Assembly (NCBI RefSeq): GCF_016629665.1
Contig: NZ_JAEPRQ010000001.1
Coordinates: forward strand, 310,001 to 374,000
Source of the DNA: Paracoccus caeni
GTDB taxonomy: Bacteria > Pseudomonadota > Alphaproteobacteria > Rhodobacterales > Rhodobacteraceae
Reading direction: 5' to 3'
Length of the DNA: 64,000 nucleotides
Each line of letters begins with the position of its first letter. Within the stretch, counting starts at the first letter, position 1. Below, piece by piece: positions 1 through 64,000 of the stretch. The notes beneath the pieces were generated by a model that saw only the letters and a program-made list of their open reading frames with translations, made no database searches and was not told the origin of the DNA. The position numbers and the translations under genes are program-made.

Positions 1-921
1 GGCGGGGGGGACGGTGCCTGCGGCTTCCAGCGCCTCATAGGCGCGGTCACGGGCTGCGGGGTCGTTCAGTTGCCCCACCGGCACGCCACCGACATGACCA
101 TCGACGATATTCGCGGCCAGCGCATTACGCTGATCGGCAGAGCTGAGTTTCGGTTGCAGCAGCCCTTCCGAGGTCATCAGCGCAATGGCAGCCTCTTCGG
201 AGAAATCCCCACCACCCACCGAAAGTTCGCGGGCGATATTGGCGTTTGCGGGTTCCTCGGTCGCGGCGATGCGGCTGGTTGCCAGAAGCGGGTTCAGCGC
301 GGCACGGAAATCAAGGCTGACATCGCCCGCCATCTCCTCGATCGCGGCGACGCGGGCGGCGGTGTCGGTGTCGAAACGGATGGTCAGCAGCTTTTCTACC
401 CGGTCGCGGCGGGCGGCAAGGGCCGGGTCTTCCTCGGCCGGGGCGGCGCGCAGGGCGTCAAGATGGGCTGAGGTGCCGTCGCGGGCGATGCTGGACAGGG
501 CAGCGGCGCGGCGGGCAGGATCGGGGCTGGAGATTTCACCGGCGACCAGCGCGCCTTCGATCACGCCGCGCACGCCGGAATTTGGCCGCAGCATCTTCGG
601 ATCGGCACCCGTCACCGCCGCGCCGGTCGCGGCATCGGTCGCGCTGTCGCCATCGACGATCAGCAACCGCCCGTCATCGGTCATGCCGAGATTGCGGCTT
701 GCCCATGCCGACAGCAGCGCCAAACCCTCCGGCCCGGTTGCGGCGATCTCTGCGATCAGCGGCTCGACCGTGCGGCGCGAGGGTTTCTCGATCTGGTCCA
801 GATTGTCGGCGATCACCGCCTCAAGCGCGGGATTTGCGGCGGAAATCTGGGGCAGGGCCAGCAGGCTCAGCGCCAGAAGCAGCGCGGGAAACAGGCGGAG
901 AGAGGCGCGAAAGGCCATCAT
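1..921 (-). CDS. urtB: Urea ABC transporter permease UrtB, N-terminal part (runs off the left edge)
   Basis: The reading frame on the minus strand is open from an ATG pair at 921/918 to the edge of the window, about 307 codons. It begins with a hydrophobic signal-like segment (residues 5-28) ending near an AxA site. An Ala-rich, probably periplasmic region with repeated helical segments follows. UrtB proteins of the urea transporter carry just such a long N-terminal extension before the LivH-type membrane domain; that membrane domain lies outside the window. The position directly downstream of urtA, on the same strand and 63 bases away, supports the call. UrtB would form the urea channel in the inner membrane together with UrtC. 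The family call rests on the extension and on context. Confidence 0.82.
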   Translation of the reverse strand, partial: MMAFRASLRLFPALLLALSLLALPQISAANPALEAVIADNLDQIEKPSRRTVEPLIAEIAATGPEGLALLSAWASRNLGMTDDGRLLIVDGDSATDAATGAAVTGADPKMLRPNSGVRGVIEGALVAGEISSPDPARRAAALSSIARDGTSAHLDALRAAPAEEDPALAARRDRVEKLLTIRFDTDTAARVAAIEEMAGDVSLDFRAALNPLLATSRIAATEEPANANIARELSVGGGDFSEEAAIALMTSEGLLQPKLSSADQRNALAANIVDGHVGGVPVGQLNDPAARDRAYEALEAAGTVPPA

Positions 922-947
922 GGGAAATCTTTCCGAAACGGGCTGGC

Positions 948-973
948 GATGGCGGCGATAACCCGCCGCCATC
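948..973 (-). terminator. Hairpin between urtA and urtB, probable attenuator
   Basis: A 10-base-pair perfect stem (948-957 with 964-973) and a 6-base loop lie just after the urtA stop, with no T-run on the transcribed side. Hairpins at this place commonly protect the abundant binding-protein message from 3' decay or lower expression of the downstream permease. The role is inferred. Confidence 0.55.
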
Positions 974-984
974 TCCGGGCAGCA

Positions 985-2268
985 TCAGTAGTTCGATTGA
1001 ACCTGCACGCAGGTCCCGGTCTCGGTGTTCCACATGCCGCATTCCTTGCCGGGCCAGTCGGCATCCAGCACCGCCGATTCCGGCAGGAAGTCGGTCCATG
1101 CATCACCCGGAACCGGCTCGGTCTGGCTGACGATGTCGAATTGACCATCCTCGCGGATTTCGCCGATCAGGACGGGCTTGGTCAGGTGGTGGTTCGGCAG
1201 AACGGTGGCGGTGCCGCCGGTCAGGTTGGGAACCTCGACGCCGACGATCTTGTCCAGCACCGGATCGACATCGGTGGTGCCCGCCGCTTCGACCGCCGCG
1301 ACCCATGCGTTGAAGCCCAGCATCGTGGCCTCCATCGGGTCATTGGTCACGCGTTCGTCGTCACCGATGAACTTGTGCCATTCTTCGATGAATGCCGCGT
1401 TTTCAGGGGTATCGGCGGTTTCGAAATAGTTCCAGGCCGCCAGGTGACCGACGAGGTTCGTCGTATCCAGACCCGCCAGTTCCTCTTCCCCGACCGAGAA
1501 TGCCATAACCGGGATGTCGTCGGCCGAGACACCCGCTGCCGCCAGTTCCTTGTAGAAGCCAACATTGGCATCACCATTGATGGTTGAGACAACTCCGACC
1601 TTTTTGCCGTCGGCACCAAGCGCCACGACATCGGCGACGATCTTCGACCAGTCCGAATGCCCGAACGGGGTGTAGTTCACGAAGATGTCGCCGCTGGCCA
1701 CACCTTTATCGGCCAGATAGCTTTCAAGGATGTTGTTCGTCGTGCGCGGATAGACGTAGTCCGTGCCCAGCAGCGCCCATTTCTCGACGCCCAGTTCCTC
1801 GGCCATGTAATCCACCGCAGGGATCGCCTGCTGGTTCGGTGCGGCGCCGGTATAGATCACGTTCTTCGAGGATTCCTCACCCTCATACTGCACCGGATAG
1901 AACAGCAGACCGTTCAGTTCCTCGATCACCGGCAGCACCGATTTGCGGCTGACCGAGGTCCAGCAGCCGAAGATCACATCGACATCAGAAACAGTCAGTA
2001 GTTCACGCGCCTTTTCAGCAAACAGCGGCCAGTCCGAGGCGGGATCGACCACCACGGCCTCAAGCGGACGACCCAGCAGGCCACCCTTGGCATTCTGCTG
2101 TTCGACCATCATCAGCACAGTGTCTTTCAGCGTCGTTTCCGAAATCGCCATCGTGCCGGAGAGAGAGTGCAGCACACCGATCTTGATCGGCTCGCCTTCC
2201 TGGCCCCAGGCCGTGCCCGCCAATGCCATTGCGCTGCTCAGCATCAGCAATCCCGTCAGTTTTCTCAT
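985..2268 (-). CDS. urtA: Urea ABC transporter substrate-binding protein UrtA
   Basis: This 427-residue periplasmic binding protein of the type I (Leu/Ile/Val) fold should capture urea and deliver it to UrtBCDE. A signal peptide covers residues 1-22 (MRKLTGLLMLSS then AWGQE). The mature protein opens with the family pattern IKIGVLHSLSGTMA, and further on has the UrtA-type FGCWTSVSRK and GLLFYPVQYEGEE stretches. Its length matches the family, about 420-430. I place the start at the ATG at 2268 because AAAGG (2275-2279) sits 6 bases upstream; a GTG at 2274 would leave no spacing. It is the first gene of a leftward urt operon. In other bacteria nitrogen limitation (NtrC) controls this system, but I see no convincing sigma-54 promoter here. 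Confidence 0.93.
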   Translation of the reverse strand: MRKLTGLLMLSSAMALAGTAWGQEGEPIKIGVLHSLSGTMAISETTLKDTVLMMVEQQNAKGGLLGRPLEAVVVDPASDWPLFAEKARELLTVSDVDVIFGCWTSVSRKSVLPVIEELNGLLFYPVQYEGEESSKNVIYTGAAPNQQAIPAVDYMAEELGVEKWALLGTDYVYPRTTNNILESYLADKGVASGDIFVNYTPFGHSDWSKIVADVVALGADGKKVGVVSTINGDANVGFYKELAAAGVSADDIPVMAFSVGEEELAGLDTTNLVGHLAAWNYFETADTPENAAFIEEWHKFIGDDERVTNDPMEATMLGFNAWVAAVEAAGTTDVDPVLDKIVGVEVPNLTGGTATVLPNHHLTKPVLIGEIREDGQFDIVSQTEPVPGDAWTDFLPESAVLDADWPGKECGMWNTETGTCVQVQSNY

Positions 2269-3777
<1,509 letters not shown>

Positions 3778-3817
3778 CATGGCCAATCCTGTGGCCCATC
3801 GCGCAGAGGCCGCCTGA

Positions 3818-4759
3818 ATGGCAAGCAAGGGACCGGATTTCGTCACGCCCATCCGGCGCGTTCTGATCGCGTTGCTGGCGATCGTGCTGATCGCGCTGTT
3901 CCTGTTCTGGCGCATCGACAGCCCGCGGGCCGAGCGGATGCGAACCGCGATGATCGACCGGGCTGTGCCCAGCTTCGAATGGGCGCTGGCCCCGGTCACT
4001 CAGGTCAGCCAGATGATCTCTGGCTTTCAGTCCTATGCCCGCATCTATCAGCAAAATCAGGAACTGCGCCGCGAGTTGCAGAAGATGCAGGCGTGGAAGG
4101 AAGCCGCCGTCCAGCTTGAGCAGGAAAACTCGAAGCTGTTGGCGCTGAACAATGTCCGTATCGATCCGACGCTGACCAGCGTGACTGGCGTGGTCATGGT
4201 CGATAGCGGCTCCGCCTTTCGGCAATCGGTGCTGCTGAATGTCGGCTCACGCGATGGCATCATCGAAGGCTGGGCGACGATGGACGGGCTGGGCCTTGTG
4301 GGTCGGATCGCCGGAGTAGGGCAGCGGACCAGCCGGGTGGTGCTGCTGACCGATCCCTCGTCACGTATCCCGGTGACGGTGCAGCCGTCGGGTGAAAGGG
4401 CGCTGCTGACCGGCGACAACACGGCGCTGCCGCTTCTGGATTTCATCGAGACGCCCGACAATGTGCGGCCCGGCGACCGGGTGGTGACCTCTGGCGATGG
4501 CGGTGTGTTCCCGCCCGGTCTGATCGCGGGGCAGGTGGTGCAGGGCAGCGACGGGCGAATCCGTCTGCGCATGGCCGCTGATTATGGGCGGCTGGAGTTC
4601 CTGCGCGTGCTGCGCTCGCACCCCGCCGAAACCGTGGTCGATGTCGGCGCAATCATCGTCTCGGATGATCGCAGCTTCATCGGCCCGCAAATGCCGACCT
4701 CTCCGGTTGATGCGGCGCAGGCTGCGCCCGCGCTTTCGACGGGCACCGGGAATGATTGA
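3818..4759 (+). CDS. mreC: Rod shape-determining protein MreC
   Basis: MreC is the bitopic periplasmic scaffold of the elongasome, linking MreB and MreD to PBP2 and RodA. The 313-residue product has one membrane segment near residues 14-34 (VLIALLAIVLIALFLFW). A coiled-coil stretch rich in Gln, Glu and Arg follows around 68-105. The double beta-barrel domain then carries the family pattern VMVDSGSAFRQSVLLNVGSRDG and GLVGRIAGVGQRTSRVVLLTDP. The start has GAGG upstream. Its last 8 bases overlap the start of mreD, so translation is probably coupled. Confidence 0.95.
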   Translation: MASKGPDFVTPIRRVLIALLAIVLIALFLFWRIDSPRAERMRTAMIDRAVPSFEWALAPVTQVSQMISGFQSYARIYQQNQELRRELQKMQAWKEAAVQLEQENSKLLALNNVRIDPTLTSVTGVVMVDSGSAFRQSVLLNVGSRDGIIEGWATMDGLGLVGRIAGVGQRTSRVVLLTDPSSRIPVTVQPSGERALLTGDNTALPLLDFIETPDNVRPGDRVVTSGDGGVFPPGLIAGQVVQGSDGRIRLRMAADYGRLEFLRVLRSHPAETVVDVGAIIVSDDRSFIGPQMPTSPVDAAQAAPALSTGTGND

Positions 4760-5288
4760 AAGCGCCAAAAGGCAGGTGATGATCGGCTCGGTCCTGTTCA
4801 TCCTTTGCACGGGCGCGATCCTGTTCTTTCGCCTGCTGCCCCTGCCGGGGCGCGCGATCTGGCCCGGCCCGGATATCACGCTATGTCTGACCTTCATCTG
4901 GCTGCTGCGCCGCCCGGATCAGCTTCCGGCGCTGCTGATCGTGCTGGTGTTTCTGGTCGAGGATATCATGCTGTTGCGCCCGCCCGGTCTTTGGGCGGTC
5001 TTCGTGCTGATGGGAACCGAGGCTGCACGCTCTCGTGAGGGGCGTTGGCGGGATCAGCCATTCGTGCTTGAATGGCTGCGCGTTGCCATCCTGATGGGGG
5101 CGATGGTGATTGGCTACCGTTTCGTGCAGTTCATCTTCATGTTGCCCGTCCCGGCTTTGGGACAGGTGCTGCTGCAATATATCGCGACGGTCATGGCCTA
5201 TCCCTTCGTCACATTGATGGCGCGCTGGTTGATCGGTCTGAAACGGATCAGCCCCGTCGAAGCAGAGATGATGAGATACGCCCAATGA
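4752..5288 (+). CDS. mreD: Rod shape-determining protein MreD
   Basis: This small polytopic membrane protein works with MreC in the elongasome. The 178-residue product has about five hydrophobic segments (for example GSVLFILCTGAILFFRLL near 13-30 and VAILMGAMVIGYRFVQFIFML further on), as the family has. I chose ATG 4752, inside the end of mreC, because it gives the usual MreD length of about 170-180 residues and starts just before the first membrane helix. The stop overlaps the ATG of mrdA as ATGA. Sequence conservation in MreD is weak, so much of the confidence comes from gene order. Confidence 0.9.
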   Translation: MIESAKRQVMIGSVLFILCTGAILFFRLLPLPGRAIWPGPDITLCLTFIWLLRRPDQLPALLIVLVFLVEDIMLLRPPGLWAVFVLMGTEAARSREGRWRDQPFVLEWLRVAILMGAMVIGYRFVQFIFMLPVPALGQVLLQYIATVMAYPFVTLMARWLIGLKRISPVEAEMMRYAQ

Positions 5289-7225
5289 CGAAATCGCCGC
5301 GCGAGATCATTGACAGCAGCCGCAAGATCGGCCGCCGCGGCTTGTTGCTGGGCGGTATCCAGTTGGGTGTGATTACGACACTGGCGCTGAAGCTGCGCTC
5401 GATGCAGGTCGAACATGCCGAGGAATTCCGCACGCTGGCCGACGGCAACTCGATCAAGGTGCGGCTGCTGCCCCCGGCGCGCGGGCTGATCCTTGATCGC
5501 AACGGCTTTCAGATCGCCGGAAACGAACAGAATTACCGCGTCACCCTGACTCGCGAGGATGCCGGTGGCGATGTGAAACCCGTGCTGCAACGCCTGTCCA
5601 AACTGATCCCGATCAGCGAAGTTCGTATGGCCGAGCTGATGGAAGAGTTTTCCAAACGCAGCGCGGTGACGCCGATCATTCTTGCTGACCGGCTGTCATG
5701 GGAACAGTTCAGCGCGATCGCGGTGAATGCGCCCTCGCTGGCGGGGGTGACACCGGAATCGGGACTGTCGCGCTTTTACCCGCGCGCGGGCGATCTGGCG
5801 CATGTGGTGGGCTATGTCGGCCCGGTCTCGGATTATGATCTGTCGAAGATCGAGGAACCCGATCCGGTTCTGAAACTGCCCGAATTCCAGCTTGGCAAGG
5901 TCGGTTTCGAGGCGCGGATGGAAGATGCGTTGCGCGGCACCGCAGGCTCTCGCCGGGTCGAGGTGAACAGCGCCGGACGCGAAATGCGCGAACTGTCCCG
6001 GCAGGAAGGCGAACAGGGCGCGACCGTGCAGATGACGCTGGACGCGCGGCTGCAAAACTACGCAGCACAGCGCATGGGCGAGGAAAGCGCCGCCGCCGTG
6101 GTGATCGATGTCCAGACCGGCGATATTGTGGCGATCTCGTCTTCGCCCAGCTTTGATCCGAATAAATTCGTGCGCGGCATATCCTCGACCGATTACCGGG
6201 AACTGATGGATCACGACCACCGCCCGCTGGCCGACAAGACCGTGCAGGGGGTTTATCCGCCCGGTTCGACCTTCAAGATGATCACGCTGCTGGCCGGGCT
6301 TGAAGCCGGGGTCATCAACGCGGGCAGCCGCTTCTATTGCCCCGGCTATACCGAGGTCGGCGGTCGCCGTTTCCATTGCTGGAGCAGGGGCGGGCATGGC
6401 TCGGTCGATGCGATCAACAGCCTGTCGCATAGCTGCGACGTTTATTACTACGAACTGGCGCAAAAGGTCGGGATCGACCGGATCGCGGCCATGGCCCGCA
6501 AGTTGGGCGTCGGCGTGCGTCACGATCTGCCGATGTCCGCCGTGGCCGAAGGGATCGCACCGGACCGGGCGTGGAAACAGGCGCGCTACGGCCAGAACTG
6601 GCAGGTCGGCGACAGCCTGAATGCCTCGATCGGGCAGGGCTATGTGCTGGCCTCTCCGTTGCAACTTGCGGTGATGACCGCGCGGGTTGCGACCGGGAAA
6701 GAGGTGAAGCCGCGGCTGATCCGCGCCATTGACGGCGTTCCGCAGCCGGTGCCGGAATTTGCCGATCTGGGTCTGAACCCGCTGCATCTGCGCACGGCGC
6801 GGCAGGGGATGGATGCGGTGATGAACGCCTCGACCGGGACCGCGCGGCGGATGCGGATCATCCGCGAGGATTGGCGGATGGCGGGCAAGACCGGCACCAG
6901 TCAGGTCCGCAACATCACCGCCGCCGAACGCGCGCGCGGCGTCGTCTCGAACGAACAGCTTCCTTGGAACCGCCGTGATCACGCGCTTTTCGTCTGTTAC
7001 GCACCCTACGAGATGCCGCGCTATGCTGTCTCGGTCGTGGTGGAACACGGCGGCGGCGGTGGCGCGATTGCGGCCCCTGTCGCCCGCGACATTATGCTGT
7101 TCGCGCTGGCGGGTGGCTTGCCGCCGCTGGACGCTGTGCCCGATGAACAGCGCGCCGCGATGGAGGAACGGCACAATGCCATGCATCTTCTTGCGCCCGA
7201 AGCGCCCCGACTGACCCGCGCCTGA
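5285..7225 (+). CDS. mrdA: Penicillin-binding protein 2 (peptidoglycan D,D-transpeptidase)
   Basis: PBP2 cross-links new peptidoglycan during cell elongation, paired with the glycosyltransferase RodA. The 646-residue protein has a single N-terminal membrane anchor (about 18-36), then the PBP dimerisation or pedestal domain beginning at RLLPPARGLILDRNG. The transpeptidase domain has the SxxK motif STFK with nucleophile Ser328, a second-motif region SLSHSCD (SCD where SxN is usual) and the KTG motif as GKTGTSQV. ATG 5285 overlaps the mreD stop; the longer upstream open frame only re-reads mreD. The length fits the family. It would be the target of mecillinam-type beta-lactams in relatives. Confidence 0.96.
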   Translation: MTKSPREIIDSSRKIGRRGLLLGGIQLGVITTLALKLRSMQVEHAEEFRTLADGNSIKVRLLPPARGLILDRNGFQIAGNEQNYRVTLTREDAGGDVKPVLQRLSKLIPISEVRMAELMEEFSKRSAVTPIILADRLSWEQFSAIAVNAPSLAGVTPESGLSRFYPRAGDLAHVVGYVGPVSDYDLSKIEEPDPVLKLPEFQLGKVGFEARMEDALRGTAGSRRVEVNSAGREMRELSRQEGEQGATVQMTLDARLQNYAAQRMGEESAAAVVIDVQTGDIVAISSSPSFDPNKFVRGISSTDYRELMDHDHRPLADKTVQGVYPPGSTFKMITLLAGLEAGVINAGSRFYCPGYTEVGGRRFHCWSRGGHGSVDAINSLSHSCDVYYYELAQKVGIDRIAAMARKLGVGVRHDLPMSAVAEGIAPDRAWKQARYGQNWQVGDSLNASIGQGYVLASPLQLAVMTARVATGKEVKPRLIRAIDGVPQPVPEFADLGLNPLHLRTARQGMDAVMNASTGTARRMRIIREDWRMAGKTGTSQVRNITAAERARGVVSNEQLPWNRRDHALFVCYAPYEMPRYAVSVVVEHGGGGGAIAAPVARDIMLFALAGGLPPLDAVPDEQRAAMEERHNAMHLLAPEAPRLTRA

Positions 7226-7232
7226 GGCAAGC

Positions 7233-8372
7233 ATGTCCTATCTGGATTACAAGGTCGCCCAGACCCCGACCGGCATCCGCAAGATCCTGTATCTGAACTG
7301 GCCGCTGGTTTTCCTGATCCTGGCTGTGGCCGGGATCGGCTTCATCATGCTGATCTCGGTCGCCGGAGGACGGGTCGATCTGTGGGCCGAGCCGCAGATG
7401 TATCGCTTTGCCGTTGGCATGGTCATCATGATCGGGCTGGCCTTTGTGCCGATGTGGTTCTGGCGCGGGATCTCGGTCGCGGCCTATGTCTGCTGCTTCC
7501 TTTTGCTGGTCGGCGTCGAGATCGCGGGCGAGATCGGCATGGGCGCGCAACGCTGGATCGATATCGGCCCGATCCGTTTGCAGCCGTCCGAGTTGATGAA
7601 AATCGCGCTGGTTCTGCTGCTGGCCGCTTATTACGACTGGCTGCCGCTGAAAAAAGTCTCGCGCCCGCTTTGGGTGATTATCCCGGTCATTCTGATCCTT
7701 GCGCCGACGGCTTTGGTGCTGATCCAGCCCGACCTTGGCACCTCGATCATGCTGGTCGCCGGGGGCGGGATTGTGATGTTCGTGGCGGGGGTGTCGCTGT
7801 GGTATTTCGGCGCCGTCATCGGCGTTGCAGTGGCGCTGGTCTATACCGTCCTGAAAAGTCGCGGCACTGAATGGCAATTGCTGAAAGACTATCAGTTCCG
7901 CCGGATCGACACCTTCCTTGACCCCTATTCCGACCCTCTTGGCGCGGGATACAACATCATCCAAAGCCAGATCGCCCTTGGCTCTGGCGGCTGGTCGGGG
8001 CGGGGCTTCATGCAGGGCACGCAGTCACGCCTGAACTTTCTGCCCGAGAAGCACACCGACTTCATCTTCACGGTGCTGGCCGAGGAATTCGGCTTTATCG
8101 GGGCAATCTCTCTGCTGATCCTCTATTCGCTGATCCTTGGCTTTTGCCTCTATTCGGCGCTCAGCAATCGCGACCGTTTCGCCAGCCTGATTACCATTGG
8201 CATCAGCGCCACGTTCTTTTTGTATTTCGCCATCAACATGGCGACGGTGATGGGGCTGTTGCCCGCCAAAGGCTCGCCCCTGCCGCTGGTCAGCTATGGC
8301 GGCACCTCGCTGATGATCCTCATGCTGGGTTTTGGGCTGGTCCAGTCCGCCCATGTTCACAGGCCAAGATGA
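7233..8372 (+). CDS. mrdB: RodA, SEDS-family peptidoglycan glycosyltransferase
   Basis: RodA polymerises lipid II into glycan strands in the elongasome with PBP2 as its partner. The 379-residue protein has about ten hydrophobic segments. It carries SEDS signatures: GAQRWIDIGPIRLQPSELMK near 106-125, QPDLGTS near 162, and the C-terminal EEFGFIGA and SYGGTSLM stretches. It begins 8 bases after mrdA. Its stop overlaps the ATG of the next gene (ATGA), so the dehydrogenase downstream is most likely on the same message. Confidence 0.96.
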   Translation: MSYLDYKVAQTPTGIRKILYLNWPLVFLILAVAGIGFIMLISVAGGRVDLWAEPQMYRFAVGMVIMIGLAFVPMWFWRGISVAAYVCCFLLLVGVEIAGEIGMGAQRWIDIGPIRLQPSELMKIALVLLLAAYYDWLPLKKVSRPLWVIIPVILILAPTALVLIQPDLGTSIMLVAGGGIVMFVAGVSLWYFGAVIGVAVALVYTVLKSRGTEWQLLKDYQFRRIDTFLDPYSDPLGAGYNIIQSQIALGSGGWSGRGFMQGTQSRLNFLPEKHTDFIFTVLAEEFGFIGAISLLILYSLILGFCLYSALSNRDRFASLITIGISATFFLYFAINMATVMGLLPAKGSPLPLVSYGGTSLMILMLGFGLVQSAHVHRPR

Positions 8373-9280
8373 TGCGCGTTCTGTTCGCCGCCCCTCACGG
8401 CTACTGGTCCCGCTGGGCCCCCGCCCTGCAAGCCGCCTGCCCGGAGATGACCTTGCTGCGGGAAAGCGATCCCGCCGTGATCGATGCGATCATCTATGCG
8501 CCGGGGGGAGAGATCAGCGATCTGTCGCCCTATGTGAATGCGCGGCTGGTTCAAAGCCTTTGGGCGGGGGTTGAGCGGATCGTGACCAATCCCACGCTGA
8601 CACAACCCTTGGCGCGCATGGTCGATCCGGGTCTGGCGCAGGGCATGGCCGAATTCTGCACCGGCTGGGCGATGCGGGCGCATCTGGGGATGGATGCATA
8701 TGCGCAAGATGGTGAATGGCGGAACCATCTGGTGCCGCCCTTGGCCTCGGAAACGCCTGTCACGATCCTTGGCACCGGAGAGCTTGGCCGCTCGGTCGCC
8801 GCGATGCTGGGCGGGATCGGTTTTCCGGTGACAGGCTTCAGTGCCTCGGGCCGCGCGGTTCCGGGGATGCGGGTGCTTGGCGCGGATCAGTTGGCCGAGG
8901 CGCTGACCGGGGCGCGGATCCTGATCAACCTTTTGCCGGATACGGCCGCGACGCGGAACCTGCTGGATGCTGCGCGGCTGGCGCTGTTGCCGCAGGGGGC
9001 ATGGCTGATCAATCCGGGGCGCGGGACGGTTCTGGATGAGGATGCGCTGATCGAGGCATTGGACAGCGGCCATCTGGGCCATGCGGTGCTGGATGTGTTC
9101 CGCACCGAGCCTTTGCCGCCGGAACATCCGTTCTGGGGCCATCCCGGCGTGACCGTCACCCCGCATATCGCCGCCGAGACGCGACCCGAAACCGCAGCGC
9201 CGGTTGCCGCCGATAACCTGCTGCGGGCGATGGCAGGGCAGCCGATCCTGCATCTGGTGGATCGCGCGAAGGGATATTGA
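8369..9280 (+). CDS. 2-hydroxyacid dehydrogenase, GhrA-like (glyoxylate/hydroxypyruvate reductase)
   Basis: The 303-residue product is an NAD(P)-dependent D-2-hydroxyacid dehydrogenase that would reduce glyoxylate or hydroxypyruvate in the cytoplasm. It has a Rossmann glycine motif (GTGELGRSVA, about residue 134) and the NPGRGTVLDEDAL stretch with the catalytic Arg region. It also has the Glu of VLDVFRTEPLP and the catalytic His in TPHIAAET. Its divergent N-terminal half is typical of the GhrA subgroup. The ATG overlaps the rodA stop, and the longer upstream frame only re-reads rodA. Attachment to the cell-shape operon may reflect co-expression or simply compact packing. Substrate is uncertain. 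Confidence 0.85.
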   Translation: MMRVLFAAPHGYWSRWAPALQAACPEMTLLRESDPAVIDAIIYAPGGEISDLSPYVNARLVQSLWAGVERIVTNPTLTQPLARMVDPGLAQGMAEFCTGWAMRAHLGMDAYAQDGEWRNHLVPPLASETPVTILGTGELGRSVAAMLGGIGFPVTGFSASGRAVPGMRVLGADQLAEALTGARILINLLPDTAATRNLLDAARLALLPQGAWLINPGRGTVLDEDALIEALDSGHLGHAVLDVFRTEPLPPEHPFWGHPGVTVTPHIAAETRPETAAPVAADNLLRAMAGQPILHLVDRAKGY

Positions 9281-9312
9281 TCCGGGTTATTCAGAAAAGG
9301 CCCTGGTCCCGG

Positions 9313-9984
9313 TCACGCATGCCCGCGTGGATCTTGCGTTGTCGTTGTCTTGGTCAGTGGCGGTATCGGTGCGGCTGCATGAGCCTTGGCGATCCGGCGG
9401 GCCATCTTCTTCGCGCGGCGACGGTGGTAGGCGCGAATGACCGGCAGCGCGAGATAATACGAGATGAACCCGGCGATCAGCCCAAGAAATGTGCCGCCGA
9501 TCAGATAGGGCAGGAAGATGTCGCCCATGAAATCGCCCATGCGGTCCCACCCGACCTCAGCGGGACCGAAGATCGCCGCGACATTCTGCCAGATTTCGGC
9601 ACTGGCACGGGCGAACTCGACGAATATTTCTTGCGGCGGCAGGCCCGCCTCCATCCCCATCAGATAGCGGCCCAGACTGACAGACATAATAGCGATGAAG
9701 GGCAGCGTCACCGGATTGCCGGCGAAGGTGCCGATCAGGGCGGCGAAGATATTGCCTCGGATCATCCAAGCCAGCGCGGCGGCAAGCAGGAAATGCACAC
9801 CATAGAACGGCGTGAATGAGGCAAGGACGCCCACAGCAAGGCCAAGCGCAATCCGCTGTGGCTGATCCGGCAAACGGCTGAGACGATGCACGATATACGT
9901 CCCCGCCCGACGCCAGCCGCCGCGGGGGTAGATCATGTCACTGGCAATCTGCCCGTAACTGCGGGGTGTGCGCCGTTTAAACAC
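9313..9984 (-). CDS. DUF2062 membrane protein
   Basis: This 223-residue integral membrane protein has the DUF2062 pattern. A basic N-terminus with RIALGLAVGVLASFTPFYGVH (about 44-64) is followed by a hydrophobic core, GNPVTLPFI near 90, then a long amphipathic stretch and a final helix pair before a Lys/Arg-rich tail. In many alphaproteobacteria a gene of this family follows rsh, as here, 43 bases after the rsh stop on the same strand. The family is of unknown function, so none is assigned. It is tail-to-tail with the dehydrogenase gene, 32 bases away. Confidence 0.85.
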   Translation of the reverse strand: MFKRRTPRSYGQIASDMIYPRGGWRRAGTYIVHRLSRLPDQPQRIALGLAVGVLASFTPFYGVHFLLAAALAWMIRGNIFAALIGTFAGNPVTLPFIAIMSVSLGRYLMGMEAGLPPQEIFVEFARASAEIWQNVAAIFGPAEVGWDRMGDFMGDIFLPYLIGGTFLGLIAGFISYYLALPVIRAYHRRRAKKMARRIAKAHAAAPIPPLTKTTTTQDPRGHA

Positions 9985-10027
9985 GTTTGCTTATCCTTGG
10001 TGTTGGCAGCAAAACGCGGCAGATCGC

Positions 10028-12142
10028 CTAGGGTTTCAGCGCTGCATCGCGAATTCGCGCCACCTGCGCCACGTCACTTTCCGCTTCCAGCGCGGTCAGC
10101 AGATTGTGCAGATGTTCATGGTCGCGCAATTCTACCTCGACCTCGATCCGGTAGAAATCCGGCTTGCGTGCGATGAATTCGAGGTTCGAGATGTTCGCCC
10201 CCTGCTGCCCGATCAGGGTGCAGATACGGCCAAGAACGCCGGGATCGTGACGGATCGTCAGTTGCAGGATCGTCGAATAGACCGGCGGATGCCGCCCCTC
10301 GCGCCATTGCACATCAATCCAGCGGTCGGGGCTTTCCTCGTATTCCGCCAGAACCGGGCAGTCGATCGCATGAATGACGACGCCCTTGCCGCGATAGGTG
10401 ATGCCCACGATGCGCTCACCCGGCAGCGGATTGCAGCACGGCGCCCGCTGAAACTGCGAATCTGCCTCCAGCCCGGCAAAGGGGCGTTCGCCGTCGATCT
10501 CTTCCCGGTCATGGACCAGATCGGGATACAGAACCTCCAGCACCTCTTTGGCGGAATTTTCGGCGCTGCCGATCCGGGCCAGAAGCTCGTCTGCGTCGTT
10601 AAGACCCATCTGCTTAGCAGCGGTCCGCAGCGCCTTGTCGGTCACCTTGCGCCCGACATGTTCAAAACTGACCCGAACCAGTTCGCGGCCAAGGCGGATG
10701 AAGCGGTCGCGGTCTTCTTCGCGCAAGGACCGCCGGATCGCGGCCTTGGCGCGGCCCGTGACCACAATGTCCAGCCATGTCGCCTGCGGACGTTGACCCG
10801 AGGCTGAGATGATATCGACCGATTGCCCGTTCTTCAGCCGCGTCCATAACGGCACGCGGATGCCATCGACCTTGGCGCCGACACAGGAATTGCCAAGACG
10901 CGTATGGATCGCATAGGCGAAATCGATCGGCGTCGCGCCTTTCGGCAATTGCATGACGTCGCCCTTGGGCGTGAAGACGAAGACCTGATCCTGATACATC
11001 TCAAGCTTTACATGCTCGAGAAATTCGTTGTGATCCTCGCCCTCGAAACGGTCGGTCAGGCTTTCGATCCACTCTGCCGGATTGACCGCAAACGGGTTTT
11101 CCGAGCGGGTACCGTCGCGATAGGCCCAATGCGCAGCCACGCCCGCCTCAGCCACCTCATGCATCTGCCGGGTGCGGATCTGCACCTCGACCCGCTTGCC
11201 GTCGCGGCCCGAAACAGTGGTGTGGATTGAGCGATAGCCGTTCGATTTCGGCTGGCTGATATAATCCTTGAACCGGCCCGGCACCGCCCGCCAGCGGTGA
11301 TGGATCACGCCAAGCGCGCGGTAGCAATCCATTTCCGAGCGGGTGATGATCCGAAAGCCGTAGATGTCGGACAGCCGCGAAAACGCCAACTGCTTTTCCT
11401 GCATCTTCCGCCAGACCGAGAAGGGGCGCTTGGCGCGGCCAAAGACCATCGCCTCGATGCCTTCTTTCTCAAGCTCGGCGCGAATATCGCCGGTGATATG
11501 AGCGATGACATCGCCGGATTCGCGTTGCAGGCTGACGAAGCGGCGGATGATCGATTTGCGTGCTTCCGGATTGATGACCTTGAAGGCCAGATCCTCCAGC
11601 TCTTCGCGCATCCATTGCATGCCCATGCGCCCGGCCAGCGGCGCATAGATATCCATCGTCTCACGCGCCTTTTGCACCTGCTTGTCGGGGCGCATCGACC
11701 GGATCGTGCGCATATTGTGCAGACGGTCGGCCAGCTTGACCAGAATGACGCGCAGATCGCGCGACATCGCCATGAACAGCTTGCGGAAATTTTCGGCCTG
11801 TTTCGAGGCGGTCGAGCTAAGCTGAAGGTTGGTCAGCTTGGTGACGCCATCGACCAGTTCGGCGATCTCTTCGCCAAAGATGGTGGCGACTTCGTCCTTG
11901 GTCGAGCGGGTATCCTCGACCGTGTCATGCAGCAGGGCGGTGACGATGGTGGCATCGTCCAGCCGCATTTCGGTCAGGATGGCGGCGACGGCAATCGGAT
12001 GGGTGAAATAGGGCTCGCCCGAATGGCGGAACTGCCCTTCATGCATCCGCATGCCGTATTCATAGGCATCGCGGATCAGCGTGGAATTGCTGCGGGGATT
12101 GTAGTTGCGGACAAGCGCGATGAGGTCTTCGACGTCGATCAT
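10028..12142 (-). CDS. rsh: Bifunctional (p)ppGpp synthetase/hydrolase (RelA/SpoT homologue, Rsh)
   Basis: Rsh makes and degrades the alarmone (p)ppGpp and so sets the stringent response. The 704-residue protein shows the full long-RSH layout. An HD hydrolase domain (about 20-180) has the intact HDTVEDT motif near 72-78. The synthetase domain follows (RLSDIYGFRII near 255, KSNGYRSIHTTV near 310), then a TGS domain (VFVFTPKGDVMQLPKG near 395-410) and a zinc-finger/CC region (RAPCCNPLPGE). A C-terminal ACT domain covers about 630-704. The retained HDTVED supports hydrolase activity, so the product is bifunctional rather than RelA-like. It follows rpoZ by 27 bases on the same strand. Confidence 0.96.
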   Translation of the reverse strand: MIDVEDLIALVRNYNPRSNSTLIRDAYEYGMRMHEGQFRHSGEPYFTHPIAVAAILTEMRLDDATIVTALLHDTVEDTRSTKDEVATIFGEEIAELVDGVTKLTNLQLSSTASKQAENFRKLFMAMSRDLRVILVKLADRLHNMRTIRSMRPDKQVQKARETMDIYAPLAGRMGMQWMREELEDLAFKVINPEARKSIIRRFVSLQRESGDVIAHITGDIRAELEKEGIEAMVFGRAKRPFSVWRKMQEKQLAFSRLSDIYGFRIITRSEMDCYRALGVIHHRWRAVPGRFKDYISQPKSNGYRSIHTTVSGRDGKRVEVQIRTRQMHEVAEAGVAAHWAYRDGTRSENPFAVNPAEWIESLTDRFEGEDHNEFLEHVKLEMYQDQVFVFTPKGDVMQLPKGATPIDFAYAIHTRLGNSCVGAKVDGIRVPLWTRLKNGQSVDIISASGQRPQATWLDIVVTGRAKAAIRRSLREEDRDRFIRLGRELVRVSFEHVGRKVTDKALRTAAKQMGLNDADELLARIGSAENSAKEVLEVLYPDLVHDREEIDGERPFAGLEADSQFQRAPCCNPLPGERIVGITYRGKGVVIHAIDCPVLAEYEESPDRWIDVQWREGRHPPVYSTILQLTIRHDPGVLGRICTLIGQQGANISNLEFIARKPDFYRIEVEVELRDHEHLHNLLTALEAESDVAQVARIRDAALKP

Positions 12143-12169
12143 GATCCTGACGAAGACCCCATGAAATCC

Positions 12170-12523
12170 TTAGCGCTGGTTAGCTTCCAGCATCATGCGC
12201 AACATCCGCTCTTCCGATTCTTCATCGGCGGGTTTCGGGCGGTCCATTTCTGCACCCAGAAGCAGCGCCATCGCGTCTTCTTCCGGCTCATCGACCTCGA
12301 TCTGGGTCTGGGTCGATTCAATCATCCGCTCGCGCAGGTCATCGACCGGCTGGGTCTCGTCGGCGATCTCGCGCAGGGCGACGACCGGGTTCTTGTCGTT
12401 GTCGCGATCCACGGTCGGCTGGCTGCCGGTCGCGATTTCACGGGCACGATGCGAGGCAAGCATCACCAGATCAAAGCGGTTGGGTACTTTGTCGACGCAA
12501 TCTTCAACCGTTACGCGGGCCAT
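12170..12523 (-). CDS. rpoZ: RNA polymerase omega subunit RpoZ
   Basis: This small subunit binds and stabilises the beta-prime subunit of RNA polymerase and helps ppGpp bind the enzyme in proteobacteria. The 117-residue product begins [20 protein letters not shown] and has the ASHRAREI core helix around 25-32, both omega signatures. The C-terminal extension rich in Glu and Asp is common in alphaproteobacterial omega. The start follows AGGTGAG. Its place between folK and rsh is conserved in the class and makes functional sense, since omega forms part of a ppGpp site. Confidence 0.96.
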
Positions 12524-12593
12524 GTCTCACCTGTGTGTTCGAATCGAATTTCCGGGGCGGAAGCCGAGTATCTGGCGCTCCGCCGCGTAAATG

Positions 12594-13193
12594 TCAAGGA
12601 AACCCCGCCGATGAATGGGTTGGCAGGGGGTGCATTCCGGTCGTTCCGTCCGGTCCAAGCGCGGCAAGCATCTCAATGACGCTGCGTCCGGTCAAGGGGT
12701 GGCGCCAGCCGGGGGCGATTTCCGCCGTCGGCGCCAGGACGAAACCGCGATCCTGCATCCGCGGATGCGGCAGAATCAATTGGTTGGGCGCCTCACGCAA
12801 CTGTGCCTCACGCGGCAGGTTGATCCAGTTGCGAAGGGTGGCCATATCCGGCAGGATCATGTCGTCAAAGGCGATCAGGTCAAGATCCAGAACCCGCGCC
12901 GACCAGCGACCGCCGCTGCGGTCGCGGCCGAAATCGGCCTCGATCCGATGAAGACGTTCAAGAAGCTGGCTGGCAGAGAGCAAAGTGGAGATTGTCGCGG
13001 CAGCATTGACATAATCGGGCCCGGCCCCGGGCGGGTCGGCGGGTGTCAGCCAAAACCGACTGACGGCGGTTATTGTAATATCTTGCCCGTCGTGCAGAAT
13101 ATTCGTCGCCGCTTGCAGCGTTTCACTCGCGCTGCCTGCCGTGGACGCCAGATTGGCACCTAAAGCAACCAAACCTAAAGACAACTTTCTCAT
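12594..13193 (-). CDS. folK: 2-amino-4-hydroxy-6-hydroxymethyldihydropteridine diphosphokinase FolK
   Basis: FolK transfers pyrophosphate from ATP to 6-hydroxymethyl-dihydropterin, a step in folate synthesis. The 199-residue product has the N-terminal LVALGANL motif (residues 8-15) and YVNAAATI near 61. The family signature RDRSGGRWSARVLDLDLI lies near 90-107 with the catalytic DLDL acids, and the downstream LILPHPRMQDRGFVL stretch is intact. It reads leftward ahead of rpoZ, 70 bases away. It is somewhat longer than the E. coli enzyme (159 residues), mainly from loop insertions and a C-terminal tail. Confidence 0.93.
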   Translation of the reverse strand: MRKLSLGLVALGANLASTAGSASETLQAATNILHDGQDITITAVSRFWLTPADPPGAGPDYVNAAATISTLLSASQLLERLHRIEADFGRDRSGGRWSARVLDLDLIAFDDMILPDMATLRNWINLPREAQLREAPNQLILPHPRMQDRGFVLAPTAEIAPGWRHPLTGRSVIEMLAALGPDGTTGMHPLPTHSSAGFP

Positions 13194-13304
13194 CCCGATG
13201 CTTGCGTCCTAAATTGATCCCCGGCCCGGACCGCAACTAGCCAGTTCCCTCACCCTGGCGCGGACCGAAACTAAAACGAGCAAGTCTCACTGAAGGCAAC
13301 AGGA

Positions 13305-13856
13305 ATGTTTTACAAAGACGACCGCTTGGCGATTTTCATCGACGGCGCCAACCTCTACGCCGCCGCGAAATCACTGGGCTTTGATATCGATTACAAGCTG
13401 CTGCGACAGGAGTTCGATCGCCGTGGCAAGTTGATGCGTGCCTACTATTACACAGCCCTGATGGAAGGTGAGGACTATTCCCCAATTCGACCGCTGGTCG
13501 ACTGGCTGCATTACAACGGCTATTGCGTGGTCACCAAACCGGCGAAGGAATATACCGACGCCATGGGCCGTCGCAAAGTGAAGGGGAACATGGACATCGA
13601 GCTTACAATCGATGCCATGCAGCTTGCACCGCGTCTTGACCATGCGGTGCTGTTCTCTGGCGACGGTGACTTTCGCCCTCTGATCGAGGCGTTGCAGCGT
13701 CAGGGCGTCAGGGTTTCGGTCGTCTCGACCATCCGGTCTCAACCACCGATGATTGCGGACGACCTGCGCCGTCAGGCAGACAACTTCATCGAGCTTGATG
13801 CATTGCGCGACATCATCGGACGTCCGCCGCGCGAACCGCAGCAAAACGGCGACTAA
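13305..13856 (+). CDS. NYN domain protein (LabA/DUF88-like PIN-fold, putative RNase)
   Basis: The 183-residue product has the NYN/LabA pattern: an N-terminal IFIDGANLY (about 10-18) and YYYTALMEGED (about 47-57). The acidic motif GNMDIELTIDAM (about 89-100) and FSGDGDFRPLIEALQRQG (about 112-129) follow. The conserved Asp residues D13, D92 and D115/D117 correspond to the metal site of PIN-fold nucleases, so an RNA-cleaving role is possible. None has been shown for this one. The gene is single and divergent from folK; an inverted repeat follows its stop. I leave the symbol empty because labA and uppP-type names are not certain here. Confidence 0.85.
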   Translation: MFYKDDRLAIFIDGANLYAAAKSLGFDIDYKLLRQEFDRRGKLMRAYYYTALMEGEDYSPIRPLVDWLHYNGYCVVTKPAKEYTDAMGRRKVKGNMDIELTIDAMQLAPRLDHAVLFSGDGDFRPLIEALQRQGVRVSVVSTIRSQPPMIADDLRRQADNFIELDALRDIIGRPPREPQQNGD

Positions 13857-13880
13857 GTTCGCCCGCTATTACAATCGATC

Positions 13881-13909
13881 TCGCCCGCGCAACCGTACAG
13901 CGCGGGCGA
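13881..13909 (+). terminator. Hairpin after the NYN gene
   Basis: A perfect 10-bp GC stem (13881-13890 with 13900-13909) and a 9-base loop start 25 bases after the stop codon. Only a weak T-rich stretch follows (GTCGTTTGTGG), so it is a probable but not textbook intrinsic terminator. Confidence 0.6.
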
Positions 13910-13965
13910 TGTCGTTTGTGGTGAGTTGTTGTCTGCGCAATAGCCCCCGTCATGGCCAAGCGCTG

Positions 13966-14059
13966 CCTCAATCAGCACATTGATTTGCTTATTGAGGTGG
14001 CGATGGTTTCCAGGACAATTGTCATCGGCAAGGGAATTGGTCGGGCGATTATCACCTAA
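13966..14059 (+). promoter_or_regulatory. Alternative hairpins in front of an 18-codon leader-like ORF
   Basis: CCTCAAT (13966-13972) can pair with ATTGAGG (13991-13997), which covers a GAGGTGG ribosome-binding site (13994-14000). The overlapping TCAAT (13968-13972) can instead pair with ATTGA (13979-13983), which would leave the site free. The site precedes ATG 14003 and an 18-codon frame ending at 14059. The arrangement looks like a translational switch or leader peptide, but no downstream gene on this strand is intact. I cannot exclude chance. Confidence 0.3.
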
Positions 14060-14226
14060 ACAGAATGATCGCCAATACGCCTGAAGGTGCGACGATTCGC
14101 ATCGTTCAATGACAAGTTTCGGGCAGGGAACGCAAGGAACTGGTCAACGAATGGAAAGAGCGCCTGTCGGGGCGCTCTGTAGAGATCATTCTTATGGATA
14201 ATATTCTGGACTTCAGAGACTTCTGA
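13996..14226 (+). pseudogene. Degraded coding remnant interrupted by one in-frame TGA
   Basis: One frame runs 38 codons to a TGA at 14110-14112 and then continues for another 37 codons to a TGA at 14224-14226. The translation on both sides looks protein-like, with segments such as GNWSGDYHLNRMIANTPEG and, after the stop, ERKELVNEWKERLSG and VEIILMDNILDFRDF. There is no usable start codon at its head. The base composition is visibly less GC-rich than the neighbours. I do not recognise the family. A decayed, perhaps transferred, gene is the simplest reading. Confidence 0.35.
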
Positions 14227-14233
14227 AAGACAA

Positions 14234-15877
14234 CTAGACCAGCCGCCCTTCTTCCATCGCCGCCCGCACGAAGCCCGCGAATAGCGGCGCCGGATCGAAG
14301 GGTTTTGACTTCAGCTCGGGGTGCGATTGCACGCCAATGAACCACGGGTGATCCGCGTATTCGACTGCTTCCGGCAGCCGGTCATCCGGTGACATCCCCG
14401 AGAACGACATGCCCGCATCTTCCAGCTTGCCGCGATAGGACACATCAACCTCGTAGCGGTGACGGTGGCGGTCCTCGATCTCGGTCGCGCCGCCGTAAAC
14501 GGCAGAGATCTTCGAATCCGGCTTCAGGATCGCCGTATAGGCGCCCAGCCGCATCGTGCCGCCCTTGTCGTCGCTCAGCTTGCGCTGGACGGTGTAATTT
14601 CCCTGCACCCATTCCTTGAGGTGATAAACGACCGGAGTGAACCGCGCCGCGCCCGCCTCGTGATCGAATTCCTCGGAACCGGCATCGGGCATGTCGGCCA
14701 GATTGCGTGCAGCCTCGATCACCGCCATCTGCATGCCCAGACAGATGCCCAGATAGGGCACGTTCTTTTCGCGGGCATAGCGGGCCGCGGTGACCATCCC
14801 CTCGGTCCCGCGCTCGCCAAAGCCACCCGGAACGATAACGCCGTGATAGCCGTCCAGCAGATGCGCGCCTTCGCCTTCCAGCTTTTCGCTATCGACCCAA
14901 TCGGCCTTGACCCGCACCCGGTTGGCCATGCCGCCATGGGTCAGCGCCTCGGCGATGGATTTATAGGCATCCTCAAGCTGGGTGTATTTGCCGACGATGG
15001 CGACCCTGACCTCGCCCTCGGCATTGGTCAGGCGGTCCATCACGTCTTCCCATTTCGACAGGTCAGGACGCGGGGCAGGGCTGATCTGGAAGGCATCCAG
15101 CACGGCGCGGTCCAGACCGGCGCGGTGATAGGCCAGGGGGGCTTCATAGATCGATTTCAGATCATAGGCCGGAATGACCGCATCAGGGCGGACATTGCAG
15201 AACAGCGCAATCTTGGCGCGTTCCTTTTCCGGGATCGGATGTTCGCTGCGGCAGACCAGCACATCCGGGGCAAGGCCAATGGATTGCAGCTCTTTGACGC
15301 TGTGCTGCGTCGGCTTGGTCTTCAACTCTCCCGAGGCCGACAGATAGGGCAGCAGCGTCAGGTGCATCAGGATGCAATCGCCGCGCGGGCGTTCATGGGT
15401 GAACTGGCGAATCGCCTCGAAGAAGGGCAGGCCCTCGATATCGCCGACGGTGCCGCCGATCTCGCACAGCATGAAATCGACCTCTTCATCGCCGATCGAC
15501 AGGAAGTCTTTGATCTCATTGGTGACGTGCGGAATGACCTGAATGGTCTTGCCCAGATATTCGCCGCGCCGTTCCTTCTCCAGCACGTTCGAATAGATCC
15601 GCCCCGAGGACACGCTGTCCGTCCTGCGCGCCGAAACGCCGGTGAAACGCTCGTAATGGCCAAGGTCCAGATCGGTCTCGGCCCCGTCATCGGTGACGAA
15701 AACCTCGCCATGCTCAAAGGGGCTCATCGTGCCCGGATCGACGTTCAGATAGGGGTCCAGCTTGCGCAGCCTGACGGTATAGCCCCGAGCCTGCAGCAAG
15801 GCGCCCAGTGCCGCCGAAGCCAGCCCTTTGCCAAGACTGGAAACCACGCCGCCGGTGATGAAAATGTATCGCGCCAT
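14234..15877 (-). CDS. pyrG: CTP synthase PyrG
   Basis: PyrG aminates UTP to CTP using glutamine and ATP. The 547-residue product has the synthase domain starting [17 protein letters not shown] with a P-loop-like [14 protein letters not shown] (about 8-21) and the [15 protein letters not shown] stretch. The class I glutamine amidotransferase domain (about 295-545) carries the nucleophile Cys in GICLGMQM and the His-Glu pair in [11 protein letters not shown]. The length is standard. A long inverted repeat lies in its 5' leader. It is downstream of secG on the same strand, with a terminator-like hairpin between. Confidence 0.97.
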
Positions 15878-15882
15878 GAGGC

Positions 15883-15937
15883 CCCCGTGATGTCCAAATA
15901 TTCGATATTCTGCGGGCCAGATAAGCCAGCATCACGG
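15883..15937 (-). promoter_or_regulatory. Inverted repeat in the pyrG 5' leader
   Basis: A 9-base perfect repeat, CCCGTGATG (15883-15891) against CATCACGGG (15929-15937), begins 6 bases before the pyrG start. In the transcript the start-proximal arm contains part of the purine-rich ribosome-binding stretch, so folding could limit initiation. In other bacteria pyrG is controlled by CTP through its leader. Whether that holds here is inference. Confidence 0.4.
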
Positions 15938-15991
15938 GACTCAATGCATATACCATTCGGCCCGTGGCCGCAATGGACCGCAAGTTGATGT

Positions 15992-16012
15992 GGGGCAGAT
16001 TTATTCTGCCCC
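15992..16012 (-). terminator. Terminator-like hairpin after secG
   Basis: An 8-bp stem (15992-15999 with 16005-16012) with an AT loop sits 16 bases after the secG stop on the leftward strand. No long T-run follows, so termination may be partial. Confidence 0.5.
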
Positions 16013-16027
16013 TAGCTGTTGTGTGAC

Positions 16028-16543
16028 TTAATTCGCTGGTGCGGGCGGGGTCGATGCATCCGCAGGCGCTTCTGCCGGGGCAGTCTCAGCCGCAGCCGGT
16101 GCTTCTGCGGCAGGCGGGCTCACCGCTTCCGCGGCCGGCGCCTCGGTCGTCGCCGCAGGCTCGCTGGCTGCCGGAGCGGCCGCGCCCGGCGTCGGCGGGG
16201 TCAGCGGATCACCGCTGGTCGTCGGCGGCGGAGTATAGGTCGGCAGGCTCGGCGTGGTCGATTCCTGACGGCTGGCCGGAACGCCCAACTGATCCATGAT
16301 CGAGCTGGTCGAAACCTGACGCGCCGCAATGATCGTCAGCGCGATCGAGGTGCAGAAAATGGCGATGCCGAAAATCCAGGTCAGCCGGGTCAGCGCATTG
16401 GCCGCCTGACGGCCCGTCATGACGCCATTGCCGCCACCACCGCCGCCCATGCCCAGACCACCACCTTCCGAGCGTTGCAGCAGAACCACCCCGGTCAGCA
16501 GGACTGCAAGAATCAGATGGACGGTCAGGACGACGTTTTCCAC
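16028..16543 (-). CDS. secG: Protein translocase subunit SecG
   Basis: SecG is the small membrane subunit of the SecYEG channel. The product has two membrane helices: residues 4-22 (VVLTVHLILAVLLTGVVLL) and about 52-72. Between them is the conserved LLQRSEGGGLGMGGGG loop. The 171 residues exceed the E. coli protein (110) because of a C-terminal Ala/Pro/Thr-rich low-complexity tail, which is common in alphaproteobacteria. The start is GTG 16543 with AAGG upstream. Confidence 0.93.
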   Translation of the reverse strand: MENVVLTVHLILAVLLTGVVLLQRSEGGGLGMGGGGGGNGVMTGRQAANALTRLTWIFGIAIFCTSIALTIIAARQVSTSSIMDQLGVPASRQESTTPSLPTYTPPPTTSGDPLTPPTPGAAAPAASEPAATTEAPAAEAVSPPAAEAPAAAETAPAEAPADASTPPAPAN

Positions 16544-16625
16544 GGCATTCGGCCTTTCATTTGCGGACGCGCCTATCTAGTCACCGAAGCGAGTGATGGC
16601 AAGCAGAGTGTCCGCAAAGGCAAAC

Positions 16626-18059
16626 ATGGCTGCATTGATGATACAGGGCACGGGCTCGAATGTCGGGAAATCGCTGCTGGTGGCGGGGCTGTGCCGCGCG
16701 GCGTGGCGTCGCGGCCTGTCGGTCGCACCGTTCAAGCCGCAGAATATGTCGAACAATGCAGCCGTGACCGTCGATGGCGGCGAAATCGGTCGCGCGCAGG
16801 CATTGCAGGCCCGCGCCTCTGGTCTGCAACCGTTGACCGACATGAATCCGGTGCTGCTGAAGCCCGAAACCGATACCGGCGCGCAGGTCATTCTGCACGG
16901 CCAGCCCATCGCCCGGGCCGAGGCGCGCGACTATGCCGCCCTGCGCCCGCGACTGTTGCAGGGCGTGCTGGACAGTTTCGCCCGCCTGTCCGCCGCACAT
17001 GATCTTGTGATCGTGGAAGGCGCCGGCAGCCCGGCAGAGATCAACCTGCGCCCGCGCGACATCGCCAATATGGGCTTTGCCACGGCAGCGGGCGTGCCGG
17101 TCATTCTGGCTGGCGACATCGATCGCGGCGGCGTCATCGCCCAGATCGTCGGCACGCAGGCGGTGCTGGACCCCGCCGATGCCGCGATGATCCGGGGCTT
17201 CCTCATCAACAAGTTCCGAGGCGACCTTTCGCTTTTCGAGGATGGCTATCGCATGATCGCCGACCGCACCGGCTGGCCCGGCTTCGGCGTCTTGCCGTGG
17301 TTCCCCGATGCGCACCGCCTGCCAGCCGAGGATGCTGTGGATCTGCGCGCCTCACGCGGCACCGGCCTGCATATCGTCTGCCTGACCCTGTCGCGCATCG
17401 CCAATTTCGACGACCTCGACCCGCTGGCGGCTGAGCCGGGCGTGAAACTGACCATGCTCGGCCCCGGTCGCCCGATCCCTGCCGATGCCGATCTTGTGGT
17501 GATCCCCGGCACTAAATCGACGCTGGGCGATCTGGCGTTCCTGCGCGCGCAAGGCTGGGACATCGACCTTGCCGCCCATATCCGGCGCGGCGGCCATGTG
17601 CTGGGCCTCTGCGGCGGCTATCAGATGCTGGGCGGCAGCATCCACGACCCGCAGGGCAGCGACGGCACGCCGGGGCAGGTGAAGGCGCTTGGCCATCTGA
17701 ACATCGAAACCCACATGGCCACCGAAAAGCGCCTCGAACAGATCACCGGCAGGGCACTGGACCAACCCGTTTCCGGCTATGAGATCCATATCGGGCGCAG
17801 CACCGGCCCCGACTGCAACCGCCCCTTCGCCCATATCCCGCATCCCGATGGCGCGATCAGCCCGGATGGCCGGATCATGGGAACCTATCTGCACGGGCTC
17901 TTTTCGAATGACAGCTTCCGGGCCGCCTTCCTCGCCCGTCTCGGCACTACCTCGCAGCCGGGATACGAGGCGGGCATAGACCAGACACTCGACGCCCTCG
18001 CCCAGCACCTCGAAACCCATCTGGACATCGACGCCCTGCTGGCACTGGCCCAAACCTAA
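16626..18059 (+). CDS. cobQ: Cobyric acid synthase CobQ
   Basis: CobQ amidates four side chains of adenosylcobyrinic diamide with glutamine and ATP in B12 synthesis. The product (477 residues) has an N-terminal dethiobiotin-synthetase-like domain with [12 protein letters not shown] (5-16), KPQNMSNNA near 38 and [12 protein letters not shown] near 133. The class I amidotransferase domain has the Cys in [10 protein letters not shown] near 330 and the late His in YLHGLF. I chose ATG 16626 because AAAGG lies 6 bases upstream and it begins at the conserved N-terminus. It stands alone, with no other cob gene in the window, and no cobalamin riboswitch was seen in the short upstream gap. Confidence 0.95.
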
Positions 18060-18186
18060 CCAGTCGCCCCGACATATTTCCCACCCATATCGCGCCCGGA
18101 TCTTGCCGGGCGGACGGAGGTCGAGAGCCTTGCCACCGTCGGGCCATCCCCTATCCTCGCCTCATTCAAACGGCATGGTTCATAGA

Positions 18187-19374
18187 ATGAAGCTATTTCA
18201 GACCTTATCCACATTCGGGCGACGCCTTTTCCTGAAGGCAGGCGGAGCCGCTCTTTTATCGACCTCAGGCGGGATCAGCATGGCCGCCCCCAAAATTGGC
18301 AGCCCGCTTGAACAGGCGCTTGCTGCCTTGCGCCCCGGAATGCCCGTTCAGCGCGTGGCCGAGGCGATGGGCGATCTTTGGGTTCCTCCTGCGCCGCATA
18401 AGGGCGGCGAGATCGACCTTCTTGAAAACAGCCATGGCGTCGTGATCCGTCTCGACCGCGACGATGTGATCGGAGCGATCACCTATAACTGGCGCTTCAC
18501 GGGTGCCCCGGTGGCAGGGTTCCAGATGGGAATGACGCTGGCCAAGGCCCGCACCGCCGACCCGGGTCTTCAGATTGGTGAGGATCAACCGATGATGCGC
18601 GGCGTCCGCTTTGGCCATCGGCAGCTTCCTGATGGCGCCTACCTGAATGTCAAGTTCACGCTGGAAAAGGTGAATGAGATTACGATCCGGAATCGAACGG
18701 CCGAATACCGCGAGCCCTTCGCGCCGCCCTATCCGGCACCATCGGGTGAACCGGGGGCGCCCTTTGCGGATGTGAATTTCAAGCTTGTGGTGCTGTCATC
18801 GCTGCTTGATGCGAAGGCGCTTGACCTCGGTACACCCGAACAACTGGCACAGCATGTCCTTGGTCGCCCGGTCGATCTGGAGGATGAGGGCTATGATTTG
18901 ATCCCAGAAGTCCTCGACTATCTCGCCCGCTATCCGCTGGATGCCGCACTGCTGGCGCAATGCCGAGAAATCGTCTTCGATGGCGGCAACGAGATCTATA
19001 CTTTTCCCTACTATTTCTGGAGCGGAGAGGATGAATCTTTCGATGTCACCTCTCTGACCGGCATCGAACATTGCACCAACCTGACAAGCACTCACGCGAT
19101 CTCGATGATAGAGATGGTGGACATCAAGGATGTGACCGGCCTGCCTCGACTGGAGCGGCTCTCGATCAGCGTTGATCATGGCAATCTCAATGCGCTCCGA
19201 GACATCCCCAGCCTGAAATCGTTTCGCCTTCTCGATACGGACGCCTACCGCGACGCGATGACACCGGGACATCCGACCCGAACCCTGCTGGATGAGTTGA
19301 AGCGGCGCGGGGTCAAGATTTACGTCAGCCCGACGACTTGGCCCGGCGCGGCCCGCCCAATACCTTTCGAGTGA
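18187..19374 (+). CDS. Tat-exported orphan protein (possible DUF6892-like)
   Basis: This 395-residue protein carries a twin-arginine signal: RRLFLKAGGAALLSTSGG around residues 12-29, so export folded to the periplasm is likely. The mature part has two regions. An N-terminal half reads LEQALAALRPGMPVQRVAEAMG and contains strands around GVVIRLDRDDVIGAITYNW. A C-terminal half from about 180 (FADVNFKLVVLSSLLDAKALDLG) ends in leucine-rich-like segments listing TSLTGIEHCTNLTS, VTGLPRLERLSIS and LRDIPSLKSFRLLD. The second half resembles DUF6892 proteins, as I remember them, but I am not certain. The gene is single; a REP-like palindrome follows it. No function is assigned. Confidence 0.7.
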   Translation: MKLFQTLSTFGRRLFLKAGGAALLSTSGGISMAAPKIGSPLEQALAALRPGMPVQRVAEAMGDLWVPPAPHKGGEIDLLENSHGVVIRLDRDDVIGAITYNWRFTGAPVAGFQMGMTLAKARTADPGLQIGEDQPMMRGVRFGHRQLPDGAYLNVKFTLEKVNEITIRNRTAEYREPFAPPYPAPSGEPGAPFADVNFKLVVLSSLLDAKALDLGTPEQLAQHVLGRPVDLEDEGYDLIPEVLDYLARYPLDAALLAQCREIVFDGGNEIYTFPYYFWSGEDESFDVTSLTGIEHCTNLTSTHAISMIEMVDIKDVTGLPRLERLSISVDHGNLNALRDIPSLKSFRLLDTDAYRDAMTPGHPTRTLLDELKRRGVKIYVSPTTWPGAARPIPFE

Positions 19375-19506
19375 TCGGGGTTCCGCGCCGTTGCACGCGG
19401 CGCGGCTCTCTCTCATCGGAATGCAGCGGCCTAACCGGACGATCCTTTCGGCCCTTGATGTCCCGAAAGCACCCCAACCAAGGCACATTCGCCGGGCTTC
19501 TTCTTT

Positions 19507-19545
19507 ATCCAAATATCCCGGGGGTCCGGGGGCAGCGCCCCCGGC
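19507..19545. repeat. REP-like GC palindrome between convergent genes
   Basis: An AT-rich start (TCTTTATCCAAATAT) runs into a CCGGGGG block and a perfect 8-bp stem, 19526-19533 with 19537-19544, loop AGC. It lies between two convergent genes and could terminate both. From memory, very similar elements are frequent in Rhodobacteraceae genomes. Only one copy is in this window. Confidence 0.55.
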
Positions 19546-19566
19546 ATGTTGCAGAAACGAACCGAC

Positions 19567-19947
19567 CTACCGAAGCCTTTGCCCGACATCGATCCGGTTG
19601 CCGTCGGGATCTTCAAAGACAAAGGCCCGCAGCCCATAATCCTTGTCCTGCAACCCCTTCACGATCCGCAATCCGGCGTGCTGGCAGATCGCATGAAACC
19701 GATCCACATCGCCGACCATCATATGCGCGATATTGAAAGGAGCGGCCTTGTATCCGGGCTGCAATGTCAGGTGCAGTTCCGCGTCGTCCTGAGACAGGAT
19801 CATGAAACCGACCGGATCGCCGTTCTGGAAAACCTTCCTGAATCCCAGAACGCCGCACCAGAAAGTCTCGGCCTTCTGCATGTCCTTGACTGGCAGCATG
19901 GCCGCGATGCGGCCAAAGCCCACAGCATTATTCGCGATATTCTCCAT
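19567..19947 (-). CDS. VOC-fold (glyoxalase/bleomycin-resistance type) protein
   Basis: This 126-residue, single-module VOC protein shows the family pattern. AAMLPVKDMQKAETFWCGVLGF is the first beta-alpha-beta unit. A central strand has DAELHLTL, then MMVGDVDRFHAICQHAG, and it ends YGLRAFVFEDPDGNRIDVGQ. The last motif is typical of VOC enzymes and the Glu near its end is a frequent metal ligand. ATG 19947 has a strong GGAGG 7 bases upstream, which rules out the longer open frame. The substrate cannot be told. Confidence 0.85.
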   Translation of the reverse strand: MENIANNAVGFGRIAAMLPVKDMQKAETFWCGVLGFRKVFQNGDPVGFMILSQDDAELHLTLQPGYKAAPFNIAHMMVGDVDRFHAICQHAGLRIVKGLQDKDYGLRAFVFEDPDGNRIDVGQRLR

Positions 19948-20109
19948 CGCATCACCTCCGTCCCAAGAAGTGGCCTGAACCTGCGAAACGGTGTTCGCAG
20001 CATTCGCCGCTTCTGGATGTTGCACATCGGGACGGTGCCCGCCGGTGAAGATTATCCGCTTTGACAGGACCGCGCCATCCCCCTCAGAAAAGGCGCGTTG
20101 CCTTTCGGA

Positions 20110-20763
20110 TCACTTGCCCAGACGCTCTTTCAGGAAGCTCAGCGCCACGCCCAGCCCGTCGGGCGAGATACCGTGGCCGGTGTCTTTCATCACATGACCA
20201 TAGACGGTGAAACCCGCGTCCTGCAGCGCCTGACCGGCAAGGCCCATTTCTTCGAACGGCACCATCGGATCCTGATCGCCATGGATCAGCAGGACCGGCG
20301 GCTTTACCTTCAACTCGGCTTCCAGCAGTTCAGGCGCCAGCAGGCGGCCCGAGAAGCCGACGATGCCTGCGATTTCCTCGGACCGGCGCGGCAGCACATG
20401 CAGCGCCATCATCGTGCCCTGAGAAAAGCCGATCACGATCAGCCGGTCGGGGGTGATCCCCTCATCCGCCAGAACCTTGTCCAGAAACGCATCGATCAGC
20501 GGGATCGAGCGGGCCATCCCGGCCTTCGCCTGTTCCTCAGTCGAGCCGTCCAGCCACGGGATCGGAAACCACTGATAGCCCATCGGGTTGTTGACGCTGC
20601 GCTCGGGCGCGTCGGGGGCGTAGAAGGCGGTGTTCGGCAGATGCTGGCCCAGCGGATCGGCCAGACCCAGCAGATCGGCACCGTCGGCACCATAGCCGTG
20701 CAGGAAGACCACGGCGGCGTCGGCATCGGCGGGTCCCTTGCGGGCGGATTTCAGTTCCGTCAT
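20110..20763 (-). CDS. Phospholipase/carboxylesterase family hydrolase (YpfH-like)
   Basis: This 217-residue alpha/beta hydrolase has the pattern of small cytoplasmic carboxylesterases. The oxyanion region is VVFLHGYGADG (about 18-28) and the nucleophile Ser is in IGFSQGTMM (about 110-118). An acid lies in LLIHGDQDPMVPF and the catalytic His in MKDTGHGISPDG. The start at 20763 has GAGGGA upstream and overlaps the stop of the DNA glycosylase gene (ATGA), so the two are co-transcribed. Substrate is unknown; relatives cleave short acyl esters or thioesters. Confidence 0.88.
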   Translation of the reverse strand: MTELKSARKGPADADAAVVFLHGYGADGADLLGLADPLGQHLPNTAFYAPDAPERSVNNPMGYQWFPIPWLDGSTEEQAKAGMARSIPLIDAFLDKVLADEGITPDRLIVIGFSQGTMMALHVLPRRSEEIAGIVGFSGRLLAPELLEAELKVKPPVLLIHGDQDPMVPFEEMGLAGQALQDAGFTVYGHVMKDTGHGISPDGLGVALSFLKERLGK

Positions 20764-21395
20764 CGGATTCCCTCTTTCCCTTTGGCCTGCCGGTAATAGG
20801 CCCACAGCCCCCGCGCCGCAACCGAACGCCATGGGCTCCACGGCAGGGCCAGTTCGCGCAATTGAGCCGGATTGGGGCGTTCGGGCAGGTCATACATGAT
20901 CCGGGCCGCCTCTTGCAGCGCCAGATCGCCCGCCGCGAAGACATCGGCGCGGCCGAGGGCGAATTTCAGGTAAATCTCGGCTGTCCAAAGGCCGATGCCC
21001 GGCAGAGCAACCAATTCCGCTATGGCCTTGTCGTCAGGCAGAAGGTGCAGCGCATCCCAATCCAGCCCTGCCGTGGCGATACCGCGCAGATACTTGACCT
21101 TTGGCCGGGAAAGGCCGACGGCGCGCAACTCCTCGTCACTTGCCGCTGCGATGGCTTCGGGGGTCAGAAGTCCCGCCGCCTCCATCCGCGCCCAGATCGA
21201 GCCTGCCGCCGCAATCGAGATCTGCTGGCCGACGATTGCATTCGCCATGGTCCGAAAGCCCGCCTCACTGCGCCGCAGCGGCAGGGGGTCAAGCTGGGGC
21301 AGCACGCGCGCCCAGACCGGACATATACGGGCCAGATGCGCCGCGCCTTCGAGGATGTCTTCGGGCGTCTCGATGATGCGGCCGGTATCAGCCAC
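20760..21395 (-). CDS. DNA-3-methyladenine glycosylase, AlkA/HhH-GPD type
   Basis: The 211-residue product is a base-excision DNA glycosylase. The helix-hairpin-helix is LVALPGIGLWTAEIYL (about 127-142). The catalytic Asp follows in DVFAAGDLAL (about 151-160). GQQISIAAAGSIWARME near 54-70 is the N-terminal part of the HhH-GPD core. It lacks the extra N-terminal domain of E. coli AlkA, as do many alphaproteobacterial homologues. It overlaps the GntR gene by 8 bases upstream and the esterase gene by 4 bases downstream. Confidence 0.88.
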   Translation of the reverse strand: MADTGRIIETPEDILEGAAHLARICPVWARVLPQLDPLPLRRSEAGFRTMANAIVGQQISIAAAGSIWARMEAAGLLTPEAIAAASDEELRAVGLSRPKVKYLRGIATAGLDWDALHLLPDDKAIAELVALPGIGLWTAEIYLKFALGRADVFAAGDLALQEAARIMYDLPERPNPAQLRELALPWSPWRSVAARGLWAYYRQAKGKEGIR

Positions 21396-22017
21396 GATCT
21401 GCCTTCGCTTCCAGCTTCAGCCGGGTTTCCCAAGCCATCGAGATATGCTGCCGCAGCGCCTGATCCGCCGCATTGCCGTCGCCCGAGGCGATGGCATCGA
21501 CGATCTTTTTGTGCTCGGCCAGCGCGGTTTCGCTGCGGCCTTCGGCGGCAAGCGAGGTCTTGGCCATCAGCGCCATGGTCCGGTGGACCAGATCAAGCTG
21601 CTGGACCAGATAGCGGTTATGCGAGGCCAGATGGATCTGGTGGTGGAAGCGTTTGTTGGCGCGGGCCAAAGCTTCAGGATTGCCGATGCATTTCTGATCG
21701 TCGGTTAGCATCTGCGCCAGCACCCGCACCTCTTCCGGGGTGGCATGGCGGGCGGCGAGGCGGGCGGCGAGGCCCTCAAGCTCGGCGCGGACCACGTAAA
21801 GTTCGGCCAACTGGTTGTGATCCAGCGAGGCGACGATCAGGCTGCGGCCGTCGCGGACCAGCATTTGCTGGGTTTCCAGACGTTGCAACGCCTCGCGGAC
21901 GGGGGTGCGCGAGACGCCGAAGCGGTCGGCGAGTTCGGATTCCACCAGCCTGTCGCCGGGGCGATAGGTGCCGGATTCAATCGCGGCGAGGATCAGGGAA
22001 TAGGCATCTTCCTTCAT
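21388..22017 (-). CDS. GntR-family transcriptional regulator (FadR/FCD subgroup)
   Basis: A 209-residue repressor or activator. Residues 1-65 form a winged helix with the GntR pattern GTYRPGDRLVESELADRFGVS and RTPVREALQRLE. The C-terminal all-helical FCD ligand domain follows with RAELEGLAARLAA, the ANKRFHHQIHLASHN stretch (FHxxI plus later His) and ALAEHKKIVDAI, giving the expected metal-binding Asp/His set. I take ATG 22017; the longer frame would need a TTG. It reads into the glycosylase and esterase genes and may control them. Its effector is unknown. The HAD gene starts divergently 65 bases away. Confidence 0.86.
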   Translation of the reverse strand: MKEDAYSLILAAIESGTYRPGDRLVESELADRFGVSRTPVREALQRLETQQMLVRDGRSLIVASLDHNQLAELYVVRAELEGLAARLAARHATPEEVRVLAQMLTDDQKCIGNPEALARANKRFHHQIHLASHNRYLVQQLDLVHRTMALMAKTSLAAEGRSETALAEHKKIVDAIASGDGNAADQALRQHISMAWETRLKLEAKADRG

Positions 22018-22082
22018 GGCGCACAGGTTTGGCAGATGCGCGGGCGATTGCAAGCGCGGGCGCGCCGGATTATGACTTTTAC

Positions 22083-22781
22083 ATGGATTTCAAGCATGTC
22101 GATGTCTGGATCTTCGATCTGGACAATACGCTTTACCCGCCCGAGATGGCGCTGTTTCCGCAGATCGAAGAGCGTATGACCGCCTATGTCATGCGTCTTC
22201 TGGAGGTGGATGCGAAAGCTGCCGACCGATTGCGGCGGGATTACTGGTCGCGGCACGGGACCACGCTGGCCGGTCTGATGGCCGAGCATGGCATTGATCC
22301 GATTGAGTTTTTGGACGAGGTGCATGATATCGACTTCACCCCGATCCTGCCCGCGCCGGAACTTGCTGCGGCCATTGCCGCGCTGCCGGGGCGGAAGATC
22401 ATCCATACGAATGCCGATGCGGCCTATGCGGTGAAGGTGCTGCGGGCGCGCGGGATGGGGCTGGTCGATGACCGGGTGCCCGCGCCCTTGTTCGAGGCGA
22501 TTTATGGGATCGGCGAGACGGAATATTGCCCGAAGCCACAGCGGGCGGCCTTTGAGACGGTGATCTCCTGCGCCGGGTTAGACCCTGAAAAGGCTGCATT
22601 TTTCGAAGATGATCCGCGCAATCTGCGGGTTCCGCATGAGATGGGGATGAGGACGGTGCTGGTCGGGCCGGGGCGGGACGGGCCCGAGCCTTTGGGGGCA
22701 TCTGCGCCGGGTTATGTCGATCATCACGTCCATGACCTTACTGGATTCCTGTTGGAGATTTATGCGTCGTTGAAGCAATAA
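22083..22781 (+). CDS. Pyrimidine 5'-nucleotidase, HAD superfamily (SDT1-like)
   Basis: The 232-residue HAD phosphatase starts with motif I DLDNTLYPPE (about 12-21; nucleophile D12 and acid D14). It has motif II in IIHTNAD (about 102-108), a Lys in EYCPKPQRAAFE (motif III) and motif IV EDDPRNL. The DLDNTLYP motif is characteristic of the pyrimidine 5'-nucleotidase (yeast Sdt1/Phm8) subgroup, which dephosphorylates UMP, CMP or related nucleotides. The stop is followed 10 bases later by repeat copy A. The real start is ATG 22083; the long frame before it overlaps antisense to three genes. Confidence 0.88.
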   Translation: MDFKHVDVWIFDLDNTLYPPEMALFPQIEERMTAYVMRLLEVDAKAADRLRRDYWSRHGTTLAGLMAEHGIDPIEFLDEVHDIDFTPILPAPELAAAIAALPGRKIIHTNADAAYAVKVLRARGMGLVDDRVPAPLFEAIYGIGETEYCPKPQRAAFETVISCAGLDPEKAAFFEDDPRNLRVPHEMGMRTVLVGPGRDGPEPLGASAPGYVDHHVHDLTGFLLEIYASLKQ

Positions 22782-22790
22782 ACAGCGGCT

Positions 22791-22958
22791 GCGCAACGGG
22801 GCGGGCGTTGCTTTCGGTATTTTTGCAACGAAGAAATCCCGGTCTGGGCGCCGGGGTGAAATTGTCAGCAAATGCTGGGAATTCGGCGGCACAGGGCGTC
22901 CACCGCGCATGCACCGGATGTGCACAGGCTGTACACAGCTTGCGAACGGTGGTGTTGC
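22791..22958 (+). repeat. Intergenic repeat, copy A
   Basis: This 168-base segment is a diverged copy of 55880-56038. Both begin GCGCAACGGG and end GGTGTTGC. They share the hairpin arms CGTTGC...GCAACG (22806-22811, 22825-22830) around a variable loop, then the box GAAGAAA. The 12-base dyad CAGCAAATGCTG (22866-22877) follows, and then a GTGCAC/TGTACAC-rich stretch. It fills the gap between the nucleotidase and the monooxygenase. No gene is apparent in it. Confidence 0.75.
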
Positions 22959-23031
22959 CTGCGGCGCAGTGGCCTCTGGTCTGTGGCGGTGGATGCGGTC
23001 ATGATCCGGGCGAAGTAAACGGAAGGTCGCG

Positions 23032-24228
23032 ATGACAGAACCGATCGAAGATATCGACATCCTGATCTCGGGCGGCGGGGTTGCCGGATTGATCGCGGCT
23101 GCGGCTTTCGGGGCCGAAGGATTTTCGACCCTTTGCGTCGATCCGGCGCCGCCGGTGACGGAAGAAGGCGCCGAGGGGGCGGATCTGCGCAGCACCGCCT
23201 TTCTGGCGCCCTCGGTCGAGCTTCTGGAGCGGATCGGTTTGTGGCAGCGGTTGTCGCCCTATGCCACGCCCTTGCAGGTGATGCGGATCGTCGATGCGGG
23301 CGGGGCCGAGCCGGTGGCGCGGCTGTCGCGTGAATTCGATGCGGCAGAGATCGGCGATCAGCCCTTCGGGTGGAACCTGCCGAACTGGTTGCTGCGGCGC
23401 GAGATTTCGCAGCGGCTGAAGGAGTTGCAGACGGTCCGGTTTCAGCCGGGCATTGCCACGACCGCCGTTATCACCCGCAGCGAAGGCGCGCTGGTCAGTC
23501 TGTCCGACGGGCGGCGGTTGCGGGCAAAACTGCTGATCGGGGCGGATGGCCGCGATTCGCCAGTGCGGCAGGCGGCGGGGATCGGGGTGCGGACCTTTCG
23601 CTATGGTCAGAAGGCGTTGGCCTTTGCCGTCACTCATGGCGTGCCGCATGGAAATGTCTCGACCGAGATCCACCGCTCGGGCGGGCCATTCACGCTGGTG
23701 CCGCTGCCGGATCGCGAGGGCAGGCACAGCTCTGCCGTGGTCTGGATGGAAAGCGGGCGCGAAGTGGCGCGGCTGGCCGCGTTGCCGCCTGATGCGTTTG
23801 AACAGGAGCTGAATGCCCGGTCTGCCGGGGTGTTGGGGCATCTGCGGCAGGCGACGCGGCTGACGCAATGGCCGATCATCAGCCAGATCGCCGACAGGTT
23901 CAGCGCGCCGCATGTGGCGCTGATCGCCGAGGCGGCGCATGTATTGCCGCCGATTGGCGCGCAGGGGCTGAACATGAGCCTGGCCGATCTTGGGGCGCTG
24001 CTTGATCTGTCGCGGGACGATCCGGGTAGCGAGGCGAGCCTTGCCGAATATAACCGCGGGCGGCGGCCCGATGCCTATGCGCGGCTGCTGGGGATCGATG
24101 CGCTGAACCGGGCCAGTCAGGCCTCGCTGCGTCCTTTGCGGGATCTGCGGGCGGCGGCTTTGGGCGGGCTTTACGGGATCGCGCCGGTCCGGCGGCTGAT
24201 GATGCGGGCGGGGTTGGGGCTGCGATAG
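23032..24228 (+). CDS. FAD-dependent monooxygenase, UbiH/UbiF/VisC type
   Basis: This 398-residue flavin hydroxylase would act on the ubiquinone precursor ring. The N-terminal FAD-binding GxGxxG is present as ILISGGGVAGLIAAAA (about 10-25). The middle motif GADGRDSPVRQAAGI lies near 170-184. The C-terminal motif, usually GDAAH, reads IAEAAHVLPPIGAQGLNM (about 302-319), where the ubiquinone hydroxylase signature H-x-P-x-x-G-Q-G-x-N is clear but Asp of GDA is replaced. Start with GGAAGG 5 bases upstream. It could be UbiH, UbiF or UbiM-like; which ring position it acts on cannot be told. Confidence 0.88.
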   Translation: MTEPIEDIDILISGGGVAGLIAAAAFGAEGFSTLCVDPAPPVTEEGAEGADLRSTAFLAPSVELLERIGLWQRLSPYATPLQVMRIVDAGGAEPVARLSREFDAAEIGDQPFGWNLPNWLLRREISQRLKELQTVRFQPGIATTAVITRSEGALVSLSDGRRLRAKLLIGADGRDSPVRQAAGIGVRTFRYGQKALAFAVTHGVPHGNVSTEIHRSGGPFTLVPLPDREGRHSSAVVWMESGREVARLAALPPDAFEQELNARSAGVLGHLRQATRLTQWPIISQIADRFSAPHVALIAEAAHVLPPIGAQGLNMSLADLGALLDLSRDDPGSEASLAEYNRGRRPDAYARLLGIDALNRASQASLRPLRDLRAAALGGLYGIAPVRRLMMRAGLGLR

Positions 24229-24559
24229 GGCGGTGTGGGTCGGCAGAGGTCCGAATGGAAAATGTCCGGGGGACATTTTCTCGGACCGATTGCCCGAAGG
24301 TGCAAGCCGTAGGGCAAGGGGCGTGCCACCAGAGCCGACATCTGCAATCCGGTCGCGCCTGACTGGGCTGGCGCGGTAACGCGCCTGCCAAAGGGCAGGC
24401 AGGCGCGGCCGGATTTGCCGCGGGACAAATCCGGCGAAGAAATGGCGACCACATCGCGTTGTCGGCAAGAAGCAGATGGTTGCCATTTTGCCGCCATGCA
24501 GGTCGGTTTGATCCCGCCGCCTTGTTGTGTGGAAAAGCTGGCCCTATCTCTTGCCCACA
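24229..24559. repeat. Intergenic mosaic of inverted repeats between the monooxygenase gene and sugE
   Basis: Three strong inverted repeats follow one another in about 190 bases. The first is 24248-24287, a nested hairpin with 7-bp outer and 10-bp inner perfect arms and a GGG loop. The second is 24381-24389 with 24398-24406, and the third is 24408-24417 with 24426-24435, a 10-bp perfect arm. The first could terminate the monooxygenase gene. The rest look like REP-type units. No gene is supported here. Confidence 0.6.
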
Positions 24560-24620
24560 GAGGACGACCTCCCCGATATGGGTAGATTGGCCGGGACGAC
24601 CCGGTTCGCATCAAGAGGTC
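24556..24620 (+). ncRNA. Guanidine-II (mini-ykkC) riboswitch upstream of sugE
   Basis: Two short hairpins each end in an ACGA tetraloop, the ACGR loop that defines this class. P1 is GAGG-ACGA-CCTC (24560-24571) and P2 is CCGGG-ACGA-CCCGG (24591-24604), both perfect, with a 19-base linker. A purine-rich AAGAGG ribosome-binding site follows at once before the sugE ATG, where the class normally acts by freeing the site when guanidinium is bound. The neighbouring gene is the expected one. An Infernal search with the guanidine-II model would settle it. Confidence 0.9.
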
Positions 24621-24625
24621 TCACA

Positions 24626-24940
24626 ATGCCCTGGATTCTTCTGTTACTCGCCGGTTTGCTGGAAATCGTCTGGGCCACCGCGATGAAACAATCGCATGGC
24701 TTCACCCGGATCATGCCGACAGGCGTGATGGTGATCGGGATGATCGGCTCTTTCTGGCTGCTGGCGCTGGCGATGCGCAGCCTGCCGCTGGGCACCTCTT
24801 ACATGATCTGGACCGGGATCGGCGCAATCGGCGCCTTTCTGGTCGGCGTTTTCATGTTCGGCGAGGCGGCCAATATCGGGCGGATCATCGCTGCCGGTCT
24901 GATCGTATCCGGCATGGTGGTGATGAAACTGACCTCCTGA
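24626..24940 (+). CDS. sugE: Guanidinium exporter of the small multidrug resistance family (SugE/Gdx)
   Basis: This 104-residue protein with four membrane helices exports guanidinium in exchange for protons as an antiparallel dimer. The essential membrane glutamate is E13 in AGLLEIVWA. The SugE/Gdx subgroup pattern is seen in [11 protein letters not shown] and in [17 protein letters not shown], as opposed to the QacE drug-export subgroup. ATG 24626 has AGAGG 8 bases upstream. The guanidine-II riboswitch in its leader agrees with this substrate. Confidence 0.95.
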
Positions 24941-25076
24941 GCCACCATATCATTCGGGTCATGCAAGAATTGCATGGCCCTTGCGACATAAAACACCCCT
25001 CAAACGGTGTCGCAGGCAATTTCCTTCCACAGCTATCGGTGCTAGAACGCCCGGCAGCCAAAGGAGTCGAGCCACC

Positions 25077-26915
25077 ATGCCAGCCTATCGTTCCCGAACC
25101 ACCACCCACGGTCGTAACATGGCCGGAGCCCGCGGCCTGTGGCGCGCGACCGGTGTGAAGGACAGCGATTTCGGCAAGCCGATCATTGCCATCGTGAACA
25201 GCTTCACCCAGTTCGTGCCCGGCCATGTCCATCTGAAGGATCTGGGCCAGCTTGTCGCACGCGAGGTAGAGGCGGCAGGCGGGATCGCCAAGGAATTCAA
25301 CACCATCGCCGTCGATGACGGCATTGCGATGGGCCATGACGGGATGCTGTATTCGCTGCCCTCGCGTGAGGTGATCGCGGATAGCGTCGAATACATGGTC
25401 AACGCGCATTGCGCCGATGCGATGGTCTGCATCTCGAACTGCGACAAGATCACGCCGGGCATGTTGATGGCCTCGTTGCGGCTGAACATCCCGGTGGTCT
25501 TCGTGTCGGGCGGCCCGATGGAGGCTGGCAAGGTCGTGCTGGAAAACGGCAAGGTGAAGGCGCTGGATCTGGTGGACGCCATGGTTGCCGCTGCCGATGA
25601 TACCGTGTCCGATGCCGATGTGCAGGCGATCGAACGCTCGGCCTGTCCGACCTGCGGGTCGTGTTCGGGCATGTTTACCGCCAATTCGATGAACTGTCTG
25701 ACCGAGGCGCTTGGCCTTGCGCTGCCCGGCAATGGCTCGACCCTGGCCACGCATGCAGACCGCAAGCGGCTGTTTGTCGAGGCTGGGCATCTGGTCGTCG
25801 ATCTGGCCCGGCGCTATTACGAGAACGACGATGCCAGCGTGCTGCCCCGCTCGATTGCCAGCTTTGCGGCGTTCGAGAATGCGATGACGCTGGATATCGC
25901 GATGGGCGGGTCGACGAATACCGTGCTGCATCTGTTGGCGGCTGCCTATGAAGGTCAGATCGACTTCACGATGTCCGATATCGACCGGCTGTCGCGCAAG
26001 GTTCCGGTGCTGTGTAAGGTCGCCCCGGCCAAAAACGATGTCCACATGGAAGACGTTCACCGCGCCGGTGGCATCATGGCCATTCTGGGCGAATTGGACC
26101 GGGCCGGGTTGCTGCACACCGATGTCGGCAATGTTCATTCCGGCACCTTGGGCGAGGCGCTGAACCGCTGGGATGTGATCCGCACCGATGCGGCCTCGGT
26201 CCATGACTTCTACCGTGCCGCGCCGGGTGGGGTTCCGACGCAGACGGCTTTCTCGCAGGAGCGTCGCTATGATGCTGTTGATCTGGACCGCGAAACGGGC
26301 GTGATCCGTAATGCCGAACATGCCTTCTCGAAGGATGGCGGGCTGGCGGTGCTGTATGGCAATCTGGCCGAGGATGGCTGCATCGTGAAAACGGCGGGGG
26401 TCGATGATTCGATCCTGAAATTCGAAGGACCGGCGCATATCTTTGAAAGCCAGGACGATTCCGTGTCGGCGATCCTGACCGGCAAGGTCAAGGCGGGTGA
26501 GGTCGTGCTGATCCGTTACGAAGGTCCGCGCGGCGGACCGGGGATGCAGGAGATGCTGTATCCGACCAGTTATCTGAAGTCGAAGGGCCTTGGGAAGGAA
26601 TGCGCGCTGGTGACGGATGGCCGCTTCTCGGGCGGCTCGTCGGGGCTGTCGATCGGCCATGTCTCGCCCGAGGCGGCAGAGGGCGGCACGATTGGTCTGG
26701 TCGAACAGGGCGATCTGATCCGCATCGACATCCCGAACCGGGTGATCCATCTGGAGGTCGATGACGCAACCCTTGCCGCCCGTCGCGAAAAGCGCGAGGC
26801 AGAGGGCTGGAAACCCGCGAAGCCGCGTCAGAGAAAGATCACCACGGCTTTGCGCGCCTATGCCGCAATGACCACCAGCGCGGCGCGCGGCGCGGTGCGG
26901 GTGGTGCCGGAGTAA
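25077..26915 (+). CDS. ilvD: Dihydroxy-acid dehydratase IlvD
   Basis: IlvD dehydrates 2,3-dihydroxy-isovalerate or -methylvalerate to the 2-keto acids of valine and isoleucine synthesis, using an iron-sulfur cluster and Mg. The 612-residue product has the N-terminal [20 protein letters not shown] stretch. The first cluster Cys is in [11 protein letters not shown] and the others in [17 protein letters not shown], with GLALPGNGS and [14 protein letters not shown] after them. The C-terminal [21 protein letters not shown] is complete. ATG 25077 is preceded by AAGGAG. The longer open frame begins in non-coding sequence. It stands alone here. Confidence 0.96.
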
Positions 26916-26959
26916 AAAGAACGGGTGGCGGGCAAGACCCTGCCGCCCATTCATCGCCT

Positions 26960-27649
26960 TTACATCGGCGGCGGGCAGGTGACGTGGAAAGACGCCTGTA
27001 TGGCTGCGGCGTCGTCGTCCGGTTTGATCCCGTAAAGGCTTACCCTGCAATTCTCGGCGATCTCGGCGGCGCTGCCCACGTCAAGCGCGTTTGCTCCTGC
27101 AAGGACGCCGCTATCGCCTGTTGTGGTATTGATCCAGCGAACCTCGATCCGTCTGGGCGAGGCACCAAGGACGGTGAAGATGATGTCGTCGTTTCCGATC
27201 ACGCGGATTTCGTCGGTTTTGATCGCAAAGCGCTGCTGATGACCTGCGCGGACGAAGGGTGCGGGAACAACGTCGCTGCCTTCGATGACGACTTCGGATT
27301 CCGGCACGCCGGGGCTGGCTTTGCCCGCTGCCAGAGCCTCAAGCGATTTCACGACACATTCCGTATGCAGGCGCAGCGCTTCGTTGCGACCGCTTTCGGT
27401 CTCGAAGCCGTCAAGGACCGCCTGTAAGCGGCCAAGTTCGATCATTTCGGTCGAGCCAGCCACTTCACCGCTGGCGATACGGCGCAGCAGCGCTGCCTCG
27501 ACATCGCCCTCGATCTCGATGGACCGCATGCCGGCGCAGTTCGCCCCCACATAGATGAAGGCGTCTCGTTCGACCGACTGGGCGGATGCTGGTGCTGTGG
27601 AAGGAAGGGAAAGGCTGATCGTCGCAAGCAAGGCAGGGAAATGTCTCAT
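26960..27649 (-). CDS. Secreted hypothetical protein
   Basis: This 229-residue protein has a clear Sec signal peptide (residues 1-23, ending ASAQS). The mature part starts with AFIYVGANCAGMRSIEIEGD. It contains four cysteines, at about 38, 96, 203 and 225, which could form disulfides. The second half looks like a small beta domain (DIIFTVLGASPRRIEVRWINT). I do not recognise the family. It is convergent with ilvD (44 bases) and divergent from the kinase-receiver gene. Confidence 0.65.
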   Translation of the reverse strand: MRHFPALLATISLSLPSTAPASAQSVERDAFIYVGANCAGMRSIEIEGDVEAALLRRIASGEVAGSTEMIELGRLQAVLDGFETESGRNEALRLHTECVVKSLEALAAGKASPGVPESEVVIEGSDVVPAPFVRAGHQQRFAIKTDEIRVIGNDDIIFTVLGASPRRIEVRWINTTTGDSGVLAGANALDVGSAAEIAENCRVSLYGIKPDDDAAAIQASFHVTCPPPM

Positions 27650-27869
27650 CGCGTCACCACGCTGTCAAAAGGTCCACGAGCTAAAATTCACAATTCCGGT
27701 GCCAGCAGGCTAATATCAAACCGATCAGTTTGGCTAGCAATAATGTTGCGCGAAGGGTGCAATCCCGGTGACAGAACTGGGACATGGCGCAGGCGCGGGT
27801 TGCGACCGGCGGGCGGTGCGGGCACATTCTTGGAAGTGGGCGAACAGAGGCAGGGACGGGGCAGAATTG

Positions 27870-28721
27870 ATGGATGGCAAGACCAGGATCGCGGGCGCTG
27901 AGAATGGCGGCGATCTGGCCGGTCTGTTGCAGGCAGAGCTTGGGCCCTATCGCGACGGCAGCCGAATCTCACTGGACGGTCCGGGGGTGGCATTGGACGA
28001 CCGCGCCTTTTCGGCCGTGGCGCTGGTGCTGCATGAACTGGCGACGAATGCGGCGAAATATGGGGCGCTGTCGCAGCCTTCGGGTGAGTTGCGGGTGACA
28101 TGGTCGCTGGATCAGGCGGGGAATTGCTGCATCCGCTGGGCGGAAAGCGGTGTGGCGGGGGTTGCGCCGCCGTCGCGGAGTGGCTTTGGCTCTTCCCTGA
28201 TCGAGCGGGCGGTGTCGTTCGATCTGAACGGTTCCAGCAATGTGAGCTTCACCGCTGACGGGGTGGTCGCAGAGTTTACCGTGCCCGATCAATTCGTGCG
28301 TGCCAGCACGGGGGTCCAGCCCGTTGCGGAGGCCGCCAAGGATAATGTTGCCGAGGACAGCGCGGTTGACACGCTTGAGGGTCGACGGGTGCTGCTGGTC
28401 GAGGACCAGATCCTGATTGCAATGGCGCTTGAGGCCGAGTTGCAGGATTTCGGATTGGTGGTCAGCGGTGTTGCGGCGACTGTGGTGCGGGCGCTTGAGT
28501 TGATCGCCAGCGACCCACCGGATCTGGCTGTTCTGGATGTGAACCTGAATGGCGAGACCGCGATTCCCGTGGCCGAGGCGTTGCAGGCGCGGGGCATCCA
28601 TTTCGTCTTCGCGACCGGCCATGGCGCGGATGTGGAATTGCCTGACGGGTTCGGCTCGGTTCCGGTTGTCAGCAAGCCCTATCAGATCGAGGATATCTTG
28701 CGCGCGCTGCGCAAGGCCTGA
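27870..28721 (+). CDS. Truncated HWE-type histidine kinase ATPase domain fused to a receiver domain
   Basis: Residues 1-145 match the catalytic ATPase half of an HWE/HisKA_2 kinase: the N box reads LVLHELATNAAKYGALS and the G box region GFGSSLIERAV. Residues about 170-283 are a response-regulator receiver with phospho-Asp in LAVLDVNLNGE and Lys in VVSKPYQ. The dimerisation helix with the phosphorylated His (HRxKN) that should precede the ATPase is missing. The upstream frame to a GTG at 27768 (GHGAGAGCDRRAV...) bears no resemblance to it. So this is either a decayed kinase or an unusual ATPase-receiver protein without its own His. The start is uncertain. Confidence 0.65.
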   Translation: MDGKTRIAGAENGGDLAGLLQAELGPYRDGSRISLDGPGVALDDRAFSAVALVLHELATNAAKYGALSQPSGELRVTWSLDQAGNCCIRWAESGVAGVAPPSRSGFGSSLIERAVSFDLNGSSNVSFTADGVVAEFTVPDQFVRASTGVQPVAEAAKDNVAEDSAVDTLEGRRVLLVEDQILIAMALEAELQDFGLVVSGVAATVVRALELIASDPPDLAVLDVNLNGETAIPVAEALQARGIHFVFATGHGADVELPDGFGSVPVVSKPYQIEDILRALRKA

Positions 28722-28820
28722 ACGTCGCGGCAACTGGTCGCCGATGCGGGTGGGACTTGGCGTCAGGCTGGGCTATCGTCCAGCGTTCAAAGTCACGCGG
28801 TCTTTGCCGCCGGGGGGATC

Positions 28821-29879
28821 ATGGGCGCCGTCGCGTTCCGCAAGCTGAGCAAAGCCTATGGTCAGGCACCGATCGTGCAGGCGATCGATCTGGATATTGC
28901 GGATGGCGAATTCGTGGTGCTGGTCGGGCCGTCGGGCAGCGGCAAGTCAACGATCCTGCGGATGCTGGCCGGGCTGGAAAGCGTCACCGGGGGCGAAGTC
29001 CTTATCGGGGGGCAGGTGGTCAATCACCTGCAACCGCGTCAGCGCGACATTGCCATGGTGTTTCAGGATTACGCGCTCTACCCGCATAAAAGCGTCCGCG
29101 AAAATCTGGGTTTCAGCCTGAAGGTCCGCGGCGTTGACCGGGCCGAGGCGGAGCGGCGCATCGGTGAGGCGGCAGAGATGCTGGGTATCGGGCATCTGCT
29201 GGACCGTCGCCCGGCCGAATTGTCGGGTGGTCAGCGTCAGCGCGTCGCCATGGGCCGCGCCATCGTCCGCCGTCCGCAGGTTTTTCTGTTCGATGAGCCT
29301 CTGTCCAATCTGGACGCCAAACTGCGCGGACAGGTGCGGACCGAGATCAAGAAGCTGCATCAGATGCTTGGCACCACGATCCTTTATGTCACCCATGATC
29401 AGGTCGAGGCGATGACCCTGGCCGACCGCATCGTGATCCTGCGCGGCGGCGTGATCGAGCAGGTCGGAACGCCGGATCAGGTTTACGGCAATCCGGCCAA
29501 TGTCTTCGTGGGCGGCTTCATCGGCGCACCCGCGATGAATTTCCTGCGCTGTTCCGTTCGGGATGGTGTGGTGGACTATGCAGGACAGGTGCTGCTGACG
29601 GGCAGGGACGATCTGCCGGATCAGGTTCTTCTGGGCCTGCGCCCCGAGCATCTGGCCGCCGGGCGCGGTCAGGGGATCGACCTTTCCGGCGTGGTGCAGG
29701 TGGTCGAGCCTCTGGGCGCGGATACGTTGGTCCATGTCGATCTGGGCGGCGCGTTGGTGACGGCGCGTCTTGATCCGGCATTGCGCCCGCAGCCCGGCTC
29801 ACGCATTGACCTGACCGCCGCATTCGCCAATATCCGCCTGTTCGATGGTCGAACCGAACGCGCTTTGCCTTGCCCCTGA
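28821..29879 (+). CDS. Sugar ABC transporter ATP-binding protein (CUT1, UgpC/MalK type)
   Basis: This 352-residue cytoplasmic ATPase powers import by the adjacent CUT1 permeases. It has Walker A GPSGSGKST (about 38-46), a Q loop in MVFQDYALYPH, the signature LSGGQRQRVAMGRA (about 134-147), Walker B FLFDEPLSNLD and the switch His in YVTHDQVEAM. The C-terminal TOBE/OB extension (about 245-352, LLGLRPEHLA) is that of the MalK/UgpC subgroup and may be a regulatory site. It is the first gene of a four-gene cluster with the binding protein and two permeases. Confidence 0.93.
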   Translation: MGAVAFRKLSKAYGQAPIVQAIDLDIADGEFVVLVGPSGSGKSTILRMLAGLESVTGGEVLIGGQVVNHLQPRQRDIAMVFQDYALYPHKSVRENLGFSLKVRGVDRAEAERRIGEAAEMLGIGHLLDRRPAELSGGQRQRVAMGRAIVRRPQVFLFDEPLSNLDAKLRGQVRTEIKKLHQMLGTTILYVTHDQVEAMTLADRIVILRGGVIEQVGTPDQVYGNPANVFVGGFIGAPAMNFLRCSVRDGVVDYAGQVLLTGRDDLPDQVLLGLRPEHLAAGRGQGIDLSGVVQVVEPLGADTLVHVDLGGALVTARLDPALRPQPGSRIDLTAAFANIRLFDGRTERALPCP

Positions 29880-29891
29880 AAGTCGGGATAA

Positions 29892-31157
<1,266 letters not shown>

Positions 31158-31179
31158 TGGTGTGTGTGGGTGGCGGGTC

Positions 31180-31228
31180 GGTGCGTGCGGAGCACGCACC
31201 CTACGGCGCTGATGGTGCAAGCGTAGGG
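31180..31228. repeat. REP-like palindromic element between the binding-protein and permease genes
   Basis: A perfect 9-bp stem, GGTGCGTGC (31180-31188) with GCACGCACC (31192-31200), loop GGA, is followed by CCCTACG (31199-31205) and its complement CGTAGGG (31222-31228). From memory, this core is a widespread REP type in proteobacteria. Its place after the binding-protein stop suits a transcript-stabilising or attenuating role. Confidence 0.6.
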
Positions 31229-31237
31229 CGGGGCTGA

Positions 31238-32149
31238 ATGGCAACGCCTCGCCCCTCCTCCCGGCTGCGGCTCTATTGGCTGACCGATCCGTCGGATCGC
31301 GGGCTGGCGGTGATGCTGCTGACACCGCTGGTCCTGTTGGTCGGGCTTGTCGTCGTCTATCCCGTGGCCCGACTGTTCAGGACCAGCCTTTACAATCATG
31401 CGCTGACCTCGGGGATGCCGCCGGAATTCGTGGGGTTCGAGAATTTCCTGCTGATCGCGGAAGACCCGGTTTTCTGGCGGGTGCTGGGCAGTACGGCGAT
31501 CATCACCGCTGTCACCGTGCCCGGCGCGCTGCTGATGGGGCTGGCGATGGCGCTGATGGCGAACCTGCCGTTCCGGCGGAAATGGCCGGTGCGGCTGTCA
31601 TTGCTGATCCCTTGGGCGCTGCCGCTGGCCTTTGCCGGTCTGATCTTTGCGTGGTTCTTTCATTCGGAATACGGGGTGGTGAACGATCTGCTGCGGCGCT
31701 TCGGCCTACAGCCGGTGATCTGGTTCAACTCTCCCTTCTGGTCGATGGCTGCGGTTTGCCTGACGATCATCTGGAAAACTTCGTCCTTCATGGCGCTGAT
31801 CCTGCTGGCCGGGCTGCAGACCATCCCGCGCTCGCTTTACGAGGCGGCGGATGTGGACGGGGCAGGGCGCTGGCGGCAGTTTCGCGAAATCACGCTGCCG
31901 CTTCTGCGTCCGGCCATTGTCGTGGCGCTGATTTTTCGGACCATTACCGCGCTGCAGACCTTCGACATTCCCTATACGATGACGCAGGGCGGGCCGGGCG
32001 ATGCGACTGCGACGCTGGCCATGTATATCCACGAAAACACCATCTCGTTTCTTGATCTGGGTTATGGCTCGGCCTTAGCGGTGGTTATGTTTCTGCTGTC
32101 GATGCTGATGACGGCGGCCTATCTGCGCATGATCCGGGCGAGGGGTTGA
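31238..32149 (+). CDS. Sugar ABC transporter permease, CUT1 MalF type (ThuF-like)
   Basis: This 303-residue inner-membrane protein has six hydrophobic segments, starting [20 protein letters not shown] (about 26-45). The EAA loop that docks on the ATPase is clear as [26 protein letters not shown] (about 200-225). The length fits the MalF/ThuF class of roughly 300 residues. It forms the channel with the next gene, which starts 4 bases after its stop. Confidence 0.9.
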
Positions 32150-32153
32150 GGCG

Positions 32154-32984
32154 GTGGGCAGCATTCTGCAGGGCAAGGCATTGCGGTTGATCGTGGCAGG
32201 GGTGCTGCTGATCAACGGGTTGTTTCCGGCTTTATGGATCCTTCTCACATCACTGAAATCCGAGCAGGAATTGACCCAGAAGCCGATCACATGGCTGCCT
32301 GAATCGCCAAATATGGAAAATTATTTCACTGCATTCACAGATCAGCCACTACATCTGTTCCTGTTCAACAGCTTCATGGTGGCGCTGTTGTCCACGCTGC
32401 TGACGCTGTTCGTTTCGGTCCTTGCCGCCTATGCCATCGCGCGGCTGAACCTGCGGCATCGCGGGCTGATCCTGTCGGCGATCATCGCCGTGTCCACCTT
32501 TCCGCTGGTAACGCTGCTGGTGCCGCTGTTCGAGGTGATGCGCGGGCTATCGCTGCTCAACACATGGACCGCGCTGGTCCTGCCCTATACGGTCCTGAGC
32601 CTGCCGGTCTGCACCCTGATCCTCGTCTCGTTCTTCGAGGGCATCCCCCGCGATCTGGAGAATGCCGCGATGATCGACGGCTGCACCCGGATCGGTGCGC
32701 TGTTCCGCGTGGTGGTGCCGCTCTCTGCGCCGGGGGTGTTCACGGCGGGGATACTGGCCTTCGTCAATGCGTGGGACGAGTTTCTGCTGGCGCTGTCCTT
32801 CAACTCGAACCCGGCGCTGCGGACGCTGCCGGTCGGCATTCAGATGTATCAGGGTGAGTTCACCTTCCCTTGGCCGGTGATCTCGGCGGCGCTGATCGTG
32901 GGGATCGTGCCGGTTGCCATTCTGATCGTGCTGTTTCAGGAGCGGGTCGTTTCAGGCCTCACGACAGGCGGCGTGAAGGGCTGA
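32154..32984 (+). CDS. Sugar ABC transporter permease, CUT1 MalG type (ThuG-like)
   Basis: The second channel subunit, 276 residues, has six membrane segments. The EAA loop is present in LENAAMIDGCTRIGALFRVVVPLSAPG (about 165-190), and the MalG-type WDEFLLALSF stretch follows near 205. It starts with GTG 32154, immediately after the previous gene. It is the last gene of the cluster; the frcK gene converges on it from the other strand, 30 bases away. No sugar-modifying enzyme or regulator is adjacent, so the substrate stays open. Confidence 0.9.
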   Translation: MGSILQGKALRLIVAGVLLINGLFPALWILLTSLKSEQELTQKPITWLPESPNMENYFTAFTDQPLHLFLFNSFMVALLSTLLTLFVSVLAAYAIARLNLRHRGLILSAIIAVSTFPLVTLLVPLFEVMRGLSLLNTWTALVLPYTVLSLPVCTLILVSFFEGIPRDLENAAMIDGCTRIGALFRVVVPLSAPGVFTAGILAFVNAWDEFLLALSFNSNPALRTLPVGIQMYQGEFTFPWPVISAALIVGIVPVAILIVLFQERVVSGLTTGGVKG

Positions 32985-33014
32985 CAGCGCCAACGTCGCC
33001 ACCTTTTACGGGTC

Positions 33015-33653
33015 TCAGATCGTCGCCTCGATCACGATGTCGGCTTCCATCGACTGCACGATCACCCTGTGGGCATTGGCAAGGTCGTTCTCAAGATGCG
33101 CCCTGATCGCCTCGGGCTTCTTACCGAAGCCCTGCCATCTTTCGGTCAGGCGGCGTTGCAGCTCGGTCTCTGGCACATCGAGGCAGATGGTCAGATCGTA
33201 ATGAATTTCATTCCAGGGATGCAGATCGAGCAGCAGATAGTTGCCTTCAATGACCACGATGCGCTGATCCGCCGAGACCACCCCCGACCCGGCAATCGCG
33301 ATTTCGCGCGAACGGTCGAAGATCGGGTAGATCACTTCGCGGTCGGGCTGGGCAAGGCGCGCGACCAGCGCGGCAAAGCCATCGGCGTCGAATGTTTCGA
33401 CGGCACCTTTGCGCGCCAGAAGGCCGCGCTCGGCCAGCAACAGGTCGTCCAGATGAAAACCATCCATCGGCACCAAAGCAGCGCCGGGAAGGCGCTTGAC
33501 CAGTTCCGCTGCGAGCGTCGATTTGCCGGAACCCGGCGCGCCCGCAACGGCAACAAGAACGCGCTTGCCGGTCAACCCGGCAATGCGCTGCAGCAACGCC
33601 TGCCCGAACGTGCCGTCAAGCCAGTCCTGAACAGGCGAAGCCGTTTCGATCAC
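33015..33653 (-). CDS. frcK: FrcK-like P-loop kinase of the frc sugar operon
   Basis: This 212-residue P-loop protein belongs to the uridine kinase/pantothenate-kinase-like fold. Walker A is GAPGSGKST (about 38-46), followed by VPMDGFHLDDLLL (catalytic-type Asp), a lid-like region PIFDRSREIA and VVIEGNYLLLD (Walker B-like). In Sinorhizobium meliloti the frcBCAK fructose operon ends with just such a gene. The order here is the same, and its GTG overlaps the frcA stop (GTGA). It may phosphorylate the imported sugar, but the substrate is not proven in the family. Confidence 0.85.
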   Translation of the reverse strand: MIETASPVQDWLDGTFGQALLQRIAGLTGKRVLVAVAGAPGSGKSTLAAELVKRLPGAALVPMDGFHLDDLLLAERGLLARKGAVETFDADGFAALVARLAQPDREVIYPIFDRSREIAIAGSGVVSADQRIVVIEGNYLLLDLHPWNEIHYDLTICLDVPETELQRRLTERWQGFGKKPEAIRAHLENDLANAHRVIVQSMEADIVIEATI

Positions 33654-34423
33654 GCAGCCAGCCCTCCGGGCACACGAGCGCCGGTCATGTAGGCGACCGC
33701 GTCGGACATCGTATGCTCTTTCGGGTTGATGACGCAAAGACGGCGACCAAGGCGGTGGATGTGAATCCGGTCCGCGACTTCGAACACATGCGGCATGTTG
33801 TGCGAGATCAGCACGATAGGAATGCCACGCGAACGCACGTCAAGGATCAGGTCCAGCACCCGGCGGCTTTCCTTGACGCCAAGCGCCGCGGTCGGTTCGT
33901 CGAGGATGATCACCCGGCTGCCAAAGGCCGCCGCGCGCGCCACCGCAACACCCTGCCGTTGGCCGCCCGAAAGCGTTTCGACCGGCTGGTCGATGTTCTG
34001 GATGGTCATCAGGCCAAGCTCGGTCAGCTTTTCGCGGGCAAAACGGTCCATGGCCGGTTTGTCCAGCATCCCGAAGACCTTGCCCATGATGTTCTTGCGG
34101 CGCAGTTCGCGCCCCATGAACATGTTGTCCGAGATGGACAGCGCGGGCGACAAGGCGAGCGTCTGGTAAACGGTCTCGATCCCCGACTGACGCGCCTCCA
34201 GCGGCGAGGCGAACTGGATCGGCTTGCCGTCGAGGCGGATTTCACCCTCATCAGGTTGCACCGCGCCGGAGATCGCCTTGATCAGGCTGGACTTACCAGC
34301 GCCGTTATCGCCGATCACAGCCAGAATTTCGCCCGGATAGAGATCGAAATCTGCACTGTCCAGTGCGGTCACGCGGCCATAGCGCTTGACCAGTTTGCGG
34401 GCACTCAGAAGCGGTTCGGTCAT
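33650..34423 (-). CDS. frcA: Fructose/ribose-class ABC transporter ATP-binding protein FrcA
   Basis: This 257-residue single ATPase domain, unlike the double-length RbsA or AraG, fits FrcA. Walker A is GDNGAGKSSL (about 39-48), the signature LSGGQRQGVAVARA (about 142-155), Walker B VIILDEPTAALG, and the switch His is in VLISHNMPHV. The start ATG 34423 overlaps the frcC stop (ATGA). The C-terminus lacks a TOBE domain, as expected for CUT2 transporters. Confidence 0.9.
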   Translation of the reverse strand: MTEPLLSARKLVKRYGRVTALDSADFDLYPGEILAVIGDNGAGKSSLIKAISGAVQPDEGEIRLDGKPIQFASPLEARQSGIETVYQTLALSPALSISDNMFMGRELRRKNIMGKVFGMLDKPAMDRFAREKLTELGLMTIQNIDQPVETLSGGQRQGVAVARAAAFGSRVIILDEPTAALGVKESRRVLDLILDVRSRGIPIVLISHNMPHVFEVADRIHIHRLGRRLCVINPKEHTMSDAVAYMTGARVPGGLAA

Positions 34424-35475
34424 GACGAAATCTTTCTGATCCATTGGTCGATGGCGACGGCGACGATAATCAGCCAGCCGGTTGCGAAAAGCTGCCACAG
34501 GACATCAACACCAGCCAGACGAAGGCCCGAGTTGAAGACACCCACGATCAGCGCTCCGATCAGCGGTCCCAGGATCGAGCCGCGACCGCCGAAGAGCGAG
34601 ATGCCCCCGATGACAACTGCGGTGATCGATTCAAGGTTGGATTCGAAGAACGAGGTCGGGCTGACCGAACCGACGCGGCCGATCGAGGACCATGCGGCCA
34701 AGGCGCAGATCACACCAGCGACGACGTAAACCGACATCAGCACACGCTTGGTCTGGATGCCTGCGAGGGCGGCGGCTTCCGGGTCGTCTCCGACTGCGTA
34801 AACACGCCGCCCCCATGCCGTCTTGTAAAGCGCATACCAAAGCACCGCAAACACAGCGAGCATCAGCACAACGCCCCACGTAAGCACCGCGCCACCAATC
34901 GTAAAACGCTCACCAAACAATTTTAGCAGCGGAGCTTCGGCATTCAGGGTCTGGCTGCGAATGGTTTCGCGACCAGAAAGGAAATAATTCAAGGCGAGGA
35001 AGATATTCCATGTGCCGAGCGTCGTGATGAACGGCGGAAGCTTCAGTCGCGTTACCAGAAAGCCGTTCAGACCGCCGGTCAGGGCGCCGCAGAACAGGCC
35101 GATCATGATCGCGATCGGAACCGGCACGCCGAAGTCAATCGACAGCTTGCCCATGATCACAGAGATCATCACCATGACTGCGCCGACAGACAAGTCGATC
35201 CCGGCGGTCAGAACCACCAGTGATTGAGCTGCTGCCAAGGTGCCGACAATCGCAACCTGCTGCATGATCAGCGACAGGTTGAAGGCCGAGAAGAAATTCG
35301 GCGAAATCAGACCGAAGATGATCAGTGACAGAATAAGAACGATAACCGGAACCATTGTCGGATATCGATGCAGGAAATGTTGCAGGCGATCGATCGGGCC
35401 GTGCCGATGATGCTCGAACCGGGCCAGTTGCTCGGTCACATTGCGCTCGACCACGGGGTCGGGACTGTCGGACAT
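34420..35475 (-). CDS. frcC: Fructose/ribose-class ABC transporter permease FrcC
   Basis: This CUT2 permease of 351 residues has about ten hydrophobic segments. It carries the family patterns LVVLTAGIDLSVGAVM (about 95-110), LNGFLVTRLKLPPFITTLGT (about 140-159) and VVIGGISLFGGRGSILGPLIGA (about 295-316). The N-terminal 40 residues are cytoplasmic and charged. ATG 35475 follows GGGAGA. It homodimerises in the inner membrane with FrcA and takes sugar from FrcB. Confidence 0.93.
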   Translation of the reverse strand: MSDSPDPVVERNVTEQLARFEHHRHGPIDRLQHFLHRYPTMVPVIVLILSLIIFGLISPNFFSAFNLSLIMQQVAIVGTLAAAQSLVVLTAGIDLSVGAVMVMISVIMGKLSIDFGVPVPIAIMIGLFCGALTGGLNGFLVTRLKLPPFITTLGTWNIFLALNYFLSGRETIRSQTLNAEAPLLKLFGERFTIGGAVLTWGVVLMLAVFAVLWYALYKTAWGRRVYAVGDDPEAAALAGIQTKRVLMSVYVVAGVICALAAWSSIGRVGSVSPTSFFESNLESITAVVIGGISLFGGRGSILGPLIGALIVGVFNSGLRLAGVDVLWQLFATGWLIIVAVAIDQWIRKISS

Positions 35476-35571
35476 GAAGGTCTCCCTGGAGTAGAGGCGG
35501 CGCGACGGGGCTGTAGGGCCGCCGCGCCGGTCTTGCATATAGGAAATGAAGATACGGTTAAGCGCTTAACC
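35476..35571 (-). promoter_or_regulatory. frcB-frcC intergenic: LacI-type palindrome over the frcB stop plus GC hairpin
   Basis: GGTTAAGC-GCTTAACC (35556-35571) is a perfect 16-base palindrome with the central CG typical of LacI/GalR operators, and it contains the frcB stop codon. A GC-rich inverted repeat (around 35490-35530) follows on the way to frcC. This could be an operator for an internal promoter or simply a processing hairpin protecting the frcB message. Confidence 0.45.
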
Positions 35572-36594
35572 CCAGCAGCGATCTTTGCCTTCTTCGATGC
35601 TGATCGATTCAACGCCTTCGACGGGTTCGCCGGTCACCAGATTGACGCCGGTATTGACGAAATCCAGACCTTCGCTGTTTTCCGGCTTCGAGCCGTCTTT
35701 CGCGAAAGCGGAGATCGCTTCGATGCCTTTCGAGGCCATTTCCAGCGGGTATTGCTGCGAAGTAGCACCGATCACGCCTGCTTCGACGTTTGCGACGCCG
35801 GGGCAGCCGCCATCGACCGAAACGATCAGGACGCCGTCGGCTTTACCGAAGGAATCCAGCGCCTCATAGGCGCCTGCAGCGGCGGGCTCGTTGATGGTAT
35901 AAACAACGTTGATGTCGGGGTCGCGCTGCAGCAGCGCTTCCATGGCGCTCTGGCCGCCTTCTTCGTTGCCCGAGGTGGTCTCGTGGCCGATAACGCGAGC
36001 ATCGTCTTCGTCGCCGATGACGTTCTCGTCCTTCACATCAACTCCGAAACCTTCCAGGAAACCCTGGTCGCGCAGCACGTCAACCGACGGCGCGCTTGGC
36101 GTCAGATCCAGCATGGCGATCTTGGCGTTCGCGGCTTCGTCACCCAGCTTGCCCGCAGCCCAGGCGCCGATCAGGCGGCCAGCTTCGCGGTTGTCGGTGG
36201 CGAAGGTCGCATCTGCCGCGTCGATCGGGTCCAGCGGCGTGTCCAGCGCGATCACCAGAATGCCGGCATCGCGGGCCTGGCTGACCGAATCAACGATGGC
36301 CTTGGTGTCAGACGCGGTGATCAGGATGCCTTTGACGCCAGCCGCGATGCAGCTTTCGACAGCCTGTTGCTGGGTTTCGTGGTCGCCATCCACCTTGCCG
36401 GCGAAGGTCATCAGCTCGATGCCCAGTTCCTCAGCCTTGGCCGTCGCGCCTTCCTTCATCTTGACGAAGAACGGGTTGATGTCGGTTTTGGTGATCAGGC
36501 ACGCCTTGACCGTGTCTTGTGCCTGTGCAGCACCAGCGGCCAGCGCCAGAGCCGAAGCAGCCAAAGACAGGCGGATTGCAGTCTTCATAGTCAT
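35566..36594 (-). CDS. frcB: Fructose/ribose-class ABC transporter substrate-binding protein FrcB
   Basis: This 342-residue periplasmic binding protein (Peripla_BP_4 fold) has a signal peptide ([20 protein letters not shown], cleaved after AQA). The mature part opens [21 protein letters not shown] and has [16 protein letters not shown] and [10 protein letters not shown], all typical of the ribose/fructose/xylose group. The operon order B-C-A-K and the ROK gene facing it match the fructose system of S. meliloti. GGAGGAG lies before ATG 36594. Confidence 0.92.
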
Positions 36595-36665
36595 TAGGAA
36601 CACTCCTCCCAGATACACGGACCTCCAACAGCCCGCTTCCTTTCCTCACAAGGCCAAATAGATAA

Positions 36666-36693
36666 TGACTTGTCAATAAGTCAATCGTATTGA
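36666..36693. promoter_or_regulatory. Overlapping dyads between frcB and frcR, candidate operator
   Basis: In the 125-base divergent gap, TGACTT-N6-AAGTCA (36666-36671, 36678-36683) overlaps TCAAT-CGT-ATTGA (36681-36685, 36689-36693). Both are perfect and AT-rich against a GC-rich background, and both lie close to the start of frcR. They are good candidates for ROK repressor binding and autoregulation. Confidence 0.5.
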
Positions 36694-36719
36694 TTAATAT
36701 CCGTGAAGGGGGAGGAATG

Positions 36720-37835
36720 ATGAAACAAGACTGTACCAACCTGCGCGAACTCAGCCGGAATGAGCGTCTGGTCCTGTCGTTGATCCGTCGCCACGGACCA
36801 CTTGCGCGTGCAGCGCTGGCACAGCGGACGGGGCTATCGGCGCAGGCGATTACCAATCTTACTAGAAAATTGATTTCAGACGGTTTTCTTGACTCGGGCA
36901 AGGTCGTCAGAGGCAAGGTAGGACAGCCCTCGACGCCCCTGGATCTGGCCCCTGACGGGGCCTGGTTTCTGGGGCTGAAACTCGGCCGCAGGTTGATCGA
37001 ATTGGCACTGGTGGACTTCGCCGGATCGGTCCGAATTCACCGTCAGGAATTGTGTCGATTCCCCCATCCGGACCATGTGGCAACCTTTGCACGTCAAGGC
37101 GCTGAAGCAATCATGACAACGATGTCATCGGAATCGCGGTCGCGAATCAGTGGAATGGGCATAGCGGCGCCTTTCCGCCTATGGGACTGGGGCGTCGAGA
37201 TGGGCGACTGGCGCGAGCGTGATCTGCGGGCCGAGCTGGCCGCGGATTTTCCGTTCCCGGTTTTTCTTGAAAACGACGCCTCGACCGCTTGTGCGGCTGA
37301 ACTGGTCTTCGGGCGGAGTGTGCTTCCTGAAGATTTTCTGCATTTTTATATCGCCCATTTCGCGGGGGGCGGGATCGTTCTTGACGGAAAGCTGCGGCTT
37401 GGTCCGAACAGGAACGCAGGTGCATTAGGCTCGATGCCGATTGCCAATTCGGGACAGCTTCTGGAGGTGGCCTCCATTGCGACACTGGAAAGCCGCATCG
37501 AAACCGCGTTGCCGCGCGATTTTTCCGGCTGGATGCCGCCCCCGCCCGAGATCGAGGCGGAATGGGCGCGAGATGCCGGGCGGTCGCTGGCCTTTGCGGC
37601 AATGTCTGCCGTCGCGCTGCTGGATCTGTCGATGGTGGTGATCGATGGCGCGGTGCCGCCCGCGACGCGCGCTCTGCTTGTCGAAGAGACGCGGCGGGCG
37701 ATCAGCGAAATGCCCGCGGCAGGCATCGACCGTCCCGAAGTGGTCGAAGGCACTTTGGGCAACAGCGCACGCACCCTTGGTGCCGCCGCGCTGCCGCTGT
37801 CGCATTTCTTCCTGCCGGATGGAAAGCTAAGCTGA
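36720..37835 (+). CDS. frcR: ROK-family transcriptional regulator FrcR
   Basis: This protein has an N-terminal winged helix (about 10-75: RNERLVLSLIRRHGPLARAALAQRTGLSAQAITNLTRKL as the helix-turn-helix). A ROK domain follows. The ROK kinase signature DxGxT is not present (LGLKLGRRLIELAL instead). The zinc motif with Cys and His residues near GALGSMPIANSGQ is also missing. So it is a regulator that no longer has sugar-kinase or zinc features. It faces frcBCAK and probably represses it until its sugar ligand is bound. Start ATG 36720 (or 36717) with GGGAGGA. Confidence 0.88.
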   Translation: MKQDCTNLRELSRNERLVLSLIRRHGPLARAALAQRTGLSAQAITNLTRKLISDGFLDSGKVVRGKVGQPSTPLDLAPDGAWFLGLKLGRRLIELALVDFAGSVRIHRQELCRFPHPDHVATFARQGAEAIMTTMSSESRSRISGMGIAAPFRLWDWGVEMGDWRERDLRAELAADFPFPVFLENDASTACAAELVFGRSVLPEDFLHFYIAHFAGGGIVLDGKLRLGPNRNAGALGSMPIANSGQLLEVASIATLESRIETALPRDFSGWMPPPPEIEAEWARDAGRSLAFAAMSAVALLDLSMVVIDGAVPPATRALLVEETRRAISEMPAAGIDRPEVVEGTLGNSARTLGAAALPLSHFFLPDGKLS

Positions 37836-37888
37836 TCCGTCCCGCTGCACCGCTGCCATGGGGCGCGGTGCGGCGGAGTTGGATCGAT

Positions 37889-38509
37889 TTACTTGCCGGA
37901 TTCGCGGGCAAGCACGGTCTGAACCGACTGATCTGCGGCAAGGCGGTCATGAAGCGCCTGCACGTTCGGGTAGTCGGCAAGGCCGCCCGGCAGCAGTTTG
38001 ATCGCCCAGCGAATCATCGGGAAGGCATAGGCATCGATGACAGAGCGCCCGCCGTCCAGAATCCATTCCCGCCCTTCCAGATGCGTGTTCAGCACCTTCA
38101 ATTGCTTCTGGACCAGCTTCTGACCAGCCTCGGCCACGGCCTTCTTGGCCTCGTCGCTTTCATCGGTCGTGTAGCGGTAGGGCATGAAGATCGGCCAGAA
38201 GGCGGCATGAAGATCGCTGGTGAAGAAGGCGGACCAGCGATGGGCCTCGGCCTTCTCGCGCAGGCTGTCGCCGCCGCTTAGCCCTGCCTCGGGATGCTTA
38301 TGCGCCAGATAGTCCAGAATCGCGCCTGCCTGCGTCAGCAACCAGCCGTCATCTTCGCGAAGGGTCGGCACGGCACCAGCCGGATTGACGGCCAGCAGCT
38401 CTTTCGAGCCATAGTTGACCTTCACCGATTCATAGGGCGCGCCGATCCATTCCAGCACGATATGCGGGGCAAGCGAGCACGCGCCGACGGCGTAATACAG
38501 GGTGGTCAT
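37889..38509 (-). CDS. Glutathione S-transferase family protein
   Basis: This 206-residue protein has an N-terminal thioredoxin-like domain (MTTLYYAVGACSLAPHIVLEW, with Cys and Ser near residues 10-12, then NPAGAVPTLREDDG and LTQAGAILDYL). An all-helical C-terminal domain has YPNVQALHDRL near its end. The SCSLAPHI-like start is that of the beta-class bacterial GSTs (GstA). ATG 38509 has GGAGG 6 bases upstream. It is convergent with frcR. Substrate unknown. Confidence 0.88.
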   Translation of the reverse strand: MTTLYYAVGACSLAPHIVLEWIGAPYESVKVNYGSKELLAVNPAGAVPTLREDDGWLLTQAGAILDYLAHKHPEAGLSGGDSLREKAEAHRWSAFFTSDLHAAFWPIFMPYRYTTDESDEAKKAVAEAGQKLVQKQLKVLNTHLEGREWILDGGRSVIDAYAFPMIRWAIKLLPGGLADYPNVQALHDRLAADQSVQTVLARESGK

Positions 38510-38985
38510 GTTCTTCCTCCTCAACATGGTGGCCATGTCAGCGATGGGCTTCGCGGACAAAACAGGCGAATGACGATTAGTCTGCGAGAAGCGATCGATT
38601 GGCAAGGGATGGGCGGGGCCAGCAAGTCGTTGCCGTGATGCCCAAGGCGTGGCTGGGCATCCCCGAGGACGAGGTGTCTTGCTGTCCCGAGATCGGGGCA
38701 TTTCAGCGCACATATTCCCTATTGCTATCAGCAAGGGAAAATCGTGACCGCAAAAATCTGGCTGATTATGAACGACGGCGAACCAAAATGTTTGGGTTTT
38801 GCAGAGAAAATACAGGGTTGAAGGACATCACGGGATCGTGGCGGGTTGTGATGGCAAGGTATATCCTATTGGTTATGAATGCGCGAAGTGTTTTCATTTT
38901 CTGTTTTGGCCCGGCTTTGCGATAGTCAATGGGCAGTATTCGGGCTGCCTGACGGCTTCGCCCGTCTCCAAGGGAGGAACTTCGT
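38510..38985. other. Gene-free leader region before the BCAA-class transporter
   Basis: About 475 bases without a supported gene. The right half (from about 38,700) is clearly less GC-rich than the surroundings. A hairpin TTCCC-TA-TTGC / GCAA-GGGAA (38715-38739) is perfect apart from a 2-base bulge. The strong AAGGGAGG site precedes the ATG at 38986. It presumably holds the promoters of both the GST gene and the transporter. Confidence 0.5.
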
Positions 38986-40152
38986 ATGAGAAAATTGCTG
39001 CAGGCGACTGCTGCGATCGCGCTGATGGCGACTGCCGCCGGTGCGGATACCATCAAGGTCGGGGTCGTCGGCCCCTTCTCTGGCTCTGCCGCGCTGCAGG
39101 GTCGCAACTTTCAGGCCGGGATCGAGGCGTGGTTCGCACTGAACGGCAAGACCGTCGGCGATCATGAGATCGAGATCATCTATCGCGATCTGCCCGCCGC
39201 CGATCCGGCACAATCCGCCGCCCTGACGCAGGAACTGGTCGTGGGCGAAGGCGTGCAATATCTGGCCGGTTACTACTACACCCCCGACGCCATGGCCGCC
39301 GCCCCGATTCTGGAAGAGGCGAATGTGCCGATGGTGGTCTTCAACGCCGCCACTTCGGCCATCGTCAATGCAAGCCCCTATGTCGTTCGGACCTCGTTCA
39401 CGACCTGGCAGACCTCGACCCCGATGGCGGCTGTCGCGCGCGAGCGTGGCATCAACAAGATCATCACCGTGGTCAGCGATTACGGTCCCGGCACCGACTC
39501 GGAAACCGCGTTCATCAAGGCTTTCACCGATCAGGGTGGCGAGATCGTGCAGTCGATCCGCATGCCGATGAGCACCACCGATTTCAGCCCGATCATGCAG
39601 CGCATCAAGGATTCGGGCGCAGAGGCCGTCTTCGCCTTCCTTCCCGCCGGTCCGCAGACGCTGGGCTTCATGCAAAGCTATGTCGAGAACGGCCTGAAAG
39701 AATCGGGCGTGGCGCTGCTGGCGCCGGGCGATCTGACGCAGGAATCCGATCTGGGCGCGCTTGGCCCGAATGCCGAGGGGATGCTGACCACCTTCCACTA
39801 CGCGGTCAGCCACGATTCGCCCGAGAACAAGGCCTTCGTCGAAGCCGCGACCGGTTGGTTGGGCAACGCGAATGAGCTGAGCTTCCCCGCTGTCGGTGCC
39901 TTCGACGGCATGCATGTCATCGCCCATATGATCGAGGCGACGGGCGGCGAACAGGATGCAGCCGCCGCCGTGGAATCGGTCAAGGGTCTGGAATGGGTCA
40001 GCCCGCGCGGCCCGGTCTCGATCAATCCCGAGAACCGTCACATCACGCAGAACATCTATCTTCGCGAAGTAGCGAAGGAAGGTGAAAGCTGGATCAACAA
40101 GGAGATCCAGACATTCGAGAATCAGGGCGATCCCGGGTGGGTCGCACCCTGA
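38986..40152 (+). CDS. ABC transporter substrate-binding protein, branched-chain amino acid class
   Basis: This 388-residue periplasmic protein of the LivJ/LivK fold has a signal peptide (1-20, ending AAGAD). The first mature motif is IKVGVVGPFSGSAALQGR, then GVQYLAGYYYTPD and PMVVFNAATSAI. Proteins of this class bind amino acids, amides or aromatic acids. The neighbourhood (LivHMGF and the pob/pca island) makes an aromatic acid a reasonable guess; the sequence alone does not show it. Start with AAGGGAGG 10 bases upstream. Confidence 0.88.
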   Translation: MRKLLQATAAIALMATAAGADTIKVGVVGPFSGSAALQGRNFQAGIEAWFALNGKTVGDHEIEIIYRDLPAADPAQSAALTQELVVGEGVQYLAGYYYTPDAMAAAPILEEANVPMVVFNAATSAIVNASPYVVRTSFTTWQTSTPMAAVARERGINKIITVVSDYGPGTDSETAFIKAFTDQGGEIVQSIRMPMSTTDFSPIMQRIKDSGAEAVFAFLPAGPQTLGFMQSYVENGLKESGVALLAPGDLTQESDLGALGPNAEGMLTTFHYAVSHDSPENKAFVEAATGWLGNANELSFPAVGAFDGMHVIAHMIEATGGEQDAAAAVESVKGLEWVSPRGPVSINPENRHITQNIYLREVAKEGESWINKEIQTFENQGDPGWVAP

Positions 40153-40281
40153 TCCCTGACTGGTCATCGGCGGTCCCGGTGGGGTCGCCGACATTCCGAG
40201 CTGACTGTTTATCTCGCCCGGAGGCGCTTCTGTCAGAGGCGCTAACCCATACCATGACGCCTTATTGAACAAAGGCCCCGG

Positions 40282-41145
40282 ATGCAGACAATCCTTTCAA
40301 TCGGCGCTGACGCCCTTGCCTATGGCATGGTCCTCTTCGTCATTTCCATCGGCCTTTCGGTCACGATGGGACTGATGAAGGTGGTGAACCTGGCCCACGG
40401 CGCCTTTGCCATGATCGGCGGCTATGTCGCCTCTTACGTGACCCAGCAGATGGGTCTGCATTTCGCGGTCGGAACCGTTGCTGCGGTGCTGTTCTGTGTG
40501 GTGCTGGCCTTCCCGATGGAGCGGCTTCTGTTCCGTCGCATCTACGGCGCACCAGAGCTGATTCAGGTCCTGATGACCATCGGCATCACCTTCATCATCA
40601 TCGGTATCGCCAACTGGCTGATGGGACCAACGCTTAAAACCATCGCGCTACCCGACAGCCTGCGCGGCCCGGTCGATATCGGCTTTCGCACCATCGCCGC
40701 ACACAAGATTTTCGCCGCCGCCGTCGGAGGCGCGGTCGCCCTTGGTCTGTGGTATCTGATCGAGCGCACCTCGTTCGGGATCAAGCTACGCGCTTCGGTC
40801 GATGATACGGCGATGGCGGGTGCCTTGGGTATCCGCACCAAGATCGTCTATTCGGTCAGCTTCGCCATCGCCATCGGTCTTGCCGCACTGGGCGGGGTGG
40901 TCGGGGCGCAACTGCTGCCAATCGAGCCATATTATGCGCTGCATTACATGGTCACGTTCCTTGTCGTCGTCTCGGTCGGCGGGGCGGGGTCGATCCCCGG
41001 CGCATTGGTCGCCTGTCTGCTGCTTGGCGCGGTGAAAACCACCGGCAGTTATCTGTGGCCCGAATTCGGCAACTTCTTCTTCTACCTTGCGGTGATCGCC
41101 ATTGTGTCGGTCTTCCCCAACGGCCTGATGGGGCGCGCGAAATGA
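40282..41145 (+). CDS. ABC transporter permease LivH type
   Basis: This 287-residue LivH-family permease has about eight hydrophobic segments. It has the N-terminal MGLMKVVNLAHGAFAMIGGYVA stretch (about 30-51) and the docking loop region FGIKLRASVDDTAMAGALGI (about 165-184), then GGAGSIPGALVACLLLGAVKT. The stop overlaps the next ATG. AAAGG precedes the start. Confidence 0.92.
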   Translation: MQTILSIGADALAYGMVLFVISIGLSVTMGLMKVVNLAHGAFAMIGGYVASYVTQQMGLHFAVGTVAAVLFCVVLAFPMERLLFRRIYGAPELIQVLMTIGITFIIIGIANWLMGPTLKTIALPDSLRGPVDIGFRTIAAHKIFAAAVGGAVALGLWYLIERTSFGIKLRASVDDTAMAGALGIRTKIVYSVSFAIAIGLAALGGVVGAQLLPIEPYYALHYMVTFLVVVSVGGAGSIPGALVACLLLGAVKTTGSYLWPEFGNFFFYLAVIAIVSVFPNGLMGRAK

Positions 41146-42137
41146 GCAACGATGCCAAAACCATGACGATCTGGCAGCGCGGCCTTCGCAGCGACCTGAT
41201 CGCCTGCCTGCTGATCGGGCTGATCGCGGTCATTTGTTTCTACGCCATGCCCTCGGGCCTGTCGCTGCTGACCCGGATCATTGCGATCATGCTGCTGGTC
41301 CTGTCCATCGATTTGGTCACCGGCTATGGCGGCGTCGCCACCTTGGGCCATGCCGCACTGTTCGGCGCAGGCGCCTATGCCGCAGGGATCGCGGCGGCGA
41401 AGTTCGGCATCACCGATCCGCTGCTGATGCTGCTGATCGGCACCATTGCCGGAGCCATTGCTGGTTTCCTCTCCAGCCTCGTGATCCTGCGCGGCCATGG
41501 TCTGAGCCAGCTTGTGCTGTCCATCGCCGTGATCATGCTGGCCAGGGAAGCGGCCAACAAGTTCTCGACCTGGACCGGGGGCAGCGACGGGCTGTCCGGC
41601 ATCGCACCCTCGCCGCTTCTGGGGATGTGGCGCTTTGATCTGTGGGGCAAGACCTCTTACTGGCTGGCGGTCATTCTGCTGCTGGTGGTGTTCCTGATCC
41701 TGCGCCAGATCGTCCGCTCGCCCTTCGGGATGCTGGTCAAGGCGATCCGTCAGGACCCGATCCGGGTCAGCGCCATGGGTGCGCCGGTCTATTGGACGCT
41801 GGTCAAGATGTATGTCATCTCGGGGGCCGTTGCTGGGCTTGGCGGTGCGCTGTCGGCGGTGGCGACCAAGGTCGTGGGCCTGGACGCGCTGTCTTTCGAG
41901 CTGTCGGCCGAGGCGGTGGTGATGCTTGTCCTTGGCGGCACGGCGAACCTCTTCGGCGCGATGATCGGCACCACTGTCTTCATCTGGTTCGAGCATCTGG
42001 TTTCGTCCGTGAACCCGTTCCACTGGCTGACCATCGTTGGTGTCCTGCTGGTCACTGTGGTCCTGTTCGCTCCGAGGGGTCTGACCGGCATCGCTGACCA
42101 ACTGCGCGATAAGTTCGGCAAGGGAGGCGCGAAATGA
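41142..42137 (+). CDS. ABC transporter permease LivM type
   Basis: This 331-residue LivM-family permease shows LDLVTGYGGVATLGHAALFGAGAYAAGI-like sequence near 55-80, and the docking loop SPFGMLVKAIRQDPIRVSAMG around 190-210. VLGGTANLFGAMIGTTVF follows near 270. The start is ATG 41142, overlapping the LivH-type stop (ATGA). A longer open frame would re-read the previous gene. Confidence 0.92.
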   Translation: MSNDAKTMTIWQRGLRSDLIACLLIGLIAVICFYAMPSGLSLLTRIIAIMLLVLSIDLVTGYGGVATLGHAALFGAGAYAAGIAAAKFGITDPLLMLLIGTIAGAIAGFLSSLVILRGHGLSQLVLSIAVIMLAREAANKFSTWTGGSDGLSGIAPSPLLGMWRFDLWGKTSYWLAVILLLVVFLILRQIVRSPFGMLVKAIRQDPIRVSAMGAPVYWTLVKMYVISGAVAGLGGALSAVATKVVGLDALSFELSAEAVVMLVLGGTANLFGAMIGTTVFIWFEHLVSSVNPFHWLTIVGVLLVTVVLFAPRGLTGIADQLRDKFGKGGAK

Positions 42138-42880
42138 GCCTGTTCGAAGTTCGCAACCTGTCCAAGAAGTTCGGCGGTCTGAACGTCACCAATGATGTGT
42201 CGATAAGCCTGAACCCCGGCGACCGTATCGCCTTGATCGGTCCCAATGGCGCGGGCAAGACCACCTTCGTCAATCTGGTGACGGGCCATATCCGCCCCGA
42301 TGCCGGTGTGGTGATGATCGCCGGTCAGGACGTGACCCGCCTGTCGCCCCGCGCAAGGGTGCATGCCGGTCTGGTCCGCAGTTTTCAAGTCACCCGGCTG
42401 TTCCCCGAAATGAGCCCGGAAGAGCATGTCGCGATGGCGATCCTGCAACGGATGGGCAAGGTCGAGAAGGCTTTCGGCGATTACCGTTCGATGCCCGAGG
42501 TGATGGCTGAAACCGCCGAGATCCTTGGCATCCTGAACCTGACGCCGATTGCCCGAAGCCGTGTCAGCGGCATCGCCTATGGTCAACAACGCCTGCTGGA
42601 AATCGGTCTGGCGATGGCGCTGCGGCCCAAGGTGCTGTTGCTGGATGAACCGGCGGCGGGGGTGCCCTCATCCGATACGGTCCTGATCGAGCGTGCGTTG
42701 GATCGTCTGCCGCCCGATCTGGCGGTGCTGATGATCGAGCATGACATGGATTTCGTGTTCCGCTTCGCCCAAAGGGTCGTGGTTCTGGCCGCTGGCACCG
42801 TCATCTTTGACGGCACGCCCGCGCAGGTCGCAGCCGATCCGCAGGTGCGTGAAGCCTATCTGGGGAGCTATGCGGAATGA
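42134..42880 (+). CDS. ABC transporter ATP-binding protein LivG type
   Basis: This 248-residue ATPase has Walker A GPNGAGKTTF (about 36-45) and the LivG-type VRSFQVTRLFPEMS stretch. The signature region reads SGIAYGQQRLLEIGLAMA, in place of the usual LSGGQ (here Y-G-Q-Q), as in many LivG proteins. Walker B is VLLLDEPAAGV, followed by LMIEHDMDFVF with the switch His. It overlaps both neighbours by ATGA. Confidence 0.93.
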   Translation: MSLFEVRNLSKKFGGLNVTNDVSISLNPGDRIALIGPNGAGKTTFVNLVTGHIRPDAGVVMIAGQDVTRLSPRARVHAGLVRSFQVTRLFPEMSPEEHVAMAILQRMGKVEKAFGDYRSMPEVMAETAEILGILNLTPIARSRVSGIAYGQQRLLEIGLAMALRPKVLLLDEPAAGVPSSDTVLIERALDRLPPDLAVLMIEHDMDFVFRFAQRVVVLAAGTVIFDGTPAQVAADPQVREAYLGSYAE

Positions 42881-43587
42881 GCGCGGCAAAACTGGAAATC
42901 ACCGAACTGACGGCGGGCTATGGTCAGACCCGGATTCTGGAAGGGATCAGCCTTTCGGTTCCGGCAGCCGGGCGCACGGCGGTTCTGGGGCGGAACGGGG
43001 TCGGCAAATCGACGCTGTTTGCCACCATTGCCGGACAGACGCGGCGCTATGGCGGCCAGATCCTCATGGACGGTCAGGATCTGACCGCGATGGACGGATC
43101 GGCGCGGGCGCGCGCGGGTCTGGGCTTCGTGCCGCAGAACCGGGCGATCTTCAAATCGCTGACCGTCGAGGAAAATCTTTTCGCGGGCCTCAAGGAACGT
43201 CCGCGCGGGGATATCGAGGAAGCCTATGCGATGTTTCCCCGCCTCAAGGAGCGTCGTCGCAATATGGGCGGCCAGTTGTCGGGCGGCGAACAGCAGATGC
43301 TGACCACCGCCCGCACCATCCTTGGCCGTCCACGGCTTTTGCTGCTGGATGAGCCGCTTGAAGGGCTGGCCCCGGTCATCTGCGATGAACTGATGGCGGC
43401 ATTTACCGAACTTGCCTCGACCGGCCGCATGACGGTGCTGTTGGTCGAACAGCGGCTGAAAGCCGCATTCGATTTCGCGGATCATGTGGTGATCCTCGAA
43501 CGTGGAAAGGTCGTCTGGACGGGAACGCCCGGCGATCTGCAGGAAGATCCTGAGACTGTGAACCGGCTGCTGGGTGTAGGGCATTGA
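42877..43587 (+). CDS. ABC transporter ATP-binding protein LivF type
   Basis: This 236-residue ATPase has Walker A GRNGVGKSTL (about 38-47), the Q-loop stretch FVPQNRAIFKSLTVEENL, the signature QLSGGEQQMLTTARTI (about 133-148), Walker B LLLLDEPLEGLAP and VLLVEQRLKAAFD. It is the last gene of the transporter. It is convergent with pobA, separated by a strong hairpin. Confidence 0.93.
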   Translation: MSAAKLEITELTAGYGQTRILEGISLSVPAAGRTAVLGRNGVGKSTLFATIAGQTRRYGGQILMDGQDLTAMDGSARARAGLGFVPQNRAIFKSLTVEENLFAGLKERPRGDIEEAYAMFPRLKERRRNMGGQLSGGEQQMLTTARTILGRPRLLLLDEPLEGLAPVICDELMAAFTELASTGRMTVLLVEQRLKAAFDFADHVVILERGKVVWTGTPGDLQEDPETVNRLLGVGH

Positions 43588-43615
43588 GGGCGACCGGGTC
43601 ATAGTTTTTGGATCT

Positions 43616-43641
43616 GCGCCGTCGGAGAAATCCGGCGGCGC
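43616..43641. terminator. Bidirectional terminator between livF-type gene and pobA
   Basis: An 11-bp stem (43616-43626 with 43631-43641, one G-T pair) closes on a GAAA tetraloop. It sits 10 bases from the pobA stop and 28 from the transporter stop. T- and A-rich flanks (TTTTTGG upstream) suit both directions. Confidence 0.7.
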
Positions 43642-43651
43642 GTCAGCTTCA

Positions 43652-45770
<2,119 letters not shown>

Positions 45771-46703
45771 AGCCGCTGGTGGTGACTTCGGGCACCTGAT
45801 CGGTGCGGGTGGTAAAGCCGACCGGGCCGATCGTGTCCGACATGTCGATGGGCAAAAGCGCGATCAGCCCTTCCTCGACATCCCGCGCCACCACCCCTTG
45901 AGAGATCATCCAGACAGCGTCCGTCTGCCGAATATAGGACCGTCCGAAAGCGTTCGAGACGGTCTCGATCTCGTCGCGCAGCTCGGTCACGCCTTGGGCC
46001 AGCAGCATCTGTTCGACCAGACCGCGGATCACCGAATCCGGGGTCGGCATGAGGATCTGATAGGGTTCGACCATGCCGGGATGAAATTCCTCGACCGACA
46101 GCAGCGGATGGCCGGGGCGCACGGCCATCACCACACGCTCAAAATAGAGATGTTCGAAGGACAGGCCCAGCATGTCGTCGGGCCGCGCCATCCGACCGAT
46201 GACCAGATCGACATCCCCCGTGCGCAAAAGTGACAGCAGGTAATCGTTCGGCCCGGTGATGATCCGTGTCCTGAGGCCCGATCCGCCCTCGGTCAGCTTG
46301 CGCACGGCGTCGGGCAGGATCAGCGCCGACACCGTCGGCAAGGCCCCTATTTTCAAAAGCAACCGCTGCTCGCCGCCCTGAGCGGCATCGATTCCCTGCC
46401 GCAGCGCCGACAGGCTGGTCGCGGTGTAGCGGAAAAAGACCTCGCCAAAGGGCGTCAGCGTCAGCCTCCTGCGGGTGCGGTCGAACAGGTCGTTGCCAAG
46501 GATCTCTTCCAATTCCTTGATGGTCTTGGACACGGCTGGCTGGCTGATATTCATCGTATCGGCCGCATTCACCACCGATCGCAGCCGGGCAACCTCCCAG
46601 AAGCTGACCAGATGACGCAGCTTGATCCGGGGGTTGATGATACGCATCCTGCGCTGATCCCTGCTGTGGCGCTGACCGTCATCCCGTTTCGGGGCGGCGA
46701 ATC

Positions 46704-46719
46704 ATAACCGTGTGATTAT
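46704..46719 (+). promoter_or_regulatory. PcaQ-type binding site in the pcaQ-pcaD gap
   Basis: ATAACC-GTGT-GATTAT is a dyad close to the PcaQ box known from Sinorhizobium meliloti (ATAACC-N4-GGTTAA). It ends where the candidate -35 of pcaD begins, as expected for a LysR activator that contacts RNA polymerase. Footprinting with PcaQ would confirm it. Confidence 0.7.
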
Positions 46720-46746
46720 TGAAACAGCCTCACTATGCATTATACC
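46719..46746 (+). promoter_or_regulatory. Candidate pcaD promoter
   Basis: TTGAAA (46719-46724) and TATACC (46741-46746) are separated by 16 bases, immediately downstream of the PcaQ-type box and 42 bases before the pcaD ATG. This is a plausible sigma-70 promoter by sequence and position only. Confidence 0.5.
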
Positions 46747-46788
46747 TCGGCATTTTGTCATGGCAGATTATGTATCGAGGGAGATGCC

Positions 46789-47565
46789 ATGAATATACTA
46801 CGCCGGCCCTGGGGGGCGATGCACTACCGGATCGACGGTCCCGAGAACGGGATGCCGGTCGTCTTCGCAAATTCGCTGGGCACCGATCTGCGTCTTTGGG
46901 ACGCGCTGCTGAGCCGCCTTCCCGGCATCTGCGCCATACGTTTCGACAAGCGTGGCCATGGGCTGTCCGATCTGGGCGGCTGGCCCTCGATCAGCGATCT
47001 GGCCGATGATGCGGCGGCGCTGCTGGATTATCTGAAGCCGGGCCGGGTGGTCTTTGTCGGCATTTCGGTCGGCGGGATGATCGGTCAGGCGCTGGCGGCG
47101 TCACGGCCCGATCTGCTCAAGGCGCTGGTTCTGTCGAACAGCGCGGTGAAGATGGGCAGCCCGCAACTGTGGCAGGCCCGGATCGAGGTGATCCGGCAGG
47201 GCGGCACCGCCGCCATTACCGATGCGGTGATGGAGCGCTGGTTTGGCCCGGTTTTCCGCGCTTCGCCGCAACTGTCGGTCTGGCGCAATATGCTGAGCCG
47301 GTCGGACGATCACGGCTATATCGCCATCTGCAAGGCCATCGCCGCCGCCGATCTGACCGACACCGCCGCCAAGCTGCGCCTGCCGGTGCAGGTGATCGCG
47401 GGCTCTGCCGATGGCTCTTCACCGCCCGATCTGGTTCAGGCGACCGCGAACCTGATCGAAGGTGCCTCTTATCATCTTATTCCCGATGTCGGACATCTGC
47501 CGCCGGTGGAAGCACCGCAGGCCTTTGCCGACTGCCTCGTCTCATTCCTGAAGGACTACGCCTGA
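46789..47565 (+). CDS. pcaD: 3-oxoadipate enol-lactonase PcaD
   Basis: PcaD hydrolyses beta-ketoadipate enol-lactone to beta-ketoadipate. The 258-residue alpha/beta hydrolase has FANSLGTDLRLWD near 22-34 and RFDKRGHGLSD near 53-63. The nucleophile Ser is in FVGISVGGMIGQALA (about 87-101), with an acid in AGSADGSSPPD and the catalytic His in PDVGHLPPVEAP. ATG 46789 is preceded by AGGGAG. It is the first gene of the pca operon; pcaC starts in its last base. Confidence 0.94.
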   Translation: MNILRRPWGAMHYRIDGPENGMPVVFANSLGTDLRLWDALLSRLPGICAIRFDKRGHGLSDLGGWPSISDLADDAAALLDYLKPGRVVFVGISVGGMIGQALAASRPDLLKALVLSNSAVKMGSPQLWQARIEVIRQGGTAAITDAVMERWFGPVFRASPQLSVWRNMLSRSDDHGYIAICKAIAAADLTDTAAKLRLPVQVIAGSADGSSPPDLVQATANLIEGASYHLIPDVGHLPPVEAPQAFADCLVSFLKDYA

Positions 47566-47945
47566 TGATCGATCGCCAAATGCAGGGCATGAAGACCCGT
47601 CGCCGTGTTCTGGGTGAAACCCACGTGGACCGTGCCGAGGCCGAAAAGGACGTGTTCGATGCGCCCTATCAGGATCTGATCACCGAGGCCGCATGGGGCC
47701 ATGTCTGGTCGCGCGACACGATCAGCCTGCGCGAACGCTCGATGCTGACCATCGCGCTGCTGGCCGGTCTGGGCAATGACCACGAGCTTGCCATGCATAT
47801 CCGAGCAACGATGAATACGGGCGCGACCGCCGATGATATCATGGAGACATTGCTGCATGTGGCCATCTATGCCGGTGTGCCGCGTGCCAACCATGCGTTC
47901 AAGATCGCCAAGGAAACGCTTGCCGAAATGGAGGCTTTGCGATGA
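47565..47945 (+). CDS. pcaC: 4-carboxymuconolactone decarboxylase PcaC
   Basis: PcaC decarboxylates gamma-carboxymuconolactone to the enol-lactone used by PcaD. The 126-residue helical protein has RRRVLGETHVDRAEAEKDVFD near 11-31, SMLTIALLAGLGNDHELAMHI in the middle and ETLLHVAIYAGVPRANHAF near 96-114, all AhpD/CMD-fold family features. The start is translationally coupled to pcaD (TGATG). Confidence 0.95.
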   Translation: MIDRQMQGMKTRRRVLGETHVDRAEAEKDVFDAPYQDLITEAAWGHVWSRDTISLRERSMLTIALLAGLGNDHELAMHIRATMNTGATADDIMETLLHVAIYAGVPRANHAFKIAKETLAEMEALR

Positions 47946-48694
47946 CCCAGGACAGTCCCCATCCGCGCAACTCCGTTGATCGGGGGGCGCTGTATCCCCG
48001 CGATCGCGACTGGCACCCGGCAGCTTACACGCCGGGCTACAAGACCTCGGTTACGCGCGCGCCCAGCAGGCCGTTGGTTGCGCTTGGCTCGACCCTGTCG
48101 GAAGAGACCGGCCCGGCTTTCGGGCAGAACGCCATCGGCGATCTGGACAACAACCTGATCCTGAATTTCACCGGCCAACCCGCGATTGGCGAGCGGATCA
48201 TCCTGCATGGCCGTGTGGTGGACGAGAACGGTCGCGGCATCCCGAACGTGCTGGTCGAGATCTGGCAGGCCAATGCGGGCGGACGCTATCGCCACAAGAA
48301 GGACGGCTATCTGGCGCCGCTGGACCCGAACTTTGCCGGTTGCGGGCGCTGTCTGACGGCGTGGGACGGATCGTATGAATTCCTGACCGTTCGGCCCGGC
48401 GCTTATCCATGGCCGAACGACGTCAATAGCTGGCGACCGATGCATGTGCATTTCTCGGTCTTCGGGACCGGCTTCGGGCAACGGCTGATCACGCAATGCT
48501 ATTTTCAGGGCGATCCGCTGATCGATCTCTGCCCCATCGTGAAGACCATCGGCCAAAGGAAAGCCATCGAGTCGCTGGTCGCACCTTTGGACATGAACCG
48601 GGCCATTCCGATGGACTGCCTCGCCTATCAATTCGACATCGTGCTGCGCGGACGCCGCCAGTCGGTGTTTGAGAACCGGATGGAGGGGATGTGA
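47942..48694 (+). CDS. pcaH: Protocatechuate 3,4-dioxygenase beta subunit PcaH
   Basis: This iron-bearing subunit of the intradiol dioxygenase opens protocatechuate between its hydroxyl groups to form beta-carboxy-cis,cis-muconate. The 250-residue protein has VEIWQANAGGRYRHKKDGY (about 105-123) with the first Tyr region and RPGAYPWPNDVNSWRPMHVHF (about 152-172). The latter contains the second Tyr and the two His iron ligands. It starts in the pcaC stop (ATGA) and overlaps pcaG at its own stop. Confidence 0.95.
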   Translation: MTQDSPHPRNSVDRGALYPRDRDWHPAAYTPGYKTSVTRAPSRPLVALGSTLSEETGPAFGQNAIGDLDNNLILNFTGQPAIGERIILHGRVVDENGRGIPNVLVEIWQANAGGRYRHKKDGYLAPLDPNFAGCGRCLTAWDGSYEFLTVRPGAYPWPNDVNSWRPMHVHFSVFGTGFGQRLITQCYFQGDPLIDLCPIVKTIGQRKAIESLVAPLDMNRAIPMDCLAYQFDIVLRGRRQSVFENRMEGM

Positions 48695-49299
48695 TGGGCC
48701 GGCTGGACGATCTGAAGGAAACCCCGTCGCAGACTGCCGGTCCCTATGTCCATATTGGGCTGACCCCGAACAAGCTGGGCAATGCGGGCGTCTATCCGGT
48801 CGATCTGGGCGAAAGCCCGATCCGCGATGGCGCGCAAGGCGAGGCCGTGACGATCACCGGCACGGTGCGCGACGGTGCGGGGATGATCCTGCGCGATGCG
48901 CTGATCGAGATTTGGCAGGCCGATGCGGATGGCATCTATCCGGGCAATGATCCGCGCGGCGCAGCCGATCCGAACGTGACCGGCTGGGCCCGGATCATCG
49001 CCGATTTCGACAGCGGTGAATGGCTGCTGAACACGATCAAGCCGGGCCGCGTTCCCTATCCCGACGGCCGCAGCATGGCGCCGCATATCTCGGTCTGGGT
49101 GGTGGCGCGCGGGATCAATCTGGGCCTGCAGACACGGATTTATTTTGAGGACGAGGACAATTCGGCCTGCCCCGTTCTCGCCCGGATCGAGCAGCCGGAA
49201 CGACGCGAGACCCTGATCGCCCGGCAGACCGGGCCGGGACATTACCGCTTTGACATCGTCCTTCAGGGCGATGGCGAAACGGTCTTTTTCGACATCTGA
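48694..49299 (+). CDS. pcaG: Protocatechuate 3,4-dioxygenase alpha subunit PcaG
   Basis: The structural subunit that pairs with PcaH. The 201-residue product opens with TPSQTAGPYVHIGLTP (family start) and has ALIEIWQADADGIYPG and the APHISVWVVARGINLGLQTRIYF stretch. It lacks iron ligands equivalent to those of PcaH, as expected. A GTG three bases earlier is also possible. It overlaps pcaH by one base. Confidence 0.94.
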   Translation: MGRLDDLKETPSQTAGPYVHIGLTPNKLGNAGVYPVDLGESPIRDGAQGEAVTITGTVRDGAGMILRDALIEIWQADADGIYPGNDPRGAADPNVTGWARIIADFDSGEWLLNTIKPGRVPYPDGRSMAPHISVWVVARGINLGLQTRIYFEDEDNSACPVLARIEQPERRETLIARQTGPGHYRFDIVLQGDGETVFFDI

Positions 49300-49313
49300 A
49301 TGGGAGGCGGGAC

Positions 49314-50165
49314 ATGACCGATCTGTCCGAAAAGCCCTGTATCATCTGCGTTGCGATCACCGGCTCTTTGCCGACCAAGGACAACAACCCGGCGGTGCCG
49401 ATCTCGGTCGCCGAGCAGCTGGAGTCGACGCAGGAGGCGTTCGAGGCGGGCGCGACCATCGCCCATTGCCATGTCCGCGACGATGACGGGCATCCAAGCT
49501 CGGACCCCGAGCGTTTTGCCGCGCTGAAACAGGGGCTTGAAAAGCACTGCCCCGGCCTGATCATCCAGTTCTCGACCGGGGGACGATCCGGCGCGGGACG
49601 GCTGCGTGGCGGGATGCTGCCCCTGCGGCCCGATATGGCTTCGCTGTCGGTCGGCTCGAACAATTTCCCGAACCGCGTCTATGAAAACCCGCCCGAACTG
49701 GTGGATTGGCTGGCATCGGAAATGCTGGCTCATGGCGTCAAGCCCGAGATCGAGGCCTTCGATCTGTCCCATATCGTGCAGGCGGCGAAGATGGAGGGGG
49801 ACGGGCGGCTGCAAGGTCCGCTCTATGTCCAGTTCGTCATGGGCGTGAAGAACGCGATGCCTGCGGATGAGACCATTTTCGATTTCTACATCCGCACATT
49901 GGGTCGCCTTGCGCCGGGCGCGGAATGGTGTGCGGCGGGGATCGGCGCGGATCAGTTGAAGATCAACGAATGGTCGGTCAGCAAGGGCGGCCATGCGCGG
50001 ACCGGGTTTGAGGATAACGTGCGGCTGGACCGGCAGACGCTGGCGGCCTCGAACGCGGCGCTGGTCCGGCGGGTGACCGATCTCTGCGATCAGTATCAGC
50101 GACCGGTGGCGGATTGGCGGCAGGCGCGGGCGATCCTTGGCCTCGGCACGCCTGCAGGTCTTTGA
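49314..50165 (+). CDS. Beta-keto acid cleavage enzyme (BKACE, DUF849)
   Basis: This 283-residue TIM-barrel Zn enzyme belongs to the family whose first characterised member is 3-keto-5-aminohexanoate cleavage enzyme. Its members react a beta-keto acid with acetyl-CoA to give acetoacetate and a CoA ester. The metal-binding HxH is H51/H53 in IAHCHVRD, and the late motif GGHARTGFEDN (225-235) supplies the metal Glu and a catalytic Arg. It lies inside the pca operon between pcaG and pcaB. Its likely substrate is therefore beta-ketoadipate, giving acetoacetate and succinyl-CoA. That substrate is inference from context; some family members are known to use it. Confidence 0.88.
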   Translation: MTDLSEKPCIICVAITGSLPTKDNNPAVPISVAEQLESTQEAFEAGATIAHCHVRDDDGHPSSDPERFAALKQGLEKHCPGLIIQFSTGGRSGAGRLRGGMLPLRPDMASLSVGSNNFPNRVYENPPELVDWLASEMLAHGVKPEIEAFDLSHIVQAAKMEGDGRLQGPLYVQFVMGVKNAMPADETIFDFYIRTLGRLAPGAEWCAAGIGADQLKINEWSVSKGGHARTGFEDNVRLDRQTLAASNAALVRRVTDLCDQYQRPVADWRQARAILGLGTPAGL

Positions 50166-50226
50166 CCGTTTCATACGGATCGCGGCGCGGATAAACTGCG
50201 CCCGATCAAAGCCATGAAAGACACCC

Positions 50227-51546
50227 ATGCCCGCCGCTCTTGCTGACAGTCCCCTTTATCGCCGCCTGTTCAGTGACGAGGCGACCGCCGCGCTTTTCAC
50301 CGACAGCGCCGAGATCAGGGCGATGCTTCTGGTCGAGGGGGCCTTGGCGCGGGTGCAGGGGCAGCTTGGGCTGATCCCCAAGGAGTCGGCGGCCTATATC
50401 GAGCGTAGCGCGCGTGAGGTGCAGATCGATCCTGCCGCTCTGGCGGATGAGACGGCCACCAATGGCGTCCCGGTTCCGGCGCTGGTCGCTGCCTTTCGCA
50501 AGGCGATGCAGGCGCCTGAACATGCCCAGTATCTGCACTGGGGCGCGACCAGCCAGGACATTATGGATAGCGGTCTGGCCCTGCGCCTCAGCCGCGTGGT
50601 CGAGTTGTGGGACGCCCGTTTGCAGGCGCTGCTGAACCTGCTGGCCCAGCTTGCCTTGCAGCATGCCGATTTGCCGATGGCGGCGCGCACCTATGGGCAA
50701 GTTGCGACCCCGACCAGCTTCGGCGCGGTCGTCGCAGGCTGGGGGCGCCCCTTGCTGCGGCATTTGCAGCGTCTGCGGGCGCTGGCTCCCGATCTGGCGA
50801 TGGTGTCGCTTGGCGGTGCGGCGGGGACGCTGTCTGCCATGGGTGCAGAGGGTCCGTCTGTGCGCAAGGCGTTGGCCGAGGCGTTGAACTTGGCCGATCC
50901 GGGGCAAAGCTGGCATGCCGAGCGGGACCGTATCGATGCCTTTGCCGCATGGATGGCGGGGCTGGCTGCCAGCCTTGGCAAGATGGGCGAAGACCTGATC
51001 CTGATGGCGCAAAGCGGAATCGAGGAAATCTTGATCGAGGGTGCAGGCGGCTCATCGACCATGCCGCAGAAGCAGAACCCGGTTGGGCCTTCGGTGCTGG
51101 TGGCGCTGGCCCGGCAGATCATTGCGCTTGCCGCCACGATGCAGGGTGCCGGGCTGCATCGGCAACAACGCGACGGCGCGGCGTGGTTCGTGGAGTGGCT
51201 GACCTTGCCGCAGCTTTGCATCTCGACCGGAGCTTGTCTGGCCCGGGCGGCTGAGTTGTCGGCAAAGATCACACCACAACCGGCAGCGATGGCGCGACAA
51301 CTGGACGACGGCAGCGGCCTGATCCATGCCGAGGCTTACAGCTTTGCACTGGCCCGCCACATGCCGCGACCTGAAGCGCAGGCAAGGATCAAGGCACTGT
51401 GCGCCGAGACGCAGAAAGGTGGCCTGTCGCTGTCGCAACTGATCGCGCGGGATTTCCCCGATCTCGATCTTTCCGATGCGGGTGGCCCGGGCACGGCACC
51501 TGCCGAGGCGCGGGCCTTTGCGGCGAACGTGAACGCTCAGATCTGA
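50227..51546 (+). CDS. pcaB: 3-carboxy-cis,cis-muconate cycloisomerase PcaB
   Basis: PcaB closes beta-carboxymuconate to gamma-carboxymuconolactone. The 439-residue member of the fumarase/aspartase superfamily has HWGATSQDIMDSGLAL (about 101-116) and TYGQVATPTSFG. The superfamily signature GGSSTMPQKQNPVGPS (about 278-293) contains the catalytic Ser loop. It is the last gene of the operon. Its stop overlaps the end of the convergent pcaR-type gene by 10 bases. Confidence 0.94.
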   Translation: MPAALADSPLYRRLFSDEATAALFTDSAEIRAMLLVEGALARVQGQLGLIPKESAAYIERSAREVQIDPAALADETATNGVPVPALVAAFRKAMQAPEHAQYLHWGATSQDIMDSGLALRLSRVVELWDARLQALLNLLAQLALQHADLPMAARTYGQVATPTSFGAVVAGWGRPLLRHLQRLRALAPDLAMVSLGGAAGTLSAMGAEGPSVRKALAEALNLADPGQSWHAERDRIDAFAAWMAGLAASLGKMGEDLILMAQSGIEEILIEGAGGSSTMPQKQNPVGPSVLVALARQIIALAATMQGAGLHRQQRDGAAWFVEWLTLPQLCISTGACLARAAELSAKITPQPAAMARQLDDGSGLIHAEAYSFALARHMPRPEAQARIKALCAETQKGGLSLSQLIARDFPDLDLSDAGGPGTAPAEARAFAANVNAQI

Positions 51547-52307
51547 CCGATCATGCCGCGCAGTTCCTGCTGCACCTCGCGCAAGGCGGGCAGCAGTTCT
51601 TTTTCGACGCGGTCAGGGAATTCCGGGCTGGCGGTCAGGCCGAAGTTCAGCGCCGCCACGACCCTGCCATAGGTGTTATGGATCGGCACCGCGACCGAAC
51701 ACAGCCCGATCTCGATTTCCTGAAGATTGGCCGAATAACCCTGTTCGCGAATTCGCCCCAGTTCCGCCATGATCGCCGGGATGTCGGTCAGTGTGTGCCG
51801 GGTTTTGGCAGACAAGGGCGCGTCGGCCTCTAGTATCGCCAGAGCCTCGTTGACCGGCAGGGCTGCCAGCAGGATGCGACCCATAGAGGTGCAATAGGCG
51901 GGCAGTCTGGAACCCGGCATCAGCGAAATGGACATGACTTTCTTCTGCGTCGCCCGCGCGACATAGACGATATCCGAGCCGTCCAGCACCGAGGCGGAAG
52001 AGCTTTCTCCGATCTGGTCGGAGATACGGTCAAGGAATGGCTGAACGATCCGCGGCAGCGGCAGCGTTGCCAGACAAGCGGTGCCCAGCCGCAGGATGCG
52101 CGGTGTCAGCGTGAAATACTTGCCGTCCCAATGCGCGTAACCCTGATGCGCCAGCGTCAGCAGGCAGCGCCGCGCCGTCGCGCGATCAAGGCCGGAAGCC
52201 TGAGCGATCTCGGAAATCGATTGGCGGGGACGGTCTGCATTGAAGCATTCGATCACCGCCAGCCCCTTCGCCAGCCCGCCCATGATATCACGTTCTGAGA
52301 TGCTCAA
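51537..52307 (-). CDS. IclR-family regulator, PcaR/PcaU-like
   Basis: This 256-residue regulator has an N-terminal winged helix (GGLAKGLAVIECFNADRPRQSISEIAQASGLDRATARRCL, about 10-49). A C-terminal GAF-like effector domain follows, with PGSRLPAYCTSMGRILLAAL (about 131-150) and IEIGLCSVAVPIHN. It is closest to PcaR, PcaU and PobR of the IclR class, which sense beta-ketoadipate or protocatechuate. The start is a TTG at 52307 or ATG 52283; the residues before GGLAKGL are family-like, so I keep the TTG. A second regulator beside PcaQ suggests separate control of a later step. Confidence 0.85.
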   Translation of the reverse strand: MSISERDIMGGLAKGLAVIECFNADRPRQSISEIAQASGLDRATARRCLLTLAHQGYAHWDGKYFTLTPRILRLGTACLATLPLPRIVQPFLDRISDQIGESSSASVLDGSDIVYVARATQKKVMSISLMPGSRLPAYCTSMGRILLAALPVNEALAILEADAPLSAKTRHTLTDIPAIMAELGRIREQGYSANLQEIEIGLCSVAVPIHNTYGRVVAALNFGLTASPEFPDRVEKELLPALREVQQELRGMIGQI

Positions 52308-52387
52308 TGCCCTATGGATCCGTGCGATAAGTAAACAAATAGATTATAGCGCACAAGCTTGGACTGGGAAAGGCATGAAACGGCGGC

Positions 52388-52987
52388 TCAAGCGCAGCCG
52401 CCGATTGCCGCCTGATAAAGTGCAAAATCCTGCGGCTGCGTCTCATGCAGCCGTTGGCGCAACTCGTCGCTGAGATGAAGGTCTGCCACCGGCGAGACAT
52501 TCAGCCGCGCCATCCCCGACAGATCGGCCTGCAGCCGTGCCGACAGGAAACGGGCGATTTCAGAGGGGTAGTCGTAACGGTAAAGATGATCGACGCGCTT
52601 CCCCGCATCTGCCGTCAGCAGGTTCGCCTGCGATCCGACCGCCGCATGGGGCGGAGGGGCGGGGGACAGGTAATCCTCGACAAAGCGGTCAAAGCTCATG
52701 CCATGGGTCGAGCTTTGCCGGTTCCTGACCTCTGGCCGCGATCTGTAGCGATACCAGCTTCCCAGCCAATCCACCGGCTCGCGGATGACGGCAAAGGTTT
52801 CCAGCGGCCTATCGGGCTGGATCAGCGGCAGGATACGCTGTTCCAGCTTTCGCAGGCCCATGTGCTTCAGATGCTGGGGATGGCGGAAGATAATGTCGGC
52901 CATGCCGCCCAGATGCGCCTGATAGGCGTGGGTGCCGGTCTTGGGCACCGACAGGAAGGCCAGGCCATGTCGAAGAAAGATCATCAT
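52388..52987 (-). CDS. Sulfotransferase-family-like protein
   Basis: This 199-residue cytoplasmic protein has a sulfotransferase-type cofactor loop near its N-terminus (LSVPKTGTHAYQAHL, about 12-26). The second cofactor region FAVIREPVDWLGSWYRYR (about 65-82) matches the R-x-P-x-x-R/S pattern of PAPS binding. The rest is helical with no recognised acceptor-binding domain. Similar short proteins are common in Rhodobacteraceae; substrates are unknown. GGAG precedes ATG 52987. It follows the IscR-like gene by 24 bases on the same strand. Confidence 0.7.
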   Translation of the reverse strand: MMIFLRHGLAFLSVPKTGTHAYQAHLGGMADIIFRHPQHLKHMGLRKLEQRILPLIQPDRPLETFAVIREPVDWLGSWYRYRSRPEVRNRQSSTHGMSFDRFVEDYLSPAPPPHAAVGSQANLLTADAGKRVDHLYRYDYPSEIARFLSARLQADLSGMARLNVSPVADLHLSDELRQRLHETQPQDFALYQAAIGGCA

Positions 52988-53011
52988 GGCCGTGGCTCCG
53001 GTCGTGCAGCG

Positions 53012-53470
53012 TTATTCGTCCACCACGTTCAGGATTTGCGGCAAGGCGGGGCAGGGCAGAAGCTGGTTCTTTGCCACATCCGCCAGCGTGTGATTGTGCA
53101 GGAACACATAGACATGCGCCGACAGGCTTTCCCACAGCCGGTTCGACAGCGTCTGCGCCCGCGACCCCGACACCCCGCCCGAGGCACCGGCACCGACATG
53201 CATGGCGCTGACGGTCTCATCGACGGCTTCAAGGATTTCGGCGATGCGGATGGTCTCTGGCGCCCGTGCCAGACGGTAGCCGCCGCCCGGTCCGCGCACC
53301 GATGCGACCAGCCCGGACCGGCGCAGGCGCACGAATAGCTGTTCCAGATAGGGCAGCGAAATATCCTGCCGTTCCGATATTTCCGCCAGCGAGGTCAGGT
53401 CATCCCCTCTTGCGATCGCCAGATCGACCAGAGCGATGATCGCGTAACGTCCTTTGGTGGACAGTTTCAT
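53012..53470 (-). CDS. Rrf2-family regulator, IscR-like
   Basis: This 152-residue winged-helix regulator starts with the Rrf2/IscR signature MKLSTKGRYAIIALVDLA and has ISLPYLEQLFVRLRRSGLVASVRGPGGGYRLAR (about 35-67). The cluster-binding Cys triad of classic IscR (C-x5-C-x6-C near residue 92-104) is absent. The only Cys lies near residue 140 in LLPCPALPQ. Rhodobacter sphaeroides IscR also has an atypical single-Cys cluster site, so this may be an orthologue. The usual isc/suf genes are not next to it. GGGGAGG precedes ATG 53470. Confidence 0.82.
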   Translation of the reverse strand: MKLSTKGRYAIIALVDLAIARGDDLTSLAEISERQDISLPYLEQLFVRLRRSGLVASVRGPGGGYRLARAPETIRIAEILEAVDETVSAMHVGAGASGGVSGSRAQTLSNRLWESLSAHVYVFLHNHTLADVAKNQLLPCPALPQILNVVDE

Positions 53471-53634
53471 GGCTCGGCCTCCCCTTACGCAGCGTTCCAT
53501 TGACGGCACAGGCGCAGCCGCGCTATGCCGCCATGGCCTGTTTCTTGCGCATTTCGCGCAGGCATCCCAGATAGCTCATCTAGAAGCCGCGCGCCAATGC
53601 GTCAAGAAAACACCGAAAGCCCCGAAGGAACACG

Positions 53635-54297
53635 ATGCCAGAGTTGATTTTCCCCGGTCCCGAAGGCCGTCTTGAAGGCCGCTATCACCCGCAAGCGGGC
53701 AAGCCCGACGCGCCGATCGCGATCATCCTGCACCCGCATCCGCAATATGGCGGCACGATGAACAACCGGGTCGTCTATAACCTGCATTACGCCTTCTACA
53801 ACATGGGCTTCACCGTGATGCGGTTCAATTTCCGTGGCGTGGGCCGGTCGCAGGGCGAGTTCGATCAGGGTATTGGCGAGCTGTCGGATGCCGCCTCGGC
53901 GCTGGATTATCTGCAGGCGATGAACCCCAACAGCAAGCATTGCTGGGTCGCGGGCTTCAGCTTCGGGGCATGGATCGGGATGCAACTTCTGATGCGCCGC
54001 CCCGAGATTACCGGCTTTATCAGCGTGTCGCCCCCGGCGAACCAGTATGATTTCAGCTTCCTCGCGCCTTGCCCCTCGTCCGGGTTGATCGTGAACGGCA
54101 CCGCCGACCGGGTGGCACCGCCGAAAGACACGCATACGCTGGTCAGCAAGCTGCGCGAGCAGAAGGGCATCACCGTCACCCATGAAGAGATCGAGGGCGC
54201 GGACCACTTTTTCCGCGATGACGAGGCGCATATGAAGCCGATGATCGATCTGGTGCAGACCTATGTGCGGCGCAGGCTGACCGAGAACACGCGTTGA
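53635..54297 (+). CDS. Alpha/beta hydrolase (CocE/YfbB-like small hydrolase)
   Basis: This 220-residue hydrolase starts PELIFPGPEGRLEGRYHP. It has an HPHPQYGGTMNNRVVYNL stretch (about 32-49), the nucleophile Ser in VAGFSFGAWIGM (about 105-116), Asp in NGTADRVAPP and a late His in EGADHFFRD. This set is typical of a widespread alphaproteobacterial hydrolase family without known substrate. AAGGA lies 6 bases before the ATG. The TGA overlaps the TTG of the next gene. Confidence 0.86.
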   Translation: MPELIFPGPEGRLEGRYHPQAGKPDAPIAIILHPHPQYGGTMNNRVVYNLHYAFYNMGFTVMRFNFRGVGRSQGEFDQGIGELSDAASALDYLQAMNPNSKHCWVAGFSFGAWIGMQLLMRRPEITGFISVSPPANQYDFSFLAPCPSSGLIVNGTADRVAPPKDTHTLVSKLREQKGITVTHEEIEGADHFFRDDEAHMKPMIDLVQTYVRRRLTENTR

Positions 54298-54752
54298 AGA
54301 AAGCCCTGGGCGGGCTCTGGCTGCTGTCGGTGGCCGGGCTTGCCCTTGCGCTGACGCTGCTGACGGCAGGGCTGCGGCAGGAGATCCTGCATTGCGTGGC
54401 CCAGTCGGGGCTTTTGAACATGACGCCCGAGGCTGCGTTGTTCCGCTATCCCGCGCCGGATCTGGCATCGGTCTTGGCGGGCATGGAATGGCGCGATCTG
54501 GCCGTGTTTCTGTTGAGTTTGCTGCCCTTTGCGCTGTTGGCCCTGCGGACATGGGGGCGCAGGCAGTGGGTCATCGCGATGGGCACGGTCGCCTTCGCCG
54601 CAGTGGTTGCGTGGAACCTGCGGCGTGAGGCGGCGGGTGGCTGTTCCATCGCGGATCGGATAGAGGTCTTGCCCTATATCGCCCCGGCCTTGATCTGCGC
54701 GATGCTGGCCTGGCGGTTTGGCGAAACCTTTGCCGAAAGGGCAGGCGAGTGA
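54294..54752 (+). CDS. Small membrane protein of unknown function
   Basis: This 152-residue protein with a TTG start overlaps the hydrolase stop. It has four hydrophobic segments, at about 5-25, 70-86 (DLAVFLLSLLPFALLAL), 93-107 (VIAMGTVAFAAVVAW) and 124-141. Cys 34 and Cys 117 lie in loops. I do not recognise a family. Its overlaps with both neighbours (TTGA and GTGA) tie it to a three-gene unit. Confidence 0.7.
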   Translation: MKKALGGLWLLSVAGLALALTLLTAGLRQEILHCVAQSGLLNMTPEAALFRYPAPDLASVLAGMEWRDLAVFLLSLLPFALLALRTWGRRQWVIAMGTVAFAAVVAWNLRREAAGGCSIADRIEVLPYIAPALICAMLAWRFGETFAERAGE

Positions 54753-55870
54753 GCGATCTGCAGGCTGCGTTCGATTTTCTCTGTGAGGCCGACCGGCTGA
54801 AATCGGTGGATCGGGCCAGTGTGCTGATGGACCTGTCGCGGGCCGAGAACAGCGCCGAGCATAGCTGGCATGTCGCGCTTTACGCGATGGCTTTTGGTGC
54901 CTCGGATCGGGCTATCGCCATGATCCTGCTGCATGATCTGGTCGAGATCGATACCGGCGACCATCCGATCCATCTGGCGCATGATGCAGAGGCGGTGGCG
55001 GCGGCCGAACTGGCGGCGGCGCGGCGGTTGTTCGGGATGATCCCGAATGGCGATGAGATGATCGGGCTGTGGCAGGAATTCGAGGCGGCAGAGACCGAGG
55101 ACGCGCGCTTTGCCAAGCGCATGGATCATATCCAGCCGCTGTTTCAGGTGCTGCTTGCGCCCACGCCGATTCCTGAGCATCTGGATATCTGCCGTGACAA
55201 TATGAGCCGGGGTCGGGCGCTGCGGTTAAGGCAGGAATGGCCAGCAATCATTGAGGTTGCAGAGGCTTTGATGGCCGGGCGCGGGGCCGAGACGGGGGTG
55301 GCGGCGCGGCTTCGGTTTCTGGCCGAGGCAGATCGGCTGAAGTCGGTGATGCGGGCCGGGCGCATTCATTCGGGGCGGCGCGAGAACAGTGCCGAGCATA
55401 GCTGGCATCTGGCGCTTTACGCGCTGATCCTTGCGCCTCTGGCGGGTGAGGGCGTGGAGATCGGGCGGGTGATCCGGATGCTGATCCTGCATGACCTGCC
55501 AGAAATCGATACCGGCGATGTCCCGATCCATTCCGGCAATGGGCTGACTCATCACGGAGCCGCGCAGATGGCGGCGGAAGAGGCTGCGGCGGCGCGCATC
55601 TTCGGGTTGCTGCCGGGCGAATTGTCTCGTGAATTCAGGGCGCTTTGGGATGAGTTCGAGGCGAATGAGACGCCGTCCTCGATCTTTGCCAATGCGCTGG
55701 ACCGGGCGCAGCCGGTTATGCTGAACATCGCCTGCGGTGGCGGGACGTGGACCGAATATCAGGTGACGCGGCAGCAATTGCAGGACCGCGTAGGGGTGAA
55801 GATCCAGCGCGGGATGCCGGAGCTTTGGGACTGGCTGCTTCAGCGGTCGGACGGGATGCTGGCAGGCTGA
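54749..55870 (+). CDS. Tandem HD-domain phosphohydrolase (duplicated YfbR/HDDC2-like)
   Basis: This 373-residue protein is made of two homologous HD domains, about 1-180 and 187-373. Each holds the family motifs: EADRLKSV (13-20 and 193-200), ENSAEHSWH (33-41 and 212-220), HDL-EIDTGD (62-71 and 248-257) and the last Asp (D126 and D318). The metal-binding His, His-Asp and Asp set is therefore intact in both halves. YfbR and HDDC2 proteins are single-domain homodimers that dephosphorylate deoxynucleoside 5'-monophosphates. Here the dimer seems to be fused in one chain. GTG 54749 overlaps the previous stop. Repeat copy B follows 10 bases after the stop. Confidence 0.85.
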   Translation: MSDLQAAFDFLCEADRLKSVDRASVLMDLSRAENSAEHSWHVALYAMAFGASDRAIAMILLHDLVEIDTGDHPIHLAHDAEAVAAAELAAARRLFGMIPNGDEMIGLWQEFEAAETEDARFAKRMDHIQPLFQVLLAPTPIPEHLDICRDNMSRGRALRLRQEWPAIIEVAEALMAGRGAETGVAARLRFLAEADRLKSVMRAGRIHSGRRENSAEHSWHLALYALILAPLAGEGVEIGRVIRMLILHDLPEIDTGDVPIHSGNGLTHHGAAQMAAEEAAAARIFGLLPGELSREFRALWDEFEANETPSSIFANALDRAQPVMLNIACGGGTWTEYQVTRQQLQDRVGVKIQRGMPELWDWLLQRSDGMLAG

Positions 55871-55879
55871 AAGCCACCC

Positions 55880-56038
55880 GCGCAACGGGTTGCGGGCGTT
55901 GCAATCGGTATTTTAGCAACGAAGAAACGCAGGTGCGGCTTTGGCCAGCAAATGCTGGGATTTTGGCTGCACAACCCGTCCACTGCGCGTGCACAGGGCG
56001 AGCACAGCCTGTACACCGCTTGCGCACGCTGGTGTTGC
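55880..56038 (+). repeat. Intergenic repeat, copy B
   Basis: This 159-base segment is homologous to 22791-22958, in the same orientation relative to its flanking genes. Conserved parts are the GCGCAACGGG start, the hairpin arms CGTTGC (55897-55902) and GCAACG (55916-55921), the box GAAGAAA, the dyad CAGCAAATGCTG (55946-55957), the GTGCAC/TGTACAC stretch and GGTGTTGC at the end. Loops and spacers differ. It lies between the tandem HD gene and icd. Confidence 0.75.
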
Positions 56039-56183
56039 GTTTGGGTGTCGGGTAGGGCGTTGCGGCGGCTATCAGGGAAATCTGGCGGCTTTTTCGGCAT
56101 ACAATCGCATACCGTCTTTTCTTTCGCGACATTTGCCGCTATGACCCGCGCCAGAGCCCCCAACGCCAACAAGGGAACCATCC

Positions 56184-57395
56184 ATGACCAAGATCAAGGT
56201 AGCCAATCCTGTCGTCGAATTAGACGGCGACGAAATGACCCGGATCATCTGGGACTTCATCAAGCAAAAACTGATCCTGCCCTATCTGGATGTGGACCTG
56301 AAATATTACGATCTGGGCATCGAAGAGCGTGACCGCACCGACGACCAGATCACCATTGATGCAGCCAATGCGATCAAACAATACGGCGTCGGCGTCAAAT
56401 GCGCCACGATCACCCCGGACGAAGCCCGCGTCGAGGAATTCGGCCTGAAGAAGATGTGGCGTTCGCCCAACGGCACGATCCGCAACATCCTTGGCGGCGT
56501 GATCTTCCGCGAGCCGATCATCTGCAAGAACGTGCCGCGTCTGGTGCCGCACTGGACCCGCCCGATCATCGTTGGCCGTCACGCCTTTGGCGATCAGTAT
56601 CGCGCCACCGATTTCCGCTTCCCCGGTGCGGGCAAGCTGTCGATCAAGTTCGTCGGCGAAGATGGCGAGACCATCGAGCATGAAGTGTTCCAGGCGCCGG
56701 GCTCGGGTGTGGCGATGGCGATGTACAACCTGGACGACTCGATCCGCGATTTCGCCCGCGCCTCGTTCAACTATGGCCTGCAGCGGAATTTCCCGGTCTA
56801 TCTGTCCACGAAGAACACCATCCTGAAAGCCTATGATGGCCGCTTCAAGGATATCTTCCAAGAGATCTATGACGCCGAATTCGCCGATCAGTTCAAAAAG
56901 GCCGGTATCCATTACGAGCACCGCCTGATCGACGATATGGTCGCCAGCGCGCTGAAATGGTCGGGCGGCTATGTCTGGGCCTGCAAAAACTATGATGGCG
57001 ACGTGCAGTCGGACATCGTGGCGCAGGGCTTTGGCTCGCTTGGGCTGATGACCTCGGTTCTGATGACGCCGGACGGGAAGACCGTCGAGGCAGAGGCGGC
57101 GCACGGCACCGTGACCCGCCACTATCGCGAGCATCAGAAGGGCAACCAGACCTCGACCAACTCGATCGCGTCGATCTATGCTTGGACGGGCGGTCTGAAG
57201 CATCGCGCCAAGCTGGACGACAACACCCCGCTGCTGAACTTTGCCGAGACGCTGGAGCGTGTGACCGTGCAGGCGGTGGAAGATGGCTTCATGACCAAGG
57301 ATCTGGCGCTGCTGGTTGGGCCGGATCAGAAATGGCTGACCACCATGGGCTATCTGGAAAAGGTCGATGAATATCTGAACAAAGCTCTGAACTGA
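56184..57395 (+). CDS. icd: NADP-dependent isocitrate dehydrogenase
   Basis: Icd oxidises isocitrate to 2-oxoglutarate with NADP in the citric acid cycle. The 403-residue product is of the eukaryotic-like homodimeric class. It starts [19 protein letters not shown], has [17 protein letters not shown] (about 90-106) and [20 protein letters not shown] with substrate Arg residues, then [18 protein letters not shown] and [17 protein letters not shown] near 300-316 for the cofactor. Upstream lies repeat copy B. A textbook terminator follows. Confidence 0.97.
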
Positions 57396-57400
57396 GCGCG

Positions 57401-57427
57401 AAGGCCGGGGGTGACCCCGGCCTTTTT
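57401..57427 (+). terminator. Intrinsic terminator of icd
   Basis: A perfect 10-bp stem AAGGCCGGGG (57401-57410) with CCCCGGCCTT (57415-57424), loop GTGA, runs straight into TTTTT. It begins 5 bases after the icd stop. Confidence 0.93.
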
Positions 57428-57757
57428 CATTGGCGGGGGCGAGTGGTTTGATCGAGGTTCCGTCTTTCGGTCGCTGCCGCACAGGGCCGAGGGCGGGGCA
57501 CAGTCGCGGATGGGCACAGCAACGGTTGTGCTGGACACTTTATGGTGCCGCCTCTCCTGCCATATCTGTAGCGCGAGACGGTGACGAGTGCCCAGCCGGG
57601 GGGCGGCTGTGCACTGCCCGGCGGTGCCTTTCAGGCACCTCGATTCCGGGCGGGCGCTTCAAAGGCGATGGGGATTGTTGGCAGGGAGCGAACACGGCTT
57701 AACACTGCTGCGTTTCTGCGCTATGGCAACGCCATCCCCTCAGCCGGAGCCCGCGCC
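57428..57757. promoter_or_regulatory. purQ upstream region with a nested hairpin
   Basis: About 330 bases without a supported gene. A strong nested hairpin is visible: outer arms GCCCGG/CCGGGC (57616-57621, 57646-57651) and inner arms GGTGCC/GGCACC (57623-57628, 57634-57639). A GGAG site lies 9 bases before purQ. The small purS gene that often precedes purQ in this class is not present here. Confidence 0.5.
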
Positions 57758-58426
57758 ATGAAAGCCGCCGTCATTACCTTTCCCGGATCGAATTGTGACC
57801 GTGATCTTGCCGTAGCCTTCGAACAGGCGGGCGCCGAGGTCACGCGGGTCTGGCACAAGGATGATGCGCTTCCCGAGGGCGTTGATGTCGTCGGCGTGCC
57901 GGGTGGCTTTTCTTACGGCGATTATCTGCGTTGCGGTGCCATCGCGGCGCAATCGCCGATCGCCGGGGCGTTGAAGCGGCATGCGGCCAAGGGCGGCTTC
58001 GTGCTGGGCGTCTGTAACGGCTTTCAGGTGCTGACCGAGCTGGGCCTGCTGCCCGGCGCGCTGATGCGCAATACCGGGCTGACCTTCATCTGCCGCCCGG
58101 TGGTGATGGATGTCGTGACGACGGACAGCGCCTTCACGGCTGATTATGAGAAGGGTCAGCAGATCACCCTGCCGGTCGCCCATCACGACGGCAACTACCA
58201 GATCACCACCGAGGATCTGGCCGAGTTGCGCGATAATGACCGGATCGCCTTCACCTATGCGCCGGCGATCAACGGCTCGGTCGCGGATATTGCGGGCGTT
58301 CTGTCGCACAACCGGCGCGTGCTGGGCCTGATGCCGCATCCCGAGCGGGCGGTGGACCCGGCGCATGGCGGGGCCGATGGGGCGGCGCTGTTCCGCTCGT
58401 TGGTGAACGGGCTTGTTCACGCCTGA
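57758..58426 (+). CDS. purQ: Phosphoribosylformylglycinamidine synthase subunit PurQ
   Basis: PurQ is the glutaminase of the three-part FGAM synthase (PurL-PurQ-PurS) in purine synthesis. The 222-residue class I amidotransferase starts MKAAVITFPGSNCDRDL. It has GVPGGFSYGDYLRCGAIAA (about 44-62), the nucleophile Cys in LGVCNGFQVL (about 85-94) and the His-Glu pair in GLMPHPERAVD. ATG 57758 gives the conserved N-terminus; the longer frame reads non-coding sequence. Confidence 0.95.
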   Translation: MKAAVITFPGSNCDRDLAVAFEQAGAEVTRVWHKDDALPEGVDVVGVPGGFSYGDYLRCGAIAAQSPIAGALKRHAAKGGFVLGVCNGFQVLTELGLLPGALMRNTGLTFICRPVVMDVVTTDSAFTADYEKGQQITLPVAHHDGNYQITTEDLAELRDNDRIAFTYAPAINGSVADIAGVLSHNRRVLGLMPHPERAVDPAHGGADGAALFRSLVNGLVHA

Positions 58427-58489
58427 CTTGAGCCAAAGCGGTTCTGGGCTTAAGTTGCGTCAGTTTCGCAACAATGTCGGACCGACTTG

Positions 58490-60283
58490 GTGATCAGGGA
58501 TCAGGACAGGAAAAAAGCGACCGGGCAGGACGTGGGCAGGGGGGCACAATCGTTTTCTCCCTGGTGGCTGCGGCTGACGGTGGTGGCGATTTTCCTGACC
58601 GCGCTAGCGGCGACATGGACCACGAATGCATGGCTGACCGCGCGCTTTTCTGAAAACACCCGTGTCAGATCCGAATTGCGGCTGGCGCTTTACACCGGCA
58701 ACCTGCTGTCCGAATTGCAGCGGAATGCCGTGGTGCCGCTGTTGCTGGCGCGCGATCCGGCGCTGATCCGGTCGCTGGACAGCAATGATTTCTCGATCAC
58801 CTCGGCGCAGCTTATGGCGGCGCAGAGGGAAATCGGCGCCGCCTCGATCCGGCTTCTGGATGCGTCGGGGCGCACGGTGGCCTCGACCGACCGCTACCAA
58901 CTGGGCACGAACAGCGTCAATGCGCGCTATTTCGTCGATGCGCTGCGCTCGCGTGACACCGTTTTCAACGTGGCTAATCAAGGCTCTGCGCTTTACGAGT
59001 TCACCTATTCGCGGGCCGTCGTCTCGGACGGGCGAACCTTGGGGGTGATCGTCGTGGGGGTCGATCTGTCGCGGCTTGAGAAGTCGTGGGCGGGGATATC
59101 GGACGCGGTGGCGGTGACCGACAGCGAGGGCAATATCATTCTGGCGACCGAGCCGCGCTGGCGGGGGCGGACGTTGCCCGAGGCGCTGGAGGTGCGGTCT
59201 GCGCCCTCGGCGATCCAGCGGGCGTTTCAGGTCACGGCGGACTGGACCGCACCGCCTGCCGATGCCTATCTGCAAGGCCGCGCAGTGATGCAAAGCGAGG
59301 CGCGGGTGCCGTTTCGCGGCTGGCGGATGATCAGCTTCACCACCTACGCCTCGATCCGCGAGCGGGTGAATGCGGTTCTGGCGCTGGAGATCATGGGCTT
59401 TGCGATCCTGCTGGCCGGGACGTTCTATGCGTTGTCGCGGCGGGCGCGGCGGCAATCGGCGGCCTATATGCGCGAATCGGCTGACCTCAGGGCGCTGAAT
59501 ATGCGGCTGACCCGCGAGATCGCCGAGCGCGAGCGGGTGCAGAAGGAATTGCGGGTTGCCGAGCAGACGATGCAGCAATCCTCGAAGCTGGCGGCATTGG
59601 GCGAGATGTCGGCGGGCGTCAGCCATGAGTTGAATCAGCCGCTGGCCGCGATGAAGACCTATCTGGCGGGCGCAAGGCTGCTGTTGCAGCGTGGGCGCAG
59701 TGAAGAGGCGATGTCCAGTTTCCAGCGGATCGATGATCTGATCGAGCGGATGGGCGCCATTACCCGGCAGTTGAAATCCTATGCCCGCAAGGGTGGCGAG
59801 GCGGTGGAACCCGTTGATTTACGGGCCGCTGTCAGTTCCGCGCTGACAATGATGGAGCCACAGTTGCGCACGCGCAGTATCCGCGTGGTGCAGAACCGGC
59901 CTCGCGGCAAGGTGATGGTGCTGGCCGACCGCATCCGGCTGGAGCAAGTGATCATCAACCTGCTGCGCAATGCCGTGGACGCGGTGAAGGACAAACGCGA
60001 TGCGCGGATCGAGATCAGCGTGGAAACAGGCGCTCACGCCTATGTGTCCGTCCGCGATAACGGGCCGGGTGTCTCTGATCTGGAAAAACTGTTTGAACCC
60101 TTCTGGACAACGAAAAAGCCGGGCGAGGGAACCGGATTGGGTCTGGCGATTTCTTCCTCTATTGTTGCGGACTTCGGAGGTCGCCTGACCGCGCATAATG
60201 AAAACGAGGGCGGGGCCGTGTTCATGGTGGAACTTCCCCTGCATGATCCTGACCAACCAAATCGGGCGCTAGCCGCCGAATAG
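58490..60283 (+). CDS. dctB: C4-dicarboxylate sensor histidine kinase DctB
   Basis: This 597-residue membrane kinase senses external C4-dicarboxylates and phosphorylates DctD. A first membrane helix near 28-46 is followed by a periplasmic double-PAS (PDC) sensor region (about 55-295, with SIRLLDASGRTVASTDRY and AVTDSEGNIILATEPR). A second helix lies near 300-316, then a coiled linker. The phospho-acceptor His is in MSAGVSHELNQPLAAMKTYL (His near 379). The ATPase domain has N box NLLRNAVDAVKD, DNGPGV and GEGTGLGLAIS. The start is GTG 58490 or the TTG three bases before. The transporter genes dctPQM or dctA are not adjacent. Confidence 0.92.
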   Translation: MIRDQDRKKATGQDVGRGAQSFSPWWLRLTVVAIFLTALAATWTTNAWLTARFSENTRVRSELRLALYTGNLLSELQRNAVVPLLLARDPALIRSLDSNDFSITSAQLMAAQREIGAASIRLLDASGRTVASTDRYQLGTNSVNARYFVDALRSRDTVFNVANQGSALYEFTYSRAVVSDGRTLGVIVVGVDLSRLEKSWAGISDAVAVTDSEGNIILATEPRWRGRTLPEALEVRSAPSAIQRAFQVTADWTAPPADAYLQGRAVMQSEARVPFRGWRMISFTTYASIRERVNAVLALEIMGFAILLAGTFYALSRRARRQSAAYMRESADLRALNMRLTREIAERERVQKELRVAEQTMQQSSKLAALGEMSAGVSHELNQPLAAMKTYLAGARLLLQRGRSEEAMSSFQRIDDLIERMGAITRQLKSYARKGGEAVEPVDLRAAVSSALTMMEPQLRTRSIRVVQNRPRGKVMVLADRIRLEQVIINLLRNAVDAVKDKRDARIEISVETGAHAYVSVRDNGPGVSDLEKLFEPFWTTKKPGEGTGLGLAISSSIVADFGGRLTAHNENEGGAVFMVELPLHDPDQPNRALAAE

Positions 60284-60307
60284 ACTATTCGAGAGAGGAA
60301 CCGACGG

Positions 60308-61633
60308 ATGTCGCGCAAACTGAAGATCGCGATCGTAGACGATGAACCTGACATGCGTGAGTCCATCAGTCAGTGGCTGGTCCTGTCCGGCTTCGAGACA
60401 GAGACCTATGCCAGTGCCGAGGACGCGCTGAAGGTGATCGGCTCGGACTGGCCGGGGATCGTCGTGTCGGACATCCGCATGCCGGGGATGGATGGCATCG
60501 CATTTCTGAAACGGCTGATGGGGCTGGATTCGGGCCTGCCGGTCATCATGATCACCGGCCACGGCGATGTGCCGATGGCGGTCGAGGCGATGCGGATCGG
60601 CGCCATGGATTTCATGGAAAAGCCGTTCAATCCCGACAAGATGACCGCTTTGGCCAAGAAGGCCACGCAAACGCGCCGGATGACACTGGACAACCGCGCC
60701 CTGCGGCGTGACCTGTCGGAAGGTCAGCAGGTGATGTCGAAGCTGATCGGCACCAGCCCGGTCATGGACCGCCTGCGCGAGGATATTCTGGATCTGGGAC
60801 AGGCCGATGGTCACGTGTTGATCGACGGCGAGACCGGCACCGGCAAGACGCTGGTGGCGCATGCGCTACATGCGGTCGGGCCGCGCGCCTCGAAGAAGTT
60901 CATCCCGGTATCCTGCGCGGCCTATAGCGACGAAGCCTTGACCGCGCGCCTCTTCGGTCCGCTGGAAGATGGTTTGCCTGCCGTTGAGGAAGCCCGTGGC
61001 GGCACGCTGTCGCTTGAGGATATCGAGGCCCTGTCAGAGCCGCTTCAGGCTCGTCTGCTGGCCTTTATCAGCGAACAGGGCACCCCGGCGGAAACCCGGA
61101 TCATCGCAATCTCCAATGCGCGCGGCGAGGGCCGCAAGGCCGAGGATTCGCTGCGCCCCGATCTGTTCTACCGGCTGTCGGCGCTGAAAATCACCCTGCC
61201 GCCGCTGCGCGCGCGGGGCGAGGATATTCTGGCGCTGTTCACCCGCATGGCCGAACAGTTCAGCGAGGAATATGGCTGCGAGCCGCCGCAAGTGTCGGCA
61301 CAAGAGGCGGCGCAACTGTTGCAGGCGCCGTGGCCGGGCAATATCCGTCAGCTTATCAATGTGGCCGAACGTGCGGTGCTGCAGAACCGTCGCGGCTCGG
61401 GCAGCATCGCCTCGCTTCTGATGGCGGATGGCGATGACAACCAGCAGGCCACCACGACCGAGGGCAAGCCGCTGAAGGAATATGTCGAGAGCTTCGAAAA
61501 GATGCTGATCGACAACACGATGCGCCGTCACAAGGGCAGCATTGCCAGCGTCATGGACGAATTGTGCCTGCCGCGCCGGACGCTGAACGAGAAGATGGCG
61601 AAATACGGATTGCAGCGCGGCGATTACCTGTAA
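60308..61633 (+). CDS. dctD: NtrC-family response regulator DctD lacking the GAFTGA loop
   Basis: This 441-residue regulator has a receiver domain (1-120; phospho-Asp D55 in VVSDIRMPGMDG, Lys 105). Its AAA+ domain follows, with Walker A GETGTGKT (174-181), a modified Walker B GGTLSLEDIEAL and the arginine stretch RPDLFYRLSAL. A Fis-type helix-turn-helix lies at the C-terminus (HKGSIASVMDELCLPRRTLNEKM). The GAFTGA loop that contacts sigma-54, expected near residue 217-222, is replaced by FGPLEDGL. It therefore probably does not activate sigma-54 promoters in the usual way. Rhodobacter capsulatus NtrC shows the same loss and works with the housekeeping sigma. Confidence 0.9.
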   Translation: MSRKLKIAIVDDEPDMRESISQWLVLSGFETETYASAEDALKVIGSDWPGIVVSDIRMPGMDGIAFLKRLMGLDSGLPVIMITGHGDVPMAVEAMRIGAMDFMEKPFNPDKMTALAKKATQTRRMTLDNRALRRDLSEGQQVMSKLIGTSPVMDRLREDILDLGQADGHVLIDGETGTGKTLVAHALHAVGPRASKKFIPVSCAAYSDEALTARLFGPLEDGLPAVEEARGGTLSLEDIEALSEPLQARLLAFISEQGTPAETRIIAISNARGEGRKAEDSLRPDLFYRLSALKITLPPLRARGEDILALFTRMAEQFSEEYGCEPPQVSAQEAAQLLQAPWPGNIRQLINVAERAVLQNRRGSGSIASLLMADGDDNQQATTTEGKPLKEYVESFEKMLIDNTMRRHKGSIASVMDELCLPRRTLNEKMAKYGLQRGDYL

Positions 61634-61645
61634 TCAAAACGCAGC

Positions 61646-61669
61646 AAGGGGGCGGATATCCGCCCCCTT
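61646..61669 (+). terminator. Terminator-like palindrome after dctD
   Basis: A perfect 24-base palindrome (12-bp arms, AAGGGGGCGGAT at the left) starts 13 bases after the dctD stop. There is no T-run beyond TTGG, so termination could be weak or bidirectional. Confidence 0.7.
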
Positions 61670-61765
61670 GGCTCCGGGTCCAGGCATCACTCACAACAAC
61701 ACAAAACACTATCCGCACCGGGGGCGGAAAACGCGCCTCGACCATGCCTAGCGGCAGGGCAACTG

Positions 61766-62056
61766 TTAAAAGACCGCCAGTTTCGGCACCGTCGCCAGTT
61801 CTGGCGATGATGCTGATATGACGGCGGAACGAATAAACTCCGTACCACTCGGCAGACCGGGCGCATGATGCGCGCAGTCCGTTTGCAAATGCCCTCTCGC
61901 CAAAAACGCGGAGCGCATTCGAGCCACGGACCAGTCAGACACCACACCGTCATCCCATCTGCGGCTCATCAGGGCATTCCGGAGATCCTGCGATCCCGGT
62001 TTCCCCGATTGCAGGAAAAACTTACCCAGACTGTCGGTTTTTTCATAGCTGTCCAT
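61766..62056 (-). CDS. Possible small ORF in the dctD-metZ gap (doubtful)
   Basis: A 96-codon frame with a normal-looking N-terminal half (MDSYEKTDSLGKFFLQSG, then LRNALMSRRWDDG) sits in the less GC-rich gap. I see no good ribosome-binding site and recognise no family. The second half is poor in normal composition. It may be a chance frame. I list it because it is the only gene-like signal in about 520 bases. Confidence 0.2.
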   Translation of the reverse strand: MDSYEKTDSLGKFFLQSGKPGSQDLRNALMSRRWDDGVVSDWSVARMRSAFLARGHLQTDCAHHAPGLPSGTEFIRSAVISASSPELATVPKLAVF

Positions 62057-62100
62057 TTGGTTAATGAACTGAAAGTAAGTATGGATGTTTTCCGCAGTGT

Positions 62101-62171
62101 GGCGCCGGGCCGGAAGTCTGCCGGTTCCGCTTGCACGCGGCGGCGCCGGGCGCTAACCCCGGTCTGTTAGC
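62101..62171 (+). ncRNA. Candidate structured leader RNA of metZ (three-way junction plus hairpin)
   Basis: Helix A pairs GGCGCC 62101-62106 with 62142-62147. Helix B pairs CCGG 62110-62113 with 62121-62124, extended by two G-T pairs. Helix C pairs CCGC 62127-62130 with GCGG 62137-62140. The three meet with only one or two unpaired bases. A separate hairpin GCTAAC-N8-GTTAGC (62152-62171) follows, ending 16 bases before the ATG. CCGCTTGCA and GCTAA recall the SAM-II class, but the pseudoknot geometry does not fit. It may be a new or diverged methionine-gene leader. Confidence 0.45.
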
Positions 62172-62187
62172 ACAAGGCATATCCAAG

Positions 62188-63378
62188 ATGACAGATCAAG
62201 CCTCGAACGGCGGGTATGGTCCCCGCACGCAAGCAGTTCATCACGGCACCCGTCGCAGCCAATATGGCGAGATGGCGGAAGCGATTTTCCTGACCCAGGG
62301 CTTTGTCTATGACAGCGCCGAACAGGCCGAAAAGCGCTTTCAGGGCACTGGCCCGGATGAATTCATCTACGCCCGCTACGGCAACCCGACCACCCGAATG
62401 TTCGAGGATCGGATCGCCGCTTTGGAAGGGACCGAGGATGCGTTTGCGACCGCCAGCGGCATGGCTGCGGTGAACGGGGCGCTGTTCTCGATGTGCCGGA
62501 CGGGGGATCATGTGGTCGCTGCGAAGGCGCTGTTCGGGTCTTGCCTCTATGTGCTGGACCTGCTGGTCCGCTATGGGGTCGAGGTCAGCTATGTCGATGG
62601 CACCGATCTGGATCAGTGGCAGGCTGCGATCCGGCCCGGCACCAAGGCGGTGTTCTTCGAATCGGTGTCGAATCCGGGGCTGGAGATCGTGGACATCAAG
62701 GCCGTTGCCGATATCGCCCATGCGGCGGGGGCGCTGGTCGTGGTGGACAATGTCTTTGCCACGCCGGTCTTTTCGAAAGCGGTCGAGCAGGGGGCCGATG
62801 TGGTCGTCTATTCGGCGACCAAGCATATCGATGGCGGCGGGCGCGCGCTGGCCGGGGTGATCTGCGGCACGCGGCAATTCGTTCGCGAGGTGGCCGAGCC
62901 CTATCTGAAACATACCGGCGGCGCGATCAGCCCGTTCCATAGCTGGATCATGCTGAACGGCCTGACCACGATGGATCTGCGGGTCCGGGCACAGGCCGAC
63001 AGCGCGCTGGCGATTGCCAAGGCGTTGCAGGGCCATCCCGCGCTAAGCCGGGTGATCTATCCGGGGCTTGCCGATCATTCGCAGCATGATCTGGCGATGC
63101 GGCAGATGGGTTCGGGCGGCACGATGATCGCGATCGAGGTCAAGGGTGGCAAAGAAGCCGCCTTCGCGGCGCTGGACCGGCTGAACATCGTCAAGATTTC
63201 CAACAATCTGGGCGATGCGAAATCCATCGTCACCCACCCGGCGACGACCACCCACCAGCGGCTGTCCGACGAGATCAAGGCAGAGCTGGGCATCACGCCG
63301 GGCCTGCTGCGGGTCTCGATCGGGCTTGAGGATACTGCCGACCTGATCGCCGACCTGAACGGCGCGCTTGGGGCGTGA
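62188..63378 (+). CDS. metZ: O-succinylhomoserine sulfhydrylase MetZ
   Basis: MetZ makes homocysteine directly from O-succinylhomoserine and sulfide. The 396-residue PLP enzyme of the Cys/Met metabolism family has TRRSQYGEMAEAIFLTQGFVY (about 22-42) and YARYGNPTTRMFEDRIAALEG (about 60-80), with PLP phosphate contacts. The PLP lysine is in VVYSATKHIDGGGRAL (about 205-220) and THPATTTHQRLS is near the end. The THPATTTHQ pattern and overall length match the MetZ subgroup rather than MetB. ATG 62188 is chosen; the longer frame starts inside the structured leader. Confidence 0.92.
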   Translation: MTDQASNGGYGPRTQAVHHGTRRSQYGEMAEAIFLTQGFVYDSAEQAEKRFQGTGPDEFIYARYGNPTTRMFEDRIAALEGTEDAFATASGMAAVNGALFSMCRTGDHVVAAKALFGSCLYVLDLLVRYGVEVSYVDGTDLDQWQAAIRPGTKAVFFESVSNPGLEIVDIKAVADIAHAAGALVVVDNVFATPVFSKAVEQGADVVVYSATKHIDGGGRALAGVICGTRQFVREVAEPYLKHTGGAISPFHSWIMLNGLTTMDLRVRAQADSALAIAKALQGHPALSRVIYPGLADHSQHDLAMRQMGSGGTMIAIEVKGGKEAAFAALDRLNIVKISNNLGDAKSIVTHPATTTHQRLSDEIKAELGITPGLLRVSIGLEDTADLIADLNGALGA

Positions 63379-63399
63379 TCGCCGCTTAAAACCCCTCAT

Positions 63400-63427
63400 G
63401 CGCCGGTTTTCGCTACGGGACCGGCGC
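63400..63427 (+). terminator. Hairpin after metZ
   Basis: An 8-bp perfect stem, GCGCCGGT (63400-63407) with ACCGGCGC (63420-63427), starts 21 bases after the metZ stop. It has a 12-base loop and no T-run. A second small dyad, ATGCCC-N8-GGGCAT (63451-63470), follows before folE2. Confidence 0.55.
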
Positions 63428-63502
63428 AAGACACTTTAGAAATGCGACCCATGCCCCCATATTCGGGCATAAGTGCCATTTGGCTGTCCAGAGGTAAGCT
63501 CT

Positions 63503-64000
63503 ATGACCGAAGCCCGTCCGATCGTGCCCGCCTATCCCGCGCTGATCCGTGAATATGATGCGAAGTTCCGGGTGAGCGACACCTATAAGGCAGGGCTGCC
63601 CGATCTTCAGAACGGCCCCGCCAGCCTGATCGTCGGTGCGCGCGCACCGATCCAGCATGTCGGCATTTCGAATTTCCGGCTGCCGATCCGCTATCAGACC
63701 CGTGACGGTGGAGAGATCGCGCTGGAAACCAGCGTAACCGGCACCGTCAGCCTTGAGGCCGACCGCAAGGGCATCAATATGAGCCGGATCATGCGGTCCT
63801 TCTATGGCCATTCCGAGCATCTGTTCAGCCTGAAGGTGCTGGAGGCCGCGCTGGACGATTACAAATCCGATCTGGATGCCTTCGATGCGCGGATTCAGAT
63901 GCGGTTTTCCTATCCAATCCGGGTCGACTCGCTGCGGTCGGGTCTGTCCGGCTGGCAATATTACGACATCGCGCAGGAAGTGCTGGAACATCAGGGTCAG
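63503..64000 (+). CDS. folE2: GTP cyclohydrolase FolE2 (type IB), N-terminal part (runs off the right edge)
   Basis: The first 166 codons of a GTP cyclohydrolase I of the FolE2 family, which makes dihydroneopterin triphosphate, the first step to folate. The FolE2 pattern is clear: LPDLQNGPASLIVGARAPI, then HVGISNFRLPI near 52-62, SVTGTVSLEADRKGINMSRIMRSF near 77-100 and RFSYPIRVDSLRSG near 134-147. The start has GAGG 8-9 bases upstream. FolE2 works with several metals and in some bacteria replaces the zinc enzyme under zinc limitation. No Zur-type site was evident upstream. The C-terminus is outside the window. Confidence 0.92.
   Translation, partial: MTEARPIVPAYPALIREYDAKFRVSDTYKAGLPDLQNGPASLIVGARAPIQHVGISNFRLPIRYQTRDGGEIALETSVTGTVSLEADRKGINMSRIMRSFYGHSEHLFSLKVLEAALDDYKSDLDAFDARIQMRFSYPIRVDSLRSGLSGWQYYDIAQEVLEHQGQ

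Follow-up and report, generated by a model that had tools for sequence, protein, structure and literature searches.

Dispersed intergenic repeats such as BIME/REP and ERIC lie at gene ends or between convergent genes and form species-specific subfamilies. Among proteins with scattered chromosomal sites, the archaeal SegB has the RHH fold. SegB of the Sulfolobales is described as a centromere-type protein with tens of scattered chromosomal sites, some of them upstream of its own operon (PMC12284271). CdbA from M. xanthus is described as an RHH nucleoid-associated protein that binds at hundreds of chromosomal sites, recognizes in them a direct repeat spaced by one helical turn, and is required for nucleoid organisation (PMC7156744). 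ParR-type RHH proteins bind direct repeats of 10-11 bp (11 bp for plasmid R1) around the promoter of their own operon, the DNA wrapping on a helical oligomer and the promoter being repressed (PMC9426499, PMC5016525), and BrnA controls its own operon in the BrnTA toxin-antitoxin system (PMC11980606).

The element analysed here, of which the window (the whole stretch of DNA under study, 64,000 nucleotides from Paracoccus caeni) contains two copies, shares some features with each of these systems and differs from all of them. Its core is an array of direct repeats, and the candidate partner is an RHH protein. As with CdbA, there is a candidate RHH protein, a large number of candidate chromosomal sites and a direct-repeat motif with halves separated by one helical turn, and CdbA is described as bending DNA; unlike here, the CdbA sites are degenerate, make 569 peaks and lie mostly inside genes (PMC7156744), whereas we found long, near-perfect five-unit arrays, nearly all intergenic and numbering about 30-75 in each of the three species with the best counts, and a candidate protein that belongs to the BrnA family. 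The position of the candidate RHH gene behind 11-bp direct repeats recalls ParR/parC of plasmid R1, but R1 has a single plasmid site beside parM and not dozens of chromosomal sites. With SegB the family would have in common a centromere-type DNA-binding protein with tens of scattered sites, some upstream of its own operon; in contrast, the SegB motif is short, single and mostly inside genes, its partner is the ATPase SegA and the system is archaeal (PMC12284271). The match of the RHH protein to PF14384 (BrnA antitoxin) connects it to BrnTA, from which it differs by an extra N-terminal region in several proteins and by an array of several sites. Finally, the element is dispersed and intergenic, present at gene ends and in convergent gaps and divided into species-specific subfamilies like BIME/REP and ERIC, but its core is a phased direct-repeat array instead of a hairpin, the host has no RAYT-type Y1 gene and array positions are shared across genera. 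Among the open-access papers listed on intergenic repeats of Paracoccus and Rhodobacteraceae, on GTGCAC repeats and on RHH/BrnA operators, none was seen to describe the family, which is no proof of novelty, and the available main text of a REP survey (PMC12306157) does not mention Paracoccus or Rhodobacter.

The features of the two copies are collected in Table 1. Both blocks were located where a preliminary description, made from the letters of the window, had placed them, and copy A used as whole-genome query recovers copy B at E=1.9e-29, a similarity far above chance. Copy A starts 9 nt past the stop TAA at 22779-22781 and copy B 9 nt past the TGA at 55868-55870, with 73 nt (start 23032) and 145 nt (start 56184), respectively, up to the next start, in agreement with the announced placement about 10 bases after a gene stop and 70-150 before the next start. 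The CGTTGC/GCAACG arms, the GAAGAAA box and the 12-base dyad CAGCAAATGCTG highlighted at that time are indeed present in both copies. In the cross-species alignment the dyad is conserved, but neither the GAAGAAA box nor the arm GCAACG on the second side is, and the array of 11-bp repeats, which the preliminary description had left unnamed, turned out to be the part common to other genera.

Table 1. Coordinates of the two element copies and of their parts in the window.
Feature	Position	Strand	Basis or remark
Element copy A, GCGCAAC...GTGTTGC	22791..22958	+	Between HAD-type and ubiH-like gene (names by sight); = host contig C11:332789-332955
5' dyad GCGCAAC..GGGCGTTGC, copy A (block A)	22791..22811	+	Sequence; conserved in most aligned Paracoccus copies
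Inverted repeat CGTTGC-N13-GCAACG, copy A	22806..22830	+	Second arm typical of host species
12-bp dyad CAGCAAATGCTG, copy A (block B)	22866..22877	+	Conserved across Paracoccus species
Array, five 11-bp units, copy A	22886..22938	+	CAC at 22890, 22901, 22912, 22923, 22934
3' block TTGCGAACGGTGGTGTTGC, copy A	22940..22958	+	Sequence
Element copy B, GCGCAAC...GTGTTGC	55880..56038	+	Between 373-aa ORF and isocitrate dehydrogenase gene (name by sight); = host contig C11:365878-366035
5' dyad, copy B (block A)	55880..55902	+	Sequence; cross-species alignment
Inverted repeat CGTTGC-N13-GCAACG, copy B	55897..55921	+	Sequence, host alignment
12-bp dyad CAGCAAATGCTG, copy B (block B)	55946..55957	+	Sequence
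Array, five 11-bp units, copy B	55966..56018	+	CAC at 55970, 55981, 55992, 56003, 56014
3' block TTGCGCACGCTGGTGTTGC, copy B	56020..56038	+	Sequence

The family is "two-copy", as first described, only inside the 64-kb window. In the draft host assembly (4.19 Mb, 20 contigs), blastn with copy A gave at least 41 matches, including at least 40 strong ones. A sequence-only model, derived from 32 copies that represent many species, gave at least 75, of which 65 at E<1e-13; model counts are lower bounds since the best 150 of 4503 candidates were scored in the host. Scoring the best 23 candidates per genome, again a lower bound, the model found the family in 52 of 125 Paracoccus genomes (E<=1e-4). 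Two genomes in few contigs, G075 and G023, contain 70 and 31 matches, and in the seven genomes with a large main contig all matches (70, 31 and 71) are on that contig; for six of these genomes 14.3 matches were expected off the main contig by length (P 1.5e-7, with rounded genome sizes). Plasmids and phages gave no match by distant blastn, a weak test in which the same query found just 25 of 101 Paracoccus genomes. Copy spacing is random in both G075 and G023; a distribution more even than expected by chance was seen only on the host contig C11. Four genomes showed no bias towards a replication strand or the terminus, with a mean distance from dnaA of 0.40-0.46 of the half-chromosome (KS p 0.08-0.82). 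These results indicate no simple role in replication or segregation. A separate observation concerns the host contig C15 (268 kb), which has one copy when each of C16-C19 (195-232 kb) has three to five; C15 is possibly an extrachromosomal replicon, or else an island.

Across Paracoccus, the element presents in order the 5' dyad GCGCAAC..GCGNGCGTTGC, a variable stretch, the dyad CCAGCANNTGCTGG, the five-repeat array and a 3' block. In the host species the variable stretch contains GGTATTT, the second GCAACG and AGAAA, the 3' block reads TTGCG...GTTGCG and, in a test for terminal inverted repeats, the ends carry GCGCAAC/GTTGCG; in other species this 3' end varies. Sequence statistics (column identity, nearest neighbours and target duplications) were computed on 132 of 162 fetched elements (70 of 75 from the host, 67 of 70 from G075 and 25 of 31 from G023), those near full length and with E<1e-12. 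When the 53 near-full-length host copies are aligned, identity reaches at least 90% in 81 of 158 columns and stays below 60% in 24, and the closest pair is 90% identical; this split between conserved motifs and variable spacers is unlike the decay of recent copies and points to selection on the motif positions, as the preliminary description had proposed from two copies.

The repeat unit of the array is approximately YGTRCACM, and all units point in the same direction. In a unit profile of 85 elements CAC has a frequency of 96-100% in every one of the five units; the preceding T reaches 91-100% in units 2, 4 and 5 but 36-73% in units 1 and 3; copy B has GTCCAC in unit 2 and GAGCAC in unit 4. 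In the 150 of the 162 fetched elements that were kept for the phasing count, the CAC-CAC distances pile up at 11, 22, 33 and 44, five CACs being in the 11-bp register in 122 elements and four in the other 28. The nearest neighbour by sequence is in the same genome for 131 of 132 elements, and variants of the motif run in concert within a genome although the spacers are not homogenised, which is expected if the sites follow one shared trans-acting binding protein. Looking at other genera, each of those represented by G379, G309, G372 and G323 seems to prefer its own unit and spacer (e.g., GTACACAACCC, GTACACCCCCC, GTACACCGTGC, GTGCACCACCC), as if site and binder drifted together. We also observed that 31 of 108 arrays of 19 other genera have a GTTAAC, GGTTAA or TTAACC word no more than 80 nt away, against 0 of 108 control windows (taken 700 nt upstream, mostly within genes), and a similar word between the array and the ATG of several RHH genes; this word may be the site of a second protein.

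Gene surroundings were read from a codon-usage caller trained on the window, which is rough for other genera, and the statistics of gene-pair orientation and shared neighbours used elements with E<1e-8. The family is present in many copies, intergenic and at gene ends as known for REP/BIME: no element lies inside a called gene in the host (0/70) or G075 (0/67), and two of 25 do in G023; convergent gaps hold 27 of 69 host elements, 31 of 67 in G075 and 12 of 25 in G023; for comparison, 8 of the window's 62 gene pairs are convergent. In 79 of 112 cases a co-oriented stop codon is found -10 to 20 nt from the 5' edge, compared with 25 of 101 for the 3' edge and an opposed stop, and in convergent pairs it is the 5' edge that is nearer in 58 of 69 (binomial p 7.6e-9); tandem pairs show no clear orientation bias (42 sense, 32 antisense). 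In other genera, 61 arrays are in tandem, 25 in convergent and 19 in divergent gene pairs (n=105), and as they are mostly tandem, the preference for gene 3' ends is mainly a feature of Paracoccus.

Individual positions turn over between species. The nearest named relatives of the ubiH-like gene beside copy A belong to Paracoccus, and an HMM of the host copies gave no match at E<=0.01 in 80 loci around this gene (best E of 0.2 without filters; 42 of the 80 loci were inspected further), hence the copy-A site is not common to the named relatives. The gap orthologous to that of copy B measures 101-109 bp in four relatives versus 316 bp in the window and from 129 bp to more than 1 kb in others, some with extra genes, and no array was found in the orthologous loci of 19 relatives (L170-L188). 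Between the host and G075, five adjacent orthologues are shared on the same side, including murB, which is also shared with G023; the host and G023 have murB, rpsO and the holC-pepA gap in common (names by sight), and the between-species comparison added a few genes with the element on the opposite side.

Outside Paracoccus, the full model, with the best 10 candidates scored per genome, reaches 11 other genera weakly and at least 13 of 295 genomes in all, and in the copies that were read the array alone is plainly shared. A strict three-unit pattern matched in 20 of 295 Rhodobacteraceae genomes, with up to 49 matches in one of them and a single match in total for the reversed control, and the array recurs in 19 genera of the family besides Paracoccus. 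With a looser three-unit pattern applied class-wide, the host had 15 matches and only one other genome of 385 was matched; in the 380 alphaproteobacteria outside the family this pattern gave 1 match. Its reversed control had 3 matches in 2 genomes. The 108 distinct strict arrays of the 19 genera frequently occupy orthologous sites: gltD in 5 genera, prfC/RHH in 4, an lpd-side gene in 4 and yhhQ-arfB in 3 (names by sight).

The RHH gene came from comparing a weak host copy consisting of the array only (L226) with a full G075 copy (L309), both of which are just upstream of orthologous genes (62% identity) with products of 171-175 aa. Searching 439 loci at E<=1e-3, we matched this gene in nine, from the host, G075, G029, G400, G415, G217, G196, G316 and G384 (seven genera), and each time it follows an array directly and shares its strand; this count is conditional on arrays because their presence had been the reason for choosing most of the other loci, and 107 array-less control loci (653,549 bases) gave no match. 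Each of the seven intact proteins scores above cut-off for PF14384, the RHH family BrnA_antitoxin. The stretch K-[TV]-R-V-T-[LI]-R-L-D, the DNA-contacting part of RHH proteins, is nearly invariant. From the array end to the ATG there are 72-92 bp in the seven intact loci, one of several possible ATGs having been chosen in L410, L413 and L423. The gene is a relic in G029 (L126), and its N-terminal part is interrupted by in-frame stops in G400 (L372), two genomes in which arrays are common (at least 23 model matches and 16 pattern matches, respectively).

Outside Paracoccus, 6 of 19 genera have the RHH gene next to an array, the top count when RHH proteins are grouped by homology and other genes at 40% identity or more (gltD, 5); grouping all genes at 28% or more, two clusters, one of mixed gltD/lpd genes and one of ABC-ATPases, extend to 7 genera each against 6 for RHH. 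In four of these six cases the gene across from RHH is prfC, and these four count as one inheritance. At least five contexts are found in total, with prfC (4 genera) or an epimerase-like gene and, in Paracoccus, with dnaE2-like, trkA-like or amidohydrolase-like genes (names by sight); it is this fixed, downstream and co-oriented arrangement, kept as the neighbours change, that sets the RHH gene apart. The other 13 genera (e.g., those of G372, G379, G323, G142 and G309) have no RHH gene beside the copies examined. A BrnT-like sequence pattern is absent from the nine loci, and no ParM motor gene was recognised by sight in flanks of about 1 kb beside the RHH gene. With the RHH protein as query, phmmer against the PDB gave no relevant match and tblastn against plasmids none; a viral scan returned 25 loci with BrnA-like stretches, with no array near them.

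The element very probably acts as DNA, as a site to which a protein binds, and the BrnA-family RHH protein is probably the partner of its array. The preliminary description had left the choice between selection on structure and on protein binding; the exact helical phasing at 11 bp and the linkage with the RHH gene argue indirectly for the second. By analogy with ParR, CdbA and SegB, the array would line up binding sites for RHH dimers along one face of the helix, with the DNA wrapped or bent, the RHH protein, of the BrnA-antitoxin family and here without visible toxin gene, would regulate its own gene through the array in its promoter, and the dispersed copies, about 70 per chromosome in the host, at gene 3' ends or between convergent genes, would serve as genome-wide docking sites for what would most likely be a nucleoid-organising or centromere-type factor. 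Taken as a whole (a protein binding the arrays, controlling itself and acting as such a factor), we give this scenario slightly better than even chances. A role in chromosome organisation, judged on its own, is a tentative assignment that falls somewhat short of even. The parts of the Paracoccus element outside the array are unexplained by the RHH reading.

One alternative assigns the arrays to a different DNA-binding factor, the RHH gene being just one of several conserved genes carrying such a site. The recurrence of gltD, the lpd side and yhhQ-arfB beside arrays, the two broad clusters that overtake the RHH gene at looser grouping and the persistence of broken RHH genes beside arrays are in its favour, but it leaves aside that the gene is downstream and co-oriented in 9 of 9 loci, at 72-92 bp where intact and in changing contexts, and that RHH proteins are known to bind direct repeats whose period is close to one turn of the helix (PMC9426499, PMC7156744); we consider it unlikely. 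Less probable again, in our view quite improbable, is a non-autonomous mobile element of MITE or REP type, spread by an unknown transposase, which would carry an RHH operator by descent and need no host function. Most positions indeed differ between species, with just the five same-side neighbours shared by the host and G075; orthologous sites without the element exist (the copy-B gap and L170-L188), the GCGCAAC/GTTGCG ends are present in the host and subfamilies are species-specific. Against this, target-site duplications for k=3-10 were about as frequent as in shuffled flank pairs (53 host copies), near-identical copies are absent in the host, the spacers diverged while the motifs were kept, the Y1 (RAYT) transposase PF01797 has 0 candidates in the host and any in 12 of 125 Paracoccus genomes, and the blank blastn against plasmids and phages goes in the same direction, weak as it is. 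The mobile element was tried on these grounds and found no support.

Other alternatives start from the position at gene ends, which topological readings fit as well, although we rate them low. A gyrase or topology site at transcription-unit ends like the E. coli BIME-2, in which phased flexible steps would help the DNA to wrap on the topoisomerase, accounts for the placement at 3' ends and in convergent gaps, and the E. coli gyrase motif is described as 130 bp long with arms of 10.75-bp periodicity and sites downstream of operons (PMC6379681). A helical AT periodicity was detected in the left arm of the host copies (p 0.021), but it is weak there in G075 and G023 (p 0.054 and 0.25), and just outside the array it appears in these two genomes (p 0.001 and 0.008) and is absent in the host. 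Gyrase, besides, reads shape and not an invariant CAC, and it is universal whereas the arrays, the sole part kept outside Paracoccus, are not, which makes such a site very improbable. We give equally poor chances to a transcribed 3'-UTR element or terminator, composed of a hairpin after the stop codon and a Rho-loading stretch: the proximity of the 5' edge to co-oriented stops and its nearer position in convergent pairs would suit it, but tandem pairs have no clear bias, and RNA structure, the other half of the initial proposal, found no backing. RNAalifold gave double changes in 1 of 24 predicted pairs in 27 host copies and in 0 of 6 pairs across species (32 copies, consensus fold of -2.85 kcal/mol), the hairpin arms being invariant in the aligned host copies and so uninformative on covariation either way. 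Sense-strand folding of the 132 elements is close to that of dinucleotide shuffles, with median z of -0.7 (host), 0.0 (G075) and 0.3 (G023) for the 5' block and, in the same order, -0.2, -0.8 and 0.3 in the array. Folded as antisense, the array gains some stability over the shuffles (-1.1, -1.8 and -0.9). Neither copy A nor copy B matches an Rfam family at gathering score. An RNA element was rejected on the alignment folding, the shuffled folding and Rfam, the conservation being one of sequence and not of structure, and the 11-bp spacing without indels, a property of the DNA helix, argues against the RNA and terminator readings as well. Of the observations on which the preliminary description had made its reading depend, further copies and shared dyads were found in number and covariation was absent, which leaves this reading unrefuted. 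Finally, the units resemble weak DnaA boxes (NTNTNCACA at 9+2 spacing), with a T-N-CACA core and the 11-bp spacing, and could form DnaA-titration clusters; position 3 of the unit is mostly G and not A/T, position 5 is mostly a purine, and about 70 clusters with no significant origin bias in four genomes fit badly with this role, to which we attach hardly any credence. Elsewhere in the window, a Guanidine-II (mini-ykkC) riboswitch was recognised at 24556-24604 (+), with 33.2 bits for a gathering score of 32.

Returning to the RHH protein as the owner of the arrays, the data suggest a chromosome-organising system that is so far undescribed. In its most specific form, which is possible but which we lean against as a complete picture, a solitary RHH protein of an antitoxin family would have become a chromosome-organising or centromere-like protein of Rhodobacteraceae, its conserved, phased "iteron" arrays would be dispersed over the main chromosome and kept off plasmids, and the 160-bp composite of Paracoccus would mark the ends of transcription units. 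If this holds true, a widespread bacterial family would gain a site-specific chromosome system that has not been described before and for which a candidate protein can be named, an antitoxin-type repressor would have turned into a genome-wide architectural protein, and multi-replicon bacteria would possess a tag telling chromosome from plasmid DNA.
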